Source: Gemmatimonadota bacterium (GTDB taxonomy: Bacteria > Gemmatimonadota > Gemmatimonadetes > Longimicrobiales > Gaopeijiaceae). From it: a DNA stretch of 64,000 nt. Of this stretch, positions 1 to 64,000 are shown piece after piece. The position numbers and the translations under genes are program-made. Within the stretch, counting starts at the first letter, position 1, and each line of letters starts with the position of its first letter. The stretch covers positions 1 through 64,000 of the forward strand of contig JADFSR010000014.1 of NCBI GenBank assembly GCA_022560615.1, given 5' to 3'. The notes under the pieces were generated by a model, which made no database searches, was not told the DNA's origin, and worked only from the letters and a program-made list of their open reading frames with translations.

Positions 1-1058
1 AGGCGCACTCCCAGATGAACGTCCAGGAGCAGGCTGGGGGCGAGACAGACATAAACGAGGTTGCGCCGACTGTCCACGGTGTCGACCAGCTTCGCCAGTC
101 GGGCGAGCTGCCGGTGCGCGGAGTCGCCCTGCGTCCGGATTCTTTCGGCCTGCGTGTGAAGCGCGGGAGCGGTCATCGGCCAGGTCGCGAGCTGCCGGAG
201 CTGGGGGACGTAGGCGGCGAGAGCTGGGCCCATCGCCTCGACGTCCTTGAAGTCCGACGCCAGTCTCGCTGAGACCTTTCGCAACAACCAGAGTTGGCCG
301 AGTCCCGGGAGGATCCACAGCGGCGGCGCGCCCAGGAACACGTGCCAAACGATGGCGACGATCAGCGCGACCGGGAGTGTGAGGGCCGCAGCGCGGAGCC
401 ACGACGTTTCGAGTGTCCACGCCTCTGCCTTCGCCCATCCGAGGAATCGGTCCAACGCCAGTGGGTCTGCGGCCGGTGCGTGGCGCCCGTGCGCGGAGAG
501 TGTGAGACGGTCCTCGAGCATGTCCCTGAGCTCGCGAGCGGCCTCCGCCCGAGCCATGGCGACGGACGGAGATGCTGGCCCGAGCAGCCAAAGCAAGAGC
601 GTCCGTCTTCCCGGCTCGGTCGTAAGCGGTCCGAAGAGGCGACGCAGAGACGCGTGCCCCTGGACGGCCAAGTCATGTGCGTAGGGGTGTTCCGGATCGA
701 CCGGGTACGCGCGTGACTCTCTCTCTGGCAGCATCTCGTCGAGGTCGTCCCACGCGCGATCGATTCTGGCGATGCCTTCGGCGCACAGATCCCTGAGAGT
801 CCCATGCCAGCGCTCCTGTCGACGCACTCGGCGATGGATCACGACTTCGGCCACGAAGGCTGCCAGCAGAAGCAGACCGAGTCCGAGCGCGACGCTCGCG
901 GGCGCACCGTCCAGGATGTCCCACAGGATCAGAGCCGTGGCGATGGCGACGAAGGTGGCCGCGCGAACGGTACCCAGCCGCAGCGAACGCGCCCGCGCGT
1001 CCTCATGCGCACTTGCGTGCAGTGCCCCGAGCTCGACGTACCGTGCCCGCGGGGTCAT
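1..1058 (-). CDS. MutS-related membrane protein, N-terminal part (cut by window edge)
   Basis: The frame is open from an ATG at 1058 to the window edge, about 352 codons, so the C-terminal part lies outside. The purine-rich leader AGGGGG sits just upstream of this ATG. The N-terminus has a polar stretch followed by two hydrophobic segments, then a helical region containing HPYAHDLAVQGHASLRRLF and a following TEPGRRTLLLWLLGPAS stretch. This order matches the MutS-like family in which membrane segments precede a MutS lever/clamp region. A second hydrophobic pair follows around residues 215-245. The ATPase domain (Walker A/B) expected in this family is not visible because the gene runs off the window. 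The family is related to mismatch-repair MutS but lacks the mismatch-binding domain, and its cellular role is not established. The family call is fairly sure; function is unknown. Confidence 0.75.
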   Translation of the reverse strand, partial: MTPRARYVELGALHASAHEDARARSLRLGTVRAATFVAIATALILWDILDGAPASVALGLGLLLLAAFVAEVVIHRRVRRQERWHGTLRDLCAEGIARIDRAWDDLDEMLPERESRAYPVDPEHPYAHDLAVQGHASLRRLFGPLTTEPGRRTLLLWLLGPASPSVAMARAEAARELRDMLEDRLTLSAHGRHAPAADPLALDRFLGWAKAEAWTLETSWLRAAALTLPVALIVAIVWHVFLGAPPLWILPGLGQLWLLRKVSARLASDFKDVEAMGPALAAYVPQLRQLATWPMTAPALHTQAERIRTQGDSAHRQLARLAKLVDTVDSRRNLVYVCLAPSLLLDVHLGVR

Positions 1059-1084
1059 CTCATCCCCCTGGAACGCTGCTGAAG

Positions 1085-2653
1085 TCAGGTGATCGGGTGT
1101 TGGCTCGCGAGCGCGAAGAGAAGATCGATGTAGGCACGCTCGATCTCACGCAGCCCCGAGATCCTCGAACCCTCTTTGGGCGTGATCACCATGTACTCGT
1201 TCGGTGCGTGCGCCCCCGAGCCGTGCCCAAATCCGGCGAATACGAGCGGTAATCCGAGCCGTTCGGTGAATTGGTAGAAGGGCGCGCTCCCCGCCAGACG
1301 CGGGGAAATCTCAGGAGTCTGGCCGTACTTGTTGAAGACCCCGATGGCTGCCTGCACGAGGGGTGTGTCGACGCTCGTCTGCGCTGCCGGGTATCCGGCG
1401 AGCTTCCGTATCGTGATGTCCGAAAAGCCCTCGGAGTCGAGGTGCCGGCGGATCATCGCAAGCGCCGAATCCGGGTCGAGTCCGTACGGGAGACGCGAGT
1501 CGACTTTGGCGGTCGCTCGGTGCGGCAGGATCGTCTTCACGCCCTCGTCGATGTAGCCACTCCATATGCCGTCGATGTTCAGCGTCGGGTGGTACAGATA
1601 CCGCATGATCGCGTCGCGCCCGGTCACTCCATCGATCCACTTCCTGACACCCAGGCTCGCTTGCTGCTCCTCGTCGTTCCATGTGTCTGCCATCGCATTG
1701 ATGAGACGCTGTTCCTCATCGGTCGGTGGGCGGATCGGATCGTAGTAGCCCGGAACGAGGATCGTGTTGCCGTCCTTGGATACCAGCGAGGAGAGCGCCT
1801 GGACGAGGCGTAGAGTCGGGGAGTCCACGATCGCTTTGTAGGAGCCGTGGATCTCCGCCTGCGTCGGGCCTCCCCAGTCACCGCCCGTGTACTCGATCTC
1901 GATATACAGGATGCCCTTGACCCCGAGGCTCAAGCTCACGTTGCCAGCCGGGCCCTGCGAGTTGAACGGGAAGAACGCACCGTCGGCGGTCTTGAGCCGA
2001 TCCTCGAACTGGTCGACGAGCTGACCGTAGTGCGGTGACCCCAGTTCTTCCTCGCCCTCGGCCAGAACCATCAGGTTCACCGGAAGCGTCCCCTCGACCG
2101 CGATGATCGATTCGATCGCGTTGAGGAAGGCGCGCTGCGGCCCCTTCTGATTCGTGGCGCCGCGCGCCATGAGGATCTCACCGAGCTCCGATTCGATGAC
2201 GTTGGCTTCGAACGGGTGAGACTCCCAGTCCTCCGGGTTCACCGGCTGCACGTCGTACATCATGTAGACCATGAGCGTGCGTTCGGCGCCGGCGTCGTAG
2301 TAGCCCCAAACGCCGGGGTGGCCGTCCGTGGGCACCACCGCGGTCTCCGCGAAGCCGAGATCCTCCAGGTCGCCGCGCAGCATTTCCGCCATCTCCTGGA
2401 TGCCGTCGTTCTGCGCGCTGACCGAGGGCTGGCGGAGCCACCGCTGCAGGTTGGCCAGATGCTGTTCGAAGTGCTCGTCGACATACGCGTAGATGGCGTC
2501 GTGACTGCCGGCGTAGGCAGTCGTCTGGGTGGCGTCGAGCTTCTCCTCGGTCGTGAAGCGGAAACGCTCGTCGTTGAGCTGCCCCGCCGCCGATCCGCCC
2601 ATGAGCAGCGTGGCGAGGGCGGCCAGTCCGAGAGGGGTCGAAGGCTTCTTCAT
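1085..2653 (-). CDS. Secreted M20-family peptidase homologue with altered metal-ligand positions
   Basis: 522 aa with an N-terminal signal peptide (basic MKK start, hydrophobic core, GSAAGQ cleavage region). The fold landmarks of M20/M25/M40 metallopeptidases are present in order: YDVQPV (about residue 135), KGPQRA, EGEEELGS (about 205) and the late HAPNE (about 490). M20 enzymes cleave dipeptides or N-acyl amino acids using two zinc ions. Here the canonical GHYDVQP is MMYDVQP, so the first His ligand is Met, and the usual RGxxDDKG is RGATNQKG, so the bridging Asp is Asn. The catalytic Glu pair and the last His remain. Likely periplasmic or extracellular. It may be a specialised subfamily with different metal use or an inactive binder. 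Confidence 0.85.
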   Translation of the reverse strand: MKKPSTPLGLAALATLLMGGSAAGQLNDERFRFTTEEKLDATQTTAYAGSHDAIYAYVDEHFEQHLANLQRWLRQPSVSAQNDGIQEMAEMLRGDLEDLGFAETAVVPTDGHPGVWGYYDAGAERTLMVYMMYDVQPVNPEDWESHPFEANVIESELGEILMARGATNQKGPQRAFLNAIESIIAVEGTLPVNLMVLAEGEEELGSPHYGQLVDQFEDRLKTADGAFFPFNSQGPAGNVSLSLGVKGILYIEIEYTGGDWGGPTQAEIHGSYKAIVDSPTLRLVQALSSLVSKDGNTILVPGYYDPIRPPTDEEQRLINAMADTWNDEEQQASLGVRKWIDGVTGRDAIMRYLYHPTLNIDGIWSGYIDEGVKTILPHRATAKVDSRLPYGLDPDSALAMIRRHLDSEGFSDITIRKLAGYPAAQTSVDTPLVQAAIGVFNKYGQTPEISPRLAGSAPFYQFTERLGLPLVFAGFGHGSGAHAPNEYMVITPKEGSRISGLREIERAYIDLLFALASQHPIT

Positions 2654-2818
2654 TTGGATCTGATCTCGTTGTGGAAAAACGAAGCGGCCCCACTAGGCCG
2701 AGCGGGCCGAGGGATGCCCGTCCAGTCTAGGAAGCACCCGCCGTCGGGGACAGGCGGGGGCGGCACCTCGTAGATACGAGCGAGTCGCCCCACATCCACA
2801 TGTAAGACCAGCCCCCAA

Positions 2819-2977
2819 CTACCACGCGTGCGTAAAGCGTGAGATGCGCCCTTCACGGCACCGCGCATCGAATTCCTCGGCGAGATCTCCCAGCACCGCT
2901 TCCCGGTATTCGGCGGGCAGCAGGAGCGTAAGTAGCCGAGACGCGAGTCGAGGCGGGCGGCGTGGGCGCTCGCTCAT
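2819..2977 (-). pseudogene. Truncated ADOP-type permease prefix
   Basis: A 52-codon frame starts at ATG 2977, overlapping the TGA of the PadR remnant (TGATG). It reads LLPAEYREAVLGDLAEEF followed by an Arg-rich stretch and then stops (TAG) after HAW. This is the characteristic prefix of the 'acidobacterial duplicated orphan permease' (ADOP) ABC-transporter family, which normally continues into about 800 residues of MacB-like permease and is typically paired with a PadR regulator. No permease follows. A degraded PadR-ADOP pair is the best explanation. Confidence 0.6.
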
Positions 2978-3200
2978 CACGCCGAGCTCGGGTCAAGCGC
3001 GGTTCCCACCCCCTGCCACATCCGCTCCAGGGTCGCCTTGGCTTCGCGGAGGGCTTCCGTTCCCGCGGGCTCGAGCTGGTAATACTTCTTGGACTTGCCG
3101 CCTCGTACCGGTGTCGGACTCGACATCCACGACCGCACGAAGCCACGGCGCTCCATTCTCGACAGAGCGACGTAGATGGTGGCCAGGCCGATCCGTTCAA
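2977..3200 (-). pseudogene. 5'-truncated PadR-family regulator
   Basis: From about 3190 downwards the frame reads LATIYVALSRMERRGFVRS, then TPVRGGKSKKYYQLEPAG and EALREAKATLERMW. This is the second half of the PadR winged helix (recognition helix, wing, and the YYxLTPAG strand). The first HTH helix that should precede it is missing: the in-frame sequence upstream is Arg-rich and non-homologous. PadR proteins repress neighbouring transporter genes, and the overlapping ADOP prefix downstream fits that pairing. Probably non-functional. Confidence 0.6.
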
Positions 3201-3703
3201 TCCCGGGCGCAGAGAGCACAGGGACCCCCGCACTGGCGGACCGGGGTCCAGTCGGAGAGGTCAGTCGGCGCGAAGTGCGACGGTCGGGTCGACGAAAGAC
3301 GAACCGGGCCGCTACGGACTGCTCGAACGCCACATCACCGATGACATTTCGGCGGTCCTTCCGGACAACCTGCACCCGGCACGACGAGGTCGACATGGTC
3401 GGCCGGGGCCCGGCTGGGCGTCGACAAGCCGTCGCGCACGCACTGCGTCCGTGGACAGTACGCTACACCTCCCCGAACGCCCTTCGCGACAGGCTTTGTC
3501 GCTCCCCGCGGCCTCCTATCTCCTTCGGTGAACTCGACAAACCCCTGTCAGACGGCCACTTTCAAGTCTGAAATGGGGGCTGCGTCGGAGTGCTCGGCAT
3601 TATCTCCCACTCGGCACTACCGAGACTGCTGGTGACGGCACGAGCCTTGCACCAGTACCCGCGTAGCTGCGAACGAACCACTTAGCGTAAGGATGACATC
3701 AGA
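3201..3703. other. Intergenic region, no gene recognised
   Basis: Open frames on both strands are rich in Arg, Ser and Pro and have no recognisable motif. The region probably holds the degraded 5' end of the padR remnant and the promoter of the downstream PEP-CTERM gene. AAGGA at about 3689-3693 is a plausible ribosome-binding site for ATG 3704. Confidence 0.5.
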
Positions 3704-4342
3704 ATGAAGCGGCTGTGCGGGATGATTGGAATCACAGGCACTTTGACCTTGTTCCTCAGCGCACCGGCGTCGGCCCAGGAGACCGTTGTGGACTTCGAGT
3801 CCCGGGGGGCAGGCTGTAGTGCGGCGATCCCCAACGGATATGCTGGCTTCAATTGGACTGGGTGGGGCACCTGTGACACGACACTTGGCACCCCGGGGAC
3901 GGTTGCCGCCATTATATCGGGGGAAATCGGGGCCTTTAATTTCAATGGCGGAAACACAGTCATCTCGGGGTCGCCCTTCAACTTCATTCGTGCGTATCTC
4001 AATTCCGGGTGGCTGACCGATCTCAACATCACGATCGTAGGGAAGCTGGGCGGGAATTCCGTCTTCGAGAAAACACTCCTTGGACTCAACGCAGCAACCT
4101 CGGGCGCGTGGTATGAATTCGGATACAAGATCGATGAACTTGCATTCTCCGCCGAGGCGGGGGGCTCAACATTCGAATCAGCATTCCCCAGCCTCTATGG
4201 GGGGTATGTCGGAACAGAGTTCGTGATGGACGACTTCACCTTCACCCACACCCCGGAACCATCGACTGTCGTGCTGTTGGCCACGGGTCTGCTCGGGCTG
4301 GGATTGTACCACCGGCGGAGGAAGCGAGACCTCGAAGGGTAG
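3704..4342 (+). CDS. PEP-CTERM sorting-domain protein
   Basis: 212 aa. It has an N-terminal signal peptide ending near ASAQE and a C-terminal PEP-CTERM tail: the PEPSTVVLLATGLLGLG segment is a Pro-Glu-Pro motif followed by a hydrophobic helix and the basic cluster HRRRKR. Such tails are recognised by exosortases, which anchor or release exported proteins, often with exopolysaccharide. The middle is Gly/Asn/Thr-rich with no enzymatic motif, as is usual for these secreted structural proteins. The gene is visibly richer in A/T than its neighbours. No exosortase or other EPS gene is in the window. It is monocistronic, followed by a strong terminator. Confidence 0.85.
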   Translation: MKRLCGMIGITGTLTLFLSAPASAQETVVDFESRGAGCSAAIPNGYAGFNWTGWGTCDTTLGTPGTVAAIISGEIGAFNFNGGNTVISGSPFNFIRAYLNSGWLTDLNITIVGKLGGNSVFEKTLLGLNAATSGAWYEFGYKIDELAFSAEAGGSTFESAFPSLYGGYVGTEFVMDDFTFTHTPEPSTVVLLATGLLGLGLYHRRRKRDLEG

Positions 4343-4370
4343 AGGCTACCGCCGTTATTCAGGTAGGGAA

Positions 4371-4400
4371 GCGGCGCCGGTGTTCGGCGCCGCTTTCTTA
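4371..4400 (+). terminator. Rho-independent terminator of the PEP-CTERM gene
   Basis: A perfect 8-bp stem, GCGGCGCC (4371-4378) with GGCGCCGC (4386-4393), separated by a 7-nt loop and followed by TTTCTTA. It lies 28 bp after the PEP-CTERM stop codon. Confidence 0.85.
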
Positions 4401-4568
4401 GTTGGTGACAGCTCCGGACCAGCTTGACCTCGTCTCCCCAACGGTTTCCATTCACGTTCCGACCGAGTCGGACGAGACGCGTAGACTCGATTCAGCGTGT
4501 CGGCCGTGGCACCTTGGACTGAACCGTGTCCGGCGTGGTATCCCCCGATCGTGGGAAGCGAGCACGAG

Positions 4569-5042
4569 ATGAATGAGGAACTCCGAGACCGATTCAGGTC
4601 CGTCGCACGGGCGGTGTATCTCGTAGCGATCCTGCTCGTCGTGGGGCCCTTGCTCGACCTCGTGGCTTCGGTTTGGCCGCTGAGCCCGACCTCGGTGGCG
4701 TGGCGCTTCGCGGCGACGGGGCTGCTTTCCAAGGCCCTACTGGTACCGTTACTCGGATCCTTGGCCGCGGTGGTTGCCGCGCTCGTGCTCGAGCATCGCC
4801 GGTTCTTGCGGCTGCTCAGCTACGCGAATGCCGGAATCGCGATCCTATTGATCGGTGCCACCATCGAGTTCGTGCTCGATACCGTCCAACTTCGGAGCGG
4901 AATCGCTCCCGAGGTCACGAGTGAGTATGACGTGGCGGCTGTGAGGGCCGTGGTGAATCTCGTGTTGGTAGGAGCGGCGTTGGGCGGGCTTGGCATCAGC
5001 GGGTTCAGAGCGTCCAGGAGGACAGATAGGAAAAGGAAATGA
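4569..5042 (+). CDS. Small four-helix membrane protein, unknown function
   Basis: 157 aa from ATG 4569, preceded by GGGAAGCGAG. An earlier in-frame ATG at 4497 would add 24 non-membrane residues and seems less likely. Four hydrophobic helices are visible (about residues 15-40, 52-75, 82-102 and 128-148), with a basic RASRRTDRKRK tail that should be cytoplasmic. No catalytic or transport motif is seen. It stands alone between the PEP-CTERM terminator and the esterase. Confidence 0.6.
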   Translation: MNEELRDRFRSVARAVYLVAILLVVGPLLDLVASVWPLSPTSVAWRFAATGLLSKALLVPLLGSLAAVVAALVLEHRRFLRLLSYANAGIAILLIGATIEFVLDTVQLRSGIAPEVTSEYDVAAVRAVVNLVLVGAALGGLGISGFRASRRTDRKRK

Positions 5043-5175
5043 GGACGGATGGGAAATCCATTGCAGGGCTGGCGCGAGGCCATGGGGACTCCGGGCGTAA
5101 AGCGGGTAAGCAAGCGTGTTCCCGGTAACAGAATCGCGAAATATGTCAGAGGGCTTTCACGCAGAGGGTAGGATC

Positions 5176-6162
5176 GTGACCAACGCCAACGTGGTTCGCT
5201 CGTCGATCCTGGTGACTCTGCTTCTTTCGGTTGCCACGGGTGTCCTGGCGCAAGAAAAAGTGCACACCGTGGAGTTCTACAGTCCGGCTGTGGAACGGAC
5301 GATGAAGTACAACATCGTTCTGCCCGCGGGCTATGAGACCTCAGACGAGAGCTACCCGGTCCTCTATCTCCTTCACGGCCTGACGAGCAACTACACGGCC
5401 TGGGGCAGGATGGGGTCGGCGTTCTACGCCGGGGTCGCCGGGGACCTGATCGTCGTCATGCCCGACGGAGGGAACTCCTGGTACGTCAATTGGGCGGAGA
5501 ACGCCGAAGGTCAGCGGAATGACTGGGAGGACCACATTGTTCGGGACGTGATCGGTCACGTCGACGAGAACTACCGGACCATACAGCGGCGAGAGGGCCG
5601 GGCGATCAACGGGCTCTCCATGGGGGGCTACGGCGGCATCACGCTCGGCCTACGCCATCCTGAGCTCTTCGTGTCGATTGGCAGCACCAGCGGCGCGCTC
5701 TCGTATGCCCGCAGCGCGGCTGCCCGGGCAAGGGGTGAGGTTCCACCCCGAGCGGCTCCTGAACGTACGGCGGAGGAGCAAGCAGCCCGGGACGCTCGTC
5801 AGGCCCGAAGCAACCCGAGCATCGGCATCGAAGGATTCAGCAGTCAAGCGGAGCGCTCGCCAGCCGGGCGGGCGTTCGTCACCGCTGAGGGTGCGGACGC
5901 CTACGACCCCTTCAAGCTGGTCCTTCAGGTCCCTCATGAAGATCTCCCCCACATCTATCTGGACTCGGGGACCGAGGACAACCTTATTCGCGTTGCCAGG
6001 GAGTTCGCACAGGTGCTGTTCGAGCACGACGTACCGTTCGACTTCATGCAGATGCCCGGCAGGCACAACGGGGACTACTGGATCCAGTCGCTCGGTCACA
6101 TCGTTTCGATCCAGTATGAGGTGATGCGCCGGGCGCTCGGGGAGAGGCCAGTCCGTAGATAG
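5176..6162 (+). CDS. Secreted alpha/beta-hydrolase esterase (esterase D/FrmB-like)
   Basis: About 328 aa from GTG 5176, which follows GAGGGTAGG and places a signal peptide (core ILVTLLLSVATGVLA, cleavage before QEK) at the true N-terminus. A longer start at 5116 adds 20 unlikely residues. Features of the putative esterase family: LLHGLTSNY oxyanion region, nucleophile elbow NGLSMGGYGG, acid YLDSGTEDN and terminal GRHNGDYW supplying the His. The nearest well-known relatives are S-formylglutathione hydrolase, tributyrin esterase and mycolyl-transferase-like enzymes. Residues about 180-235 form a low-complexity Arg/Ala/Glu-rich insertion between the nucleophile and the acid. The substrate cannot be deduced. 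Probably periplasmic. Confidence 0.85.
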   Translation: MTNANVVRSSILVTLLLSVATGVLAQEKVHTVEFYSPAVERTMKYNIVLPAGYETSDESYPVLYLLHGLTSNYTAWGRMGSAFYAGVAGDLIVVMPDGGNSWYVNWAENAEGQRNDWEDHIVRDVIGHVDENYRTIQRREGRAINGLSMGGYGGITLGLRHPELFVSIGSTSGALSYARSAAARARGEVPPRAAPERTAEEQAARDARQARSNPSIGIEGFSSQAERSPAGRAFVTAEGADAYDPFKLVLQVPHEDLPHIYLDSGTEDNLIRVAREFAQVLFEHDVPFDFMQMPGRHNGDYWIQSLGHIVSIQYEVMRRALGERPVRR

Positions 6163-6670
6163 CGAGACTGTCTTCATTGGGATCTGATACCGCTGTCTGA
6201 GAGTGAAGCGAGCAAGTAGAACGCGTCATCGTGCGTCATCAGAGGTACCCAACGGATCGGCCCACCGGCGTGCGGGAAGTTGTACCTGGACGGTCTACCC
6301 GTGCCAACCGAACACATTGACGCGCTCGACATGCAATCGGATCGCTGTGGTCATGACATTCCTGAATCCCCGGCAGTCCACCTGTTCACGCGCACCTTCG
6401 AGTGGTCGGAACGACCTTCGCGGTAATCGTGCACGCAATGGCCGCCGGCTTTTCCGCTGGGCGGGGCCCGCCAGGAGCCCAGGGCGTCCTCGGAACGCCA
6501 CGTGGTGAGGTCCCCTCGGCTCCGCAAGCCCCCCGCTTGGCATAGTTCATCGGTGGCGACTCCGGGTCGCGGGCGTGTCATCACCATCATGTGGCGAAGC
6601 CCGGAGCTATGCACCAACGCCCCGAACTGATCCCGAGAACTGGAACATTTCGCCGCCGGGGGAAGAACTG
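6163..6670. other. Intergenic region, no gene recognised
   Basis: About 500 bp with only short, compositionally biased frames on both strands. None shows a domain motif, a sensible start or coding-type third-position bias throughout. It presumably holds the promoter of the SEC-C gene; GGGGGAAGAA before ATG 6671 is its ribosome-binding site. Confidence 0.45.
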
Positions 6671-7408
6671 ATGCAGAAGATCAGGCCGCTGACGCGCAAG
6701 CGCAGGGCTGCCCTCGAGGACTTCATGGACCGTCCGGGGCACCCCGAGGGGACGCTGTCCTACCGGGAGATGCAGGGCTTCCTCTTCACCGTAGCCTGTG
6801 CGCCGGAGATGGTGGTGCCATCGGCGTGGTTGCCCAGGATCTTTGGAGAAAACGAGCCACCGTTCAACACGTCCAAGGAGGCCGAGGCCGTGATGGGCGG
6901 GCTCATGGCCCTCTTCAACGAGTTCGCCCCAAGAGACGGCGGGGACGACGCCCGTCTGCCGGAGGACTGCGCGTTCCGGGAGGATCCTTTGGCGAACCTG
7001 GAGCCGGATGCGCCCGTCGCCCAGTGGTGCCGGGGGTTCCGGCTCGGCCATCTATGGTTGGAAGAGAGTTGGGACGCGTCTCTCCCGGAGGAGCTCGAAG
7101 ACCACGTTACAAACACACTGGCAGTGCTGTCGTTCTTCGCTTCGGGCAAAGCGGCGGAGGCCTTCGCCAGCGAGTTGGCCGCCGCCGGGCGTACGTTGGA
7201 AAGCCTGGCGACTGACTTTCGCGAGTTGTTCCCCAGGGCGCTGGCCAGCTATTCCCACGTCGGCCAGTCACTTTTCAAGGCCTCGATGGAGGCCGGGGCC
7301 GAAGCACGGGGCCCCGCCGTCGCAACGCGCGGCCCCGGCCGCAACGATCCCTGCCCGTGCGGCAGCGGTCGGAAGTTCAAGAAGTGCTGCGGGCGGCAGG
7401 TGCATTGA
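6671..7408 (+). CDS. UPF0149/YecA-like protein with C-terminal SEC-C zinc motif
   Basis: 245 aa from ATG 6671, chosen because GGGGGAAGAA lies directly upstream; an in-frame ATG at 6575 lacks this. The body (about residues 20-190) resembles the YecA/YgfB all-helical domain, including [12 protein letters not shown] near the start. The last 20 residues form the SEC-C motif [13 protein letters not shown], a Cys-rich zinc-binding tail also found at the end of SecA. YecA-type proteins are thought to contact ribosomes or SecA-like partners. Stand-alone gene. Confidence 0.85.
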
Positions 7409-7549
7409 GGTCGTCGCCAACCCTTCTTTCGCGCCGACATCGAACCGCTGCTTTGTTCGGGCGTCGCGTGGGACTTCGATCTCGCGCTGGACGCCGTGCT
7501 CGAGCCCGTGGTCGCCGGCCGGCCCGGCGACGGATGGAAGGGTAGCTGA
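7409..7549 (+). pseudogene. Coding-like 46-codon fragment after the SEC-C gene
   Basis: Directly after the TGA of the preceding gene and in the same frame, 46 codons remain open to a TGA at 7547. They read ADIEPLLCSGVAWDFDLALD followed by AVLEPVVAGRPGDGWKGS. The strong third-position G/C bias looks like real coding sequence. The FDLALDAVLEPV segment resembles the last helix of some TetR-family C-terminal domains, but the match is weak. It could be a remnant of a lost gene. No start codon or ribosome-binding site is seen. Confidence 0.25.
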
Positions 7550-7679
7550 GCATCCGAGGGGCCTCCGCCGGTTCCCGCCGTTGCTGGCGCGTCTCCGAGT
7601 GCCCGGCCATTATCTCCAGGCCGTGTAGGCTTTGTTGCCCGACGGTGGGTTGGCCGCTCCGAAACTGGGGACGTGATCC

Positions 7680-8174
7680 ATGGTGACCTTTACGCTGAAC
7701 GGACGGCCCCACGAGGTCGAAGTGCCGGATGATACTCCTCTCCTGTGGGCGCTGCGGGACACGCTCCACCTGACCGGAACCAAGTTCGGATGCGGGATCG
7801 GTCAGTGTGGTTCTTGCACGGTTCACGTAAACGGGTCGCCGGTCCGCTCGTGTCAGTTCCCGGTGAGCGGTGCCGCAGGCGCCGAACTGACCACCATAGA
7901 GGGCCTCTCGCCTGATGGGTCCCACCCGGTCCAGCTGGCCTGGGTGGAGGAGCAGGTGCCGCAGTGCGGGTACTGCCAATCGGGCCAGATCATGGCCGCA
8001 GCGGCTCTCCTTGCCGTGGATCCCGAGCCGTCGGACGAGGCCATCGACACCGCTATGTCCGGCAACGTCTGCCGCTGTGGTACCTACGTGGCGATCCGGC
8101 GCGCGATCCATCGGGCTGCCGAGATCCAATATCAGATGATGTCCACAGATGATGCCGGTGGAGGTGACCGATGA
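7680..8174 (+). CDS. iorA: 2Fe-2S subunit of IorAB-type molybdenum hydroxylase
   Basis: 164 aa. It carries both iron-sulfur sites of the xanthine oxidase family: a plant-ferredoxin cluster motif CGIGQCGSC with a later Cys (about residues 40-60) and the C-terminal [11 protein letters not shown] helical cluster (about 100-140). Electrons pass from the molybdenum centre of the partner subunit through these clusters to an acceptor. The next gene starts inside its stop codon (ATGA at 8171), so the two are translationally coupled. Isoquinoline 1-oxidoreductase is the named relative, but many aldehyde-oxidising enzymes share this two-subunit layout, so the substrate is open. Confidence 0.9.
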
Positions 8175-10405
8175 GCGGGCCACCCCTCGACACGGGTCAG
8201 GACGCAGGCTCACGCGAAGCCGAGTCCAACGGAGCGGCCTCCCGCGTCTCGCGCCGCACGTTCGTGAAGATTGCGGGCGTGGCCGGAGTAGGGCTGACGC
8301 TCGGGGTGACTTATAAGGTGATGTCGGGTCCCAAACCGCCCTTCACCGACGCGGTGTTCGCGCCCAATGCGTTCCTGCGCATCGATACCGACGGATCGAT
8401 CACCGTCGTGGTCGGCAAGTCCGAAATGGGGCAGGGCGTCTCGACCGCGCTGCCCATGCTCCTAGCCGAAGAGCTCGAGGTCCCGCTCGAGCGTGTGGCC
8501 TTCGAGTTCGCGCCGGCGCACCCTGCGTACGGCGCTGCCTTGGGCATGCAGGTCACGGGCGGCAGCACGAGCGTCGTAGAATCGTGGATCCCACTGCGAG
8601 AGGCCGGTGCAGCCGCGCGTTTGATGCTACGTGAGGCGGCTGCGCGCGCGTGGAGCATACCGGCCTCGGACATCGAGATGCGCGACGCGATGGCGCATCA
8701 TCCTGACGGGTTGACGCTTGACTACGGGGAGCTCGCGGCCGCGGCGGCGGACGTGGACGTGCCAAAAGATGTTCCGCTCAAGGACCCGTCCGACTTCCGA
8801 CTGATCGGCACACCCCAAAGGCGACTGGACATTCCCGTGAAGACGACCGGGGAGGCGGTATTCGGTATCGATGCCGGGCCGAGTGACGCGCGCGTCGCTC
8901 TGATCGCACGTTGCCCCGTCTTCGGCGGTTCGGTCCGCTCCTTCGATCCCGGGCCAGCGCTCGCTGTGCAGGGAGTCGACGAGGTGGTCGAGCTGAGCAA
9001 CGGTGTGGCGGTGGTCGCCGACGGCTACTGGCCCGCGAAGAAGGGGCGTGATGCGCTCGTCATCGTGTGGGACGAAGGACACGGGAGCACGCTGAACGAC
9101 GCGGAGATCACAAGGCGCTTCGAGTCTGCGATTCAGGCGGGAGGAGGAGTCGCCGAGGAACATGGTGACGTGGACGCGGCCTTGGCAGCCGGCTCCGATC
9201 CGATCCGGGCCACCTACGCTCTGCCGTACTTGGCCCACGCGACCATGGAGCCGATGAACTGTACCGCGGTGGTCGAGGACGGCAGGTGCACGGTGTGGGC
9301 ACCGACCCAGTGGCAGAACGGCCCGTCATTTCTTGCGGGTGGGGCGCGGCAGGTTGCGGGGAAGATGTCGGGCGTGGGCGCCGACGACACCGTCGTGCAT
9401 ACGACGTTCCTCGGTGGGGGCTTCGGACGGCGCGCCGAGACGGACTTCGTCGCCGAGGCGGCCGAGTTGGCTGGATTGGTGGAAGGCCCCGTGAAGGTCA
9501 TATGGTCCCGCGAGGACGACATGCAGCACGATTTCTATCGGCCTGCGTCCCACCACGAGTTTACGGCGCTCCTGGATGATGACGGCATGCCCGCCGCTTG
9601 GCGCCACGACATGGCGTCGCAGTCGATCTTGCAGCGACTCATGCCTGGATGGTTGCCGGCCTTCATTCGGAATCGCACGATCATGCCCAACGGCGTGGAC
9701 CCTACCGCAGTTGAGGGCGCGTCGAACCATCCGTACCACGTGCCGAACTTCCGGATGTCGGCTGCCACGGTCGACCTCCCGATTCCAGTCGGGTTCTGGC
9801 GTTCCGTGGGGCATACGCACTCAGCGTTCGTGGTGGAGTCGTTCATCGACGAGCTGGCACACGCGGCAGGAAAGGATCCCTACCAGTACCGCCGCGACCT
9901 ACTCGGCGAGCACCCTCGCCACCTAGCGGTGCTCGATGCCGTCGCGAAGGCGGCGGCTTGGGGTTCGACTGTGCCCGAGGGCCGGGCGCGGGGGATCGCG
10001 GTCGCTGAGTCGTTCGGCTCGTACGTGGCGGAGGTCGCGGAGATCTCTCTCGAAGATGGTCGGCCTCGCGTACACAAGGTGTGGTGTGCCGTGGACTGTG
10101 GCGTCATCGTGAATCCCGCGATCGTGCGGGCCCAGATGGAGAGCGGCATCATTTACGGCCTCACCGCCACCCTGTACGGCCGGATCAACATCGAAGGTGG
10201 CCGTGCGGTGCAGAGCAACTTCGACGACTACCAGATGGTGCGGATGCGGGAGGCCCCCGAGATCGAGGTTCTCCTGGTACCGAGTGGGGATGCGCCCGGT
10301 GGGGTAGGTGAGCCCGGTGTGCCACCGATCGCGCCGGCGGTCACCAACGCGCTCTTTGCACTGGAAGGTCGGAGGGTTCGGGAGCTACCTGTGCGATCGG
10401 CATGA
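8171..10405 (+). CDS. iorB: Molybdopterin subunit of IorAB-type hydroxylase, Tat-exported
   Basis: 744 aa. An N-terminal twin-arginine signal (SRRTFVK plus a hydrophobic stretch, residues about 28-50) indicates export as a folded complex. Molybdopterin-cytosine-dinucleotide binding motifs include [23 protein letters not shown] and the C-terminal GVGEPGVPP containing the catalytic Glu. IorB-type subunits bind the Mo cofactor and hydroxylate N-heterocycles or oxidise aldehydes. No FAD subunit is part of this pair; such enzymes usually pass electrons to a membrane cytochrome or quinone. It ends 9 bp before the convergent FAD-subunit gene of the second system. Confidence 0.9.
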
Positions 10406-10414
10406 CTCCTGTGT

Positions 10415-11401
10415 TCAGCCTCTCACAGCCCGCTTCACCAGATTCTCCATCAGCGGAATCTTGAAGTGGTTGTAATCGAGTGGCTCGGCTTCCCGCACCG
10501 CCTCCGCACCGGCTAGGGACGCCGTTTCCTCACTGCGAGGCCGACCTCTTAGCAGAGCTTCGACATCGTGCAGGCGACGTGGAACGCACTGGACGGCTCC
10601 GCACACAATGCTGACGTCGTCGATCTGGGCTCCGCTCGTTCGGAAGGCTGCGGCAACGCTCACCAGCGCGAAATCCCAGCTGTTCCGGTCCGCGACCTTC
10701 TCGAAATAGAAGTCGGCATCGGCCCAGCTTGCGGGCAGGCGAATCGTCGTGAGCAGGTCATCCGGGTCGAGCACGGTCATGCGTTGGATATCTACCGAGG
10801 GCTCCATGAAGAACTCCTCAGCGGGAATGACGCGCTCGCCGCGCACGCTGCGCACGACCATCTCCGCGTCCAATGCTACGAGCGCGGGCGCCGTGTCCGA
10901 GGGGCTGACCGCTACACACCGGCTGGCACCGAAGAGAGCGTGTTCCCGGTTCATGGCGTCGGGTGCCGCGGCGTAGCAAGTGTTGCCACCCGCTCGGTAA
11001 CAATCCACGCCGTAGCGGTAGTACCAACAGCGTGTATCCTGACACACGTTGCCGCCAAGCGTGCCTGCGTTGCGGATTTGAGGGCTCGCGACCCTGCGCG
11101 CGGCGTCGGCCAGCAGCCCATAGCGTTCACGCAGAAGAGGACTGCGCTCGACTTCGGTGAGTGTGGTCAGGGCGCCGATCTCGACACCGTCCGCGGTCTC
11201 ACGGATTCCCTTGAGCGCATCCAGACCTTCGAGGTCGATGACTGCCTCAGGGCCCTTTCCACGGTTCTTGAACCAGTCGAGGGAGTCGTAACCACCAGCG
11301 AGTTTCCACCCGCGACTGCCGTATTGGTCGATCAGTTGGATGGCATTGTCCACGTCGGCCGGCTGGTAGAGCTCGAAGCCCGACATCATATCCTTCATCA
11401 T
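10415..11401 (-). CDS. FAD-binding medium subunit of molybdenum hydroxylase
   Basis: 328 aa from ATG 11401, which follows GAGGA at the end of the large-subunit gene. The frame extends to 11440 but that would overlap the upstream gene. Features of the CoxM/CutM/XdhB FAD-binding fold: KLAGGYDS in place of the usual AGGT/S loop (about residue 30), TLGGNVCQDTRC (about 110) and a C-terminal CO-dehydrogenase flavoprotein domain. It carries electrons from the 2Fe-2S subunit to an external acceptor. Last gene of a three-gene minus-strand operon, 10 bp after the large subunit. Confidence 0.88.
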   Translation of the reverse strand: MMKDMMSGFELYQPADVDNAIQLIDQYGSRGWKLAGGYDSLDWFKNRGKGPEAVIDLEGLDALKGIRETADGVEIGALTTLTEVERSPLLRERYGLLADAARRVASPQIRNAGTLGGNVCQDTRCWYYRYGVDCYRAGGNTCYAAAPDAMNREHALFGASRCVAVSPSDTAPALVALDAEMVVRSVRGERVIPAEEFFMEPSVDIQRMTVLDPDDLLTTIRLPASWADADFYFEKVADRNSWDFALVSVAAAFRTSGAQIDDVSIVCGAVQCVPRRLHDVEALLRGRPRSEETASLAGAEAVREAEPLDYNHFKIPLMENLVKRAVRG

Positions 11402-11411
11402 GGGCTTTTCC

Positions 11412-13811
11412 TCACTGGGTGTTGACCTGGAGCGGGCCATGCGACTGCGACCGCTGCGAAGCGACGTTGATGATCATGTCGGCCACCACCGGTGTCCGAT
11501 TGAAGTAGTGCCCTCCGAGCGCGTCCGAGATCGCGCACAGAAGCGCTGCGGCCGCGCATCCCATTACGGGCTCACCAATACCTTTCGCACCGACCGGATT
11601 ATTCGGATCCGGCTGGTCGACCGCGTGCCAGTGCATCTCGGATGGCACGTCCAGGTACGAAGGCGGTTTCGCCTGATAAAAGCCGACAGACGCCGGCAGG
11701 CCCCAGTGCCGGTCGTAGATGTGGCGCTCCGAGACCGCCATGCCGAACCCCATTACGCCCCCGCCCTTGATCTGAGTCGCCAGCCCCTGCGGATGAAGAA
11801 CGGTTCCGCAGTCGGCTACGCCGAGGTAGTGGAGGATCTCGATTCCGCCGGTCTCCAGATCGAGCTCGATCTCGATGAAACCGGCTGCGAGCGCGGGCAC
11901 CATCCCGCTCTGCTCGAGGTTGTCTCGGGCGACGCCGATCAGGCCGGTGCCGGCCAGTCCAGCAACGGCGCGTCGTGTCAGTGAGTTGATGTCCTCTGGC
12001 GGCTCGTGGCCGCTGAACTCGCCGCCGATTTCGATGGCGGCCTGGGCGGCTTGCGCGTAGGTGAGCCTCCTGCCGGGGTTGCCTCGAGCGAAGACGGTCT
12101 CGTTGCCGATGTCGTAGTCGGACGCGGAGCCACCGAGTCGGCGCGCGGCGATCTCCTTGAGCTTTCGAACCGCGTCGGTCGCGGCCGCGAAATTCGTGCG
12201 CGTCATCGTGAACGATGTGTTGCTGCCGAACTGTCCGAGCGTCCAAGGCAGCCCTCGGCTCGAGTCACCGCGGACGATCTCGCAGTTCTCCCAGCGGCAC
12301 TTGAGCACTTCTGCAGCGACCCGCGACGTCGTCGCGTACGAGTAGGTGCCGAGGTTTCCGACGCCGGAATGGATGTGCAGCTTGCCGTCCGGCGTGAGAA
12401 CGAGCAGGCCGTCGAATCCGCTCGAGCCCGCTGAGTGGAACGCCTGCCCGACGCCGACGCCCCGGACCTTCGATCCGTCACGTTGGCCGCTCCGTGCGCG
12501 GCGCTCTTCCCATCCGAAGAGCTCGGCACCCTGCTCCAGGGCCTCGCGCATATAGGCGCTCGTGATCGCGCCGCGGTTACCGCCGTAGAGGGAGTCGTGG
12601 GTTGGCGCGTTGATGTGCCGAATCGCGACCTGGTCGAGACCGAGCTGCCTCGCTGCCTTGTCCAGCAGCGGTTCGACCGCGGTCGCGATCTGGTTCTGAC
12701 CCGGGCCCCTCTGCGCCCCTCGAGGCGGCGTATTGGTCAGAATCGAGATCCCCCGATATCGCATGTTCAGAGGTGTGTATACGATGGAGATCGCGCTCGC
12801 CGCGGCGCCCATGTCGCCGCCGCCCTGGTTGGGCCCGTTCTCCTGCACGATGTACACGTCGACGGCCGTGATTCGACCGTCGTCCCGGAATCCCATCTTG
12901 ATACGACCCTGGAAGCCGGGCCGAGCCGAGCCGAGGAAGTACTCCTCCGCGCGGCTGATCCTCATGAGCACCGGCCTCTGCGTCTTTCGCGACATGTGCG
13001 CCGGAATCGAGAGCAGGGGGTACGCCCCGCCTTTCGATCCGAAGCCGCCACCGCAGTACTCGGCGATGTAGACCAGGTCCTCCGGCTCGATGCCGATGTA
13101 CGCGGCGATGGCCGGATGCACGAAGCTCTGGCTCTGGGTCGAGGCGTGCAGGTAGCACTTCCCGTTCTGCCAGTACGCCATCGCCGTACGCGGCTCCATC
13201 GAGTGATGCGACGTGCCCGCGGTGACGAACGTCTCATCCAGGATGATGCTCGCTTCGGCGAAGCCCGCCTCGATGTCGCCGTACGACCATTCGGTGCCGG
13301 GTTCGCCCATCGGCAACTCGCCCTCTCCGGCCGCCGCGAAGTCCTCCTCGGTCCACTTTACCTCTTGAACGCCTTCGCCCCGCACGACGGTGTTTCCGTC
13401 CGTGCGCGCGTTGGGGCCGCCCGGTCGCAGGCTCTCGAGCGGGTCTACGCAGAAGGGGAGCGGCTCGAGGTCGAGCTCGATGGCCTCGATCGCGTTTTGG
13501 GCGATGGTCTCGGTGACCGCGGCGACCGCCAAGATGGGCTCGCCGACGAAGTGAGGCTCGTTGGTCAGGATGTTGTTGGCCGGGCCGGGCTGCTCCGGCA
13601 CCTCGTCCGCGGTCAGGATCGCGACCACACCATCCATGGCGAGCGCCGCGGACGAGTCGATGCCCAGCACACGACAGTGCGGCATCGGGCTCGTCAAGAG
13701 CCGGCAAAAGAGCATGCCGTCCATGCGGAAATCTTCCGCGTATTTCGCGCGACCCGTCACTTTCCCATGGATGTCGGGTGGCGTGAAGTTCTTCCCGAGT
13801 AGGTCAGCCAT
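11412..13811 (-). CDS. Molybdopterin large subunit of xanthine dehydrogenase-family enzyme
   Basis: 799 aa from ATG 13811, directly after the TAA of the upstream 2Fe-2S gene, with AGGGAGG as ribosome-binding site. Domain order is the a/b hammerhead (DIHGKVTGRAKYAEDF, about 10-110) followed by two molybdopterin-binding lobes. Key motifs are CGGGFGSKGG (about 245), RGPGQNQ, and GAKGIGEP near the C-terminus with the catalytic Glu. No Tat or Sec signal is present. The three-subunit set resembles aerobic CO dehydrogenase and aldehyde dehydrogenase, but the CO-dehydrogenase active-site loop (VAYRCSFR) is not seen. Substrate unknown. Confidence 0.9.
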   Translation of the reverse strand: MADLLGKNFTPPDIHGKVTGRAKYAEDFRMDGMLFCRLLTSPMPHCRVLGIDSSAALAMDGVVAILTADEVPEQPGPANNILTNEPHFVGEPILAVAAVTETIAQNAIEAIELDLEPLPFCVDPLESLRPGGPNARTDGNTVVRGEGVQEVKWTEEDFAAAGEGELPMGEPGTEWSYGDIEAGFAEASIILDETFVTAGTSHHSMEPRTAMAYWQNGKCYLHASTQSQSFVHPAIAAYIGIEPEDLVYIAEYCGGGFGSKGGAYPLLSIPAHMSRKTQRPVLMRISRAEEYFLGSARPGFQGRIKMGFRDDGRITAVDVYIVQENGPNQGGGDMGAAASAISIVYTPLNMRYRGISILTNTPPRGAQRGPGQNQIATAVEPLLDKAARQLGLDQVAIRHINAPTHDSLYGGNRGAITSAYMREALEQGAELFGWEERRARSGQRDGSKVRGVGVGQAFHSAGSSGFDGLLVLTPDGKLHIHSGVGNLGTYSYATTSRVAAEVLKCRWENCEIVRGDSSRGLPWTLGQFGSNTSFTMTRTNFAAATDAVRKLKEIAARRLGGSASDYDIGNETVFARGNPGRRLTYAQAAQAAIEIGGEFSGHEPPEDINSLTRRAVAGLAGTGLIGVARDNLEQSGMVPALAAGFIEIELDLETGGIEILHYLGVADCGTVLHPQGLATQIKGGGVMGFGMAVSERHIYDRHWGLPASVGFYQAKPPSYLDVPSEMHWHAVDQPDPNNPVGAKGIGEPVMGCAAAALLCAISDALGGHYFNRTPVVADMIINVASQRSQSHGPLQVNTQ

Positions 13812-13812
13812 C

Positions 13813-14457
13813 TTATGCCTCCCTCGCGGCACGCATCACGCCGTTCAAGTAGTGATCGTAGGCGCCGCACCGGCACAGGTTGCCCGACATCGCTTCGCGG
13901 GCCTCCTGTCGGGTCGGATTCGGATTCGCGCGCAGCAGCGCGACCGCGGACATCACCTGGCCCGGTGTGCAGAATCCGCACTGCGGACCTAGCTCGTCGA
14001 TAAACGCCTGTTGCACCGGATGCAGGGTGCCGTCCGGACTCTCGAGTCCCTCGACCGTCGTGATCTCTCGATTGCGCACCCGATGTGTAAGCGTCGAACA
14101 CGAGTAGTAGTTCACGTCGTCGATCAGCACCGTACAGGCACCGCACTCGGCGCGATCGCATCCGAGCTTCGTGCCGGTGAGGCCGAGCTTGTAGCGCAGC
14201 GTCATCGCTAGCGTTTCACCCGGCAGAACATCGACGCGGCGCACCTGACCGTTCACGGTCAGGGAGAGTAGCCGCTCTACGCCGCCGGTTTGGGCTGGCA
14301 ATGGTGTCGTACAACCAGCTCCGAAGTACGACATGCCAGATACGGATACACCGGACGCGATCACTCCCTTGATGAAGTCCCGACGCGACCAGCTCGATGG
14401 CGTGGTCGGGAGGGTGACCGTTGCGCCCGGTGCTTCTGACGAGTCCATCTCGCTCAC
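13813..14457 (-). CDS. 2Fe-2S small subunit with twin-arginine signal
   Basis: 214 aa from GTG 14457, preceded by GGGAG; an ATG three codons later is possible. A twin-arginine motif (SRRDFIK, about residue 22) and hydrophobic segment precede the ferredoxin domain with CDRAECGACTV. The C-terminal helical cluster domain has CGFCTPGQ and CRC. This is the small subunit for the two genes immediately downstream (small, large, medium order; gaps of 1 and 10 bp). The Tat signal on this subunit suggests the folded complex is exported with it. Confidence 0.9.
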   Translation of the reverse strand: MSEMDSSEAPGATVTLPTTPSSWSRRDFIKGVIASGVSVSGMSYFGAGCTTPLPAQTGGVERLLSLTVNGQVRRVDVLPGETLAMTLRYKLGLTGTKLGCDRAECGACTVLIDDVNYYSCSTLTHRVRNREITTVEGLESPDGTLHPVQQAFIDELGPQCGFCTPGQVMSAVALLRANPNPTRQEAREAMSGNLCRCGAYDHYLNGVMRAAREA

Positions 14458-14794
14458 GTTGCTACTCCCGTCTGAGGCACTAGGTGCATGGTACGCTGTG
14501 TCGTGAGAACGGACAACAGCGGCCGCGGGTGGTTGCCTGGCATGCTGACGGAGGCTCGGACACGCCAAGGCGACTGCCGATGGCCGGTGACATGGCTTTG
14601 CTCCTCGAGCGCCCGGCATAGGCCGACCGGGACCGTCCGCCGCTTCCGGCCCACGTCGAGTACTCGGCCCCGAGCGTCGTGGCTCATCACAACCGGCCCC
14701 GCATCGCACACAAGCCCCGCGACGTCTCCGCGGAAACGTGGAGGCCGCCTCCGTGGCGCGCGTCACCCCCCAAGCGCAAGACTACCTGGAAACG

Positions 14795-14945
14795 GTCGGC
14801 GCGTCTGCGGTGGCCTCTGACCAGGGCGCGCTCGTGGTCGAGTTCGGGCCAAAAGAGGGCCACGACGCGGTCGCGCCGGACGAAGCCGCCTGGCGCGGCA
14901 TAGTGACAATCGACCCTTGCCGCGTACTCGAGCGCGACCCGGAGC
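14795..14945 (-). pseudogene. Remnant of a BTAD/SARP-type regulator N-terminus
   Basis: One minus-strand frame contains GGFVRRDRVVALFWPELDHE. This is the hallmark of the winged-helix start of BTAD/SARP-like regulators (usually GFhRRDTLLALFWPELDEERAR). Homology fades on both sides and no ATPase or BTAD domain follows. It lies in a 557-bp gap between the 2Fe-2S gene and the cytochrome gene with no other recognisable coding content. Confidence 0.4.
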
Positions 14946-15014
14946 CTGAGGGCGGCTACTTCGCCAACGCGCAGGCTGAGCGACGGAAGGAGTGGCGTCG
15001 CCACATCGGAGGAC

Positions 15015-15881
15015 TCATCCTACTTGGCAACTGGGCGACTCCCCGCGAACCCACGCTGCGAGCATCTGCCACTCCGGATCGTCCTGAGACGTCCAGCGCC
15101 GCCCACCACCGTGGTATCCGTCTCCTCCCGCCTCGGGTGCGAGCGGATGCGTGAGGAAGCGGCTCGACATCGGCCAGCCGGGCTCCACGTAGCGCCGAAT
15201 GATTTCGAAGTTCTCTTGCGACTCTTCCAGGTTCCAGTAGTCCCGGCCTTCCGGAAGCGCCTGTGCGAATCCGCGCCCGCCACGACTGTGGCAGTGCACG
15301 CACTCCATGCGGCCCTCGCGCTTGCTCTGGAAGATCTGCTGCACACACGTTCGGAAGAACTCGAAGTCGAGAGTCTGGGGCGGCTCCTCCGCGACCGGCG
15401 CGGCCGCACCGACCCAGGTCGCCATCGTCTGCCACTGAGGATCCGACTGGTTCTCGAAGAACTTGCCACCGACGTGGAAACGCGCTCCTCCGGAGCCCAT
15501 TGCGAGTGCCTTGAGGAGGAGTCGGCTGCGCTCGGGATTGCCCGGGACTACCAAGCGCGACACCACCTCGAAATTCTGTCGCGACTGCGCCTCCGTCCAA
15601 TACACGCTCCCGTCCCCCGCCTCTTGGAGTGGCTGGAGTCGGAGCGGTGTTCCGCTATGCACGTGGCACGTGACGCAGGGGGAAACGCTCGGTCCGTACC
15701 CGCCTCTCGGTGCGTAGAAGATCGGTTCGACTTGGCTTCGATAAACATCGAAATCCAGTGCCTGCGCCTGGGCTTGGCTCGGCGCCGACGCGAGTGACGT
15801 GACCGCTAGCGCGGCAGCCCACATGCCGGCGAACCGGCTGGGCGGGACCGAGACGCTGCTGCGTGATCCTACCGCGCTCAT
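15015..15881 (-). CDS. Exported diheme c-type cytochrome-like protein
   Basis: 288 aa from ATG 15881, which overlaps the stop of the upstream beta-propeller gene (ATGA). A signal peptide (hydrophobic core around residues 20-40, cleavage near AQAQA) leads into two similar halves, each beginning LDF-(D/E)-(V/F) and carrying a c-type heme motif: CVTCH and CVHCH. The repeated DP(Q/E)WQ stretches near the end of each half suggest an internal duplication. It probably binds two hemes c in the periplasm and transfers electrons. The translational link to the propeller protein implies a joint role. No oxidase or quinone domain is visible. Confidence 0.8.
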   Translation of the reverse strand: MSAVGSRSSVSVPPSRFAGMWAAALAVTSLASAPSQAQAQALDFDVYRSQVEPIFYAPRGGYGPSVSPCVTCHVHSGTPLRLQPLQEAGDGSVYWTEAQSRQNFEVVSRLVVPGNPERSRLLLKALAMGSGGARFHVGGKFFENQSDPQWQTMATWVGAAAPVAEEPPQTLDFEFFRTCVQQIFQSKREGRMECVHCHSRGGRGFAQALPEGRDYWNLEESQENFEIIRRYVEPGWPMSSRFLTHPLAPEAGGDGYHGGGRRWTSQDDPEWQMLAAWVRGESPSCQVG

Positions 15882-16915
15882 CGGGAGCCTCCGGGCAGGA
15901 TCGCCGTGTGGTTGCGTTTGGGCACCTGTCCGACCGGAATACGCGCGACCTCCATGAGCGTCTGCGTGTCGACCGCCGATACGCTGTTCGAGCCCGCGTT
16001 GGCCGAGTAGATGTAGCGCCCGTCCGGGGTCATCGTGAGCCAGTCGGGGTCGTGGCCGACCTCGACGCCACCCAGGTACTCGAGGTCGGGCAGTGACCAT
16101 GCATACAAGTGGCTGTTGGGTTTGCTCGTCGACCAGAGCTGAGAGCCGTCAGGTGAGACGGCGAGGCCGTGTCCCGGGGATCCTTGCATGGCGTCGTGGT
16201 TGACTCGTGAGAGCGGAAGCTCGGGCATCGTGAGCTTCTGCACGAGCTCGCGCCGGGCGAAGTCCACCACGTAGACGCCGTGGAATCCGGAGATCTGAAC
16301 GAAGATGCGCTTGGTCGAGCCATCCGGGTTCACCTCGAACGTCATCGGACGCACTCCACCGTCGAACTCCAGCGACCAGGCGAGCTCATCAGTTTCTGTG
16401 TCGAAGACAGACAGGCTCCGGGCTCCGATCATCCCCGCGACCACATACCGGCCGTCCGGGGTGACGTACACGTTGTGTACCCCCCCCAACGTCGGGATGC
16501 TGCGCAAGCGTCTCTGAGCGCGCACGTCGATCACGTCGACCAAAGCGTCCCCCGCGATCGCGACGTACAGCTTGGAGCCGTCCGGCGTGATCGAGATGTT
16601 GTTGGGCCGGTCCGAGAGCGGGATCTGTTTGGTCACCTTCAGCGTCTCGGTGGAGACGATGTCGAGCGTGTGCTCCACTTCGTTGCTGAAGTAGTACTCG
16701 CGTCCGTCAGGGTGGGAGGTGACGCCGTGCGGGATCGGAATACCCGTGATGACGCCCACCACCGTGTTGGTGGCAGGATCGATGATGTGGACGTTGTCGC
16801 CGGCCGCGTTCGTCTGGATGATGCGCACCCTGACGTCTTGTGCCGCCACAGGGTTGGCGAGCAGCAGGACGCCGAGTGCGACGGGGAGAATTCCCAAACG
16901 ATAGGCGCGTATCAT
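15878..16915 (-). CDS. Exported YVTN/YncE-type beta-propeller protein
   Basis: 345 aa from ATG 16915, preceded by GGAGG seven bases upstream. It has a signal peptide cleaved near VAAQD, then repeated blades: HPDGREYYFSNE, ITPDGSKLYVAI, VTPDGRYVVAG, VSPDGSQLW, MTPDGRYIYSAN. These are YVTN/NHL-like seven-blade propeller repeats, often found in periplasmic proteins that bind DNA, partner enzymes or quinohemoproteins. It is followed with a 4-nt overlap by the diheme protein, so the two probably act as a complex. Divergent from mscS with about 50 bp between starts. Confidence 0.85.
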   Translation of the reverse strand: MIRAYRLGILPVALGVLLLANPVAAQDVRVRIIQTNAAGDNVHIIDPATNTVVGVITGIPIPHGVTSHPDGREYYFSNEVEHTLDIVSTETLKVTKQIPLSDRPNNISITPDGSKLYVAIAGDALVDVIDVRAQRRLRSIPTLGGVHNVYVTPDGRYVVAGMIGARSLSVFDTETDELAWSLEFDGGVRPMTFEVNPDGSTKRIFVQISGFHGVYVVDFARRELVQKLTMPELPLSRVNHDAMQGSPGHGLAVSPDGSQLWSTSKPNSHLYAWSLPDLEYLGGVEVGHDPDWLTMTPDGRYIYSANAGSNSVSAVDTQTLMEVARIPVGQVPKRNHTAILPGGSR

Positions 16916-16967
16916 TTTCAACCTCCGGGTTAGGCTCTGAATCGAAGCGCTGGTCGGGGCGGACGCA

Positions 16968-18044
16968 ATGGACGAACCGCGGTGGAGCCCTACCTTCCAC
17001 CACATGACTGAGTTCTTCCAGATCGAGTGGGTACAGCGGACCGTCCTCGTCGTTGGCGGTGCGCTCGTCGGCCTCCTTCTCGAACTCGTCGTTGTCGCGC
17101 GCGCCCACCGCATCGCACTGAAGACGCGCTTCAAGTGGGACGATCTGATCGTCGAGTCGGTCCGAGGCGTACCGACCGTCTGGCTCACCTGCGCGGGGAT
17201 CTACCTGGCACTGAGTGTGGGAACGCTCGATGCGCTGCTCCTGAGCACGATGGAGAGTGTGCTCACGGTCATCCTGATCGGCTCCGTCGCGATCGCGGGC
17301 ATGCGCGCGACGGGGGGCGCGGTCGAGATGCTCTCGGGCCGCGCCGAAGGAGTGATCGGATCCCCGACGCTCGTAGTGAACATGGCCCGACTCGCCGTGG
17401 GCGTGCTCGGCGTCTTCATCATCCTGCAGAACCTCGGCATCAACATCACCCCGCTCATCACTGCGCTGGGCATCGGTGGTCTCGCGGTCGCGCTCGCGCT
17501 GCAGGACACCCTCGGGAACCTTTTCGCGGGCGTTCAGATCATTCTCTCGAAGCAGGTCCGTCCGCGGGACTACGTGCGGCTCGACTCGGGCGACGAGGGG
17601 TGGGTCACGGACGTGAAGAGTCGCAATACGACGATCCTCACCTTCCCTGACGGCAACCTCTTGGCGGTGCCGAACACACTGCTCGCGTCCTCAGTGGTGA
17701 AGAATTTCAGCTTGCCGCGGAAGGCTCTTTGGGTCAGCGTCGAGGTTGGTGTGAGCTACGACAGCGATCTCGGGCGTGTGGAGCAAGTGACGCTCGACGT
17801 CGCGCGTCAGGTCCTCTCTTCCGTGGATGGCGGCGTCTCGGACGAGGAGCCGGTCGTGCGCTATCACACATTCGGTGACTCCAGCATCAACTTCGAGATT
17901 CGCATGCTGGTGCGGGAGTTCGAGAGCCAGGGGCCCGTCCGACACGAGTTGATCAAACGCCTGCACGAGCGCTTCAACGAAGAGGGGATCGAGATTCCGT
18001 TCCCCATCCGGACGGTGTTCATGAAGGGCGCCGAGGGAGCGTAG
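16968..18044 (+). CDS. Mechanosensitive ion channel, MscS family
   Basis: 358 aa from ATG 16968; an ATG at 17004 is an alternative, and neither has a strong ribosome-binding site. Four hydrophobic helices (about residues 22-45, 65-85, 95-115, 135-160) lead into the pore helix with the Ala/Gly-rich pattern ALGIGGLAVALALQD and GNLFAGVQIILSKQ. The cytoplasmic beta domain follows (GWVTDVKSRNTTI, PNTLLASSVVKNFS) and then the C-terminal alpha/beta vestibule. It releases solutes under osmotic downshock. Confidence 0.92.
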   Translation: MDEPRWSPTFHHMTEFFQIEWVQRTVLVVGGALVGLLLELVVVARAHRIALKTRFKWDDLIVESVRGVPTVWLTCAGIYLALSVGTLDALLLSTMESVLTVILIGSVAIAGMRATGGAVEMLSGRAEGVIGSPTLVVNMARLAVGVLGVFIILQNLGINITPLITALGIGGLAVALALQDTLGNLFAGVQIILSKQVRPRDYVRLDSGDEGWVTDVKSRNTTILTFPDGNLLAVPNTLLASSVVKNFSLPRKALWVSVEVGVSYDSDLGRVEQVTLDVARQVLSSVDGGVSDEEPVVRYHTFGDSSINFEIRMLVREFESQGPVRHELIKRLHERFNEEGIEIPFPIRTVFMKGAEGA

Positions 18045-18116
18045 TTCTTCTCACTTGCTCCCCGTCACGCGGGGATCTATCTGTACCGTCCTAGAACCCT
18101 TGCCGAGGTTAGCGGG

Positions 18117-19106
18117 TTGGCGAATCAGCTGCGGCTCGCCACGGAGTCGATCGCGGGCCGAAGGCCGTATCAGGAAGACACCGTGCTCGCGCGGGCGCTC
18201 TCTGACTCACGCACGCTCGTTGCCGTCGCCGACGGGATGGGTGGCCACGCTGCTGGCGACGTCGCCAGCGCGCTGGCCATGGAGACCCTCGTAGCTGCGG
18301 TCGAGGAAGGCAAGAACCTGGCGGCGGCGTTCACGGCAGCGAACGAACAGGTGCATTCGAAGTCGAGGGAACCCGGGAAGCATGGCATGGGGACGACGAT
18401 GGTCGCCGTGGTCGTCGAAGGAGACGAATTCACGGTGGCCAATGTCGGCGACAGTCGCTGCTACCTGCTCACCGACGACGGGATCAAGCAGCTGAGCGAG
18501 GACCACTCGTTCGTCGCCGAAGCGATCAAGCGCGGCCAGTCCGAAGAGGAAGCGCAGGCCTCGAAGTTCCGGGACGCGCTGACTCGATCCATCGGGATCG
18601 ACGAAGAAGTCGAAATCGACACATTCGGTCCGTTTCCGGTCGAGAACAATACGGCGCTCTTCTTATGCTCCGACGGCCTCTACAAGGTCATGAAGGACGC
18701 TCGCATCCGTGAGCTGTTCGGTCAGTCCGGCAGCCCTAGAGGTGCGGCACAATCGATGGTAGCCACGGCGTACGAAGACGGTAGCGATGACAACATCACT
18801 GTGGCGATCGCCGAGTTCGGCGAGTTGACGCGCGACCGTGCCATGGGCACGGTCCCGATGGACTTCGAGCCACCTCCGGCCGAGCCCGCCGCCGGCGCGG
18901 GTGCGGACCGCGGTGGTGACGGGGTCGCAGCCTCTTCAGCGCAAGAGCCGCCGGCAAACGCGCCGGTCGAAAGCTCGCACGACGCGGCCGCTGGGCCGGC
19001 CGACGCGCGGGCTCTTGCGATGTCCAAGCCTCGTACTCGGGTAGCTACGATCGTGGTAGGCGTGACTGTCGCGAGCGCGCTGCTGTACTTCCTGTTGATG
19101 CGCTAG
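18117..19106 (+). CDS. PP2C-type protein phosphatase with C-terminal membrane anchor
   Basis: 329 aa from TTG 18117 with GAGG upstream; no ATG or GTG is better placed. PP2C/Stp motifs in order: GRRPYQEDTV, ADGMGGHAAGD (metal Asp), GTTMV, NVGDSRCYL, LTRSIG, LFLCSDGLY and DDNITV. These cover the metal-binding aspartates needed for Ser/Thr dephosphorylation. After an Ala/Pro-rich linker (about 240-305) a single C-terminal helix (VATIVVGVTVASALLYFLL) anchors the catalytic domain to the inner membrane facing the cytoplasm. Such phosphatases counter Hanks-type kinases; one is at 54198-58958. Confidence 0.9.
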   Translation: MANQLRLATESIAGRRPYQEDTVLARALSDSRTLVAVADGMGGHAAGDVASALAMETLVAAVEEGKNLAAAFTAANEQVHSKSREPGKHGMGTTMVAVVVEGDEFTVANVGDSRCYLLTDDGIKQLSEDHSFVAEAIKRGQSEEEAQASKFRDALTRSIGIDEEVEIDTFGPFPVENNTALFLCSDGLYKVMKDARIRELFGQSGSPRGAAQSMVATAYEDGSDDNITVAIAEFGELTRDRAMGTVPMDFEPPPAEPAAGAGADRGGDGVAASSAQEPPANAPVESSHDAAAGPADARALAMSKPRTRVATIVVGVTVASALLYFLLMR

Positions 19107-19209
19107 CAGCAGTAGGGCCCACCGCGGTCGGGTGGTGCTAGCCAGCGTAGGCTACGCGCCGCGCGCGGCCGGCAGCCGGGTCTGGACTTGAGCGCCCCGC
19201 TGCCCGACA

Positions 19210-20544
19210 GTGCGTGCCATGAGACGCACAGCCGCCATCGTCGTAGCCCTCGTTCTCCTGCTTCCGTCCTGGCCGGAGGCGCATGAGATCCCCGCGGACG
19301 TCACCGTGCAAGCGTTCGTCGCGCCGGAGGGCGGCACGCTGCGGTTGCTGGTACGCACTCCGCTCTTCTCGATGCGTGAATTCGATTTCCCGGTGCGGGA
19401 CCCGGGTTACCTACGGATCGCGGAGTCCGAATCGCTGATCCGGGATGCCGCGATCCAGTGGATCGGGAACTACATCCGGCTGTACGAAGGCGCGGAGGCA
19501 TTGCCCGCACTCGAGCTCGTCGCGGCTCGGATCGCTTTGCCCAGCGACGGCTCCTTCGCCAGCTATGAGACCGCGCTGGCGGGCGTGAGATCACCACCGC
19601 TGGCAGAAGACGTGGACCTCCCGCCGGCACAGGCGCTGCTCGATGTACTCTTCGAGGTCCCGATCGCATCCGATCAGTCGGATTTCTCGATCGATCCGCA
19701 GTTGGCCCATCTCGGCCTGCGTACCGTCACGGTGCTGCGATTCGTGCCCGCGGGAAGGCCGGAGCGCGTCTACCAGTACACGGGCACCCCGGGGCTCGTC
19801 CGACTCGACCCGCGTTGGTTCCAGGCCGCGTTCTCATTCGTGGCTCTCGGCTTCGAGCACATTCTGGACGGCATCGACCACCTCCTCTTCCTCCTCTGTC
19901 TGGTCGTGCCCTTCCGGCGCTTCTGGGCGCTCGTGCCCATCGTCACTTCGTTCACCGTGGCGCATTCGATCACCCTGATTGCCGCCTCGCTCGGCCTGGC
20001 GCCCAACTCGCTCTGGTTCCCGCCACTCATCGAGACCCTCATCGCGCTCTCGATCGTGTTCATGGCCTTCGAGAACATCCTCGGTGCGAAGCTGAATAGG
20101 CGGTGGCTCATCGCGTTCGGCTTCGGACTGATCCACGGATTCGGTTTCTCGTTCGCGCTCTCCGAGTCGTTGCAGTTCGCCGGCGCGCACCTGTTGACCT
20201 CGCTCCTTTCCTTCAACATCGGTGTCGAGCTGGGTCAGCTATTCGTGCTCGCGATCACCGTGCCGGTCCTGGCTCTGCTCTTCCGGAAGGTTCTGCCGGA
20301 AGTGGGAGGCACGGTCGTGCTCTCAGCGGTACTAGCCCACACGGGGTGGCACTGGATGACCGAGCGAGGCGGGCGGCTCTTGCGCTACGACTTCCGCGTG
20401 CCCGCGCTCGATGCCGCGTTCGGCGCGACACTCCTTCGGTGGATGATGTTGCTGCTCATCGTGGGCGGCGCAGCGTGGCTGCTGCGCCTCTCCTTCGACT
20501 GGTTGAACACTCGCCAGCCGGCCTCGACGTCTAGCAGCCCGTGA
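19210..20544 (+). CDS. HupE/UreJ-like membrane protein with exported N-terminal domain
   Basis: 444 aa from GTG 19210 (ATG 19219 also possible). It has a signal peptide ending near EAHEIP, an exported domain of about 190 residues with no cofactor motif, and then a HupE/UreJ-type membrane domain. That domain has the conserved FEHILDGIDHLLFLL (about 215), FTVAHSITL, HGFGFSFAL and a final single helix. The His residues in the first and second helices are typical of HupE_UreJ_2 proteins, thought to handle nickel or other metals. No hydrogenase or urease gene is nearby, so the metal and role are uncertain. Confidence 0.8.
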   Translation: MRAMRRTAAIVVALVLLLPSWPEAHEIPADVTVQAFVAPEGGTLRLLVRTPLFSMREFDFPVRDPGYLRIAESESLIRDAAIQWIGNYIRLYEGAEALPALELVAARIALPSDGSFASYETALAGVRSPPLAEDVDLPPAQALLDVLFEVPIASDQSDFSIDPQLAHLGLRTVTVLRFVPAGRPERVYQYTGTPGLVRLDPRWFQAAFSFVALGFEHILDGIDHLLFLLCLVVPFRRFWALVPIVTSFTVAHSITLIAASLGLAPNSLWFPPLIETLIALSIVFMAFENILGAKLNRRWLIAFGFGLIHGFGFSFALSESLQFAGAHLLTSLLSFNIGVELGQLFVLAITVPVLALLFRKVLPEVGGTVVLSAVLAHTGWHWMTERGGRLLRYDFRVPALDAAFGATLLRWMMLLLIVGGAAWLLRLSFDWLNTRQPASTSSSP

Positions 20545-20769
20545 GAAGTACAGAGGGCCGCGCTCCGACTGCACCGCAAGGCCATTCCGAGGCAAGACCA
20601 ACGTAGTCTGGCCCGGAATCGGTCTGATCATGCCTTGGGGCGCGGCTGCGCCGCCACCAGGTGGGGATCTCGTCTCCGACCTCCAGCCTTTGGCCCACCG
20701 TCGCTGGCCGGGATCGGCTCCCGAGACTCGAATCTGAACCGGGCCCTCGAAGCTGGCGAGCAAAGCCGT

Positions 20770-21678
20770 CTATTTCTCCAGCAGGATGTCGATTCCTTCT
20801 GCGGCCGCTTCCATCTCAACGGCACACCCTCGAGAGAGGGCATCATCGCGGACGCGGTTCACGATCTCATCCAACTCGTCGTCCGAGCGGGTGGGGTCGT
20901 GGTGGAAGAAGAGCAGCTTCTTGACCTCTCCTTCCTCGGCCAGTCGTAGCGACTGGTTGAACGTCGAATGTCCCCAACCGATTAGGGTCGGGTACTCGTC
21001 GTCGGTATACATCGAATCGTGAATGAGCAGGTCGGCACCACGCACGAACTCGACAAGCCGCTCGTACCAGCCGTCGTCCACCTCGTACATGTCGCCCTCG
21101 AGCTCGTTGTCGGGGACGAAGCAGATGACCTTGCCACCTACCTCGATACGGTAAGCGATGACGTACGAAGAGTGCTTCACCCTCATGGTGCGCAGCGTCG
21201 CGCCCGCCACTTCGAGGGTGCCCTCGTTGAGGTGATCGAACGACATCGTTGCGGCGACGACACTGAACGGAACGGGGAAGTAGATCGGACCCATCTGACC
21301 TGCGAAGAGGCTCCGCACGTCGATGTTGTTCTGCCTGGGCCCGACGATCTTCAGGTCGATCTCGGGATTGTACAGCGGGGCGAAGAACGGGAAGCCCTGG
21401 ATGTGGTCCCAATGGAAGTGCGTCAAGAAGATGTGGCGGAATTCGCCACCGTTCTCGAGCAAGTCCAGACCGAGCGCTCGCAGACCGGAACCGGCGTCGA
21501 AGATCAAGCGTTGTTCGCCATGTCGAACCTCGAACGACGTGGTATTGCCGCCATAACGCGCTGTCTGGGGGCCGGGGCTCGGAATGGAGCCACGCGTTCC
21601 CCAACAGCGTGTGGTGACAGCGGCAACAGTGCCGGCGACCTGCGGGGCCGATGGCGACACGTCGGTCGCGGGATCCAA
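20770..21678 (-). CDS. MBL-fold metallohydrolase
   Basis: 302 aa from TTG 21678, the only start left after an in-frame stop two codons upstream; GGAG lies about 11 bases before it. Motifs: GTRGSIPSPG with YGGNTT near the start, zinc motif THFHWDHIQG (HxHxDH), later HSSYVIAYR, FVPDNE (bridging Asp), GHST and FFHHDP. This arrangement belongs to the MBL subgroup acting on cyclic-nucleotide-like or phosphodiester substrates, but the true substrate is unknown. Cytoplasmic: no signal peptide. Confidence 0.85.
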   Translation of the reverse strand: MDPATDVSPSAPQVAGTVAAVTTRCWGTRGSIPSPGPQTARYGGNTTSFEVRHGEQRLIFDAGSGLRALGLDLLENGGEFRHIFLTHFHWDHIQGFPFFAPLYNPEIDLKIVGPRQNNIDVRSLFAGQMGPIYFPVPFSVVAATMSFDHLNEGTLEVAGATLRTMRVKHSSYVIAYRIEVGGKVICFVPDNELEGDMYEVDDGWYERLVEFVRGADLLIHDSMYTDDEYPTLIGWGHSTFNQSLRLAEEGEVKKLLFFHHDPTRSDDELDEIVNRVRDDALSRGCAVEMEAAAEGIDILLEK

Positions 21679-21950
21679 AGGCTACGTTCTCCAGAAGCTC
21701 GAGGGATGCGCGGACAGGTTCGCGCCCGCTTCTAATGTACATGTCAACTAGGAGAGATCGCGAGGATTTGTGACGACGACCTGAATGGCATTACGACGGC
21801 GTGGATCAATTCATCCAGATGGGTGTCCTGGTCGTGCAGGCGGAGGGCCTGGAGTGGGGAGGCGCCGGCCTGATCCTCGGCGCTGCCGACCTGCTCGCGC
21901 AGCTCCATGCGTGTGGAAGCACTAGCCGCTCTAAAGGGGGAGCGAGAAAG

Positions 21951-22250
21951 ATGGCAGTGACAGAAAAGGACGTTCGCAAGGCGCTCAAGGCGGTCAAGGA
22001 TCCGGAGCTCGGGCTGGATCTGGTGGTGCTTGGGTTGATCTACGACATCGAGATCGAGGATGCCGAGGTCAAAGCCACGATCTCGCTCACCTCTCCGTTG
22101 TGCCCGGTCGCGGGTCAGATCGTTGACGACGTGAAGACAGCGATCGAGGGGGTCGATGGCGTCGACGCCGTGGAGGTGGAGCTCACCTTCGATCCCCCCT
22201 GGACGCCGGAACGGATCGCGCCGCTCATCAGGGCTTCACTCGGTCTTTGA
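21951..22250 (+). CDS. DUF59/MIP18-family iron-sulfur assembly protein
   Basis: 99 aa from ATG 21951, preceded by AGGGGGAG. The whole protein is one MIP18/DUF59 domain: KDPELGLDLVVLGLIY, SPLCPVAGQI with the reactive Cys, and FDPPWTPERI. Members include PaaD N-terminal domains and SufT and help insert iron-sulfur or other metal clusters. It is the first gene of the PaaA-like operon region, 105 bp before paaA. A second DUF59 gene lies at 23312, so this may serve a different client or be a partly redundant paralogue. Confidence 0.85.
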   Translation: MAVTEKDVRKALKAVKDPELGLDLVVLGLIYDIEIEDAEVKATISLTSPLCPVAGQIVDDVKTAIEGVDGVDAVEVELTFDPPWTPERIAPLIRASLGL

Positions 22251-22302
22251 AGTAGGTGGTGTCGCTCCGTGACCATTGCCAGCCGCCTGGCATCTCATAG
22301 AC

Positions 22303-22342
22303 TTATTACACTCTAGCGTTGATCGGAGTGAAAGTGTCATAA
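22303..22342. promoter_or_regulatory. Imperfect inverted repeat upstream of the PaaA-like gene
   Basis: TTATTACACT (22303-22312) and AGTGTCATAA (22333-22342) form 10-bp arms with one mismatch, separated by 20 bp, in a locally A/T-rich island. It ends 13 bp before ATG 22356. The position and symmetry suggest an operator. No matching regulator gene is adjacent. An mRNA hairpin is the alternative reading. Confidence 0.4.
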
Positions 22343-22355
22343 ACAAGAGGGACCC

Positions 22356-23306
22356 ATGGCGCCGTTCACCGAAGACGAGCTGAAACGGAAGGTCCATGAA
22401 GGCTACATCGTCGAGTCCTCTGAGGAGATGACCGAGGGGTATAGGAAGGCGTTGGTGGTTCAGCTCACCGTTCAGGCCGACACCGAGCTCATGAGTGCCC
22501 CGGCCTATTGGATGGCGGCGCGCCACGCACCGTCCACCAACACCCAGGTGAGCGCCCACGCGATCATTCAGGACGAGTTGGCCCACGCGAACATCGCGTA
22601 CAGGCTGCTTGAGGATGTCGGCGAGTCCAAGGAGTACCTCGTCTACGGCCGTCAGCCCCACGAGTTCAAGCATCCGTACGGCTTCGACCAGCCCCTGGAC
22701 AACTGGGCGGAGCTCGTCGTGGCTACCGGGTTCTTCGATCGGGCGGGCATCACTCTGCTCTCCGACGTTCACGAGAATACGTCGTACGGACCGTTGAAGC
22801 GCGCGCTCGTGAAGATCGGGATGGAGGAGACCTTTCACCTGCGCCACGGTGAAGTCTGGATGCGGAGGCTCACGAAGGCCGGGGGTGAGGCGAAGGAACT
22901 CGTGCAGCGGGCGGTGGACTGGATGTTCCCGATGACTATCGAGTGGTTCGGGCTTCCGGACGACCTGAAGCGTCACTCGGGTCAGCTCGAGTATAAGCTC
23001 AAGGGGCTTTCGAATGACCAGCTCCGGCAGGTTTGGATGTCCTCCACCGTTCCGCTTTGTGAAGAGCTCGGGCTAGACGCTCCGGCTCATTGGGACGAGC
23101 AGCGGGGGGAGTTCGTTCTCGAGTACCCGTTCCCGTGCCAGTACGATGCGGTCGACAAGCACTGGGCCTTCGACGAGGGCGAGATCTCGTGGGATGCCGT
23201 GTTCCAGCGGTGGAAAGGCCGCGGTCCCATGAACGAGATCTATGTCGAGTCTCTGCGGCGCTCCCGCGGTGATGTCGAGCGGTGGCTGAACGGCAAGGTT
23301 GCCTGA
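22356..23306 (+). CDS. PaaA-like catalytic subunit of a diiron multicomponent oxygenase
   Basis: 316 aa with GAGGG ahead of ATG 22356. It belongs to the phenylacetate catabolic (PaaA/PaaC) ferritin-like family. Probable diiron ligands come from E44 (DTEL), QDELAHA (72-78) and EETFHLRHG (157-165). PaaA of phenylacetyl-CoA 1,2-epoxidase inserts one oxygen atom into the CoA thioester's ring; here the substrate is unproven because no paaK, paaG, paaZ or thiolase gene is nearby. It heads a run of PaaD-, PaaB- and PaaC-like genes in the same direction. Confidence 0.88.
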   Translation: MAPFTEDELKRKVHEGYIVESSEEMTEGYRKALVVQLTVQADTELMSAPAYWMAARHAPSTNTQVSAHAIIQDELAHANIAYRLLEDVGESKEYLVYGRQPHEFKHPYGFDQPLDNWAELVVATGFFDRAGITLLSDVHENTSYGPLKRALVKIGMEETFHLRHGEVWMRRLTKAGGEAKELVQRAVDWMFPMTIEWFGLPDDLKRHSGQLEYKLKGLSNDQLRQVWMSSTVPLCEELGLDAPAHWDEQRGEFVLEYPFPCQYDAVDKHWAFDEGEISWDAVFQRWKGRGPMNEIYVESLRRSRGDVERWLNGKVA

Positions 23307-23311
23307 CTGGA

Positions 23312-23743
23312 GTGAGCGACTCGACTCCCCTTCCAGTGCTGGGTGGACGCGGCGCCGGCCTGCCCACACATGTCTCGATTCACAAGAGCGGCGGCCGCGA
23401 CGTGTGGACCGGACCCCTGGAGTCGGTGCCTGCTGATCCGCTCGCGGCGACCTGGGCTGCGCTCGACGAAGTTCTCGACCCGGAGATTCCCATCAGCCTG
23501 GTCGAGCTTGGACTGATCTATGGGGTGGACCTCCTCGACGGAGTCGTGATGGTCCACCTGACCTTCACCGCCACGGCGTGCCCCTGCATGGAGTTCATCC
23601 ACGAGGACATCAGGGACCGCTTGGCGCCGGAGCCGTGGGTCGAGGGGGTCGAGATCGTGGAGGTGTGGGATCCTCCCTGGACCAACGACAGAATCACCGA
23701 CGAAGGGCGAGCGAAGCTGAAGGAGCTCGGCGTCGGCGTCTGA
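23312..23743 (+). CDS. PaaD-like protein, DUF59 part only
   Basis: 143 aa from GTG 23312; an upstream in-frame GTG at 23282 overlaps paaA and is less likely. After about 40 variable residues comes a DUF59 domain: LDPEIPISLVELGLIYGV, TATACPCMEFIHEDI (Cys pair) and VWDPPWTNDRI. In Escherichia coli PaaD this domain is fused to a C-terminal zinc ribbon; here the protein ends after DUF59 and the ribbon is a separate gene (24779-25027). PaaD is believed to help metallate the oxygenase. It lies 5 bp after paaA. Confidence 0.85.
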   Translation: MSDSTPLPVLGGRGAGLPTHVSIHKSGGRDVWTGPLESVPADPLAATWAALDEVLDPEIPISLVELGLIYGVDLLDGVVMVHLTFTATACPCMEFIHEDIRDRLAPEPWVEGVEIVEVWDPPWTNDRITDEGRAKLKELGVGV

Positions 23744-23769
23744 CCGACTTCGGTGACCGATACGGATCG

Positions 23770-23994
23770 ATGATAGAGATCACCTACGACGTCTTCGCGC
23801 GTAAGAACCGAGGGGACCAGCTCTCACACATCGGCTTCGTGGACGCCCTCGACGACGAGACGGCGAAAGTTCATGCCTGGACCACGTATTCTGAAGAGAA
23901 CTGGTTCGAGATGTGTGTGGTGCGGCGCTCTCAGATCATCCCAGTGAACCGCGACGATGGCCCGTTCGCGAAGGCTCGCGGAGGTGCGGCATGA
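23770..23994 (+). CDS. PaaB-like oxygenase subunit
   Basis: 74 aa from ATG 23770. YDVFARKNRGDQLSHIGFVD and the following WTTYSEENWFEMCVVRR match the short PaaB subunit, which forms a structural bridge in the PaaABC complex of phenylacetyl-CoA epoxidase. It ends overlapping the start of the PaaC-like gene (ATGA), so their production is coupled. It is slightly shorter than the usual 90-95 residues. Confidence 0.85.
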   Translation: MIEITYDVFARKNRGDQLSHIGFVDALDDETAKVHAWTTYSEENWFEMCVVRRSQIIPVNRDDGPFAKARGGAA

Positions 23995-24779
23995 GTGACG
24001 CGATCAGCGTCGAAGCGCTCACCGACGTAGGCCGAGCGGCGCTCGAGCGGCTCATCCTTTCCCTTGCGGACAGCAAACGGCTCATGGGGATCAGGTACTC
24101 GGATTGGATACTCGGCTCCCCGTCGGTCGAGACGGGGATCGCGACCTCGTCCATGACTCAGGACGAGTGGGGGCACGCGCGCTTGTTGTACGCGATGCTC
24201 AAGCAGCTGAACATCGATCCCGTCCAGGTCGAGCACGACCGGTCAGCCGAAGCGTATGCCAACCTGAGCGTGCTCGACGAGCCGTTCGATGACTGGGCGG
24301 CGCTGGTCGCTGCGATGGTGATCGTGGACGGAGCGCTTTCGGTCGCGCTGCGTGCGTTCTCCGAGGGTGCCTTCGAGCCCGCCCGGTCGCGCGTTCCGAA
24401 GATGCTCGCAGAAGAGCGGTTCCACGTCAGCCTCGGTGTCGCATGGTACCGGCGGCTCGCGGCCGCGTCGCACGACGCGCGGTCGTTGCTACGCTCGGCG
24501 ACGGACCGCCAGCTCCCGGCCACGCTGGCTTGGTTGGGGGCAGACGATGCGGCCTCCCGCGAATTGGTCGAGCTCGGAGTCATGTCGCCGGGAGCGTCTC
24601 TCACGACCGCCTTCAAGGCGTCTGTGCGGGACGTCTTGTCGGACAGCGACGTGGATGTCGACGTGGTCAGGCCTGCTTCGGACTGGGACTCGGCGCGCGG
24701 CCGTGCACCGGGTCAGCCCGACACTGATTCTGTCGACCGCGCCCGGGGCGCCAAGAACCGCGCTCTGTTCGTCGAGTAG
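23991..24779 (+). CDS. PaaC-like oxygenase subunit
   Basis: 262 aa from ATG 23991 (4-nt overlap with PaaB). It shows the same ferritin-like helical fold as PaaA, with QDEWGHA (57-63) and AEERFHVSLG later. In known complexes PaaC is the structural partner of PaaA and lacks a working diiron site; here some ligand-like residues are kept. A charged, low-conservation tail (VDVDVV onwards) covers the last 40 residues. The next gene starts within its stop codon. Confidence 0.85.
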   Translation: MSDAISVEALTDVGRAALERLILSLADSKRLMGIRYSDWILGSPSVETGIATSSMTQDEWGHARLLYAMLKQLNIDPVQVEHDRSAEAYANLSVLDEPFDDWAALVAAMVIVDGALSVALRAFSEGAFEPARSRVPKMLAEERFHVSLGVAWYRRLAAASHDARSLLRSATDRQLPATLAWLGADDAASRELVELGVMSPGASLTTAFKASVRDVLSDSDVDVDVVRPASDWDSARGRAPGQPDTDSVDRARGAKNRALFVE

Positions 24780-25027
24780 TGGCTGTCGAACCACCGGTCG
24801 GACGTTCCGACCCTTCGCCGGACCCTTCGCAGGAGCAGCAGCGCTCCTACGGCAGGGAGGCCCGAGAAGGGGAGACCCCTGGCATGATGCCGCGAAGCCC
24901 CCAATGCCCGTTCTGCGGAGGACGAGAGACGGAGATCATGAACGCCTTCGGGGCGCATGCCTCCGTCAGCTCATACTGGTGCCGCGCGTGCCGGTCGCCC
25001 TTCGAGATGATGAGGTGGAGGCCGTAG
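24779..25027 (+). CDS. Stand-alone PaaD zinc-ribbon protein
   Basis: 82 aa from GTG 24779, overlapping the PaaC stop by one base. The last 45 residues read PQCPFCGGRETEIMNAFGA, then a gap and WCRACRSPFEMM: two CxxC pairs spaced as in the C-terminal zinc ribbon of PaaD, including the FG(S/A) and SPF positions. The first 35 residues are a polar linker. So PaaD is split into two genes in this operon. No reductase (PaaE) gene follows. Confidence 0.75.
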   Translation: MAVEPPVGRSDPSPDPSQEQQRSYGREAREGETPGMMPRSPQCPFCGGRETEIMNAFGAHASVSSYWCRACRSPFEMMRWRP

Positions 25028-25051
25028 AACACGAGCTACAACCACGGGCTG

Positions 25052-25603
25052 CTAGGCCTCGATCAGCTCCACGTCTTCCAGGAAGTCCTTCAGCGGATTC
25101 GCGACAGCCACGGCCCGCTCGCGGATCGCCTCGGGCAGCGCGTCATCCGTGGGCTCCTCGCCCTTGAGGTGTCGAGAAACCGCTTTACCCAAGTGGCCGT
25201 CGGATTCCGCGGCGGCCTGGTGATACTCCGCGTACCGGGCGCTCACGCGCTGCTCGAAGAGGGGTAGCTGCGACTCGGGCGTGCCGTGCTCGACCATGTC
25301 CTCGAACACCGCCCTGTGCAGCGCGTCGAGCCCCTCGCGTATTCTCTGATCCGGGGCGCGGCCGAGAAACGCCAACTGCACTCCTCTCGTATGCGCCCAC
25401 ATGAAAAAGATCAAAGCCTCTTCGGCTGTGCGATGCGTGGCGCTTCTGTCGTCTGATAGCGTGTCGACGTCGGGCAGGGGCGTTTCAACGTCTTCCCGGG
25501 AGACGAAGTCGGAGAAGCTCTCCCAGACCAGGCGCGCCAGGCTGTCGCCCAACTCGCCGGGAGTCATCGTTTGAGGGGCCCTGAATTCGTGTATGTCGTC
25601 CAT
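25052..25603 (-). CDS. Conserved-looking hypothetical protein
   Basis: 183 aa, mostly alpha-helical and acidic, no signal peptide, membrane segment or Cys. It contains EALIFFMWAHTRGVQLAFLG and a C-terminal DFLEDVELIEA. Coding bias matches the neighbours, and no competing gene lies opposite. It converges on the oxygenase operon (24 bp between stops). I do not recognise the family. Confidence 0.6.
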   Translation of the reverse strand: MDDIHEFRAPQTMTPGELGDSLARLVWESFSDFVSREDVETPLPDVDTLSDDRSATHRTAEEALIFFMWAHTRGVQLAFLGRAPDQRIREGLDALHRAVFEDMVEHGTPESQLPLFEQRVSARYAEYHQAAAESDGHLGKAVSRHLKGEEPTDDALPEAIRERAVAVANPLKDFLEDVELIEA

Positions 25604-25712
25604 AATCGTGCCCGGGACGGCTCGTTCCCTTTACCTTGTTCGCAAGTAACCCATAATTCCGAGTCAGGACCGGGGAGTGTCAAGGTTTAAGATGATGAGG
25701 CCGAAGAGATAG

Positions 25713-26423
25713 ATGACACTTCATTCATTGGGAGTCAGCGTGGACCATAGACGATCGGCCGCCCGGATGGTGGCCATTGGCATCGTGACCGTCCTCGCCG
25801 GCTGCGCCGCAGTGGGGCCTGAGATAGCCCCGCCGCGACCGATCATCATTCACTCGGGTGCGCGGCTTCGCGTCGAGCACGAGCGGATGATGGAGGTCAA
25901 CGAATGGTTCACGCGCGAGCAGGAGAACATCGTCGAGGACCCCACGTTCATGATCGAGACCCCACCTTCCACCAACGAAGTCTACATCTGGGACGAGCTC
26001 GAGATCGTCGAGGGTGACACGGTGCGCACGCCCGTGAACGCCGGAGCCCCGGAGTCCCGGTTCGTGCACGAGATCTACGCGCACCTCCACTTGATGGTGG
26101 ACATGGGGCGCCAGGACGAGTGGCTTCCCGAGGCGCCTGATGCGGTGGAGTACGCGCTCGAGCGCGCGATCCTCGCGCGGGTTTCCGACGCGTGGCTGCT
26201 CGGGCGCACAGTGTTCGACGTGGCCCCGTACGGACCCCTCGACGAGTTGATCTACGCGAACGAGGCGGGCTTCCTGGACGCATTCGTCTTCACCGCCCGG
26301 CCCTCGGAGTTCGCCCTGGCGCGCGCTGAATGGGCGAGGGCGAACCCCGGCGAGTCCGACCGCTACCGCGACTGGTTCCTGGAGACGTTCAACAGGGATC
26401 CTCCGGGGCTACGCTCGCGCTGA
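25713..26423 (+). CDS. Putative lipoprotein, unknown function
   Basis: 236 aa from ATG 25713; ATG 25767 would give a tighter lipoprotein signal. A hydrophobic stretch ending LAGC marks a lipobox with the acylated Cys near residue 31, so the protein is probably membrane-anchored outside the cytoplasm. The mature part is acidic and helical with no recognised domain; EHERMMEVNEWFTREQENI is a notable charged helix. Confidence 0.6.
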   Translation: MTLHSLGVSVDHRRSAARMVAIGIVTVLAGCAAVGPEIAPPRPIIIHSGARLRVEHERMMEVNEWFTREQENIVEDPTFMIETPPSTNEVYIWDELEIVEGDTVRTPVNAGAPESRFVHEIYAHLHLMVDMGRQDEWLPEAPDAVEYALERAILARVSDAWLLGRTVFDVAPYGPLDELIYANEAGFLDAFVFTARPSEFALARAEWARANPGESDRYRDWFLETFNRDPPGLRSR

Positions 26424-26459
26424 AGTGAGGGGAGCGGCGAAGCGTTTCCGGCTCGCCGC

Positions 26460-26774
26460 TCAAGAGGGGGTGACTTCCCAGCGCAGGCCGATAGGGCCGC
26501 CGTCGATCTCCTCGATGTGCACGTCGATGCGGCCGGTGCGCGCGAGCCGCTCGTCGCTCGGTTTCCCGCCGAAGAGCGCAAATCCCATCACTCTCAGCCG
26601 GCAGCTCTCTCCGTCGGGGCCCGTCGCGCGCAGCTCGGCGTTTCGAAGGGACTTGATGGACGGCGCTTCACCCGACTGGAGTCGCAGCCGTAGAATACGT
26701 CCGGAATGCGGGGCATCCATCGCGTCGAGCACGCGAAAGACCATGCCCTGGCCGGTGGAACCATCTGCAGACAT
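26460..26774 (-). CDS. Small conserved-type protein divergent from the decarboxylase
   Basis: 104 aa from ATG 26774. The frame runs much further upstream, but that part is antisense to the decarboxylase gene. Only the part after 26774 looks like a protein: HSGRILRLRLQSGEAPSIKS, then a beta-rich body with FALFGGKPSDERLARTGRID and a final LRWEVT strand. No ribosome-binding site is obvious. I do not recognise a named family. The start is 18 bp from the divergent decarboxylase start, so they probably share a control region. Confidence 0.55.
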   Translation of the reverse strand: MSADGSTGQGMVFRVLDAMDAPHSGRILRLRLQSGEAPSIKSLRNAELRATGPDGESCRLRVMGFALFGGKPSDERLARTGRIDVHIEEIDGGPIGLRWEVTPS

Positions 26775-26792
26775 GGAAGGAAGATTATCCGC

Positions 26793-28235
26793 ATGACGTC
26801 CACCACGGAAGGCGGTGCTCGCAGCGAGCTCCACATGAAGCCAGACGAGATGTTGGCGTTGGCCCAGAGGGCCGCTGAACTCATCGTGGCGCGAATCGAG
26901 AACTTGCCCAATGAGCCGGCATGGAGGGGAGGGTCGCGCTCGGAACTCGAGCGGATCATGCGTGAGGATCCACCGGAAGAGGGACGTCCCGCGGAGGAAG
27001 TCCTCGAGCGCGCTGCGAGGGAGATCCTGCCGGTGGCGGGTCGCGTCGACCATCCGCGCTTCTTCGCCTTCGTTCCCTCGTCTCCGACTTGGCCGGGAGT
27101 GCTCGCGGACTTCATGGCCGCCGGGTACAACATCTTCCAGGGGACGTGGCTCGGAGCGAGTGGACCGAGCCAGCTGGAAGTGGTCGTCCTCGACTGGTTC
27201 CGCGACTGGATCGCCTACCCCGAGACCGCCGGCGGAGTCCTCACCAGCGGAGGGTCCGCGGCCAGTTTGGACGCCTTCGTCGCGGCACGGGAGGATGCGG
27301 GCGCCCCGGAACGCGCCACGGTCTACATGAGCGATCAGAGCCACACTGCGTTGAGCCGTGCCGCGACAATCGTCGGTGTTCGACCTGAGTGCGTGCGGAG
27401 AGTGAAGAGCGACGAGCACTTTCGAATGGACATGGACGATCTCGCCAGCATGATCGACGAGGATCGTGCCGCCGGGTTCAACCCGATCTCGGTGTGCGGA
27501 AACGCGGGGACAATCAACACCGGCGCCGTGGATCCGCTCGACGCGATGGCCGACTACTGCGAAGCCGAGGGCATCTGGTTTCATGTCGATGCCGCATACG
27601 GTGGTTTCGCGGTCCTCACCGAGCATGGGAAGAAACTGCTGAAGGGCATGGAGAGAGCCGACTCGATTGCGATGGATGCACACAAGTGGCTCTTCCAGCC
27701 CTTCGAGGTCGGATGCCTGATGGTGAAGGACGTGCGCAAGCTCGAGGCCGCGTTTTCGGTCCAGCCTGAGTACCTGCAGGACACCCAATGGGGTGCCGAC
27801 CACCCGAACTTCGGGGACCGAGGCCTCCAACTGAGCCGTTCGTTCCGGGCGCTCAAGATTTGGATGTCGATCCAGACCTTTGGCATGGCGGCCTTTCGGC
27901 GAGCCGTGGGTCGCGGCATCGAGTTGGCCGCGCAGGCCGAGGCGTACGTCCGCGAGTCCGTCGTCCTTCAGATCGCGAACCCAGCGTCGTTGGGTATCGT
28001 ATGCTTTCGGGTAAACCCGAGGGGCAGCGACCTCAGCGACGATCGACTCGAGAAGGTCAACGAGGCCGTTCAGGCGCGGGTCATCGAGAGTCAGGTCGCG
28101 ATGATGTCGTCCACGCGCCTGCGCGGCCTCTATTCCCTTCGCCTGTGCATCTTGAACCACACAACCACGTGGGACGACGTGCGCGAGACGCTTCGCTCCA
28201 TCGAGAAGTTCGGACGAGAGGCTCTCTCGGCATGA
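26793..28235 (+). CDS. PLP-dependent amino-acid decarboxylase (aromatic-L-amino-acid type)
   Basis: 480 aa from ATG 26793, with GGAAG upstream. It is a group II PLP decarboxylase: substrate-entry motif FFAFVPSSPTWPGVLADF, LTSGGSAASLDA, the Asp of HVDAAYGG, and K298 in MDAHKWLFQP that binds pyridoxal phosphate. Relatives decarboxylate tryptophan, DOPA, tyrosine or glutamate, so the exact amine product is not clear. Cytoplasmic. The following CPBP protease gene starts inside its stop codon, so they form an operon. Confidence 0.9.
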   Translation: MTSTTEGGARSELHMKPDEMLALAQRAAELIVARIENLPNEPAWRGGSRSELERIMREDPPEEGRPAEEVLERAAREILPVAGRVDHPRFFAFVPSSPTWPGVLADFMAAGYNIFQGTWLGASGPSQLEVVVLDWFRDWIAYPETAGGVLTSGGSAASLDAFVAAREDAGAPERATVYMSDQSHTALSRAATIVGVRPECVRRVKSDEHFRMDMDDLASMIDEDRAAGFNPISVCGNAGTINTGAVDPLDAMADYCEAEGIWFHVDAAYGGFAVLTEHGKKLLKGMERADSIAMDAHKWLFQPFEVGCLMVKDVRKLEAAFSVQPEYLQDTQWGADHPNFGDRGLQLSRSFRALKIWMSIQTFGMAAFRRAVGRGIELAAQAEAYVRESVVLQIANPASLGIVCFRVNPRGSDLSDDRLEKVNEAVQARVIESQVAMMSSTRLRGLYSLRLCILNHTTTWDDVRETLRSIEKFGREALSA

Positions 28236-29032
28236 GTCGACTCAAGGACCTTCCTCCCCGCGTAACGGGCGTGCTGTGGCTTGGGGTGATCATGTTCTGG
28301 GCAGTGCAGCTCTCGCTCTACGTGCTCGCCGGCTTGCCGCTGTCGGATACGATCCTGCTTGCGACTCTGCTCATCGCGATGCCGGCGCTCGCGGTTGCAC
28401 AGGTCCCACTCACGGCGGAGAGGCGGATTGAGCGGTTACCGGCCTACTGGAGCTCGATCGCCACGTTGTGGATCCTCGGCACGATCAGTTGGCTGGTCGG
28501 CACGCGCACCGACGGGCTCGCCGCGATCGGCGTCACGCTTCTCGCTCCGGCGCCATTCACCGCTTGGACGCTCGGTCTCACCGCGGCGGGGTTGGGCGTC
28601 ATCGTAGTATTCCGACAGATCGCCATCGCGCTTCGCCTGCGCGAGAGTCCGCTGCTTCGAGATCTGATTCCGCGGACAGCCGACGAGCGCGGCGTCTTCG
28701 CGATCCTTTCGGTAGCCGCGGGCGTAGGTGAGGAAGTCGCCTATCGCGGCTACGCGATTCCAGTATTGATCCCGGTCGTGGGCTCTGTTGGCGCGCTCTT
28801 GCTCACCTCCGTCGTGTTCGGAGTGCTGCACGTCTATCAAGGGGCGCTCGGAATCCTCCGGACGACCGCGATGGGCGCGACTCTCGCCGGTGGCTTCCTG
28901 CTCTCGGGCTCGCTCCTCCCGGGGATGATCGCGCACACACTCATAGATCTTCTGGCGGGCATCTTCATGGCTGATAAACTGCTGCTACCTCTGACCGGCA
29001 CCGGGGTAGAGAATGAGAACGTACCCCACTAG
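28232..29032 (+). CDS. CPBP-family intramembrane metalloprotease
   Basis: 266 aa from ATG 28232 (ATGA overlap with the decarboxylase). It has about eight hydrophobic helices. The Abi/CPBP signature lies in the last third: GVGEEVAYRGY (EExxxR), VVFGVLHVYQG (FxxxH) and the third motif HTLIDLLAG. Such proteases cleave within membranes and include prenylated-protein endopeptidase Rce1 and bacterial self-immunity proteins. Target unknown. Confidence 0.85.
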   Translation: MSRLKDLPPRVTGVLWLGVIMFWAVQLSLYVLAGLPLSDTILLATLLIAMPALAVAQVPLTAERRIERLPAYWSSIATLWILGTISWLVGTRTDGLAAIGVTLLAPAPFTAWTLGLTAAGLGVIVVFRQIAIALRLRESPLLRDLIPRTADERGVFAILSVAAGVGEEVAYRGYAIPVLIPVVGSVGALLLTSVVFGVLHVYQGALGILRTTAMGATLAGGFLLSGSLLPGMIAHTLIDLLAGIFMADKLLLPLTGTGVENENVPH

Positions 29033-29043
29033 GAAAGCTGAGC

Positions 29044-29457
29044 ATGGAAGTAGATCTCGCACTAATCGCTGACGCCGCGACGATCGATAACTCGGGCAAG
29101 CTCAGCATCCTCGGGATCTTCGATCGGATCGGGACGTCGTCGTTTCCTGCGAGGCATCCTCGTATGGTGCTCGTCCTCCGGTTCATCGCTGCGTTGAACG
29201 AGACCGGCAAACATCGAATCTGGATTACCTTGAGGGATCCCGACGGGAAAGAGGTTGTGGGGGTAGACGGGGAGATGCAGCTAGGTCCGGGACCGGCGGG
29301 TGATGGTGGTGGGATTCGGGTTCCTCACGTGCTGCACTTGGACGGCCTGGTTTTTCCCGTACCGGGCCAGTACGCCTTCGACGTGCGCGTGGACGGGCAG
29401 CATCATGCCTCGCTGCCCCTGACCGTGTATGGACCGGAGTCCTCTGCCATGGCTTGA
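29044..29457 (+). CDS. DUF6941-type beta-sandwich protein
   Basis: 137 aa, start ATG 29044 with AGGAAAGCTGAGC upstream. It begins VDLALIADAATIDNSGKLSI and continues with alternating strands ending in PGQYAFDVRVDGQHHASL. This pattern fits the small all-beta family of unknown function commonly placed under DUF6941. No signal peptide or active-site motif. Third gene of the decarboxylase-CPBP run, 11 bp downstream. Confidence 0.65.
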   Translation: MEVDLALIADAATIDNSGKLSILGIFDRIGTSSFPARHPRMVLVLRFIAALNETGKHRIWITLRDPDGKEVVGVDGEMQLGPGPAGDGGGIRVPHVLHLDGLVFPVPGQYAFDVRVDGQHHASLPLTVYGPESSAMA

Positions 29458-29574
29458 TCTAGATGGGGCGTGAGCGCCATCTCGAACTGCTTGCAGAAAC
29501 ACTCTGGAGTGCCGATATGTAGATATAGGGAGAGGCCGTGCCATGGGGGCGCGGATCACCCTTCGGAGAGCACC

Positions 29575-29997
29575 GTGATCTTGCACTTCTCTTATGAAGA
29601 GCTGATGGCCCTGCGGGCGGGCGCTGACGTTTTCCTGGAAGGGGAGGGCGCGGCGACCGGCCGGGTATTGGCGCCTTCGGAGAGCCGCGCGCGTGTCGAA
29701 GCGCTGCAGCCGCTCCTGCACGGTGACCTGTCGCTGTCGACGCTCGATGAGTTGTGGGGTGTCCAGACGGCGGTGACCGCCATCGTAGAATGCCTCAGAG
29801 CAGAGATGGAATCCCTCATCGTGGTGATGCACGCCGCGGACGAGGGTGCCGTCGCCGCCTACTTCGACTTCGCCCACGCCTTCATCGTCTCGCACCGCAT
29901 CGGCGAGCTGGCGAGTGAGATGACGGCACTCATTGAACTCGTGACGGGGTCTCCCCCGTCGAACGAGACGGCGCGCGACTTCCAGTTCCCGGACTGA
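29575..29997 (+). CDS. Hypothetical helical protein upstream of TPR/sigma genes
   Basis: 140 aa from GTG 29575, chosen because GGAG precedes it and the in-frame sequence further up is non-coding in character. The start reads ILHFSYEELMALRAGAD; the rest is helical and acidic with no Cys or membrane segment. I do not recognise the family. It is 7 bp ahead of the TPR gene, in the same operon as the sigma factor. Confidence 0.6.
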   Translation: MILHFSYEELMALRAGADVFLEGEGAATGRVLAPSESRARVEALQPLLHGDLSLSTLDELWGVQTAVTAIVECLRAEMESLIVVMHAADEGAVAAYFDFAHAFIVSHRIGELASEMTALIELVTGSPPSNETARDFQFPD

Positions 29998-30004
29998 CTT
30001 CAGC

Positions 30005-30322
30005 GTGGCCCCGAACCGCGCGATAGCACTCGAGAAGATGCTCGAGCGCAACCCTGAGGATTCTCGGCTGCGCTTCGGCCTGGCGCTCGAGTACCTGCGC
30101 GCAGGCAGATCCCAGGACGGCGTCCGGGAACTTCGCGCGTACCTCGCCGCTTCAGACGACGAGGGTAACGCCTGGGGCCGCTTGGCAGCGGTGTTGCACG
30201 AGATGGGAGAGCACGAGGAGGCTAAGGACGCCTACCGTCAGGGGATCGACGCTGCTTACGAGCACGGCCACCCGACCATGGCGGAGGAATTCGAGCAGAC
30301 ACTGGCAGGCTTGGACTCGTGA
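30005..30322 (+). CDS. TPR-repeat protein
   Basis: 105 aa from GTG 30005. It consists of about two and a half tetratricopeptide repeats: LERNPEDSRLRFGLALEYLR, WGRLAAVLHEMGEHEEAKDA and a further helix pair. TPRs bind partner proteins. Its stop overlaps the start codon of the sigma factor (GTGA at 30319), so it is probably made in step with it. Confidence 0.8.
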   Translation: MAPNRAIALEKMLERNPEDSRLRFGLALEYLRAGRSQDGVRELRAYLAASDDEGNAWGRLAAVLHEMGEHEEAKDAYRQGIDAAYEHGHPTMAEEFEQTLAGLDS

Positions 30323-30921
30323 TCGAGCCGAAAGAACTGACTGATTCGTCTGCGGACTTCGAGGCGGAGGCGCTCCCGCATTTGGATGCGGTGTATCGCT
30401 TCGCTCTGAGACTCTCCGGCGCGCCGGACCAGGCGGAGGATCTGGTCCAGGAGACGTTTTTACGGGCGTACAAGGCCTGGGGGCAGTACACCCGGGGCAC
30501 CGCGGCCAAGAGCTGGTTGTTCACGATCTGCCGCAACGTGTTCCTCCGAGGGCGAGAGCGGCGCCAGCGACACGACGAGATCGTGACGGAGAACGTGGGG
30601 CGGGATGGTCCGGGGCCGAACCCGGTGAATCCGGTGTGGGTCTCGGTCCTAGGAGTGGACCCCGAGGGTGACTTCTTCGAGTCGATCGTGGACGAGCGCA
30701 TCATCCAAGCGATCGACGATCTGCCCGAGGAGTACCGAACGGCGGTCGTGCTCTCCGATTTGGAGGGGCTTCCGTATGCAGATATCGCCGAATTGATGGA
30801 GGTTCCCGTGGGGACGGTGAAGAGCCGACTCTTCCGGGGGCGCAGACAGCTTCAGAAGGTATTGTATGACCATGCGGTCGAGATGGGATACATCGCGGCG
30901 CGCGCTGGAACGGATGAATAG
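30319..30921 (+). CDS. ECF RNA polymerase sigma factor
   Basis: 200 aa from GTG 30319. Region 2: HLDAVYRFALRLSGAPDQAE, then DLVQETFLRAYKAW and the WLFTICRNVFL segment for promoter melting. Region 4: IDDLPEEYRTAVVLSDLEGL, YADIAELMEVPVGTVKSRLF (helix-turn-helix reading the -35). A linker of about 50 residues between the regions is longer than in minimal ECF factors. It is followed 5 bp later by a zinc-finger anti-sigma gene, giving a typical sigma/anti-sigma pair. Confidence 0.93.
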   Translation: MIEPKELTDSSADFEAEALPHLDAVYRFALRLSGAPDQAEDLVQETFLRAYKAWGQYTRGTAAKSWLFTICRNVFLRGRERRQRHDEIVTENVGRDGPGPNPVNPVWVSVLGVDPEGDFFESIVDERIIQAIDDLPEEYRTAVVLSDLEGLPYADIAELMEVPVGTVKSRLFRGRRQLQKVLYDHAVEMGYIAARAGTDE

Positions 30922-30926
30922 CATCG

Positions 30927-31232
30927 ATGTCATTCTTGGATAAACTCAGGTCGCTTTTCGTGGACACGCCTCAGGACGGTGGCGGTTCGGCGACGCCTAT
31001 GATCCCTTGTGAAGAGGCGCTCAGCGTCGTTCACGACTTCTTGGACGGTGAGTTGCCGGGCGTGTCACACGAGCAGGTGAAGGCACACTTCGACGCTTGT
31101 CAGCGTTGCTATCCACACCTCCGTCTAGAAGAGCTGTTTCGGGAGGCGATCCGTCGCGCGGGGACCGAGGAGCGGGCTCCCGCCGGGCTCAAAGTGAAGC
31201 TGATGGAACTTCTTGCGGAGGCCGACGCCTAG
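30927..31232 (+). CDS. Zinc-finger anti-sigma factor (zf-HC2)
   Basis: 101 aa from ATG 30927. The core motif VVHDFLDGELP plus HFDACQRC (Hx3CxxC with an earlier Cys in IPCEEA) is the zf-HC2 anti-sigma domain. No membrane segment follows, so it is a soluble anti-sigma factor that binds the adjacent ECF sigma and may respond to oxidation of the zinc Cys residues, as known for ZAS proteins. Confidence 0.85.
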   Translation: MSFLDKLRSLFVDTPQDGGGSATPMIPCEEALSVVHDFLDGELPGVSHEQVKAHFDACQRCYPHLRLEELFREAIRRAGTEERAPAGLKVKLMELLAEADA

Positions 31233-31300
31233 CACCACGGGGTGCTACTCCCACCTCGGACCCACGCCGCTTGCGGCCCCCCCGGGAAGATGAGAACCTT

Positions 31301-31329
31301 GGGGCCGCGGAGCGGCCCCTCCCCGTTTT
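31301..31329 (+). terminator. Rho-independent terminator after the sigma/anti-sigma operon
   Basis: An 8-bp perfect stem GGGGCCGC (31301-31308) / GCGGCCCC (31312-31319) with loop GGA, then TCCCCGTTTT. It lies between the anti-sigma stop and the gyrA start. Confidence 0.75.
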
Positions 31330-31359
31330 CAAGGGGCCTCCTATTGCCCCGGAGACGGA

Positions 31360-33894
31360 ATGGCCACGGCCTCCAAACGGGAACGGATTGTTCCCCGCCT
31401 CCTCGAAGAGGAGATGCGGGAGTCGTTTCTCGACTACTCGATGAGCGTGATCGTGCAGCGGGCTCTTCCCGACGTACGGGACGGGCTCAAGCCGGTGCAC
31501 CGCCGGATCCTGTACGCCATGTACGAGCTCGGATTGAACCCGGACCGACCGTACAAGAAGTGCGCGACCGTCGTCGGCGACGTGCTCGGCAAGTATCACC
31601 CGCACGGAGACTCCGGCGTCTATGACGCGCTCGTGCGCATGGTGCAGGAGTTCTCGCTGCGCATGCCCTTGCTGGACGGACAGGGCAACTTCGGGTCAAT
31701 CGACGGAGATTCGGCCGCAGCGTACCGCTATACCGAGGCTCGACTGAAGGCGCTCGCGGTCGAACTTCTCGACGACATCCACAAGGAAACGGTCGACTTC
31801 CAGCCCAACTTCGACAATCAGCTCCGAGAGCCGGTCGTGCTGCCCGCGCGCTTTCCTAACTTGCTGGTCAACGGCTCCTCGGGCATCGCTGTCGGCATGA
31901 GCACGAACGTGCCGCCGCACAGCCTTCGGGAAGTCGCGGCGGCTGTTCGGCAGCTCGTCGTAGACCCTGGCTGCTCCATCGACGACCTCATGCGACACAT
32001 GCCGGGACCGGATTTTCCCACGGGCGGGTTCATCGTAGGGACCGAGGGCATCAGAAAATTATACCGGGAGGGCCGCGGGAGGGTGATCATGCGAGGCCGC
32101 GCCGTGAAGGAGTCGCGCCGCGGCGGAAAGGAACAGCTCGTCGTCACCGAGCTGCCGTACACGGTCTCGAAGACCAAGATCATCGGGCAGATCGCGAAGC
32201 TGGCGAAGGCTGGGCGGGCCGAGGACATCTCGGATATCCGCGACGAGAGCGACCGCGACGGAATCCGTCTCGTGATCGAGCTCAAACGCGGCGCCGATGC
32301 CGCGACCGTGCTGCAGATGCTGCAGAAGCGTACCAGCCTTCAGACCACGTTCGGCGCTCATCTGCTGGCGCTCGACAAGGGACAACCGAAGGAGTTCGAC
32401 CTCAAGCAGATGCTCGAGCGCTTCCGCGACCACCGCCTCGAAGTCATCCAGCGGCGCTCGAGACATGAGCTCGAGAGGTCCGAAGCGGAGCGCCATATCG
32501 TAGAGGGGCTGCTCGCGGCGCTCGAGCACATCGAAGAGGTCATCAAGATCATTCGCGGTTCGACGAACCGTGCACAGGCCTCGGAGAAGCTCCAGGATCG
32601 CTTCGGGATGAGCGACGTTCAGGCCGATGCCATCCTCAACATGCGGCTCGCCAAGCTGACGGCGCTTGAGCAGTCCCAGCTCAAGAATCGGATCGAAGAG
32701 CTCGAGGCGACGATCGAGGAACTGAAGGAGCTCCTTGGCTCTGAGGAGCTTCAGCTCCAGGTCATGCTCGACGAGTTGGCCGAGGTCGTGAAGAAGTTCG
32801 GCGATGCGCGGCGCACGGTGATTCTCGACGACAAGGACCAAGGGGTCGAGACCGCGTCTGTCGAACAGCAGCTCGCGGACGAGGACGTCGTGGTCACGCT
32901 CTCGCACAAAGGCTTCGTGAAGCGAATCCCGATGCACCTCTACCGCCGTCGTGAGGGCTCCGGCAAGTCGCTCGCGGGCATGGAGCGGTACGAGGACGAC
33001 TATCTCGAACAGATCTTCGTCGCGCGTACTCAAGGTTGGGTCCTCACGTTCACCGCGGGTGGCCATTGCCACTTCCTGCCTGTGGCGGACGTGCCGGAGA
33101 GCGCGCGAGCGTCGAGAGGCCAGTCGGTCTACTCGCTGCTCGAAGGCGCGGACCGAAAAGACCGCATCGTGTCGATGATTCCGGTGGACGATCTCAGCGT
33201 TCCGGATCGCTTCCTGGTCTTCCTCTCCCGACAGGGAGTCGTGAAGCGAACCCCGGTCTCGGAGTTCGCCAACGCACGGGCTGGGGGCGTTAAGGCTGCA
33301 GGGGTGAAGACCGGGGACGTCATCCTCGATGTCGCTCTGTCAGATGGGACTGCGGAGGTCCTGCTGCTCTCCCGGTCAGGGAGGGCGATCCGATTCCCCG
33401 AGGACGAGATCACCGTCGTCGGCCGCAGCGCACAAGGCGTGAAAGGCATGACCCTCAAGGACGATGAGGTCGTGGGCATGTTGATGATTCGCCGCGACAG
33501 CACCGTGCTCACCGTGAGCGAAGACGGCTCGGGCAAGCGCATGCCGGTGTCCGACTTCCCGCTTCAAAAGCGTGGCGGCCTCGGCACCCTCGCGGTCTCG
33601 CGTGGAGCAGACGTTTCGCCGCTCGTGTGCGCGCTCGAGGTGCTGGAGGCGGACGAGGTCATGATCGTCACGGCGAGCGGGCAGGTGACGCGGGCCGCGG
33701 CGAACTCGGTGCCCCTTCAGGGCCGGCGGATGCAGGGCCGGAGCATGACGCGGATCGAAGCGGGAGACCGAGTCGTCGAGGTCACTCGCGCACGGGGGCG
33801 CGGCGGAGCGCCGGCGCGCGACGAAGTTCCTATCGATGCAGATGGACAGCTCGAGCTCCTCGGATCAGGACCGCCGGACCTACTCGAATCATGA
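31360..33894 (+). CDS. gyrA: DNA gyrase subunit A
   Basis: 844 aa. Breakage-reunion domain: [13 protein letters not shown], quinolone region [17 protein letters not shown] (Ser85 and Asp89 at the classic positions), catalytic Tyr124 in [10 protein letters not shown], and the long coiled coil around residues 355-460. The C-terminal half has six beta-pinwheel blades, with a GyrA-box-like QKRGGLG around residue 735. That box, needed for wrapping DNA and introducing negative supercoils, favours GyrA over ParC. gyrB is not in the window. Start ATG 31360 follows GGAGACGGA. Confidence 0.93.
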
Positions 33895-33968
33895 CCGGCA
33901 CATGGCTGCCCAGGCCGGGTAGGCTGGCCGGCGGAATCGCACATCTCTGAGACGAGAAGGGAGAGTTG

Positions 33969-35111
33969 ATGAAGTTCTTGGTGCTTGGTGGGGGCGCGCA
34001 GGGCTCCGCATGCGCGTTCGATCTAGTGCGTCGGGAAGGGGTGGAGCACGTCATTCTCGCGGACGCGGACGCAAGCGGCCCCAAGGACTTTCTGATGCCG
34101 TTTGTGGGGGGGAAGCTCGAGCTACGTGTCTTGGACGCGAGGGACGCCGACCAGGTGCGCAGCGCGATGGACGATGTCGACGCCGTCGCGTGTGCGCTGC
34201 CGTACTACTTCAATCTGGATATGACGCGGCTCGCGATCGACGTGGGCGCGCACTTCTGTGACCTCGGCGGCAACACCGAGATCGTCGACCAGCAGAAGAA
34301 GCTAGCGGACCTCGCCAAGCGAGCGGGCGTGTGCGCCGTGGCTGACTGCGGTTTGGCACCGGGTATGGTGAACGTTCTCGCCCAGGGCGGAATCGACGTG
34401 ATGGACGAGACCGAGTCGGTTGAGATTTTCGTGGGTGGCCTACCTCAGAATCCCAAGCCGCCACTCAACTACCAGGTCGTCTATTCGATGGAGGGGGTGC
34501 TCGACTACTACACGACGCCCGTGCTCGTGCTCGAGAACGGCCAGGTGGTCGAGAAGGAGCCTCTCACCGGAACGGAGACCGTGACGTTCGAGGCCCTGGG
34601 GGAGCTCGAGGCGTTCTTCACAGCGGGGGGAATCTCGCGCATGCCGTACCGCTATCAGGGCCAGGTCACGTCGATGTCGTACAAGACGCTTCGCTACCCA
34701 GGACACGCGGCGCTCATGAAGGCGATGCGGGACCTTGGGCTCATGGACCTCGAGCCCCGCCAGGTGAGCGGCGTATCGGTCGTGCCGAGGGAAGTCTTCA
34801 TCGACATTTTGGGGGAGCAGCTCCGCAACCCGGAAGGCGACGACCTGGTCGCCATGCGGGTCATCGTGAAGGGCACGAAGGGTGGCGTACCCAAGACCGT
34901 CACATACGAGCTGGTCGACTACCACGATGAGGATAACGGCATCACCGCGATGATGCGCACGACCGGTTACTCCTTGGCCGCCACCGCGTATCTGCAGGCC
35001 TCCGGCGTCATAGACCCGGGGGTGCATACGTGCTCTGAGTGCGTGCCCGTCGATGACTACGTCGCGGACCTGCGGGGACGCGGAGTGATGATCGAGCGCG
35101 CGGAGAGTTAG
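33969..35111 (+). CDS. Saccharopine dehydrogenase-family oxidoreductase
   Basis: 380 aa from ATG 33969 (AAGGGAGAG upstream; TTG 33966 also in frame). N-terminal Rossmann fold with FLVLGGGAQGSACAFDLVRR binding NAD(P). Residues ALPYYFNLDMTRLAI and HFCDLGGNTEIVDQQ match the saccharopine/lysine-6-dehydrogenase fold, and the C-terminal half is the saccharopine-dehydrogenase C domain. It probably acts on an amino-acid-derived substrate such as lysine or a carboxynorspermidine-like imine; the exact reaction is not deducible. Confidence 0.85.
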   Translation: MKFLVLGGGAQGSACAFDLVRREGVEHVILADADASGPKDFLMPFVGGKLELRVLDARDADQVRSAMDDVDAVACALPYYFNLDMTRLAIDVGAHFCDLGGNTEIVDQQKKLADLAKRAGVCAVADCGLAPGMVNVLAQGGIDVMDETESVEIFVGGLPQNPKPPLNYQVVYSMEGVLDYYTTPVLVLENGQVVEKEPLTGTETVTFEALGELEAFFTAGGISRMPYRYQGQVTSMSYKTLRYPGHAALMKAMRDLGLMDLEPRQVSGVSVVPREVFIDILGEQLRNPEGDDLVAMRVIVKGTKGGVPKTVTYELVDYHDEDNGITAMMRTTGYSLAATAYLQASGVIDPGVHTCSECVPVDDYVADLRGRGVMIERAES

Positions 35112-35152
35112 CCGATCGGCCTCTTGTGTGGTTCCCGCACCGGGACATCGCG

Positions 35153-35269
35153 ATGAGTCCACGCCCCCTTGGATACGCCACGCTCGCCGTCTTGCAGGCG
35201 CTCTCCGACGGTTATCAGTACGGATTCGACGTGATCGACCACACAGGGCTACCTACCTACCTTAACTAG
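35153..35269 (+). pseudogene. PadR regulator, 5' half (interrupted gene)
   Basis: ATG 35153 begins PRPLGYATLAVLQALSDGYQ, then YGFDVIDHTGLP, the first half of a PadR winged helix. It is cut after codon 33 and ends in foreign sequence with a stop at 35267. The matching second half is at 40546-40770. At the break both halves carry CTACCTA (35249-35255 and 40546-40552); joining them there restores the frame through GLPSGTVYPALS. Confidence 0.8.
35249..35255. repeat. Left copy of 7-bp direct repeat flanking the insert
   Basis: CTACCTA, identical to 40546-40552. It marks the left boundary of about 5.29 kb of sequence lying inside padR. Local sequence is also CCTACCTACC-like, so slippage is possible. 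No terminal inverted repeats were seen at the ends. Confidence 0.6.
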
Positions 35270-35280
35270 TCGACGTCGCC

Positions 35281-35754
35281 GTGGACGCTGTCCTGCGCGG
35301 GCGCGTCGACGCCGCCATGTCGCTCGTCGACCGACTGATGGAGAGGGCCGGCGTGCAGCCGATCGTCGACGCCGACCCCGCCATGCGCCACAACGGTCAA
35401 CTGATGCTCGGCGGTGTGCCCGAGTATCAAGTCGGCCTGTGCTCCGATCAGACGGCGGCCCTGGCGTCCGTCATGCGGGAGGTGGGCCGTCGCTTCGGCT
35501 TCGACGTGCGCGTCATCCACGGCCGAAACATCGGCGGCGGCGGCCACAACTTCATGACCGTCCGGCTCGCGAACGGCACCCGCTACCTGATGGACCCGTC
35601 CCGGCACGGCCAGGACGCCCAGAGCGCTCCCTGGTCCGCCTTGGAGAACATCGACTTCTCGACCTTCGACTCGCGCTGGTGGCCCAACCGCGAAATCAAC
35701 CGCTGGGGCGAACCGGTCAGCCACCCGATCACACTCCGCGGTCGAATCGGGTAG
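35281..35754 (+). CDS. Transglutaminase-like cysteine protein, probably 5'-truncated
   Basis: 157 aa from GTG 35281; the frame is open back to a stop at the junction (35263), so the true start may have been lost. A Cys-His-Asp set is visible in order: LCSDQTAALASVMREVG, GGGGHNFMTVRL and YLMDPSRHG. This spacing is that of the transglutaminase/arylamine-acetyltransferase papain-like core. The exact activity (peptidase, amidase or transferase) is unknown. It is the first gene inside the padR insert. Confidence 0.55.
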   Translation: MDAVLRGRVDAAMSLVDRLMERAGVQPIVDADPAMRHNGQLMLGGVPEYQVGLCSDQTAALASVMREVGRRFGFDVRVIHGRNIGGGGHNFMTVRLANGTRYLMDPSRHGQDAQSAPWSALENIDFSTFDSRWWPNREINRWGEPVSHPITLRGRIG

Positions 35755-35823
35755 GGCGTAGCGGCGGCGGCCTGTAGGTCCGTCCCCTTAGGCAGTGTCC
35801 ACCGTTTCCGGTTTCGTGCCCGT

Positions 35824-36075
35824 ATAGGGTTCACCGTGGGTCGGCTCACCGCTACAACCCTCCCACACCACCGGACTTACGGTTCCGTATCCGGCGGTTC
35901 ACGAGGAGCGCGCAAGTCTCCATTGCTCTTGCAAAAGGCTCACGAGGCCCATCTGGCTCAACAGTGTGGTCGGTACGGCCTGGTTCATGTTTCTCGAGCC
36001 CGCGTTCCACCGCTTGGCTTTCGCCGCACGGTTATATCGCCCGCCATACGGCGGGCCGCGCCATGCCTGGCGCAC
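35824..36075 (-). mobile_element. Miniature group II intron remnant
   Basis: Read on the minus strand, GTGCGCCAGGCATGGCGC at 36075 is a group II intron 5' end (GUGYG consensus). At 35900-35865 lies a domain V hairpin: CCGCCGGA pairs with TCCGGTGG (one G-U), with an inner TACGG/CCGTA stem and AG bulge. A domain VI-like stem (GGGTT/AACCC) ends at 35824 in CCCTAT. The total of about 250 nt lacks most of domains I-IV and any reverse transcriptase. Its first 68 nt, apart from one substitution, match the 50166 copy. Confidence 0.65.
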
Positions 36076-36384
36076 ATCGGGAGAGCGATTCGCGGGGCGA
36101 CCCGCTCGCTGGCAATCACCGAGACCAAGTCTCGAATGAGGCGCCTGCTTTCAGGACTGCGCCGGCTTCGCCCCGGGGTGCGCTTCGGCGTCCGCCTCAG
36201 CCCCCCTCTGACGCGGAGCGCCGAGCTGTGCAGGCGGTACGCACCCCGCCGTGGTCTGGCCGGGGTGCTCGGCCGCACTCGGGGAGGCGAAACCGTCGGA
36301 CAAGCAGCCATGCGCGAAGCCGAGCGCGGGCGCGTTAGCGAAGGCCTTCCGCACCCAGGGAGGCGCCGGCCGAGGTGCCGTCAA

Positions 36385-36590
36385 CGCACCACAATTCCCC
36401 AGCTCCCCAGCTTCGTTGAGGTGCTGAAGAATCGCTGCCTCACCTTGTCGATTGTTCCCGTGCCCTCCACTCGTCGAATCTCCACCAGACGGTCCACGGG
36501 CCGTAGCGGTCGCGCGGTAGATCTCGCCAGGGGCGGTCTTGGGAAGAGCTCCCGAAGCAGCAGCCGCTGCTCATTCGTTAGCTCGTGGCG
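36385..36590 (-). pseudogene. Decayed IS5-type transposase, 5' part
   Basis: From 36590 down, pieces of an IS5-family transposase appear in different frames: RHELTNEQRLLLRELFPRP, then RDLPRDRYGPWTVWWRFDEW, then AAILQHLNEAGEL and WCVDGTS. The first matches the usual start and the second the APWRDLPxxYGPW region. At least two frameshifts and an internal deletion are needed to join them. Non-functional. Confidence 0.6.
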
Positions 36591-36735
36591 CCCAGTCTCC
36601 TCAGCCGCTCTGTGGTCCCAGCGCGCCGAACCTTCGATTCCTAGCGTCATGGCGCCGAGCATCCCCCCCAAAGCAGGGGACACGCAGCGAGCCGGGATCT
36701 GGTCCAACCACTGGGGCAATGGCATTATGTGAGGG

Positions 36736-37983
36736 ATGGCGTCCTCCCCTCCCTCGTCGAAGCCTCAGCGGCTCGTGCCCAAGGCGCCGCGCGAGACTAC
36801 CGTCATGGTCATCGCAGGAGGCGTTTGGCAGGTCGATCTGATTCAACGTGCGAAGGGTCTAGGCTACCGAGTCGTCAACACCAACCTCTACCCGGACTCG
36901 CCCGGCTTTGCCCACGCCGACGTGGGCGTGGTTGCCGACGTCCTCGACCGCGAAGCGAACCTCGCGATCGCCCGCGAGCACACGGTGGACGCCGTCGTGA
37001 CCGACCAGAGCGACATCGCGGTGCCGACGGTGGCGTTCGTTGCCGCAGAGCTCGGTCTGCCGAGCATTGGCCCCGACGTCGCAGCCCGCTTCACCGACAA
37101 GGGGTTGATGCGCGAGTTGACTCAGCGGGCTGGGTTCCCAACGCTCCCGTTCGCGCTGTGCGCCAGCGTCGGCGACGCGAATCGAGCCGCGGCGGCCATC
37201 GGCTTTCCCCTTGTGGTGAAACCGCCGCAGAGCCAGTCGAGCCGAGGCGTCACCATCGTCCGACACCCCGACGAGCTCCCCGCGGCGGTCGACGGCGCCA
37301 GGGACTTCGCCGGCGGGCGCCCCATCCTCGTGGAGCGCTTCATCGCCGGTACCGAACACACCGTCGAGGGGGTCGTCGTGGCGGGTCGCCACCACACGCT
37401 CTCCATCTCCGAGAAGCTGGCCTTCCCCGACCAGCCCACGATCGCGCGGCGCCTGACCTATCGCCACCGACACCCGGGGCGTGAGCTCGAGACGTTGCGC
37501 GCCCAACACGACCGGCTGGTGGAGTCTCTCGGCCTCCCGTTTGGCCTTACACACGCGGAGTACATCGACTCGCCCGACGGCTGGATCCTCATCGAGGTCG
37601 CGGCCCGTGGAGGCGGCACGCGCATCTCCTCTCGCGTGGTTCCCGCCATGACGGGAGTCGACACCCAGAGGCTCCTGCTCTCCATGAGCCTGGGCTACGA
37701 GCCGGAAGATCCCCAGCCTACCGAGTCCACTCCTGAGGTCGTCGCGCTCGACTTCCACGCCTTCGTGCCCGGCGTCATAGCGGATATTCAGGGCGTCGAG
37801 CGTGCGCGCGCGCTGCCTGGAGTGCTCGACCTCGAAGTCAACATGGCCCCTGGGGACGAAGCCCGCCCGGCGGAAGACGACCGCAGCCGCCACGCCCACG
37901 CGATCGTCCACGCGCGCGACGAGGAGCAACTCCAGAAGACCCTCGAAGAGGTGTGGGAAACCCTCGAGGTGACCTATGTTTGA
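36736..37983 (+). CDS. ATP-grasp domain protein
   Basis: 415 aa from ATG 36736. GTG 36775 is an alternative, since GAGGG abuts the ATG too closely. N-terminal pre-grasp Rossmann-like domain (MVIAGGVWQVDLIQRAKGLG), then the ATP-grasp core: FTDKGLMRELTQRAGFPTLP, the P-loop-like GFPLVVKPPQSQSSRGV and metal-binding EVAARGGGTRISS. ATP-grasp enzymes join a carboxylate to an amine or thiol via an acyl-phosphate; the substrate here is not known. It opens a cassette in which every following gene overlaps or nearly abuts the previous one. Confidence 0.85.
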   Translation: MASSPPSSKPQRLVPKAPRETTVMVIAGGVWQVDLIQRAKGLGYRVVNTNLYPDSPGFAHADVGVVADVLDREANLAIAREHTVDAVVTDQSDIAVPTVAFVAAELGLPSIGPDVAARFTDKGLMRELTQRAGFPTLPFALCASVGDANRAAAAIGFPLVVKPPQSQSSRGVTIVRHPDELPAAVDGARDFAGGRPILVERFIAGTEHTVEGVVVAGRHHTLSISEKLAFPDQPTIARRLTYRHRHPGRELETLRAQHDRLVESLGLPFGLTHAEYIDSPDGWILIEVAARGGGTRISSRVVPAMTGVDTQRLLLSMSLGYEPEDPQPTESTPEVVALDFHAFVPGVIADIQGVERARALPGVLDLEVNMAPGDEARPAEDDRSRHAHAIVHARDEEQLQKTLEEVWETLEVTYV

Positions 37984-38788
37984 GCACGGGCTGTTCGACT
38001 CGCTGACCCATCCGTCTCCGACCGGCGGTTGGCTCGATGACCGTTCGGACGGCAGCAACGGATTCGACGCCCTCCTGCGTGAAATGGACGCCGCTCGAGT
38101 TGACTGCGCCCTCGCAGTCGGTCTCGGACCTCGGCATGACGGCTACGACGAAGCAAGCTACGCGGACGCGGTGCGAGCGGCATCACCGCGGTTTTTTCCC
38201 GTCACGTTCTTCGATTTCGAGAGGGCGCAGGAGGTGGGCGACGCAGGAAAGTACGCACGTACCCTGCGGGACCATCAGTACGTCGCCGTAAAGATCCACC
38301 CCCGCCTCTCCGGGGTGAGCTACCTCGACCAACAGGTCGCAGCGTCGGTCACCGCAGCCGCAGACGCCGGCCTCCCGACCCTACTCTCCACCTACTGCTA
38401 CGCCCGTGGGCGCCCCGGCCCCGTGGGCAACGAGCTCGACGTGGTTGCTGAGCTGCTCGAGCGCGTGAACGGAGCACCCGTGGTGCTCATCCATGGAGGG
38501 GTCCTGAGGGTCCTGGAGCTCTCGGGGATCGCTCGAGCATTCCCCAACGTCCTCCTCGACCTGTCCTTCACCCTGTGCAAGTGCGAAGGGAGCTCGATCG
38601 ACGACGATCTGAGGTTCCTCTTCCGTCGCTTCGACCGGCGCGTTTGCGTCGGGTCCGACAGCCCGGAGTTCTCGCCGAGGACCCTGCGTCGACGGTTCGA
38701 CGAGCTGACCGAAGGACGGGACGCCGGCCGAGTGCAACGCATCGGCCACAGCAACCTCGCAGAGTACCTCGGGTTGGCGGCAAGTTGA
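37976..38788 (+). CDS. Amidohydrolase-like TIM-barrel protein
   Basis: 270 aa, start ATG 37976 overlapping the ATP-grasp gene by 8 bp. The amidohydrolase-2-type barrel is indicated by FDSLTHPSP near the start, AVKIHPRLSG, VVLIHGG, LDLSF and a C-terminal CVGSDSPEF followed by GHSNLAEYLGL. These place His and Asp residues at the usual strand ends, but the first HxH is replaced by a single His, so the metal site may be mononuclear or altered. It might hydrolyse an amide, lactone or carboxylate formed by the ATP-grasp partner. Confidence 0.75.
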   Translation: MFEHGLFDSLTHPSPTGGWLDDRSDGSNGFDALLREMDAARVDCALAVGLGPRHDGYDEASYADAVRAASPRFFPVTFFDFERAQEVGDAGKYARTLRDHQYVAVKIHPRLSGVSYLDQQVAASVTAAADAGLPTLLSTYCYARGRPGPVGNELDVVAELLERVNGAPVVLIHGGVLRVLELSGIARAFPNVLLDLSFTLCKCEGSSIDDDLRFLFRRFDRRVCVGSDSPEFSPRTLRRRFDELTEGRDAGRVQRIGHSNLAEYLGLAAS

Positions 38789-39462
38789 AAGCGCTCCCCG
38801 AAGAAGACGTCGAGCTGACGCGACAGCGCTACAGGCAGCGCTACGAAGACCACGGATACTCCCCCCGGACGCTGGGCTGGAACAAGGATCGGCAGGCGAT
38901 TCGCTTTCAGTCGCTGAGCTCACTGTTTGACCTGAAGGACGCGAGCGTCCTGGACATCGGGTGTGGCTTCGCCGACCTCTACACCTTCCTGAAGGACAAC
39001 GACCAGGCGCCGGCCGACTACCTGGGCATTGACCTCGTCCCCGAGCTGACCGAGGAGGCAATTCGGCGGCTCGCGGGCGAACCGATCTCGGTGCGGTGCG
39101 GCGACTTCCTTGCCGAGGACATACCCCCAGTCGACTTCGCCTTCGCGTCCGGCGTCTTCAACCATCGCTTCGCGCAGGGAGACAACGAGGCCTTCATCGA
39201 GGCCGTCATGCGCAAGGCGGCGAGGGTCTGCCGACAAGGTTTCGCGTTCGACTTTCTCTCCGACCGCGTCGACCGTAGGCTGGAGCACACCTTTCACTCC
39301 AGCCCGGAACGCATTCTGGAGATCGCCCTCAACCTGTCTCGACGCGTCGTGCTCCGGAACGACTACCTCCCGTTCGAGTTCAGCATCCACGTCTTCCTCG
39401 AAGACGGTTTTGATCCCGAGCGCGCGGTGTTCCGCAAGCCTCAAGAGAGAAGCACGCGATGA
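38785..39462 (+). CDS. SAM-dependent methyltransferase
   Basis: 225 aa from TTG 38785, overlapping the amidohydrolase stop (TTGA). Class I methyltransferase motifs: SVLDIGCGFADLYTFL (SAM loop), YLGIDLVPELTEEA, the motif-II acidic stretch PPVDFAFASGVFNHRF, and a later FAFDFL strand. Substrate unknown; the neighbouring ATP-grasp, RraA and glycosyltransferase genes suggest a small molecule or surface sugar. It overlaps the next gene by 4 nt. Confidence 0.82.
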   Translation: MKALPEEDVELTRQRYRQRYEDHGYSPRTLGWNKDRQAIRFQSLSSLFDLKDASVLDIGCGFADLYTFLKDNDQAPADYLGIDLVPELTEEAIRRLAGEPISVRCGDFLAEDIPPVDFAFASGVFNHRFAQGDNEAFIEAVMRKAARVCRQGFAFDFLSDRVDRRLEHTFHSSPERILEIALNLSRRVVLRNDYLPFEFSIHVFLEDGFDPERAVFRKPQERSTR

Positions 39463-40109
39463 GCGAAGCGACGGCAGCTCTTGTCGATTACATCCGACGC
39501 AACCGAGTCTCCTCCACGGAGGTGGCCGATGCCCTCGGCAAGACCGGCGCTTTGCCCGGAATGACCGCTGTGACTCGGGGACACTTCCGAGTCGGCGTCG
39601 TCGAGTGGATCTACGCCTACGAGGAGAGCAACTGGCCCGTTCACGAGCAGATCCAGGACATTCCCGAGGCCAGCATCGTCCTGATTGAGGCCTTCGACTG
39701 CGCCGGCCGCGCCATCTTCGGCGACATCGTGGCGAAGTACATGCTCCTCTACCGCCAGGCCTCGGCGCTGGTCGTACAAGGCGCGTTGCGAGACGCGCAC
39801 CGCTTGATCAAGGAGGGCTGGCCGATCTGGTGCACCGGTTTCAACCCCGTCGGATGCTTCAACCGCAAGCCGTCGGCGCCCCTCGATCCCGCTGTGGTGA
39901 AGCAGCGGCAGGAGACGCGACAGGGGGCCATCGCCGTGTGCGACGACACGGGAGTCGTGGTGATCCCCCCCGATCGGCATAACGAGGAGTTTCTCGAGCG
40001 CCTGCAGTTCATCGAAGAGCAAGAGGACATTTGGTATGAGTGCATCGACCGCAAGAAGTGGTCGACCTTTCGCACCATTTGCCTCAAGGACTACGAGAGC
40101 AAGGAGTAG
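39459..40109 (+). CDS. RraA-family protein
   Basis: 216 aa from ATG 39459 (ATGA overlap). The start RRNRVSSTEVADALGKTGAL and central FGDIVAKYMLLYRQASALVV, then QGALRDAHRLI match the RraA / HMG-aldolase swivelling fold. In aldolases of this family the (G)GxRD motif holds the divalent metal; here it is GALRD. Members include ribonuclease E inhibitor RraA and 4-hydroxy-4-methyl-2-oxoglutarate aldolase. In a biosynthetic cassette a lyase-type role is more likely than RNase regulation. The C-terminal 40 residues are an extension. Confidence 0.8.
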   Translation: MSEATAALVDYIRRNRVSSTEVADALGKTGALPGMTAVTRGHFRVGVVEWIYAYEESNWPVHEQIQDIPEASIVLIEAFDCAGRAIFGDIVAKYMLLYRQASALVVQGALRDAHRLIKEGWPIWCTGFNPVGCFNRKPSAPLDPAVVKQRQETRQGAIAVCDDTGVVVIPPDRHNEEFLERLQFIEEQEDIWYECIDRKKWSTFRTICLKDYESKE

Positions 40110-40111
40110 GC

Positions 40112-40545
40112 GTGCCGCACCTCTCCGTCGTGGTTCCGGTCTACGAGAGCGAGGGGGGTGTGCAGCGAGCTCACCCGACAGCTCTTCGAGGCCGTATCTG
40201 CGATTTCGGAGGACTTCGAGATCGTGTACGTCGAGGACGGCGGCACGGATCGTTCGTGGGAGCTGATCGAGGCCGAGGCTGCCGCCGACCCTCGAGTGCG
40301 TGGCTTCCGCCTGAGCCGAAACTTCGGCTAGCATCACGCCATCACCGCCGGCCTGGATTTCGCGCGCGGCGATTGGGTCGTCTTGCTGGACTGTGATCTT
40401 CAGGACAGCCCTCGCTACATTCCCGAAATGTACGCGAAGGCGACCACGGAGAAGTACGACATCGTCCTGGCCCGGCGGACGGTACGGAAGCACTCTTGGC
40501 TCAAGAGCGCCTCGGCGAAGGTGTTTCTACGGCGCGTTCAGCTGC
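40112..40545 (+). pseudogene. Glycosyltransferase family 2, frameshifted and truncated
   Basis: GTG 40112 begins PHLSVVVPVYESEGG; the frame then breaks in a G-run near 40155 and resumes as SELTRQLFEAVSAISEDFEI, VEDGGTDRSW, a premature TAG after LSRNFG (where Gln is expected, giving QHHAITAGL) and LDCDLQDSPRYIPEMYAKA, LARRTVRKHSWLK. This is the nucleotide-sugar-binding half of a DPM1/ArnC-type glycosyltransferase. The membrane-anchoring C-terminus is missing because the gene ends at the padR junction. Two independent lesions show it is dead. Confidence 0.8.
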
Positions 40546-40552
40546 CTACCTA
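40546..40552. repeat. Right copy of 7-bp direct repeat flanking the insert
   Basis: CTACCTA, same as 35249-35255. It is directly followed by the rest of padR in the correct frame. Confidence 0.6.
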
Positions 40553-40770
40553 GCGGCACCGTCTATCCGGCGTTGTCGACCCTGACTCGGAAGGGACTCC
40601 TGGAGTCCCACTGGGAAGAGGAGGGCGTCGCGCACGCGGGCGGCGGCCCCAGGAGGAAGTACTACGAGGTCACGCCGCGCGGGTCGATCCGTCGACAGCG
40701 CTGCGGGACGAGCGCTGAGAGCGCGCTGCGAGCTGCTAGTTCCGTCTGCCCATCGTCACCGTCAGGGTGA
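40546..40770 (+). pseudogene. PadR regulator, 3' half (interrupted gene)
   Basis: Starting at the repeat, the frame reads LPSGTVYPALSTLTRKGLLE, SHWEEEG, then RRKYYEVTPRG, the recognition helix and wing of a PadR protein. Joined to the 5' half at 35153-35255 it gives a 106-aa PadR, a normal length. The last 30 residues are less PadR-like. It overlaps the 3' end of the M28 peptidase gene by 35 bp, tail to tail. Confidence 0.75.
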
Positions 40771-42490
40771 CCCGCTCGCCGTCGCGCTCCACGACCATGT
40801 CCACGACGTCGTCCGGCTTGGTGTCTTGCAGGGCATAGGTGTATGCGTAGATGTCGCCGATCGGCTTCCCGTTGAACTCGACGACCACGTCGCCGGCGCG
40901 CAGGCCGCCCTTCTCGGCGGGGCTTCCTTCGCGCACTCCGTTCAGTCTCAAGCCGAAGTCGCGGGGGGTCATGTCGGGGATCGACCCCAAGTACGCGTCG
41001 CCGTAGCCGCCACTCGACGATGAGCCCCCCGGTGCGGAGGGCTGGTCCTGCTCGAGAAACGTCATGCGCACGGTCTGCGCTCCACCGGCGGCGAGACGGC
41101 CAGCCACGAGGGCCGTGAGCTCGGCAACGCGGTGCAGACCGTCGGCGTTGATGAGTGGCCAGTCGTCCGACGGCCGGTGGTAGTCCGCGTGCGTGTTGGT
41201 GAAGAAGTGCAGGACCGGGATCCCCTCCAGGTAGAAGGACTGGTGGTCCGAAGCGCCGTACCCGTCGGGAGCCCGGGCGATCTCCAGGGGGTGGCTCATG
41301 TCCGCGCTCGCCAAGTCCACGATCCTGTCCCACTCCTCCGCGGTACCGAAGCCGAAGATGGTGACATTGTCTTCGGTCATGCGCCCGACCATGTCGAGGT
41401 TGAGCATGGCAACGGCGCCGCCGATATCGAGGGTGGGTTCCATGACCCAGTATTGCGAGCCCCACAGCCCGCGCTCTTCACCCGTAAACGTCATGAAGAG
41501 GACGCTCCGGCCGGGGCGCGGGCTTGCGGCCAGTGCCCGGGCGACCTCGATCACTGCGGCAGTCCCGCTCGCGTTGTCGTCGGCGCCGTTGTGCACGTCG
41601 CGGGAGTCGGGCGCAAGCGAGCCCTCCCCCCCGAAACCGAGATGATCATAGTGCGCCCCGACGATCACGTACTCGTCTCGGAGCTCGGGATCACTGCCCG
41701 GTAGGAGCGCCACGACGTTGCGGGCCTCCATGGTCGTCGTGCTGACATCGGTGACTACGTTCACGCGGGAGGACACCTTCGCGGCTGCGCGGATCTCGTC
41801 AGCCACGTCCCCGCTCACGACCGCCACGGGGATGTCCAGGGTCGCCCGGATCTCTCCCGCGAGTGACGGGAGCGGCATCCCCTCGGGGGCCAGCACCAGA
41901 ACGCCTGCTGCGTCCCGTCCCGCCATAACCGTCGCTTTGAAGTGCGGGGTGCCATACATCGAGCCGTCGTGCGCGTCGTCGGGATCACCCCACTCGACCA
42001 CGACGATCTTCCCCGTCACGTCCATGTGCGCGTATCGGTCGTCCGGATCGCCCGGGGGGCCAGGGCCGTGTCCCCCGTACACGAGCTCTCGTTCGAACCG
42101 GCCGCTGGCCGAGAAGCCGAGCGGTGTCCAGTCGATTCCTACGGCGTACTGAGTCCCGTCGATGACGAGTGCGTTCGCGTTCCCACGCTCGGACCCCTTT
42201 CGGAGTCGGAACGTTTGGAAGAAACTGTCGTCTCCGCCGGCGGGCTCGAGGCCGATCCCGCGGAACTGTGCGGCGATGTAGTCTGCCGCGCAGCGGGCGC
42301 CCCTGGTTCCGACTTCACGGCCCTCTAGGCGGTCGTCCGCAAGATACCGGATGTGCGCCATCGCCCGGTCGTCCACATTCGTGGTGTCGCCGGGAGTGGG
42401 GCACGCCTCCTGGGCAGAGGCGGGTGGGGCGAAAGCCAGCAACACGGCCGCGAACGCGGCTTCGACGTTTCTGAGCGACATCTTGGTCAT
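40736..42490 (-). CDS. Secreted M28-family peptidase with PDZ domain
   Basis: 584 aa from ATG 42490 (ATG 42481 also possible; no clear ribosome-binding site for either). A signal peptide is cleaved near ASAQE. A PA domain (about 120-260) precedes the M28 zinc aminopeptidase core: [42 protein letters not shown] and the final [11 protein letters not shown], which supply the two-zinc ligands. A C-terminal PDZ domain ([20 protein letters not shown]) probably guides substrate. Likely a periplasmic aminopeptidase. Confidence 0.9.
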
Positions 42491-42508
42491 CTGGGAAGGA
42501 AGCTTTTC

Positions 42509-43594
42509 GTGAATCATCGAGTTCTGTTTTTGACGGCGGCGATCGGTCTCGTTTCGGCATCGTGCGCGAGTGAGGAGGCCGCCGAGGCGGCTCCCGAGTC
42601 GGTGGAGGCCACCGCTAATCTGGCGACTGAAGGCGAAACGCACATCCGTAATATCCGCCAGTTGACGTTCGGGGGCGAGAACGCCGAAGCCTACTGGGCG
42701 TTTGACGGCTCGCGGCTGATCTACCAGGCCAAGAAGCCCGGCGCAGAATGCGACCAGATCTACATCATGGATCCGGAGACCGGCGTTTCGCACCTGGTCA
42801 GCACAGGCGAGGGTCGGACCACCTGCTCGTACTTCTATCCGTCGGGAGACCAGATCCTCTATTCGTCGACCCACCACCACGACGCTTCGTGCCCCGCGAA
42901 CCCCGACTTCTCGTTGGGCTACGTGTGGCCGATCTACGACACGTACGACATCTTCGTGGCGAACATCGACGGATCCAACCTGCGCCAGCTGACCACTGAG
43001 GACGGGTACGACGCCGAAGCGACGTTCTCACCGACGGGGGATCGCATCGTCTTCACGAGCACTCGGGACGGCGACTTAGAGCTCTATTCGATGGCTCCGG
43101 ATGGGTCCGACGTGCAGCGGCTCACCGACCGCATCGGATACGATGGGGGTGCGTTCTATTCGCCGGACGGCTCGCAGATCATCTGGCGTGCACACTACCC
43201 CGAACCGGGTCCCGAGGCCGACGACTACATGGCGCTGCTGGAGCAGGGCCTGATCCGGCCGGGCGAGCTCGACGTGTACGTCATGGATGCGGATGGGTCC
43301 AATCAGCGTCAGGTGACCGACCTCGGCGGTGCGAGCTTTGCGCCATACTGGCACCCGGACGGAGACAGGATCCTGTTCAGCTCGAACCACCACGACCCAT
43401 CGGGTCGAGACTTCGACATCTACATGATCAACTTGGACGGCACCGGTCTCACGCGGATCACGCACGCCGAGGGCTTTGACGGTTTCCCGGTGTTCAGCCC
43501 GGACGGTCGCTTCCTGGTGTTCAGTTCGAATCGCAACAACGGAGGCACGAGCGACACCAACGTATTCATCGCGGAATGGGACGAAGGGGGTTGA
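42509..43594 (+). CDS. TolB-like beta-propeller lipoprotein
   Basis: 361 aa from GTG 42509, preceded by GGAAGGA. A signal ending VSASC gives a lipobox. The body is a WD40-like propeller with repeated Asp-box blades: [57 protein letters not shown] and [13 protein letters not shown]. It resembles the PD40/TolB family but lacks the TolB N-terminal domain. Start codons of this gene and of the M28 peptidase are only 18 bp apart. It overlaps the NUDIX gene by 29 bp at the 3' end. Confidence 0.85.
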
Positions 43595-44198
43595 GCTCCA
43601 AGAACTGATCGAGCATACGGTAGGTGAGGCCCCAAACGACCTCGCCGGCCACACGGTAGCAGGGGAATTCGCGCGGTCCTCCTGGCAGCGGGATCTCCAC
43701 GGTCGAATGCACGTCGGGCGAGCGTAGTTCGCTGACTTGAATCCAGAACACCTCCGCCACCTCGGGGCTGCGGACGTACGCTGTGGCTTCGCCGGCGATG
43801 CCGAACACAAAGGGCGTGACCATCAGACGCGGCAGTCTTGGCGACGCCGGGCCGACGTCGCCGAGTCGGCCGAGCAGTTGCGCCCGCCGCTCCAGATCGA
43901 GACCGACTTCCTCCATCGTCTCCCGGATTGCCGTCGCGAGCAGCGTCCTGTCGTCCCCGTCCCGACGTCCGCCCGGCAACGCCATGTGGCCGGACCACGG
44001 GTCGCGCTCGGAGTCCGCACGCTTGATCAGCAGCACTTCCAGCTCTGGAGTGCCCCGTGCTATCAGCGCCACCGCCGCTTGCGGAGAATCCCCCTCTACG
44101 CGGGGCGTGTCGCTCCCGTCGTGCGTGTGCGACGCGAGGGCTTCGCTGAGCGCCGAGAAGCGGGGGTCGGTCGGTTTCGCCTCAGACGCCTTTGGCAT
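43566..44198 (-). CDS. NUDIX hydrolase, CoA pyrophosphatase (NudL) type
   Basis: 210 aa. Nudix box GGRRDGDDRTLLATAIRETM plus EEVGLD (Gx5Ex7REUxEExGU with Asp at the first acidic position). Preceding DPWSGHMALPGG is the UPF0035/NudL signature found in CoA and CoA-ester pyrophosphatases. C-terminal [13 protein letters not shown] is also typical. Overlaps the next gene (QueE) by 17 bp, suggesting an operon. Confidence 0.88.
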   Translation of the reverse strand: MPKASEAKPTDPRFSALSEALASHTHDGSDTPRVEGDSPQAAVALIARGTPELEVLLIKRADSERDPWSGHMALPGGRRDGDDRTLLATAIRETMEEVGLDLERRAQLLGRLGDVGPASPRLPRLMVTPFVFGIAGEATAYVRSPEVAEVFWIQVSELRSPDVHSTVEIPLPGGPREFPCYRVAGEVVWGLTYRMLDQFLELNPLRPIPR

Positions 44199-44850
44199 CC
44201 GCTCCCCAGATCAATTTGTGCAGCTGAACCTGGAAGCGAACCGTGAGCCCGTCTTCCAGAATCCATCCCGCGAGCGCCGCCAGATCGATCTCGCCCCACA
44301 CCGGTGACACGAGTAGCGCCCGCAGGGAGCCATCGTCCACACGGGCGTCGAGCCCCCGTTCCCGTATGGTGTCGCGCGTCCATTCGTAGTCGGTCCGATC
44401 CTTTACGACGAACTTGACCTCGTCACGTTCGGTGAGGTGATCGAGATTCGACCAGAGGTTACGCGCGCTTTCCCCTGATCCGGGACACTTGAGGTCCATG
44501 ATCTTGTGCGCTCGAGGGTCGAGCGGCGCGACGTTGAAGGCGCCCGACGTTTCGACCAGCACCGTGTACCCGTCCTCCAGCAACATCTCGACGAGCGGAA
44601 ACGCTCCCGGATGGGCCAACGGCTCACCACCGGTGACCTCCACGAGCTTCGCCGGATGGTCACGCGCGGTCTCCAAGATCTGCTCGAAGGTCATCTTCGT
44701 GCCGCCGTGGAACGCGTACTCGGTATCACACCACGTGCACCGCAGCGGGCACCCGGTCAACCGAATGAACGTGCAGGGCAGACCGGCCCAAGTGGATTCG
44801 CCCTGGACCGAGTGGAAGATCTCCGTGATGCGCAGGAAGTCGCCGGTCAA
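44182..44850 (-). CDS. queE: 7-carboxy-7-deazaguanine synthase QueE
   Basis: 222 aa. Radical-SAM enzyme of queuosine biosynthesis that converts 6-carboxy-tetrahydropterin to 7-carboxy-7-deazaguanine. EIFHSVQGESTWAGLPC leads to the cluster motif CPLRCTWC (C34, C38, C41), then VTGGEPL binding SAM and a C-terminal FQVQLHKLIWG. A second queuosine gene, queG, is at 48303. queC and queD are not in the window. Confidence 0.92.
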   Translation of the reverse strand: MTGDFLRITEIFHSVQGESTWAGLPCTFIRLTGCPLRCTWCDTEYAFHGGTKMTFEQILETARDHPAKLVEVTGGEPLAHPGAFPLVEMLLEDGYTVLVETSGAFNVAPLDPRAHKIMDLKCPGSGESARNLWSNLDHLTERDEVKFVVKDRTDYEWTRDTIRERGLDARVDDGSLRALLVSPVWGEIDLAALAGWILEDGLTVRFQVQLHKLIWGADAKGV

Positions 44851-44856
44851 GGTCAG

Positions 44857-45243
44857 TCAGGGCCTCTGTGCTTGGGGATGGTCGCCGGATCGGAGGCCGC
44901 GCTGGCGCCCGATCGCTTGTTCGAGCAACTCCTGAACGCGGTGGAGCGACAGCGCCTTGAGTTGTTCGTCTGCCTCCTCTGTAGTCCTGGCCTCCACGAG
45001 CGTCTGGGTCTCGACGTGCCCGACGATGCCGACGCCGGTCTGCGCCCAACGGGGGAACACGAGATACCCACTGAAGGGCGCGCGGAGGTTCCCGGTGTGT
45101 TGGATTTCCATGGAGACGGTGTAGGGGTGACCGTCGGTCCCCTCGTACGCCGGGGGACGGTTGTGCACCGCGAAGTAGCCGCCGAGCGAATGGTCGGTGA
45201 CCTCGTCGTGATTCGGTTCGGAGTCAGGGCCGGGTTCGGACAT
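44857..45243 (-). CDS. Hypothetical protein upstream of queE
   Basis: 128 aa. It contains GGYFAVHNRPPAYEGTDGHP, then SMEIQHTGNLRAPFSGYLVF and a helical acidic end with EADEQLKALSLHRVQELLEQ. Soluble, with no Cys. It lies 6 bp ahead of queE on the same strand and is probably cotranscribed with queE and nudL. It is not QueD (no Cys/His set). Family not recognised. Confidence 0.65.
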   Translation of the reverse strand: MSEPGPDSEPNHDEVTDHSLGGYFAVHNRPPAYEGTDGHPYTVSMEIQHTGNLRAPFSGYLVFPRWAQTGVGIVGHVETQTLVEARTTEEADEQLKALSLHRVQELLEQAIGRQRGLRSGDHPQAQRP

Positions 45244-45385
45244 TTACAGGTCGTGAGAAAGGGCGGGGGCGAGCGGCACGCCGGCTATCAGCGATCGATC
45301 CTGGAAATCGATGCTAGAAGATGGCGCATTCGGTGGCCACTAGCGCTAGACTTTCGCACACCCCGACCCTCAGGAGCCTTCACCA

Positions 45386-46423
45386 ATGCCTCGAAAGATG
45401 CGAGCCGCCCTCTTCGCAAAGTACGGCGGTCCCGAGGTGGTCGAGATCGGCAAGGTCCCGATTCCCGAGCCCGGCCCAGGTGAGGTTCGCATCAAGATCG
45501 AAGCCGCGGCGATGAATCACCTGGACCTTTGGGTGCGCCGCGGTCTGCCGATCGAGACGCCGATGCCTCACATCGGAGGCTCCGACATGGCGGGTGTGGT
45601 CGACGTCGTTGGCCCCGGCTCGGAAGCGGTGCCGGTTGGGACGCGAGTGGTTGTCGATCCCTCGGTCGGGTACGAGTGGTACCTCGGGCAGGGTCGTGGC
45701 CCGTCCATCGAGGACCCGCGCTTCCAAATCCTCGGGGAGCACACGCAGGGCGGGTTTGCCGAGTACGCGGTTGTGCCCGCCGCCAACGTGCTCGAACTGC
45801 CCGAGGACTTCCCAGCGGAGAAAGCCGCCGCCGCCGGTCTGGTGTTCGTGACAGCGTGGCGTGCACTAATGACGCGCGCCCAGCTCCGCGCTGGTGAGCG
45901 GGTCCTGATCACCGGTGCGTCCGGTGGCGTCGGCACCGCGGCGATCCAGATCGCGGTGAGCGCGGGCGCCAAGGTCTATGCGTTGACCGGGGGTGAGGAG
46001 AAGGTGCGCCAAGCGGAGGAGCTCGGTGCGCATGTGGTCTACGACCGCCACAAGGTCGACTTCTCTCGTGAGGTGTGGAGGGACACCGCCAAGAGCGGCG
46101 TTCATGTCGTGTTCGACACCGTGGGTGAGTCGCTGTGGCCCCAGGCGCTGCGCACGCTCAGTCACGGTGGCCGGCTGGTGACGTCCGGGGCGACGACCGG
46201 GTCTCGAGGGGTAACCGAGATCCGGCTCGTCTTTTGGAAGCAGCTCACGATCCTGGGCAGCACGATGGGCAGCCCCGCGGAATTCCGTCAGGTAATGCGG
46301 CTCGTCTTTTCCGGTAACTTGGAGCCGGTCATCCACGCGGTAATGCCGCTCGACGAGGCGCGCAAAGCCCACGAGATGCTGGAGGGTGGTGAGGTCTTTG
46401 GGAAGATCGTCCTGGTGCCCTGA
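45386..46423 (+). CDS. Zinc-type alcohol dehydrogenase / quinone oxidoreductase (MDR)
   Basis: 345 aa. Medium-chain reductase fold: GPGEVRIKIEAAAMNHLDLW, HIGGSDMAGVV (GroES part) and NADPH-binding VLITGASGGVGTAAIQIA. The usual catalytic-zinc Cys near NHLD is not present, and the four structural-zinc Cys are absent, so it is likely a zinc-independent quinone or enoyl reductase. Its TGA shares a base with the ATG of the MazG gene (TGATG). Confidence 0.88.
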   Translation: MPRKMRAALFAKYGGPEVVEIGKVPIPEPGPGEVRIKIEAAAMNHLDLWVRRGLPIETPMPHIGGSDMAGVVDVVGPGSEAVPVGTRVVVDPSVGYEWYLGQGRGPSIEDPRFQILGEHTQGGFAEYAVVPAANVLELPEDFPAEKAAAAGLVFVTAWRALMTRAQLRAGERVLITGASGGVGTAAIQIAVSAGAKVYALTGGEEKVRQAEELGAHVVYDRHKVDFSREVWRDTAKSGVHVVFDTVGESLWPQALRTLSHGGRLVTSGATTGSRGVTEIRLVFWKQLTILGSTMGSPAEFRQVMRLVFSGNLEPVIHAVMPLDEARKAHEMLEGGEVFGKIVLVP

Positions 46424-46740
46424 TGGATCTCAAGGACGCCCAGGAACGAGTCGACGCCTGGATCTCCCGATTCGACGAGGGCTACTGGCCCCCGCTCACG
46501 AACCTCGCCCGCCTCATCGAGGAAGTCGGCGAGCTCGCTCGCGAGATGAACCACCGTTTCGGGCACAAGACCAAGAAGACGGAGGAGCCCCAGCAGGATC
46601 TCGCGTTGGAGCTGGCGGACGTGCTCTTCGTGCTTCTGGTGATCGCGAACGAGCAGGGGATCGATCTGGATGAGGCGCTCGAGCAGGTGCTCGAGAAGTA
46701 CCGTACGCGGGACTCTGAGCGGTGGGCGCCGGTGGAATAG
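46423..46740 (+). CDS. MazG-like nucleotide pyrophosphohydrolase
   Basis: 105 aa from ATG 46423. All-alpha NTP-pyrophosphatase motif: LIEEVGELAREMNHRF (EExxE) and LALELADVLFVLLVIA (ExxD), giving the magnesium-binding set. Removes pyrophosphate from (d)NTPs, probably abnormal ones. Coupled to the preceding reductase. Confidence 0.87.
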   Translation: MDLKDAQERVDAWISRFDEGYWPPLTNLARLIEEVGELAREMNHRFGHKTKKTEEPQQDLALELADVLFVLLVIANEQGIDLDEALEQVLEKYRTRDSERWAPVE

Positions 46741-46764
46741 AGCGCCTACTCCACCCCGCACGAG

Positions 46765-47910
46765 CTAGGCACAAAACGCCGCGAGCACGTGCAAGCATCG
46801 GTCGACTTCCTCTTCGGTGTTGTAGAAATGCGGGCTGACCCTGACAAAGCCGGGGCGGTGATCCACGATCACGTCATGTTCGGCGAGGTGCCGGACAGCC
46901 CCCGGCGGGTCCTCGTGGCGAATCATGACGATGGACGTGCGCTGTCCCGGCTCTGCCAACGCCATGGAGAAGCCGGCTGAACGGGCTCCGTCGATGAGGC
47001 GCTCCGTGAGCGTGCGGTTGCGTGCGACGATGGCGTCGATTCCGACCTCGTCGACGAGTTCTTGGCCGCCGAGCGCTGTATGCACCGTTGGTAGCGCCGG
47101 CGTGCCGAGCTCGAAGCGCCGCGCATCGGAACGGTACTCGAAGCCTTCCAGGTCGAAGTCGAACTGGCGTTCCGTGGCGAACCAGGACGTGATCCGCGGC
47201 CGCAACGACTGAATCAGCTCCTCACGGACGTACAGATAAGAGAGCCCTGGACCACCGCACAGCCATTTCAGCGGTCCTCCCGTGTAGAAGTCCACGCCCG
47301 TTTCGCACAGCGTGAGCGGGACTTGCCCGGCTCCCTGGTATCCGTCGATGAGAGAATACGCGCCGGCTCCCCGAGCGATGCGGGCCAGCTCCTCGATATC
47401 CTGCTGGAAGCCGGTCGTGAAGAACACGTGGCTCGTCGCGAGGAACAACGTGCGCTCATCGACGGCGTCCGCGAACTGCTGGGTATCGATGGTTACACCG
47501 TCCTCACTTCGAAGAATCACCAGCTCGATCTCTGGCTTCACCGCCCATTGGTACGCGAGCGTGGGAAAGTCGAGCTCGGTGCATACGACACGATCGCGTT
47601 TCCCGACTGGGATGCTCTCGGTCACCATGGCGAGCGCGGCGGACGTCGAAGGCAGGAGTGCGACCTCCTCCGGTGTCGAGCCCCAGAACGCTGCCACACG
47701 GCTGCGGAGGTCCTCGACCCGGCCGAGCCAGTGCCCATGCCACGCGGCTGCGCCCAGGTCGTGCCAACGCTCCCGAAACTCGTCGAGGTACATCTCGGAG
47801 CGCAGTGAGAGTGCCCCGAGCGAGCAGGAATTCAGGTACGTCCGGCGCGAGAGGATCGGGAACTGAGCGCGGATCGCTTCAAGGTCGGGCGGGGAGGCGT
47901 CGTCGGTCAC
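46765..47910 (-). CDS. Class V aminotransferase / cysteine desulfurase-like protein
   Basis: 381 aa from GTG 47910; the frame extends to 48111 but that part is Arg/Pro-rich. PLP fold type I: RRTYLNSCSLGALS near the start, TSHVFFTTGFQQDIE, the Asp of YSLIDGYQGAGQVP and the PLP Lys in TGGPLKWLCGGPGLSYLY. NifS/IscS-type catalytic Cys loops are not seen, so an amino-transfer, kynureninase-like or lyase role is possible. Confidence 0.83.
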   Translation of the reverse strand: MTDDASPPDLEAIRAQFPILSRRTYLNSCSLGALSLRSEMYLDEFRERWHDLGAAAWHGHWLGRVEDLRSRVAAFWGSTPEEVALLPSTSAALAMVTESIPVGKRDRVVCTELDFPTLAYQWAVKPEIELVILRSEDGVTIDTQQFADAVDERTLFLATSHVFFTTGFQQDIEELARIARGAGAYSLIDGYQGAGQVPLTLCETGVDFYTGGPLKWLCGGPGLSYLYVREELIQSLRPRITSWFATERQFDFDLEGFEYRSDARRFELGTPALPTVHTALGGQELVDEVGIDAIVARNRTLTERLIDGARSAGFSMALAEPGQRTSIVMIRHEDPPGAVRHLAEHDVIVDHRPGFVRVSPHFYNTEEEVDRCLHVLAAFCA

Positions 47911-48048
47911 TAGAGGGGACGTCGGGGTGCGGACGGGTTGGTTCGGACGGGGACGATAGGCTCGGAACACGCCCGGTCGCCAGGGTGGACTTTCCGCGCG
48001 CCGCCATGCACACGACTTTCGGCCCACGACCCCTCTGCCCCCGGCGCA

Positions 48049-48268
48049 TGACCATCTTCCTGTTTGCGTTCCCCTGGATCGCAGTGTTGGTCTTCCTGTT
48101 GCTCGCTTCACTCACGTGATGCGCGGACCGCCACAGTACGGGTTCCTCTATCCACTCGGGGCGTTGGTGGGTGCATGTATCTTCCTCCGATCATGGAAGC
48201 GCGGTCAAAACGTCGAATGGGAAAGGAAGGCGGTACACAGTGCGAGCCCCCTCGGAGTGCCCCAGTGA
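48049..48268 (+). pseudogene. Internally deleted membrane glycosyltransferase remnant
   Basis: Two short frames joined TGATG. ATG 48049 gives a 23-residue hydrophobic peptide (FAFPWIAVLVFLLLASL) like the first helix of HpnI/CrtQ-type family 2 glycosyltransferases. ATG 48119 gives 49 residues with YGFLYPLGALVGACIFLRSW, then KRGQNVEWERKAV, resembling the last helix and the VEWKGR tail of the same proteins. The catalytic middle is missing. Real small membrane proteins are the alternative. Confidence 0.35.
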
Positions 48269-48302
48269 GGGGAGTGCACTCACGTCGGTCTGTGAAGCCA
48301 GC

Positions 48303-49514
48303 GTGACGATCGACCGTCGGAAGCTTGCGGACGAGTTGAAGCAGCACGCCCTTGCCTCGGGGTTTTCGCTCGCCGGCATCGCACCCGTGGACGCGAGTGA
48401 GCATATGCCGGCCTACCGGGCTTGGATCGACGAGGGCCGACACGGAGAGATGGCGTACCTGTCGCGTGCGGACGCGGTCTCCCGCAGAGCCGACCTCGAC
48501 TCCACGCTGAACGACGTGCGGTCGGTGCTCGTCGTCGCGCACGAATACTTCGTCGAGGATCCACCAGGGGTGCCGGAGGACGCTTCGCGCGCCGTCATCG
48601 CCCGCTATGCGCGGGGGGACGACTACCACGACGTCGTGAAGAACAAGCTGATCTCGCTCGCTCGGTGGTTGGACGCCAGGATCGATTCGAAGCTTCAGGC
48701 GCGAGCGTACGTCGACACCGGCCCTATCCTGGAGCGTGACCTCGCGCAGCGCGCCGGCCTCGGCTGGTTCGGCAAGAACACCATGCTCATCAACCCGCAA
48801 CGAGGCTCCTACTTCTTCGTGGGTCTGCTACTGCTCGACTTAGAGTTGCCTCCGGACGAGCCGTTCGTGGAGGATCGTTGCGGGACATGTCAGGCGTGCC
48901 TCGACGCGTGCCCGACCGGCGCGTTGCTGGGCCGTGACGAGAGCGGCGCGCCCATCATCGACGCGAGGCGGTGCATCTCCTATCTGACCATCGAGCTCCG
49001 CGGCCCGATCCCCGCGGAGTTGCGACCCGACATCGGGAACCGCGTTTACGGGTGTGACATCTGCCAGGAGGTCTGTCCATTCAGCCGTAAATTTTCTGTG
49101 CCCTCGGAGGAGCCCGCGTACTCTGCGAGACCTGAGTTCGACGGACCGCCGCTCGTAGAGTTGGCGGAGAGGCTCTTGTCGTTGTCGGGGCGGGGATTCC
49201 GTCGGGCTTTCGCGGGCTCTCCGGTACTCAGGGCCGGGCGTAAGGGGCTGCTTCGCAACGTGTGCGTGGCGTTGGGCAATTGGGGGTCACCTTCGGGGGT
49301 AGCGGTGCTCGCTAGGGCATTGGTGGATCCGGCCTCGCTCGTGCGCGGACACGCTGCTTGGGCACTGGGGACTGTAGGCTCCCCCGAGGCGATCTCATTG
49401 CTCTCAGAGCGGGCAGCAGATGAGGCCGACGACTGGGTTAGGGGAGAGATCGAATTCGCGCTGTCCCCACCGAGCGGGACCAAGCGTGGATCAAGCGGGT
49501 CAGAGGCGAGGTAG
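48303..49514 (+). CDS. queG: Epoxyqueuosine reductase QueG
   Basis: 403 aa from GTG 48303. Catalyses the last step of queuosine formation in tRNA, using cobalamin and two 4Fe-4S clusters. N-terminal cobalamin-binding part with ERDLAQRAGLGWFGKNTMLI, clusters CGTCQACLDACPTGA and CDICQEVCP (about 198-265). C-terminal HEAT-like repeats (LRNVCVALGNWG, VRGHAAWALGTVG) for tRNA binding. A second, partial queG-like sequence lies at 52750-52915. Confidence 0.93.
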   Translation: MTIDRRKLADELKQHALASGFSLAGIAPVDASEHMPAYRAWIDEGRHGEMAYLSRADAVSRRADLDSTLNDVRSVLVVAHEYFVEDPPGVPEDASRAVIARYARGDDYHDVVKNKLISLARWLDARIDSKLQARAYVDTGPILERDLAQRAGLGWFGKNTMLINPQRGSYFFVGLLLLDLELPPDEPFVEDRCGTCQACLDACPTGALLGRDESGAPIIDARRCISYLTIELRGPIPAELRPDIGNRVYGCDICQEVCPFSRKFSVPSEEPAYSARPEFDGPPLVELAERLLSLSGRGFRRAFAGSPVLRAGRKGLLRNVCVALGNWGSPSGVAVLARALVDPASLVRGHAAWALGTVGSPEAISLLSERAADEADDWVRGEIEFALSPPSGTKRGSSGSEAR

Positions 49515-50165
49515 ACGATCGCGGTACGAGGATGGCCTCGCTTTCGGCCTTCGATTCTTCGAACTGCTATGAAGACTGCCACGACCCAGTGTTTGTAGAT
49601 AACGCCCTTCTCTGCGAGCGTCAGCGAATCCCACATCTGATCGATGCCGGCCGTTTCATCGAGGATCTCCTCCGTTCGTGTCCAAGCGGTCTTGTGCGAT
49701 GCGAGTGTCCGATTCGCCTCGTCAAGGGCGGCTTTCGCTTCCCTCAGTTGCGTCTCGATCAATGACAGCTTCTCGCGATATGGCTCTGGGTTCCGTCCGG
49801 CCACCACTGCATCGATCTCAGAATCGACGATCGCGCTTCTCTGGCGCTCCAGACTCTGGTGATGGATCCGCGCGTCTTGAGCCTGCTTCTCAGCTGACGT
49901 CCGGTATTGGTCAGACTCGATGGCGCGCTGGAGTTGCTCTCGGAACTGAGGGTTCGCGCGCTCGGATACAATGAGCTCGCGCAATACTTCTTCGAGTTCA
50001 TCGGCACCCACTTCGTGGGCTTGGCAATCGTACTCCACGAAGAGCGCAAAGCTTGCCGGATCGAGGTGCTCCTCTGGAATACTATAGGCGGTAGGTCCTG
50101 GCCTTGCCTGAAGACACAGAGCGATTCGAGCCACGGAACCTTTTTCTTTTGCTTGGCGTACCGGC
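49515..50165 (-). pseudogene. Serine-recombinase C-terminal remnant
   Basis: A minus-strand frame reads LDPASFALFVEYDCQAHEVG, then a coiled-coil (RSAIVDSEIDAVVAGRNPEP, EAKAALDEANRTLASHKT) and IDQMWDSLTLAEKGVIYKHW. The 'WDSLTLAEK' region and preceding coiled coil resemble the C-terminus of large serine recombinases. The N-terminal catalytic domain (Ser) is absent: the frame is cut at about 50165 by the intron segment. At the other end it runs into antisense queG with no own stop. Degraded element gene. Confidence 0.45.
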
Positions 50166-50288
50166 GTGCGCCAGGCATGGCGCGGCCCGCCGTATAGCGG
50201 GCGATATAACCGTGCGGCGAAAGCCAAGCGGGAAGTGACTTGGGGGTGAGAGTCCCCTGGGGACCCTGGTGGCTGGGAACCCGTCCTC
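50166..50288 (+). mobile_element. Group II intron 5'-end fragment
   Basis: GTGCGCCAGGCATGGCGC starts at 50166 and continues through GCCCGCCGTATAGCGGGC and CCGTGCGGCGAAAGCC. It is about 67/68 identical, on the opposite strand, to the first 68 nt of the element at 36075. Here it extends into GGGGGTGAGAGTCCCC, typical of intron domain I. The rest of the intron is missing and a transposase remnant follows. Confidence 0.6.
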
Positions 50289-50296
50289 CGCGAAAA

Positions 50297-50920
50297 CTCG
50301 ATCCGCGCGGATTCTTGGGCACGGATCGACCGATCCACCTGTTGATCGACAGTACGGGGCTCAGGATTCACGTCGGGCATCTACGGAAGCCGCCAAAGAA
50401 CAGGGCTTGGAGGAAGCTGCACCTCGCGGTTGATGCCCGTACCGGTGAGATCGTCGGCTCGGATCTGACTGGCCGACGGACAGCCGATTGTGCGCGGGTG
50501 CCTGTCCTCATCGAGCAGATCGACGATCGGATAGCATCCGTCTCGGCCGACGGGGCCTACGATGCGGCGGCCGTTTACGAGGCGGCCCAGGTGAAGGGTG
50601 AAGGCCACGCTGTGAGAGTGCTCATTCCACCTGGACGCGAGGCTCAGCTGAATCCGAGGCCCTCAGCCGCACAGTACAGTAAGGAGAGGAACCGCAACAT
50701 CCGCTCGATCCGGGAGCTCGGTCGACGCAAGTGGCACACGCGCTCCGGTTACAGCACGCGCAGCCTGGTGGAGAATACCGTCTTCCGATACAAGACGATG
50801 ATCGGTCGAAGTATCAGAAGCCGAACCTTCGACGGACAACGAGTCGAGGTACGGTTGGCGAGCGCGATTCTCAACACGATGACCCGTCTCGGGATGCCCG
50901 ACAGCTACCGAGTGGCGTGA
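50297..50920 (+). pseudogene. 5'-truncated IS5-type transposase
   Basis: About 207 residues. DDE-type motifs: HLLIDSTGLRIHVG (first Asp), HLAVDARTGEIVGSDLT, VSADGAYD (second Asp) and LVENTVFRYKTMIG (Glu). The N-terminal helix-turn-helix (RYELTDEQ-type) is missing, cut by the intron fragment. Downstream GAGCCATGCAACAACGC (about 50958-50974) resembles an IS right end. A different IS5-type fragment is at 36385-36590. Inactive. Confidence 0.75.
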
Positions 50921-51036
50921 ATCCCGCTCGGGGGACGGGGGATCTGTCCTCTGCTCCGAGCCATGCAACAACGCTGTTGTTGGTAGTCGTTTTCATGGAT
51001 GGAGTCTGCAGCGGCCAGGCTCAAGTTGACAATACC

Positions 51037-51146
51037 TCCCGTACGGGACGCTTTCCCTGGACAAGGGCGCGAAGACATACAATATTCCCGTACGGGATGA
51101 ATTCGTTCTTTGAGGTGTTAAAGCCCCAATGCCCTACCGTACGGGA
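51037..51146. promoter_or_regulatory. Three evenly spaced operator palindromes before hipBA
   Basis: TCCCGTACGGGA at 51037-51048 and 51086-51097, and TACCGTACGGGA at 51135-51146. Starts are exactly 49 bp apart. The last one ends nine bases before ATG 51155 and overlaps the ribosome-binding site. HipB-type antitoxins autorepress by binding several palindromes, so these are probable operators. A TTGACA hexamer lies at 51026-51031, but no good -10 at 17 bp is seen. Confidence 0.75.
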
Positions 51147-51154
51147 AGAGCGCC

Positions 51155-51406
51155 ATGACGACTGAGGGCCAAATCCGAAACACAGCCGACCTGGGAAGAT
51201 TACTGCGTGCCTACCGCAAATCTCGAGGATTATCGCAGGTCGATGCGGCCGCCCTGGCCGGTGTCGGCGAGCGCTTCCTCTCTGAACTCGAACGGGGCAA
51301 GCCGACTGCCGAAATCGGGCTCGTCTTCAGGGTCCTCGACCGCTTCGGCCTGACGCTGGTCCTGGCCACGCGTAGCGGCGGCAACCTGTTGGATGAGCGA
51401 TCATGA
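51155..51406 (+). CDS. hipB: HipB-like antitoxin (XRE helix-turn-helix)
   Basis: 83 aa from ATG 51155. The HTH (RKSRGLSQVDAAALAGVGER, FLSELERGKPTAEIGLVFRV) is the Y4mF/HipB type and ends in a strand DRFGLTLVL as in HipB. Antitoxin that blocks HipA and represses the operon. Overlaps hipA by ATGA. Confidence 0.9.
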   Translation: MTTEGQIRNTADLGRLLRAYRKSRGLSQVDAAALAGVGERFLSELERGKPTAEIGLVFRVLDRFGLTLVLATRSGGNLLDERS

Positions 51407-52641
51407 ATCTCGGCCTCCTGGTCGTTCGCCACTTCGGGCGTGATGTCGGGACGATCACCCGCACGAGCAGCGGAGGCCTGTTGTTCGAATATGCCGACAG
51501 CTGGTTGGCGAAACCCGGGTTCGCCCTCGCGACGAGCCTCCCTCTGGCCCAGGGGGCACACGAGACTTCATTCTTCAGCAACCTACTGCCCGAAGCCGGG
51601 GCGCGGGAGCGCATCGCCGGAAGCGCGGGCATCTCACCCGAAAACGATTTCGCTTTCCTGAGAATGTTCGGAGCCGACTGTGCCGGCTCCTTGGAGATCA
51701 CAGATCCCGACGAGGAGCCGCAAGCCATCGCCGGCCCCGACTTTCTCCGGCTCACTGCAGAAGACGGTGAACGGCTAGGGACGAAGGCAGGGTTCGCGGG
51801 TCTCTTCCTTCCGGGGAAGCGTATTCGCCTCTCACTCGCCGGAGCCCAAAACAAATTGGCGGTGATCGAAACGGATGATGGGCTGGCCGTTCCCCTTGAC
51901 GGGCGACCGAGTACGCACGTTCTGAAGCTACCCAACTCCGACTACAAAGGCCTCGTAGAAAACGAAGCGCTCATGCTCTCGCTGGCAGCGGCGGTCGGAT
52001 TGCCTGTGGTCGACCACGAGGTCATCACTCTGGGTGAAACCAGAGTGTTGCTCGTGGCTCGCTACGACCGGGAGGTAACGGACGGCCAGGTTTTGCGGCT
52101 GCATCAACAGGACCTGTGCCAGGCCACCGGACTTCCACCCGACACCAAGTACGAAAGCGAAGGAGGCCCGTCGCTACAGACGGTTTTCGACCTCGTGAGA
52201 CGAGAGGTCGCTGATCCACTCACCGCCGCCACAACGCTGCTGGACTGGGTCGCCTTTAATGTCCTCGTGCATAACGCGGATGCGCACGCGAAAAACGTCT
52301 CCATCCTACGAACGGCGGAGGGGCAGCCTGAACTTGCCCCGTTTTACGATCTTGTCTGCACCGGAGCTTATCCCTTCGACCACCGGATGGCGATGTCGGT
52401 CGGTGGGCAATTCGACCCCGGGGCCGTCGATAAGAACAACTGGGTGCAATTGGCATCGGATATCGGGATCGGCAAGTCACTGGTACTGAGCACCGTTGAG
52501 AGGATGGCCGACCGAATCCCCCGGGTCCTTGATGAGGAAATCACGAGGCTCCAAAATCGACTCGGCCGGATCCCCAGGCGCCAGCAGGTGGAACACACCA
52601 TCAAACACCGCGTGAAGAGGACACTGGACTTCCTGGGTTGA
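51403..52641 (+). CDS. hipA: HipA-like Ser/Thr kinase toxin
   Basis: 412 aa from ATG 51403. Couple_hipA N-terminal domain (RTSSGGLLFEYADSWL), kinase core with LSLAGAQNKLAV (P-loop), HVLKLPNS, catalytic HNADAHAKNVSI and metal-binding APFYDLV. HipA kinases phosphorylate glutamyl-tRNA synthetase or related targets to halt growth. Intact and coupled to hipB; both lie in a region full of broken mobile genes. Confidence 0.92.
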   Translation: MNLGLLVVRHFGRDVGTITRTSSGGLLFEYADSWLAKPGFALATSLPLAQGAHETSFFSNLLPEAGARERIAGSAGISPENDFAFLRMFGADCAGSLEITDPDEEPQAIAGPDFLRLTAEDGERLGTKAGFAGLFLPGKRIRLSLAGAQNKLAVIETDDGLAVPLDGRPSTHVLKLPNSDYKGLVENEALMLSLAAAVGLPVVDHEVITLGETRVLLVARYDREVTDGQVLRLHQQDLCQATGLPPDTKYESEGGPSLQTVFDLVRREVADPLTAATTLLDWVAFNVLVHNADAHAKNVSILRTAEGQPELAPFYDLVCTGAYPFDHRMAMSVGGQFDPGAVDKNNWVQLASDIGIGKSLVLSTVERMADRIPRVLDEEITRLQNRLGRIPRRQQVEHTIKHRVKRTLDFLG

Positions 52642-52749
52642 CTCTCGTGCACCGCGATACCCTCATCCGCCTTGTATTGGGGGATTCCTTTGCGCCTCAT
52701 CCCTTGTCTTCCTGACGGTTCGGCGCCCCGTCCGCAACGGAATCTCAAA

Positions 52750-52915
52750 ACAGGTATACCGGCAGGTCTGCCAGGAGGTGTGTCCGTTCACACGAAAGTT
52801 CTCGGTCCCGACCTCAGAGCCGGCGTACTCTCCCAGGTCGGAGCTCGATGGGCCGTCACTCGTTGAACTGGCGGAGCGACTCTTGTCGTTGTCGGGGGAG
52901 GAAGGCTTCTCCTGC
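52750..52915 (+). pseudogene. Second queG fragment
   Basis: It encodes (C)QEVCPFTRKFSVP, SEPAYSPRSELDGPSLVE, LAERLLSLSG, clearly the stretch of queG found at 49070-49190, but with many silent and conservative changes. So it is not a fresh copy; it may be a remnant from another lineage's queG. Homology fades on both sides. The 110 bp before it and 140 bp after it show no recognisable gene. Confidence 0.7.
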
Positions 52916-53058
52916 GCGACCTTCACGACTACCAATTGCGACGCGCCGGAGGCGTGTTGCGCGTACCACAACGTATCCCGCGACAGCGGCAAGCGTTGGT
53001 TAGGCGCCGCTCACACCGTCTGTCGGGAAGAGTGTCTGTGCACGATCGCCGAAGCTGA

Positions 53059-53733
53059 TCATGGTTCGCCGTCCGTACATGGCTGATCGGTTGGCACCGC
53101 AACAAGTAGGAAGTGCAGATCCACATCGTTGGACACCTTCACGAGACCAGCCGTGGACTCAGGTTCGATGCCGAAGTCCCGCTGGCGGACCCTCAGGACT
53201 CCGCTGAGCCGTGTTGTCCCGTCGTTCGGCGACTCGATTCGCATGGGCACCGAGACATCCCGAGTGATGCCGTGGAGCGTGAATCGACCGTATCCAACCA
53301 GGCTGCTTTCCCTGTCTGACGCGACTGAATCGATCGTGAGCACGATCTCTGGGTACGCCTGGGCATCGAGGTGTTCGGCATCCAGCATCTTACGCTGGAT
53401 CTCCAAGACGTCGTCCTCGCCGGGCCCGCCGCCGAGCCCGGCAAGTGCGCGGGCGGAGTCGCTATCGATCACGAGGGATCTGGACTGTATTACAACCTTC
53501 CCGTGGGCCGACCGAGGGATTGGCTCAGCGAGGCACATCTCTGCTCTCCATTCTCCGGGAACGATGGCGTGCTCATGGCCGAAGAACGAGAGCAACCCCG
53601 CCCTGTGCGTTACCAGGAATAGCGACGATCGCTCCCGGTCAACCACGTACGATCGCGGCGCTTCCTGGGCGCCTGAGCGACCCGTCCCCGCCACGGCGAG
53701 GCAAAAAACGGCGGCGGCGACGCGAGCATTCAT
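53059..53733 (-). CDS. YceI-family periplasmic protein
   Basis: 224 aa with a signal peptide ending near GAQEA. A YceI lipocalin-like barrel: YVVDRERSSLFLVTHRAGLL, FGHEHAI, YPEIVLTIDSV, GYGRFTLHGITRDVSVPM and a final RDFGI. YceI proteins bind polyisoprenoid-like lipids. Monocistronic. Confidence 0.85.
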   Translation of the reverse strand: MNARVAAAVFCLAVAGTGRSGAQEAPRSYVVDRERSSLFLVTHRAGLLSFFGHEHAIVPGEWRAEMCLAEPIPRSAHGKVVIQSRSLVIDSDSARALAGLGGGPGEDDVLEIQRKMLDAEHLDAQAYPEIVLTIDSVASDRESSLVGYGRFTLHGITRDVSVPMRIESPNDGTTRLSGVLRVRQRDFGIEPESTAGLVKVSNDVDLHFLLVAVPTDQPCTDGEP

Positions 53734-53910
53734 CGGGTATCATCCATGCTGGGTAGAGCGGTATCCGCCGGAACTAGACACCCACCGAAAGGGGATAGCC
53801 GCTCGGCGCACCGTCGCTCATTATCGATGGTGGTATCCTCGTCGCCTGCTGCGCAGCGTGCGGCGTGACGTCGTTCGACATGGGTACGGTATACGCCGGT
53901 ACAGCTGAGG

Positions 53911-54177
53911 CTATCGGAACATGGACGGCTCGATCACCATGGCGATCTCCGAGACCTTGTTCGCGGGCAGACCTGCCCGGCGGGCGTGCTCGTACACGGC
54001 CTCTGGGTCAGGCGCCTCGTACTCGCAGTAGATCTTGCCCTCGGCCTCTGAGATATAGCTCCGGATCCAGACTACGCCGTCCATGCTGTCCAGAACTTCA
54101 TTGGACTTGCGGCCCACGGCAGGCAAGTCTTCGAGGTTGATGTCGCCCACCTCCCTTTCGATGATGTAGCGCGGCAT
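53911..54177 (-). CDS. DUF4242-family small protein
   Basis: 88 aa from ATG 54177 with AAGGAG seven bases upstream. YIIEREVGDI, the VVWIRSYISEAEGKIYCEYE core and EAVYEHARRAGLPANKV match DUF4242 (nickel-binding SCO4226-like) proteins. It is 20 bp after the kinase/ATPase gene, so probably cotranscribed with it. Confidence 0.85.
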   Translation of the reverse strand: MPRYIIEREVGDINLEDLPAVGRKSNEVLDSMDGVVWIRSYISEAEGKIYCEYEAPDPEAVYEHARRAGLPANKVSEIAMVIEPSMFR

Positions 54178-54197
54178 GCTTTGCTGCTCCTTGGTAG

Positions 54198-57100
54198 TCA
54201 ATCAGGTAGGATGTGAGGACCCTTGGGGTCTGCCCCGCAGAGGGCTTCGAGCTCGGTGTCGTGGATCTCTCGGGCAATCGTGAGGGCCTCGGCGGCGAAC
54301 GCTTCCGCCCGCTCGGGGGCTTCGGCCTCCACGGACAACTCGGCCAACCGGTGAAGGGCCCACCCCTCGCCCGCTCGGTCGTTGGCTGCCCGACGCTTCT
54401 CAAGGCATTGATCGTACCAATCATATGCCCTCGTCAAGTCGTCCGACGCCCGAAACGATGCGCCGAGGGCCGCCAGGCTGTCTGCCTCCCGGGCCACGTC
54501 CTCCACCCGTTGGTTGGCCTCCAGGGCCTCGAGAAGCACGGACCGGGCGTCGGCGTGGTGGCCTAGCTTGGCGAGTACGGCGCCCCACCCGTTCAGCACT
54601 ACGCCCAATCCGTCCCGTTCGTCGTCGCTTCGCAGGCGCTTTGCCGCTGCCTCGTACTGGGAGCTGGCGCCCTCGAGGTCTCCGCCACGCCAGGCGAGGA
54701 TCGCCAGGTCGTTCCGAATCCGGGCCTCCGCGGCGGCGTCTCCCAGCGCAGTGGCCATGTCCAGCGCGGCCTCCTGGAGTTGGCGTGCGGTGTCCGCGTT
54801 TCCCGCCTGCAGCCGTGCCTCATGCTCCGCGGCCTCCAACGCCCCGGCCCGGTCGTCCAGCGTGACACGCACTTCCTTGACCCGCCGCCAGGCGGCGGGT
54901 GCGTCGGTCCGTCCGGCGGCTTCGCATGCTTTCGCCAGCTTGCCCATGGTTTCCGACAGCGTGCCGTCGGTGGCGAGCTGACTCAGGATCGCCACGGCCT
55001 CCTCGTAGACGGGCACCGCATCATCGGCTCTTCCGGTGGTCATGAATGCGTCGGCCTGGAGGCTCAAGGCGTGGGCCAGATTGTCCGCACGGCTGGCGCG
55101 GCGCGAGAGGCGGATGCCTTCCTCGTAAGCGGCTAGAGACTCTTCGGTTTGGCCGATCTCCAGATGGATCGCCGCCATGGCCAGGAGGTTGAAGGACTGC
55201 GACACGTGTAGGTGGGCCTCGGTCGTGGTCGCGATGCTCTGGGCGAACGCCTCGAGCGCTTCCTCGCTTCGGCCCATCGCACGAAACAGATGGCCCATGT
55301 AGTTGTACGCGTACTGCCGGCTCATAGGGTTCGCCGTGGACTCCGCCAGGGCACGGACCTCATCACCTATGGTCTGAGCCTCGTCCCAATCACCCTGCTC
55401 CCGACGGACCCGCCCCAGGTTGATCAGGTCGCGCAGCAGAACCTCCGAGTGCGCGCCCTGGCGGTCGTGCTCCACGACCTCGGTCAGGGGAGCCACGGCT
55501 TCGTCGTACATGCCGAGGCGCCAGAAGCGGTGACCCACGCCGCGGAGCGCCATAGCTCTCTCGTCGTCGGCCTGGCAGGCGTCGGCGACCTCGATGGCCG
55601 CCGCGAAGGCCTGCTCGGCCGCGTCGTGCCGCTCCATCAGCGTGCACAACTCGCCCTGCCGAACGAGGACCGTGGCCTGCTCGGCCGTAGGCTCGTCCGG
55701 AACAAGCGTCAACAGCTCGTCGATGACGGCCTGCTGGCGACTGCGGCGACCCAGCGTCTCGAGGTGACGCTCCTCATCCAGGAGAAGACGGACCAGGGTC
55801 GCCCGGCGCTCGGAGTCGTCTCCTCCGCGACGCTCGACCCACTCGTGGATGCGCTCGAGCATGCCGACGGCCGCTTCGATGCGCCACACGCTGGCCGCTC
55901 GCTCGGCAGCCACAAATCCGTACCGCACCGCGCGGTCCCAATGCTCGGCGCCGGCGAAGTGGTTGGCGAGCCGCTCGGAGAACTCATCCAGGCGATCCTC
56001 GTAGATCGTCTCCATCGCCTGGCCCACCAGCGCGTGCCGTTCCTTGCGCTGGCGCTCCAGTAGGCTGTCGTAGGTCACATCCAGCGTGAGAGCGTGCTTG
56101 AAGCGGTAGGTGGGCTCCGGCACCAGGCTGGTGCGTTGGATCAGGCCTGCGGCCCTCAGCCCGTTCAGCGCCCCCTCCAGGCGGGAGGGGGAAGGTACGA
56201 TGCGGCCCAGGAGCTCGAGGCCGAACTGTCGGCCGATGACCGAAGCGCTCCGGAGTACTTCCCTGGCTTCGGGATCGAGGCGATCCAGCCGCGTCTTCAG
56301 CACGGCCTGCACGGTGTCGGGAATGGCCAGGCGATCGAGCGACCCGTCCAGGCGGGCCTCGCCACCCTCCACGACGATGGTTCCGCTCTCCAGGAACGCG
56401 TGGCAGAGCTCTTCGATGAAGAACGGGTTGCCGCCGGTCTTCTCCCCGATGCGTTCGGCGAGCTCCACCGGCACGCGCGCGCCCTCGAGCGAGGCCCGCA
56501 TGACCTCCACCGCTGACGTCGGGTCCAGTGGCGCCAGGTCCAGGTGAATCTGGCCCCGGGGGGATGGGCGCTGCGCGTCCAGTTCCGGTCGGGCCGTGAC
56601 GACCACGAGCAGGGGGTACGCCGACACCATCTCAGCCAACTGGTCGAGCACGTCGCTGGATCCGCCGTCGGACCAGTGCCAGTCCTCGAGCAGCATCACC
56701 AACGGCTGGCCCCGAGACCCCAGGGTGAACAGAGAGACCAGCGCCTCGGCGACTGTCGCTCGCAGGTCTTCGCCGGCCAGGTAGTCCGGCAGGCGGTACT
56801 CGTCGCTCTCGATGGACAGTAGGTGGAGGAGCACGGGAATGTAGATCTCGAGCTCGGAGGCCAGCGACCGGGTTCTCTCCACGACATGGTCGTGCGCCTG
56901 CTCCTCCTGGGACCGGGCGGTCCCGAGCATGGCCTTCACACACTCGATGAAGGGGAGGAACGGGGTTAGGCTGCCGTTGGCGTGGCAGCGGCCCTGCACG
57001 TAGCGGATGCTGTCGTCAGCCAACGAGCTTCGGAACTCGTGGAGGAGTCGGCTCTTTCCCACTCCGGCGTCCCCGAGTACCGAGACCACGCGACCCGCCC

Positions 57101-58958
57101 CCGAGTTCGCGCCCTCGAGGGCCCGCATCAGTGTGCTGAGCTCGTCCTTCCGCCCGACGAAACGCGTCAGCCGGCCCGGCATCGATGCGTCGAGGCGGCT
57201 GTCGGCCTCGGATTCGCCGAGCACGGCCAGCGGCGTCACAGGCGGTCCGTCCGACGACAGCGTGACCGGCGCTCGTTCCTCCGTATCCACGAACGGAACC
57301 ACCGTGCGGGACAGCTCGGCGGAAACCAGGATCTCGCCGCTGGCGGCGGCGGCGGCCAAGCGGGCAACGTCTCTTCCCACAGTGCCGCCGACCCGATAGC
57401 GGCGTTCGCCCGCTTCAGTGGCCTGGATAGCCACGTTCCCCGAGCCCACCGCACAGCGCAATTCGATTCCTCTGTCCACGCCGTGGGCTTTTGTGATCTC
57501 CAGCGCTGCCCGAACGGCTCGTAAGGCGTCGTCCTCGTGGGTCACCGGCACGCCGAACAAGGCGATCATCTGGTCCTCGGAGAACTCGTTCAACACGCCC
57601 CCATAGTCCTCGACTACGCCCTGCACGCGGGCCCGAAGCTGCGCCAACTCCTCATCGACCGCCTCCGGTTCGAGCGTATCCAGAAGCCTCTCGAATCCGC
57701 TGATGGCGAAAGCGAGGACGGTGATGAGACGCCGCTCCCCCTCGGGTGGCAGGCTGGGCGTCGAGTCCATGGGACTGCGGCTCTCCGGGTCGGCGATCAG
57801 CCGCTCCACGTCCTTGAGCAGACTCGCCGCGTCGGGATATCGTCGTACAGGATCCTTGTGCATGGCGCGTTCGACCAGCGCGGTCACGCTGGGCGGCAGG
57901 CCCGGCACCGCCTCGTCGAGGGGTACGGGGGTGTCGTGCAGGATCGAGTGGATGATGGCCTGGTCGGAGCCGCCCCGGAACGGACGCTTGCCTGAGAGCA
58001 TCTCGTAGAGCACGACCCCGATGGACCAGACGTCGGTGCGCTGGTCCACGGTGTCGCCGCGGGTCTGCTCCGGGCTCATGTACGACACCGTGCCCATGCG
58101 GGCTCCGGTTCGCGTCAGATCGCCGCCCATCATCTTGGCCAGCCCGAAGTCGACGATCTTGACCGTGCCGTCCACGGTCAGCATCACGTTCCCCGGTTTG
58201 ATGTCCCGGTGGATGATGCCCTGCTCGGCGGCTCGCGCGAGCCCACGGCTGATCTGGGCCGTAATCCCGAGCGCGTCTGCCACGCCGATCTGGCCCCGGC
58301 CGATTCGCCGCTGTAGCGTTTCGCCCTCGTAGTAGGCCATGGCGATGTGCATACGGCCGTCGTCCGCCTCGCCGATCTCGTGGATCGTGCAGAGGTTGGG
58401 GTGGTCGAGGGACGCCGCGGCCTGCGCCTCCACCACAAAGCGCGCCCTGGCCTCACGATCCGAGAGCAGGTGGGCCGACAGGAACTTGAGCGCCACCGTC
58501 CTCCCCAGGCGGGTGTCCCGGGCCTTGTACACGACGCCCATCCCCCCCCCGCCCAGCTTCTCCAGGATCTCGTAGTGGAGAACGGTCTCGCCCTCGAGGT
58601 CCGAAACCGAACGCGCCGGCTCGATGAGTGACGCCACCTGAGCCGGACTCGGGAGGTCCCGAACATCCTCCGCCGGCTCGATCGCTTCGTCCTGTGCTCC
58701 GCTATGATCGGCACCCGGGTCTGGTACCACGTCGAATGCCCAGGCCAGCGTCAGCGCCACGGGGAGGCCGAGGACAACGAGGACGGCCACGAGGTTGACC
58801 GTCCAATCGTCGAAACCGAGCGCGGGGAAGAAGATGCCCGCCCCTTCGGCCACCACGTATCCGATGGCCGCATACGCCAGGAACACGCGAACCACACGCC
58901 GCCGCTTCAGCTCCCCGGCGAAACGTCTAATCCGCTGGCTCATGGATCCGTCAGGCAT
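54198..58958 (-). CDS. Multi-domain Ser/Thr kinase, cyclase-like, ATPase and TPR regulator
   Basis: 1586 aa from ATG 58958 with GGGAG upstream. Order: two membrane helices (about 23-45 and 52-77), Hanks-type kinase (about 128-395: GGGGMGVVYKARD, VALKFL Lys, HRDIKPGNVML, DFGLAK, SPEQ), degenerate class III cyclase domain (about 405-560), a STAND/AAA ATPase (GDAGVGKSRLLHEF Walker A, MLLEDWHWSD Walker B), and about 550 residues of TPR repeats to the end. The first cyclase metal Asp is missing (LAFAISGF instead of LFADxxGF), so that domain probably does not make cyclic nucleotides. Likely a cytoplasm-facing membrane sensor kinase; the signal is unknown. Confidence 0.9.
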   Translation of the reverse strand: MPDGSMSQRIRRFAGELKRRRVVRVFLAYAAIGYVVAEGAGIFFPALGFDDWTVNLVAVLVVLGLPVALTLAWAFDVVPDPGADHSGAQDEAIEPAEDVRDLPSPAQVASLIEPARSVSDLEGETVLHYEILEKLGGGGMGVVYKARDTRLGRTVALKFLSAHLLSDREARARFVVEAQAAASLDHPNLCTIHEIGEADDGRMHIAMAYYEGETLQRRIGRGQIGVADALGITAQISRGLARAAEQGIIHRDIKPGNVMLTVDGTVKIVDFGLAKMMGGDLTRTGARMGTVSYMSPEQTRGDTVDQRTDVWSIGVVLYEMLSGKRPFRGGSDQAIIHSILHDTPVPLDEAVPGLPPSVTALVERAMHKDPVRRYPDAASLLKDVERLIADPESRSPMDSTPSLPPEGERRLITVLAFAISGFERLLDTLEPEAVDEELAQLRARVQGVVEDYGGVLNEFSEDQMIALFGVPVTHEDDALRAVRAALEITKAHGVDRGIELRCAVGSGNVAIQATEAGERRYRVGGTVGRDVARLAAAAASGEILVSAELSRTVVPFVDTEERAPVTLSSDGPPVTPLAVLGESEADSRLDASMPGRLTRFVGRKDELSTLMRALEGANSGAGRVVSVLGDAGVGKSRLLHEFRSSLADDSIRYVQGRCHANGSLTPFLPFIECVKAMLGTARSQEEQAHDHVVERTRSLASELEIYIPVLLHLLSIESDEYRLPDYLAGEDLRATVAEALVSLFTLGSRGQPLVMLLEDWHWSDGGSSDVLDQLAEMVSAYPLLVVVTARPELDAQRPSPRGQIHLDLAPLDPTSAVEVMRASLEGARVPVELAERIGEKTGGNPFFIEELCHAFLESGTIVVEGGEARLDGSLDRLAIPDTVQAVLKTRLDRLDPEAREVLRSASVIGRQFGLELLGRIVPSPSRLEGALNGLRAAGLIQRTSLVPEPTYRFKHALTLDVTYDSLLERQRKERHALVGQAMETIYEDRLDEFSERLANHFAGAEHWDRAVRYGFVAAERAASVWRIEAAVGMLERIHEWVERRGGDDSERRATLVRLLLDEERHLETLGRRSRQQAVIDELLTLVPDEPTAEQATVLVRQGELCTLMERHDAAEQAFAAAIEVADACQADDERAMALRGVGHRFWRLGMYDEAVAPLTEVVEHDRQGAHSEVLLRDLINLGRVRREQGDWDEAQTIGDEVRALAESTANPMSRQYAYNYMGHLFRAMGRSEEALEAFAQSIATTTEAHLHVSQSFNLLAMAAIHLEIGQTEESLAAYEEGIRLSRRASRADNLAHALSLQADAFMTTGRADDAVPVYEEAVAILSQLATDGTLSETMGKLAKACEAAGRTDAPAAWRRVKEVRVTLDDRAGALEAAEHEARLQAGNADTARQLQEAALDMATALGDAAAEARIRNDLAILAWRGGDLEGASSQYEAAAKRLRSDDERDGLGVVLNGWGAVLAKLGHHADARSVLLEALEANQRVEDVAREADSLAALGASFRASDDLTRAYDWYDQCLEKRRAANDRAGEGWALHRLAELSVEAEAPERAEAFAAEALTIAREIHDTELEALCGADPKGPHILPD

Positions 58959-59020
58959 CCGACAGCTCCCTTGTAACCGAGGCGCTCGACTCAGGACTCA
59001 GGTCGTGACTGGCCAGCGCG

Positions 59021-60067
59021 CTAGTTCACTTCGAAGACGGTGTTCTCGATGAGCTCCAGATACGACAGCGACTCGTTCGCCTTATACACGTAGCACGAGA
59101 AGTAATAATTGTCGGCGCCCCAAGTGAGCGTGCCCCCCGGATTTTGGCCGTTCAGTCCCCCGACGAGCATCCCGCGGATTTGACCGTCCACGTTCGACGA
59201 TTGTGTGATCTCCCCCGCCAGGATGATACCCTCCCAGCGGAAGCTGTTGTCCGCGCCGAACGCCCCTGTGACGATGAGGACGCCCCTGCCGTTCCAAGCG
59301 CTGGTGAAGGTGTTGCTCCCGGGGTAGCGGGTCACCGGGTACGAGTCCGCCGGAAGCGCTGCGAAGTCGGGCGGCGTGGTCTGGTGGAAGTCGACGACGA
59401 AGTTGCTGTCGGACAGGACGTCCCAGCGAAGCCCCACCGAATCGTACATCGCCTGATACGTGCCCCAGGCCTCTTCCGTGGGACTGCCCTCCAGATTGCC
59501 GCCCGTCACGTCCTCGAGCGCGATCGCCCCGGTGATCGAGGAGGCGCCCCCGCCGGGGCAGTCGCCGGCGGTCGAGGAGTCAACCCCGTGCACGTCCGTG
59601 CCGCCTACGCCGAAATCGAGCGTGGGTATGGTAACGACCAGCGCGGCGTGGTGGGCGAGGGGACGCACGTGGTGGATAGCGTACGCTGCGACCACCCTCG
59701 TGGCGGGGATATCCGTGGAGAACACATCGCTGACTTGGGCTTCGGAGCGGATGTAGTAGAGGTGAGTGATCGAGTCCTGTTCCATCAGTTTCCGCGACGT
59801 GATGGTCACGATGCCATCGCCGATCGCGTACAATACCGAGTCGCCCACAACACCAAACTGCTCGGCGACGAAGCGATGGAGGCCGGCCCGCGCGACCGCG
59901 AGCGCCTCGGCGCTCTGCGCACTGTACTTGGCCATCATGAACTCGCTTCTGACGACCAGGTACCCGGTCGCCCCCGCCACCGAGATGGCAAACAGCATCA
60001 TGACGACGAAAGCGAGCACGAATCCACGTCGCCGATCCGCCACAGGCTCCTGCCTATTTATTCCCAC
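59021..60067 (-). CDS. PilX-like type IV pilus assembly/minor pilin-like protein
   Basis: 348 aa from GTG 60067, preceded by GAGGAAG. The N-terminus (RRGFVLAFVVMMLFAISVAG) is a class III-like signal with one helix of about 20 residues, as in PilX/GspK-type proteins. The remainder is Thr/Ser/Gly-rich with a long beta-rich segment and no enzymatic motif. Only a small upstream ORF accompanies it; other pilus genes are not in the window. Confidence 0.55.
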   Translation of the reverse strand: MGINRQEPVADRRRGFVLAFVVMMLFAISVAGATGYLVVRSEFMMAKYSAQSAEALAVARAGLHRFVAEQFGVVGDSVLYAIGDGIVTITSRKLMEQDSITHLYYIRSEAQVSDVFSTDIPATRVVAAYAIHHVRPLAHHAALVVTIPTLDFGVGGTDVHGVDSSTAGDCPGGGASSITGAIALEDVTGGNLEGSPTEEAWGTYQAMYDSVGLRWDVLSDSNFVVDFHQTTPPDFAALPADSYPVTRYPGSNTFTSAWNGRGVLIVTGAFGADNSFRWEGIILAGEITQSSNVDGQIRGMLVGGLNGQNPGGTLTWGADNYYFSCYVYKANESLSYLELIENTVFEVN

Positions 60068-60112
60068 GGATCTTCCTCAGAGGTGGTAGCCCAGAAAGGA
60101 AACGTGGCTGTT

Positions 60113-60292
60113 TCAGGCGCGCCAGTCGTTGACCTCCACGATCCCGAAGAGGCTGCTGAAGTCGTCCGTCCATAGCGGGCCCGGCGCGGGCATCCTTCCC
60201 TCGTCCTCGCGCACGATCTCCAGATCCAGGAAGGCCTGGTTCTTCGCTGCCACGTTGTGAACGTCGCAGGCTGTGATGCGGGTCCTTGGCAC
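60113..60292 (-). CDS. Short hypothetical ORF upstream of the pilus-like gene
   Basis: 59 codons from GTG 60292: RITACDVHNVAAKNQAFLDL then EIVREDEGRMPAPGPLWTDD and FSSLFGIVEVNDW. The strong third-position G/C bias suggests real coding. Another frame upstream (GHFLRTYEWLDGESNELAAS) also looks coding, so it could be the end of a longer frameshifted gene. Not recognised. Confidence 0.35.
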   Translation of the reverse strand: MPRTRITACDVHNVAAKNQAFLDLEIVREDEGRMPAPGPLWTDDFSSLFGIVEVNDWRA

Positions 60293-60411
60293 TCAAGCAC
60301 CAACGAAATGAGGCAGCCAGCTCGTTGGACTCCCCGTCAAGCCACTCGTACGTTCGCAGGAAGTGCCCGAGCAGTTGGCAGGAGGTGCCCCGAGCAGAAG
60401 GAGCGTAAGGC

Positions 60412-61665
60412 GTGATACTGAAGGAAAGCCGAGGCGTGTGGCCGTTGCTGTGCCTCTTGATGGCGACTGTGGCTGTCGACGCCCAAGAGCCGCTCCCGCG
60501 CGTGGCCCCCGAAGCCGTCGGTCTCGCCGCGCCACGGCTCGATCAAGTGACCGATCTACTCGAGGAATTCGTCGCCGCACAGCGGATCGCCGGAGCAGTA
60601 GTAGCCGTCGCGCGGCGGGGTCGGCTCGCGTACCTGGAGTCGGTCGGCGTTCAGGACCTCGAGACCGGTGCCCCGATGACGGAGCGGTCTCTCTTTCGTA
60701 TCTACTCGATGACCAAGGCGGTGACGGCGATCGCCGCGATGATCCTCCTCGAGGAGGGGCGGTTCGATCTCTCCGACCCGGTGTCGGACTTCCTGCCACA
60801 GTTCGGCGAGGTCGTCGTGCTGAAAGAAGATGGGTCGACCCGCGCTCCCTCTCGTCCGATCAGGGTCGAGGATCTGTTCCTGCACACAGCCGGCCTGAGT
60901 CATCGCTCTTCCAGGGAGTACCGGGAAGCCGGTGTACGCTCCCGCGCCATCACGCTTCCTGAGTTCGTCGACAACATCGTGCGGGTGCCATTGAGGGACG
61001 ATCCCGGTATCCGCTTCCGCTACAGCGCCTCTCCGACGGTGCTGGGACGTCTCGTCGAGATTTGGTCTGGGCAGCCGTTCGACGTCTTCCTCGAAGAGCG
61101 TGTCTTCGAGCCCCTGGGCATGGTCGACACGCGCTTCTGGGTCACGCCCGAGCAGCGCGGCAGGTTCACCGCCGTCTACGCGTCCTCCGAGGGTACGCCC
61201 CTGAGCCCGCATCGCATCGAGGAGGTCCCGTTCACCGAGTCGCCCGCGCTGCTCGAGGGAGCTGTCGGCCTAGTCTCGACCGTGCCGGACTTCCTGCGCT
61301 TGGCGCAGATGCTTCTGAGCGGCGGAACGCTGGACGGTGTGCGCATTCTCCGTGAGTCCACAGTGGCACGCATGACCCGGAACGGATTGAGCGAATCGAT
61401 CCTGGCGACTCGCCGGGGCGGCTCGGGCTGGGCGCTCGCCAACGTGAGCATCGTCGTCGATGCCGAGGCGGCCGAAGAGGGCGCACACGCCGGCGAGTAC
61501 CGCTGGGACGGGAGCGCCGGAACCGAGTTTTGGGTCGATCCCAGTACCGAGACGATCGTGGTCACGATGTGGCAGAGCTCGCCGGCGAACCCGGGAAGGT
61601 TGAGGCAACGGATTCGGGCGTTGGTCCGCCAGGCGATTCAGGACGAGGCTTCCGATGGTTCGTAA
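60412..61665 (+). CDS. Secreted serine hydrolase, beta-lactamase/EstB fold (first of tandem pair)
   Basis: 417 aa from GTG 60412, signal peptide ending near VDAQE. Class C beta-lactamase-like fold: catalytic SMTK (SxxK), RYSASPTVLG where the usual YxN has Ser/Ala (YSA), and a late GEYRWDGSAGTEFWVDP for the third (HxG-like) box. The missing Asn favours esterase or peptidase activity over beta-lactam hydrolysis. 11-bp overlap with the next gene. Confidence 0.87.
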   Translation: MILKESRGVWPLLCLLMATVAVDAQEPLPRVAPEAVGLAAPRLDQVTDLLEEFVAAQRIAGAVVAVARRGRLAYLESVGVQDLETGAPMTERSLFRIYSMTKAVTAIAAMILLEEGRFDLSDPVSDFLPQFGEVVVLKEDGSTRAPSRPIRVEDLFLHTAGLSHRSSREYREAGVRSRAITLPEFVDNIVRVPLRDDPGIRFRYSASPTVLGRLVEIWSGQPFDVFLEERVFEPLGMVDTRFWVTPEQRGRFTAVYASSEGTPLSPHRIEEVPFTESPALLEGAVGLVSTVPDFLRLAQMLLSGGTLDGVRILRESTVARMTRNGLSESILATRRGGSGWALANVSIVVDAEAAEEGAHAGEYRWDGSAGTEFWVDPSTETIVVTMWQSSPANPGRLRQRIRALVRQAIQDEASDGS

Positions 61666-62908
61666 AGCGACGCTCGCTCTCGGACTCTGCACTCTCCTCG
61701 CCGCTCCTCTGGCGGGACAGCCCTTGCCGGTCGCCGAGCCCGAAGAAGTCGGCCTATCGTCGGTGCGCTTGCAGCGAATCGGTGAGGTCTTCCAAGGTTA
61801 TGTGGACGACGGTCGCATCGCGGGCGCGATCGGCATGGTGGCGAGGCGGGGTCGACTCGTGTACGTCGACCAGTGGGGTAGCCGCGACATGGCGGCTGGA
61901 GACGCCCTCGAGGTGGACGACATCTTCCGCATCTTCTCGATGACCAAGCCGATCACGAGCGTGGCGGTCATGATGCTGCACGAAGAAGGGCACTTTTTCT
62001 TGTCCGACCCGATCGGTCGGTTCATCCCCGAGCTCTCTCAGCTCCGTGTGGCGCAGCTCGCCGGACAGCCGTCCCCCGACGACATCCCCACCGAGCGCGC
62101 GCGCCGCGCCGTCACGATCCAGGACCTTCTGCGACACACGTCGGGACTCAGTTACGGGATCTTCTCGAACACGGCGGTCGACCAACTCTACCGGCGCCAG
62201 AACGTCCTGGGCCAGGCAACGATCGCGGACATGGTGACCGAGTTGAGCCAGATCCCGCTCGTCTATCAGCCCGGTACCCAGTGGAACTACAGCGTGTCGG
62301 CAGACGTGCTCGGTCGGCTGGTGGAGGTCGTGTCAGGTCAGCCGTTCGACGTCTTCCTCCGGGAGCGCATCTTCGAGCCTCTCGGCATGGTGGACACCGG
62401 CTTTTTCGTGCCGGCCTCGAAGCGCGACCGCTTGAGCCGCCTGTACGGGCACACCGGCCCAGAGCGCTCGTTGGCGCTGGGTGATACGACCGGGTATACG
62501 GAGGCGGTCACGATGTTCTCCGGTGGGGGTGGCCTCGCGGGTACGGCGGCGGACTACCTGCGCTTCGCGCAGATGCTCCTCAACGGTGGCGAGTTGGAGG
62601 GCGTTCGGATCCTGGGCCGCAAGACGATCGAGCTGATGACGGTCGACCATCTCGGCGACGTGCCGACCAGCTGGCTCTCCCCGGGTTGGGGCTTCGGTCT
62701 CGGCTTCACGGTGAGGAAGCAGGCGGGTCTCGACGGGATGTCGGGGTCGGTGGGCGAATTCTACTGGTTTGGAGTAGCCGGGACCTCGTTCTGGGTGGAT
62801 CCGGTGGAGGAGTTGATCGGCGTCTTCATGATTCAGATCCGCCCGAGCCGTGATATTGCCTTCCGCAACCAATTCAAGAAGCTGGTCTACCAGGCGTTGA
62901 TCGGCTGA
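61655..62908 (+). CDS. Secreted serine hydrolase, beta-lactamase/EstB fold (second of tandem pair)
   Basis: 417 aa, same length and layout as the preceding gene: SMTK motif, NYSVSADVLGRLVEVVSGQP and GGGLAGTAADYLRFAQMLLN. Signal peptide ends near AGQPL. Clear paralogue from gene duplication; the YxN box is again altered (YSV). It also keeps VGEFYWFGVAGTSFWVDP near the end. Coupled to the first gene. Confidence 0.87.
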   Translation: MVRKATLALGLCTLLAAPLAGQPLPVAEPEEVGLSSVRLQRIGEVFQGYVDDGRIAGAIGMVARRGRLVYVDQWGSRDMAAGDALEVDDIFRIFSMTKPITSVAVMMLHEEGHFFLSDPIGRFIPELSQLRVAQLAGQPSPDDIPTERARRAVTIQDLLRHTSGLSYGIFSNTAVDQLYRRQNVLGQATIADMVTELSQIPLVYQPGTQWNYSVSADVLGRLVEVVSGQPFDVFLRERIFEPLGMVDTGFFVPASKRDRLSRLYGHTGPERSLALGDTTGYTEAVTMFSGGGGLAGTAADYLRFAQMLLNGGELEGVRILGRKTIELMTVDHLGDVPTSWLSPGWGFGLGFTVRKQAGLDGMSGSVGEFYWFGVAGTSFWVDPVEELIGVFMIQIRPSRDIAFRNQFKKLVYQALIG

Positions 62909-62979
62909 GGGGCCGGCACGCACGGCACAGTCATGGCTGACCAGGTCTTCGACGGCGTCATCGAGGAGGGTCGAGGGGG

Positions 62980-63126
62980 TGGGCGAGTGAGTTCTTCGAC
63001 AGCCTTTCATTCACGCATCGGAAGGAGATGGCCGGTTCGATCCGAGAGGCCAAGAAGGAAGAGACGAGGCTCGGGAGGCTCAACTGGGCGATGACGCTGC
63101 TCCGGAATCGCCGGAAGCCGGTCTGA
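62980..63126 (+). pseudogene. YdeI/OmpD-associated-like C-terminal fragment
   Basis: One frame reads EFFDSLSFTHRKEMAGSIRE then AKKEETRLGRLNWAMTLL before a TGA. This matches the C-terminal end of YdeI/OmpD-associated (bacteriocin-protection) proteins (FFDSLSFTHRKEYxxWIxEAKxxETRxxRL). The N-terminal two thirds are absent. Confidence 0.5.
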
Positions 63127-63134
63127 GGGGCAGT

Positions 63135-64000
63135 GTGACTCCCTTACACGTACTCAAGTTCGGCGGCACGTCGCTCGCTTCGGCTGAGCGCATCGGACGC
63201 GTGGGCCAGATCGTGACACGGGCAAACGAAGACGCCCGCGTCGTGGTTGTCGTCTCCGCCGTGGGTGGCGTGACGAACGACCTGACCGACGCCTCGGCGC
63301 TTGCTGCGCAGGGGGACGAAGCCTATCTGGCCGTGCTCGATCGCGTCATCGCTTCGCACGACGAGTTGCTGGCGTCGCTGGTGGCCGAGCAAGACCGCGA
63401 GCGAGTGCAGGCCGCGTACCGGGCCTGGGCCGAGGAGCTCGAGGACAGGCTCCACGGGATCTCGCTCGTGCGCGAGTGCACCGCGCGTACGCTCGACGCG
63501 GTACTGGCGTTCGGAGAGCTGGTCTCCTCAGCGCTGCTCGCCGCCACGCTACGGAAGTCGGGGATGGACGCCGAGGCGTGTGACGCCCGCGCTCTCATCG
63601 TCACTGACGATGCCTTCGGAAGCGCCCGGGTCGATCGGGAAGCGACCGCCGAACGCGTGCGAGGGCACTTCGCCGCGACCGACACGATGCAAGTAGTCAC
63701 GGGCTTCATCGCCTCCAGCCCCGATGGCGAGACCACGACATTGGGCAGGGGCGGCTCGGACTACACCGCCGCTCTTTTGGGAGCCGACCTGTCCGCGGAC
63801 CGCCTCGAGATATGGACCGACGTCGACGGCGTGATGAGCGCCGATCCCAGGCTCGTGCCGCAGGCATTCCCCTTGGCGGAGCTGTCGTACGAGGAACTCA
63901 TGGAGCTGTCGCACTTCGGGGCCAAGGTCGTCTTTCCGCCGTCGGTTCATCCGGCCCGGGAGCGGCGGATCCCCCTCGTCATCCGCAACACGTTCAACGT
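63135..64000 (+). CDS. Aspartate kinase, N-terminal part (cut by window edge)
   Basis: GTG 63135 with GAGGGG upstream; about 288 codons to the window edge. Amino-acid-kinase motifs: VLKFGGTSLASAERI, VVVVSAVGGVTNDL, FGELVSSALLAATL, LGRGGSDYTAALLGADL, IWTDVDGVMSADPR and MELSHFGAKVV. First enzyme of the aspartate family (lysine, threonine, methionine). Helical insert and overall pattern resemble the ThrA/MetL type, so it may be fused to homoserine dehydrogenase beyond the window. Confidence 0.9.
   Translation, partial: MTPLHVLKFGGTSLASAERIGRVGQIVTRANEDARVVVVVSAVGGVTNDLTDASALAAQGDEAYLAVLDRVIASHDELLASLVAEQDRERVQAAYRAWAEELEDRLHGISLVRECTARTLDAVLAFGELVSSALLAATLRKSGMDAEACDARALIVTDDAFGSARVDREATAERVRGHFAATDTMQVVTGFIASSPDGETTTLGRGGSDYTAALLGADLSADRLEIWTDVDGVMSADPRLVPQAFPLAELSYEELMELSHFGAKVVFPPSVHPARERRIPLVIRNTFN

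Follow-up and report, generated by a model that had tools for sequence, protein, structure and literature searches.

A putative three-operator hipBA array in a Gemmatimonadota genome whose 49-bp step appears to be kept in relatives while the operator letters change

Introduction

HipA-HipA contacts occur in the HipBA-promoter complex of E. coli, and the way HipBA complexes on separate operators interact bears on HipA inhibition and on persistence mutations such as hipA7; to our knowledge, such inter-operator contact has been described only at the 28-bp spacing of E. coli. The operators O1-O4 of the E. coli K-12 hipBA operon (TATCCN8GGATA) are palindromes over and upstream of the promoter, bound cooperatively by HipB with HipA as co-repressor (PMC3376134, PMC3920265), and their steps, as measured by us in NC_000913, are 28/39/28 bp. 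In the HipBST system of Legionella, three evenly spaced operators, each bound by HipB, are conserved across 28 species (PMC10653801). In Caulobacter, the hipBA1 and hipBA2 promoters carry identical inverted repeats in series, with spacings that the authors call 'consistent with' the higher-order complex of E. coli; the accessible part of that account states no spacing rule or cross-phylum comparison (PMC7029023). More generally, no spacing rule was found stated in the open hipBA literature, although priority is not certain, two key structural studies (Schumacher 2015, Wen 2014) being outside this scope. Here we describe a hipBA locus with three putative operators at equal steps and compare its spacing with that of other HipA-type loci.

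Materials and methods

The region 150-500 bp upstream of hipA was scanned in 288 HipA-type loci for repeated palindromes, with steps of 18-140 bp allowed, and each array was scored against dinucleotide shuffles. Keeping one locus per HipA cluster at 60% identity left 71 significant non-redundant arrays. The HipA tree comes from a quick IQ-TREE run, and the counts of recognition helices and half-sites used in the Fisher test were taken from the alignment.

Results

The hipBA locus and its surroundings

The window, that is, the whole stretch of 64,000 nucleotides analysed, comes from a 4.5-Mb genome of the Gemmatimonadota and contains an antitoxin gene directly upstream of a kinase gene, as is characteristic of hipBA, with the two reading frames overlapping by 4 nt (Table 1). 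HipA has the N-terminal Couple_hipA and kinase domains of the family with catalytic and P-loop motifs, keeps RLSLAGAQNK and HNADAHAKN, and has glycine where E. coli has G22, while HipB reaches 71.5 bits against TIGR03070 (Y4mF-type antitoxin), for which the curated cut-off is 71.65. Palindromic operator-like sites, a further mark of hipBA type II toxin-antitoxin operons, are present before hipB. Relatives of HipA at E <= 1e-20 were found in 47 of the 198 genomes of a class-wide search and in none of the same genus (one genome sampled), so the operon is regarded as accessory. Viral contigs yielded no relatives with either HipA or HipB as query. A 131-nt direct repeat, its copies 76% identical and 3707 bp apart, flanks a DDE transposase gene together with hipBA, and this pair may be the footprint of how the hipBA segment got inserted.

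Table 1. Features of the hipBA locus and its surroundings in the window.
Feature	Position	Strand	Sequence	Remarks
131-nt repeat, copy 1	49060-49190			in the 3' part of a QueG-like gene
DDE transposase ORF	50240-50920			PF01609; ends ~120 bp upstream of O1
Putative operator O1	51037-51048		TCCCGTACGGGA	read from sequence
Predicted -35	51058-51063	+	TGGACA	starts 15 bp past O1 centre; conserved in L002
Predicted -10	51081-51086	+	AATATT	17-bp spacer; ends 5 bp before O2 centre
Putative operator O2	51086-51097		TCCCGTACGGGA	adjoins predicted -10, spans predicted start
Putative operator O3	51135-51146		TACCGTACGGGA	one outer pair mismatched; overlaps hipB Shine-Dalgarno region
Probable Shine-Dalgarno	51143-51150	+	GGGAAGAG	read directly from sequence
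hipB	51155-51406	+	recognition helix GVGERFLSELERGK	83-aa Xre/Cro-type HTH antitoxin; PF01381, PF13560
hipA	51403-52641	+		412-aa HipA-type Ser/Thr kinase toxin; PF07804 (6.7e-52), PF13657
131-nt repeat, copy 2	52767-52897
ORF over repeat copy 2	52778-53086			resembles the same part of QueG

Three putative operators at equal steps

By exact coordinates in the window sequence, O1 to O2 and O2 to O3 are each 49 bp, and the preliminary description, which had reported three palindromes starting at 51037, 51086 and 51135 exactly 49 bp apart, was right in both letters and coordinates. Its placing of successive sites almost on opposite faces of the DNA has to be corrected, since 49 bp makes 4.67 turns of 10.5 bp each, or about 240 degrees (or -120), and O1, O2 and O3 face about 120 degrees apart from one to the next around the helix. 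That these palindromes control hipBA agrees with what we find: they look like HipB operators and are set before intact hipB and hipA genes. The window holds six copies of CCGTACGG, where 1.25 would be expected; none of 100 shuffles reached six, and half of the copies (3/6) fall in the 110-bp operator stretch; the repeat-plus-palindrome score of the hipBA upstream region lies 7.8 sd above shuffles (0/60).

As in E. coli K-12, palindromic sites lie over and upstream of the promoter, here a predicted one, with the -10 abutting an operator, and the approximate helical phase is alike (0.67 turn here vs 0.67/0.71). The array differs from that of K-12 in having three sites at 49/49 rather than four at 28/39/28 bp, and other half-sites; neither TATCCN8GGATA operators, the sites being TCCCGTACGGGA, nor an E. 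coli-type four-site 28/39/28 array was found at this locus. The Legionella HipBST array also has three evenly spaced operators, but it belongs to a tripartite system, with 18-bp operators, '53-bp inter-operator gaps' and a different motif (PMC10653801). The y4mF/y4mE-type locus of Sinorhizobium fredii NGR234 (L105) shares CCCG..CGGG operators and 49-bp steps and has a Y4mF-type antitoxin, the class whose cut-off the HipB described here narrowly misses, although its HipA is only 40% identical and its sites are TTCCCGANCGGGAA.

The predicted -10 is a weak consensus match whose placement is repeated by the relatives. At most loci with a recognisable sigma70-type promoter, the -35 starts 13-16 bp past an operator centre and the -10 ends 5-8 bp before the next. 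Two other candidate elements were rejected: TTGACA at 51027 as a -35 has no -10 at 16-18 bp, and TACAAT (51078-51083) as a -10 is just 14 bp from TGGACA. The preliminary description had the last site blocking the ribosome-binding site or the transcription start; O3 does lie over the Shine-Dalgarno region, but the predicted start lies under O2 and the predicted promoter between O1 and O2. Being in leader DNA, O3 could act only as a DNA roadblock.

The step in close and distant relatives

The closest relative, Gemmatimonadetes MAG B62T3L11 (G189 among the genomes, L002 and L031 among the loci; HipA about 85%), has three sites with steps of 48/49; its first site is TACCGTACGGTA in place of TCCCGTACGGGA, a symmetric change on both arms, and its spacers differ from those of the window at many positions. 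In another phylum, a locus whose HipA is 65% identical (L182) carries three CCCGTACGGG-type sites with steps of 49/50. At HipA identities of about 35-45% the letters of the palindromes differ and the step holds, and distant hipBA triplets at 49-50 bp are built of other palindromes, such as TTCCCGATCGGGAA, TTCTCACTATAGTGAGAA and ATCTCCCTATAGGGAGAT. Examples are three TTCCCGATCGGGAA-type sites at 49-50 bp in Gemmatimonadota (L003-L010), TTCTCACTATAGTGAGA(A/T) at 49/49 in Bdellovibrionaceae (L033) and at 50/50 in Deltaproteobacteria (L032), and ATCTCCCTATAGGGAGAT-type sites at 49/49 in L118. Plasmid loci of Sinorhizobium NGR234 (y4mF), Tistrella, Novosphingobium, Sphingobium, Rhizobium tumorigenes, Roseibium and Acidiphilium likewise fall at 49-50 bp, those of Sinorhizobium and Novosphingobium as triplets. 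Among 298 Gemmatimonadota genomes, 19 have CCGTACGG pairs at 38-64 bp, and the triplet at about 49 bp occurs only in this genome and G189. The spacing before hipBA homologues, which the preliminary description had proposed to compare, is conserved (48/49 at 85%, 49/50 at 65%, 49-50 in distant loci); random spacing in homologous operons, named there as the outcome that would speak against its reading, is not what the relatives show.

Operator spacing across HipA-type loci

In an earlier locus set, significant arrays were found in 115 of 234 upstream regions against 7 of 259 control stretches. Four or five of these seven controls are 40-41 bp TATACCC-type arrays, which are probably part of three-gene hipBST-like operons. 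With this detector, no significant array emerged at about half of the loci surveyed. The adjacent spacings of the 71 arrays (about 132) are concentrated at 48-52 bp (54), 26-29 bp (37) and 39-41 bp (21); rarer ones lie at 30-35 bp (9), 44 bp (1), 60-61 bp (3) and 64 bp (2), with single others. Consecutive steps agreed to within 1 bp in 48 of 61 cases, where permutation gave a mean of 17 (0/2000).

On the HipA tree, the loci of the 28-bp class, E. coli among them, form a single clade (SH-aLRT 99), and the 49-50 bp class makes up the bulk of the other classical HipA rows. Departures inside the 49-50 clade are at 39 bp (L114, L184, L262; L307 and L308 were added by the 288-locus scan), 41 bp (L022) and, once, 30 bp (L071), with none of its kept rows at 42-47 bp. 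The departures at 39-41 bp are one helical turn shorter than 49-50. Taking 10.5 bp as one turn, 28, 39 and 49 bp correspond to 2.67, 3.71 and 4.67 turns, which suggests, without proving it, that rotational register is kept while distance shifts by whole turns. Against this, the rungs share a phase only loosely, 27.2, 40, 49.7 and 60.5 bp giving 0.59, 0.81, 0.73 and 0.76 turn.

Discussion

Probable selection on the distance between operators

We consider it likely that the locus carries a three-operator hipBA autoregulatory array in which neighbouring HipBA complexes are in contact and the step is held by rotational register. A HipB dimer, alone or as HipA2B2, would bind each palindrome; O1, just upstream of the predicted -35, and O2, on the predicted -10 and start, would flank the core promoter, with O3 as an extra leader site. 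HipB2/HipA2 complexes on neighbouring operators would then touch in a fixed register, enclosing the promoter, and the array would repress hipBA. By analogy, the contact may be of the E. coli HipA-HipA kind, made at 49-50 bp with a clade-specific geometry. Contact between neighbouring complexes would be the reason that the step is held at 49-50 bp here and at ~28 bp in the E. coli clade, and the need to keep rotational register the reason that spacing changes mostly by whole helical turns. As far as sequence can tell, the array would be a variation on known hipBA autoregulation, with linear bridging, looping and wrapping alike as compatible candidates that sequence cannot separate.

The geometry of RNA polymerase could by itself set a 49-50 bp step, with no HipBA-HipBA contact, and the regular placement of -35 and -10 between operator centres at most recognisable promoters is what such bracketing would give. 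It accounts, however, for one interval only, whereas the second is also 49-50 bp, and the steps of an array match one another. In the window and L002 the predicted promoter occupies the O1-O2 interval, at most other loci the O2-O3 interval; the remaining 49-50 bp interval, with no evident promoter, is downstream in the former and upstream in L003-L010, L017, L118 and L133. Because this promoter-free interval keeps its length in both arrangements, and since the core promoter has the same length across organisms whereas the spacing tracks the HipA clade (28, 39 or 49-50 bp), we hold bracketing as the sole cause to be unlikely. Descent from a tandemly duplicated 49-bp unit, the spacing merely persisting, is highly improbable: duplication would yield equal steps and near-identical operators, but spacers within one array have no similarity evident by eye, and between relatives they diverge while their length varies by no more than 1-2 bp across phyla. 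Spacers under no constraint would accumulate indels, which argues against mere persistence.

Contact between neighbouring HipB or HipBA complexes, in comparison, predicts just such a spacing conserved under changing operator letters. The inter-operator distance itself thus appears to be under selection, which probably lets neighbouring repressor complexes touch. More tentatively, in a reading that we hold to be slightly less likely than not, a register rule may run through the family: phase would be near-constant and distance quantised at ~28, 39, 49-50 and 60 bp by HipA clade, HipBA would polymerise or bridge via a conserved contact, and the 49-bp class would have an architecture distinct from the solved E. 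coli one. That a spacing ladder spans the family while the operator letters vary points to an interaction under selection, and the ladder offers an easy means of locating hipBA operators in uncharacterised genomes and assigning them to classes.

Some loci stand apart from this ladder. Besides L071 with its 30-bp step, L015 and L016, each with four operators, depart from the spacing rule in their last step (64-65 bp), and in a distant HipA-like group (L119, L123, L129, L139, L147) two AT-rich palindromes lie 31-32 bp apart, out of register with the other classes.

HipB as the probable binder

Half-sites ending in CCG[A/T] pair with recognition helices that contain R[F/Y] (23/1/6/25, Fisher 7e-9, a p that is too small since the rows are related and is indicative only), and NGIS-type helices accompany half-sites such as CTCACT and CTCCCT, again among related rows. 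This is indicative that half-site sequence co-varies with the HipB recognition helix. HipB binding at these sites is read from sequence, which leaves room for another regulator as the binder; to this we grant the slightest probability, for such sites stand immediately in front of hipB in many genomes, their half-sites shift along with the HipB helix, and in E. coli the palindromes are bound by that organism's HipB (PMC3376134). In the HipBST-like operons L157, L165, L229, L246 and L298, TATACCC-type palindromes stand at 40-41 bp steps, and in several of these operons the HipB helix (GVGLRF, GVGIRF) is similar to the helices of the CCCG class.
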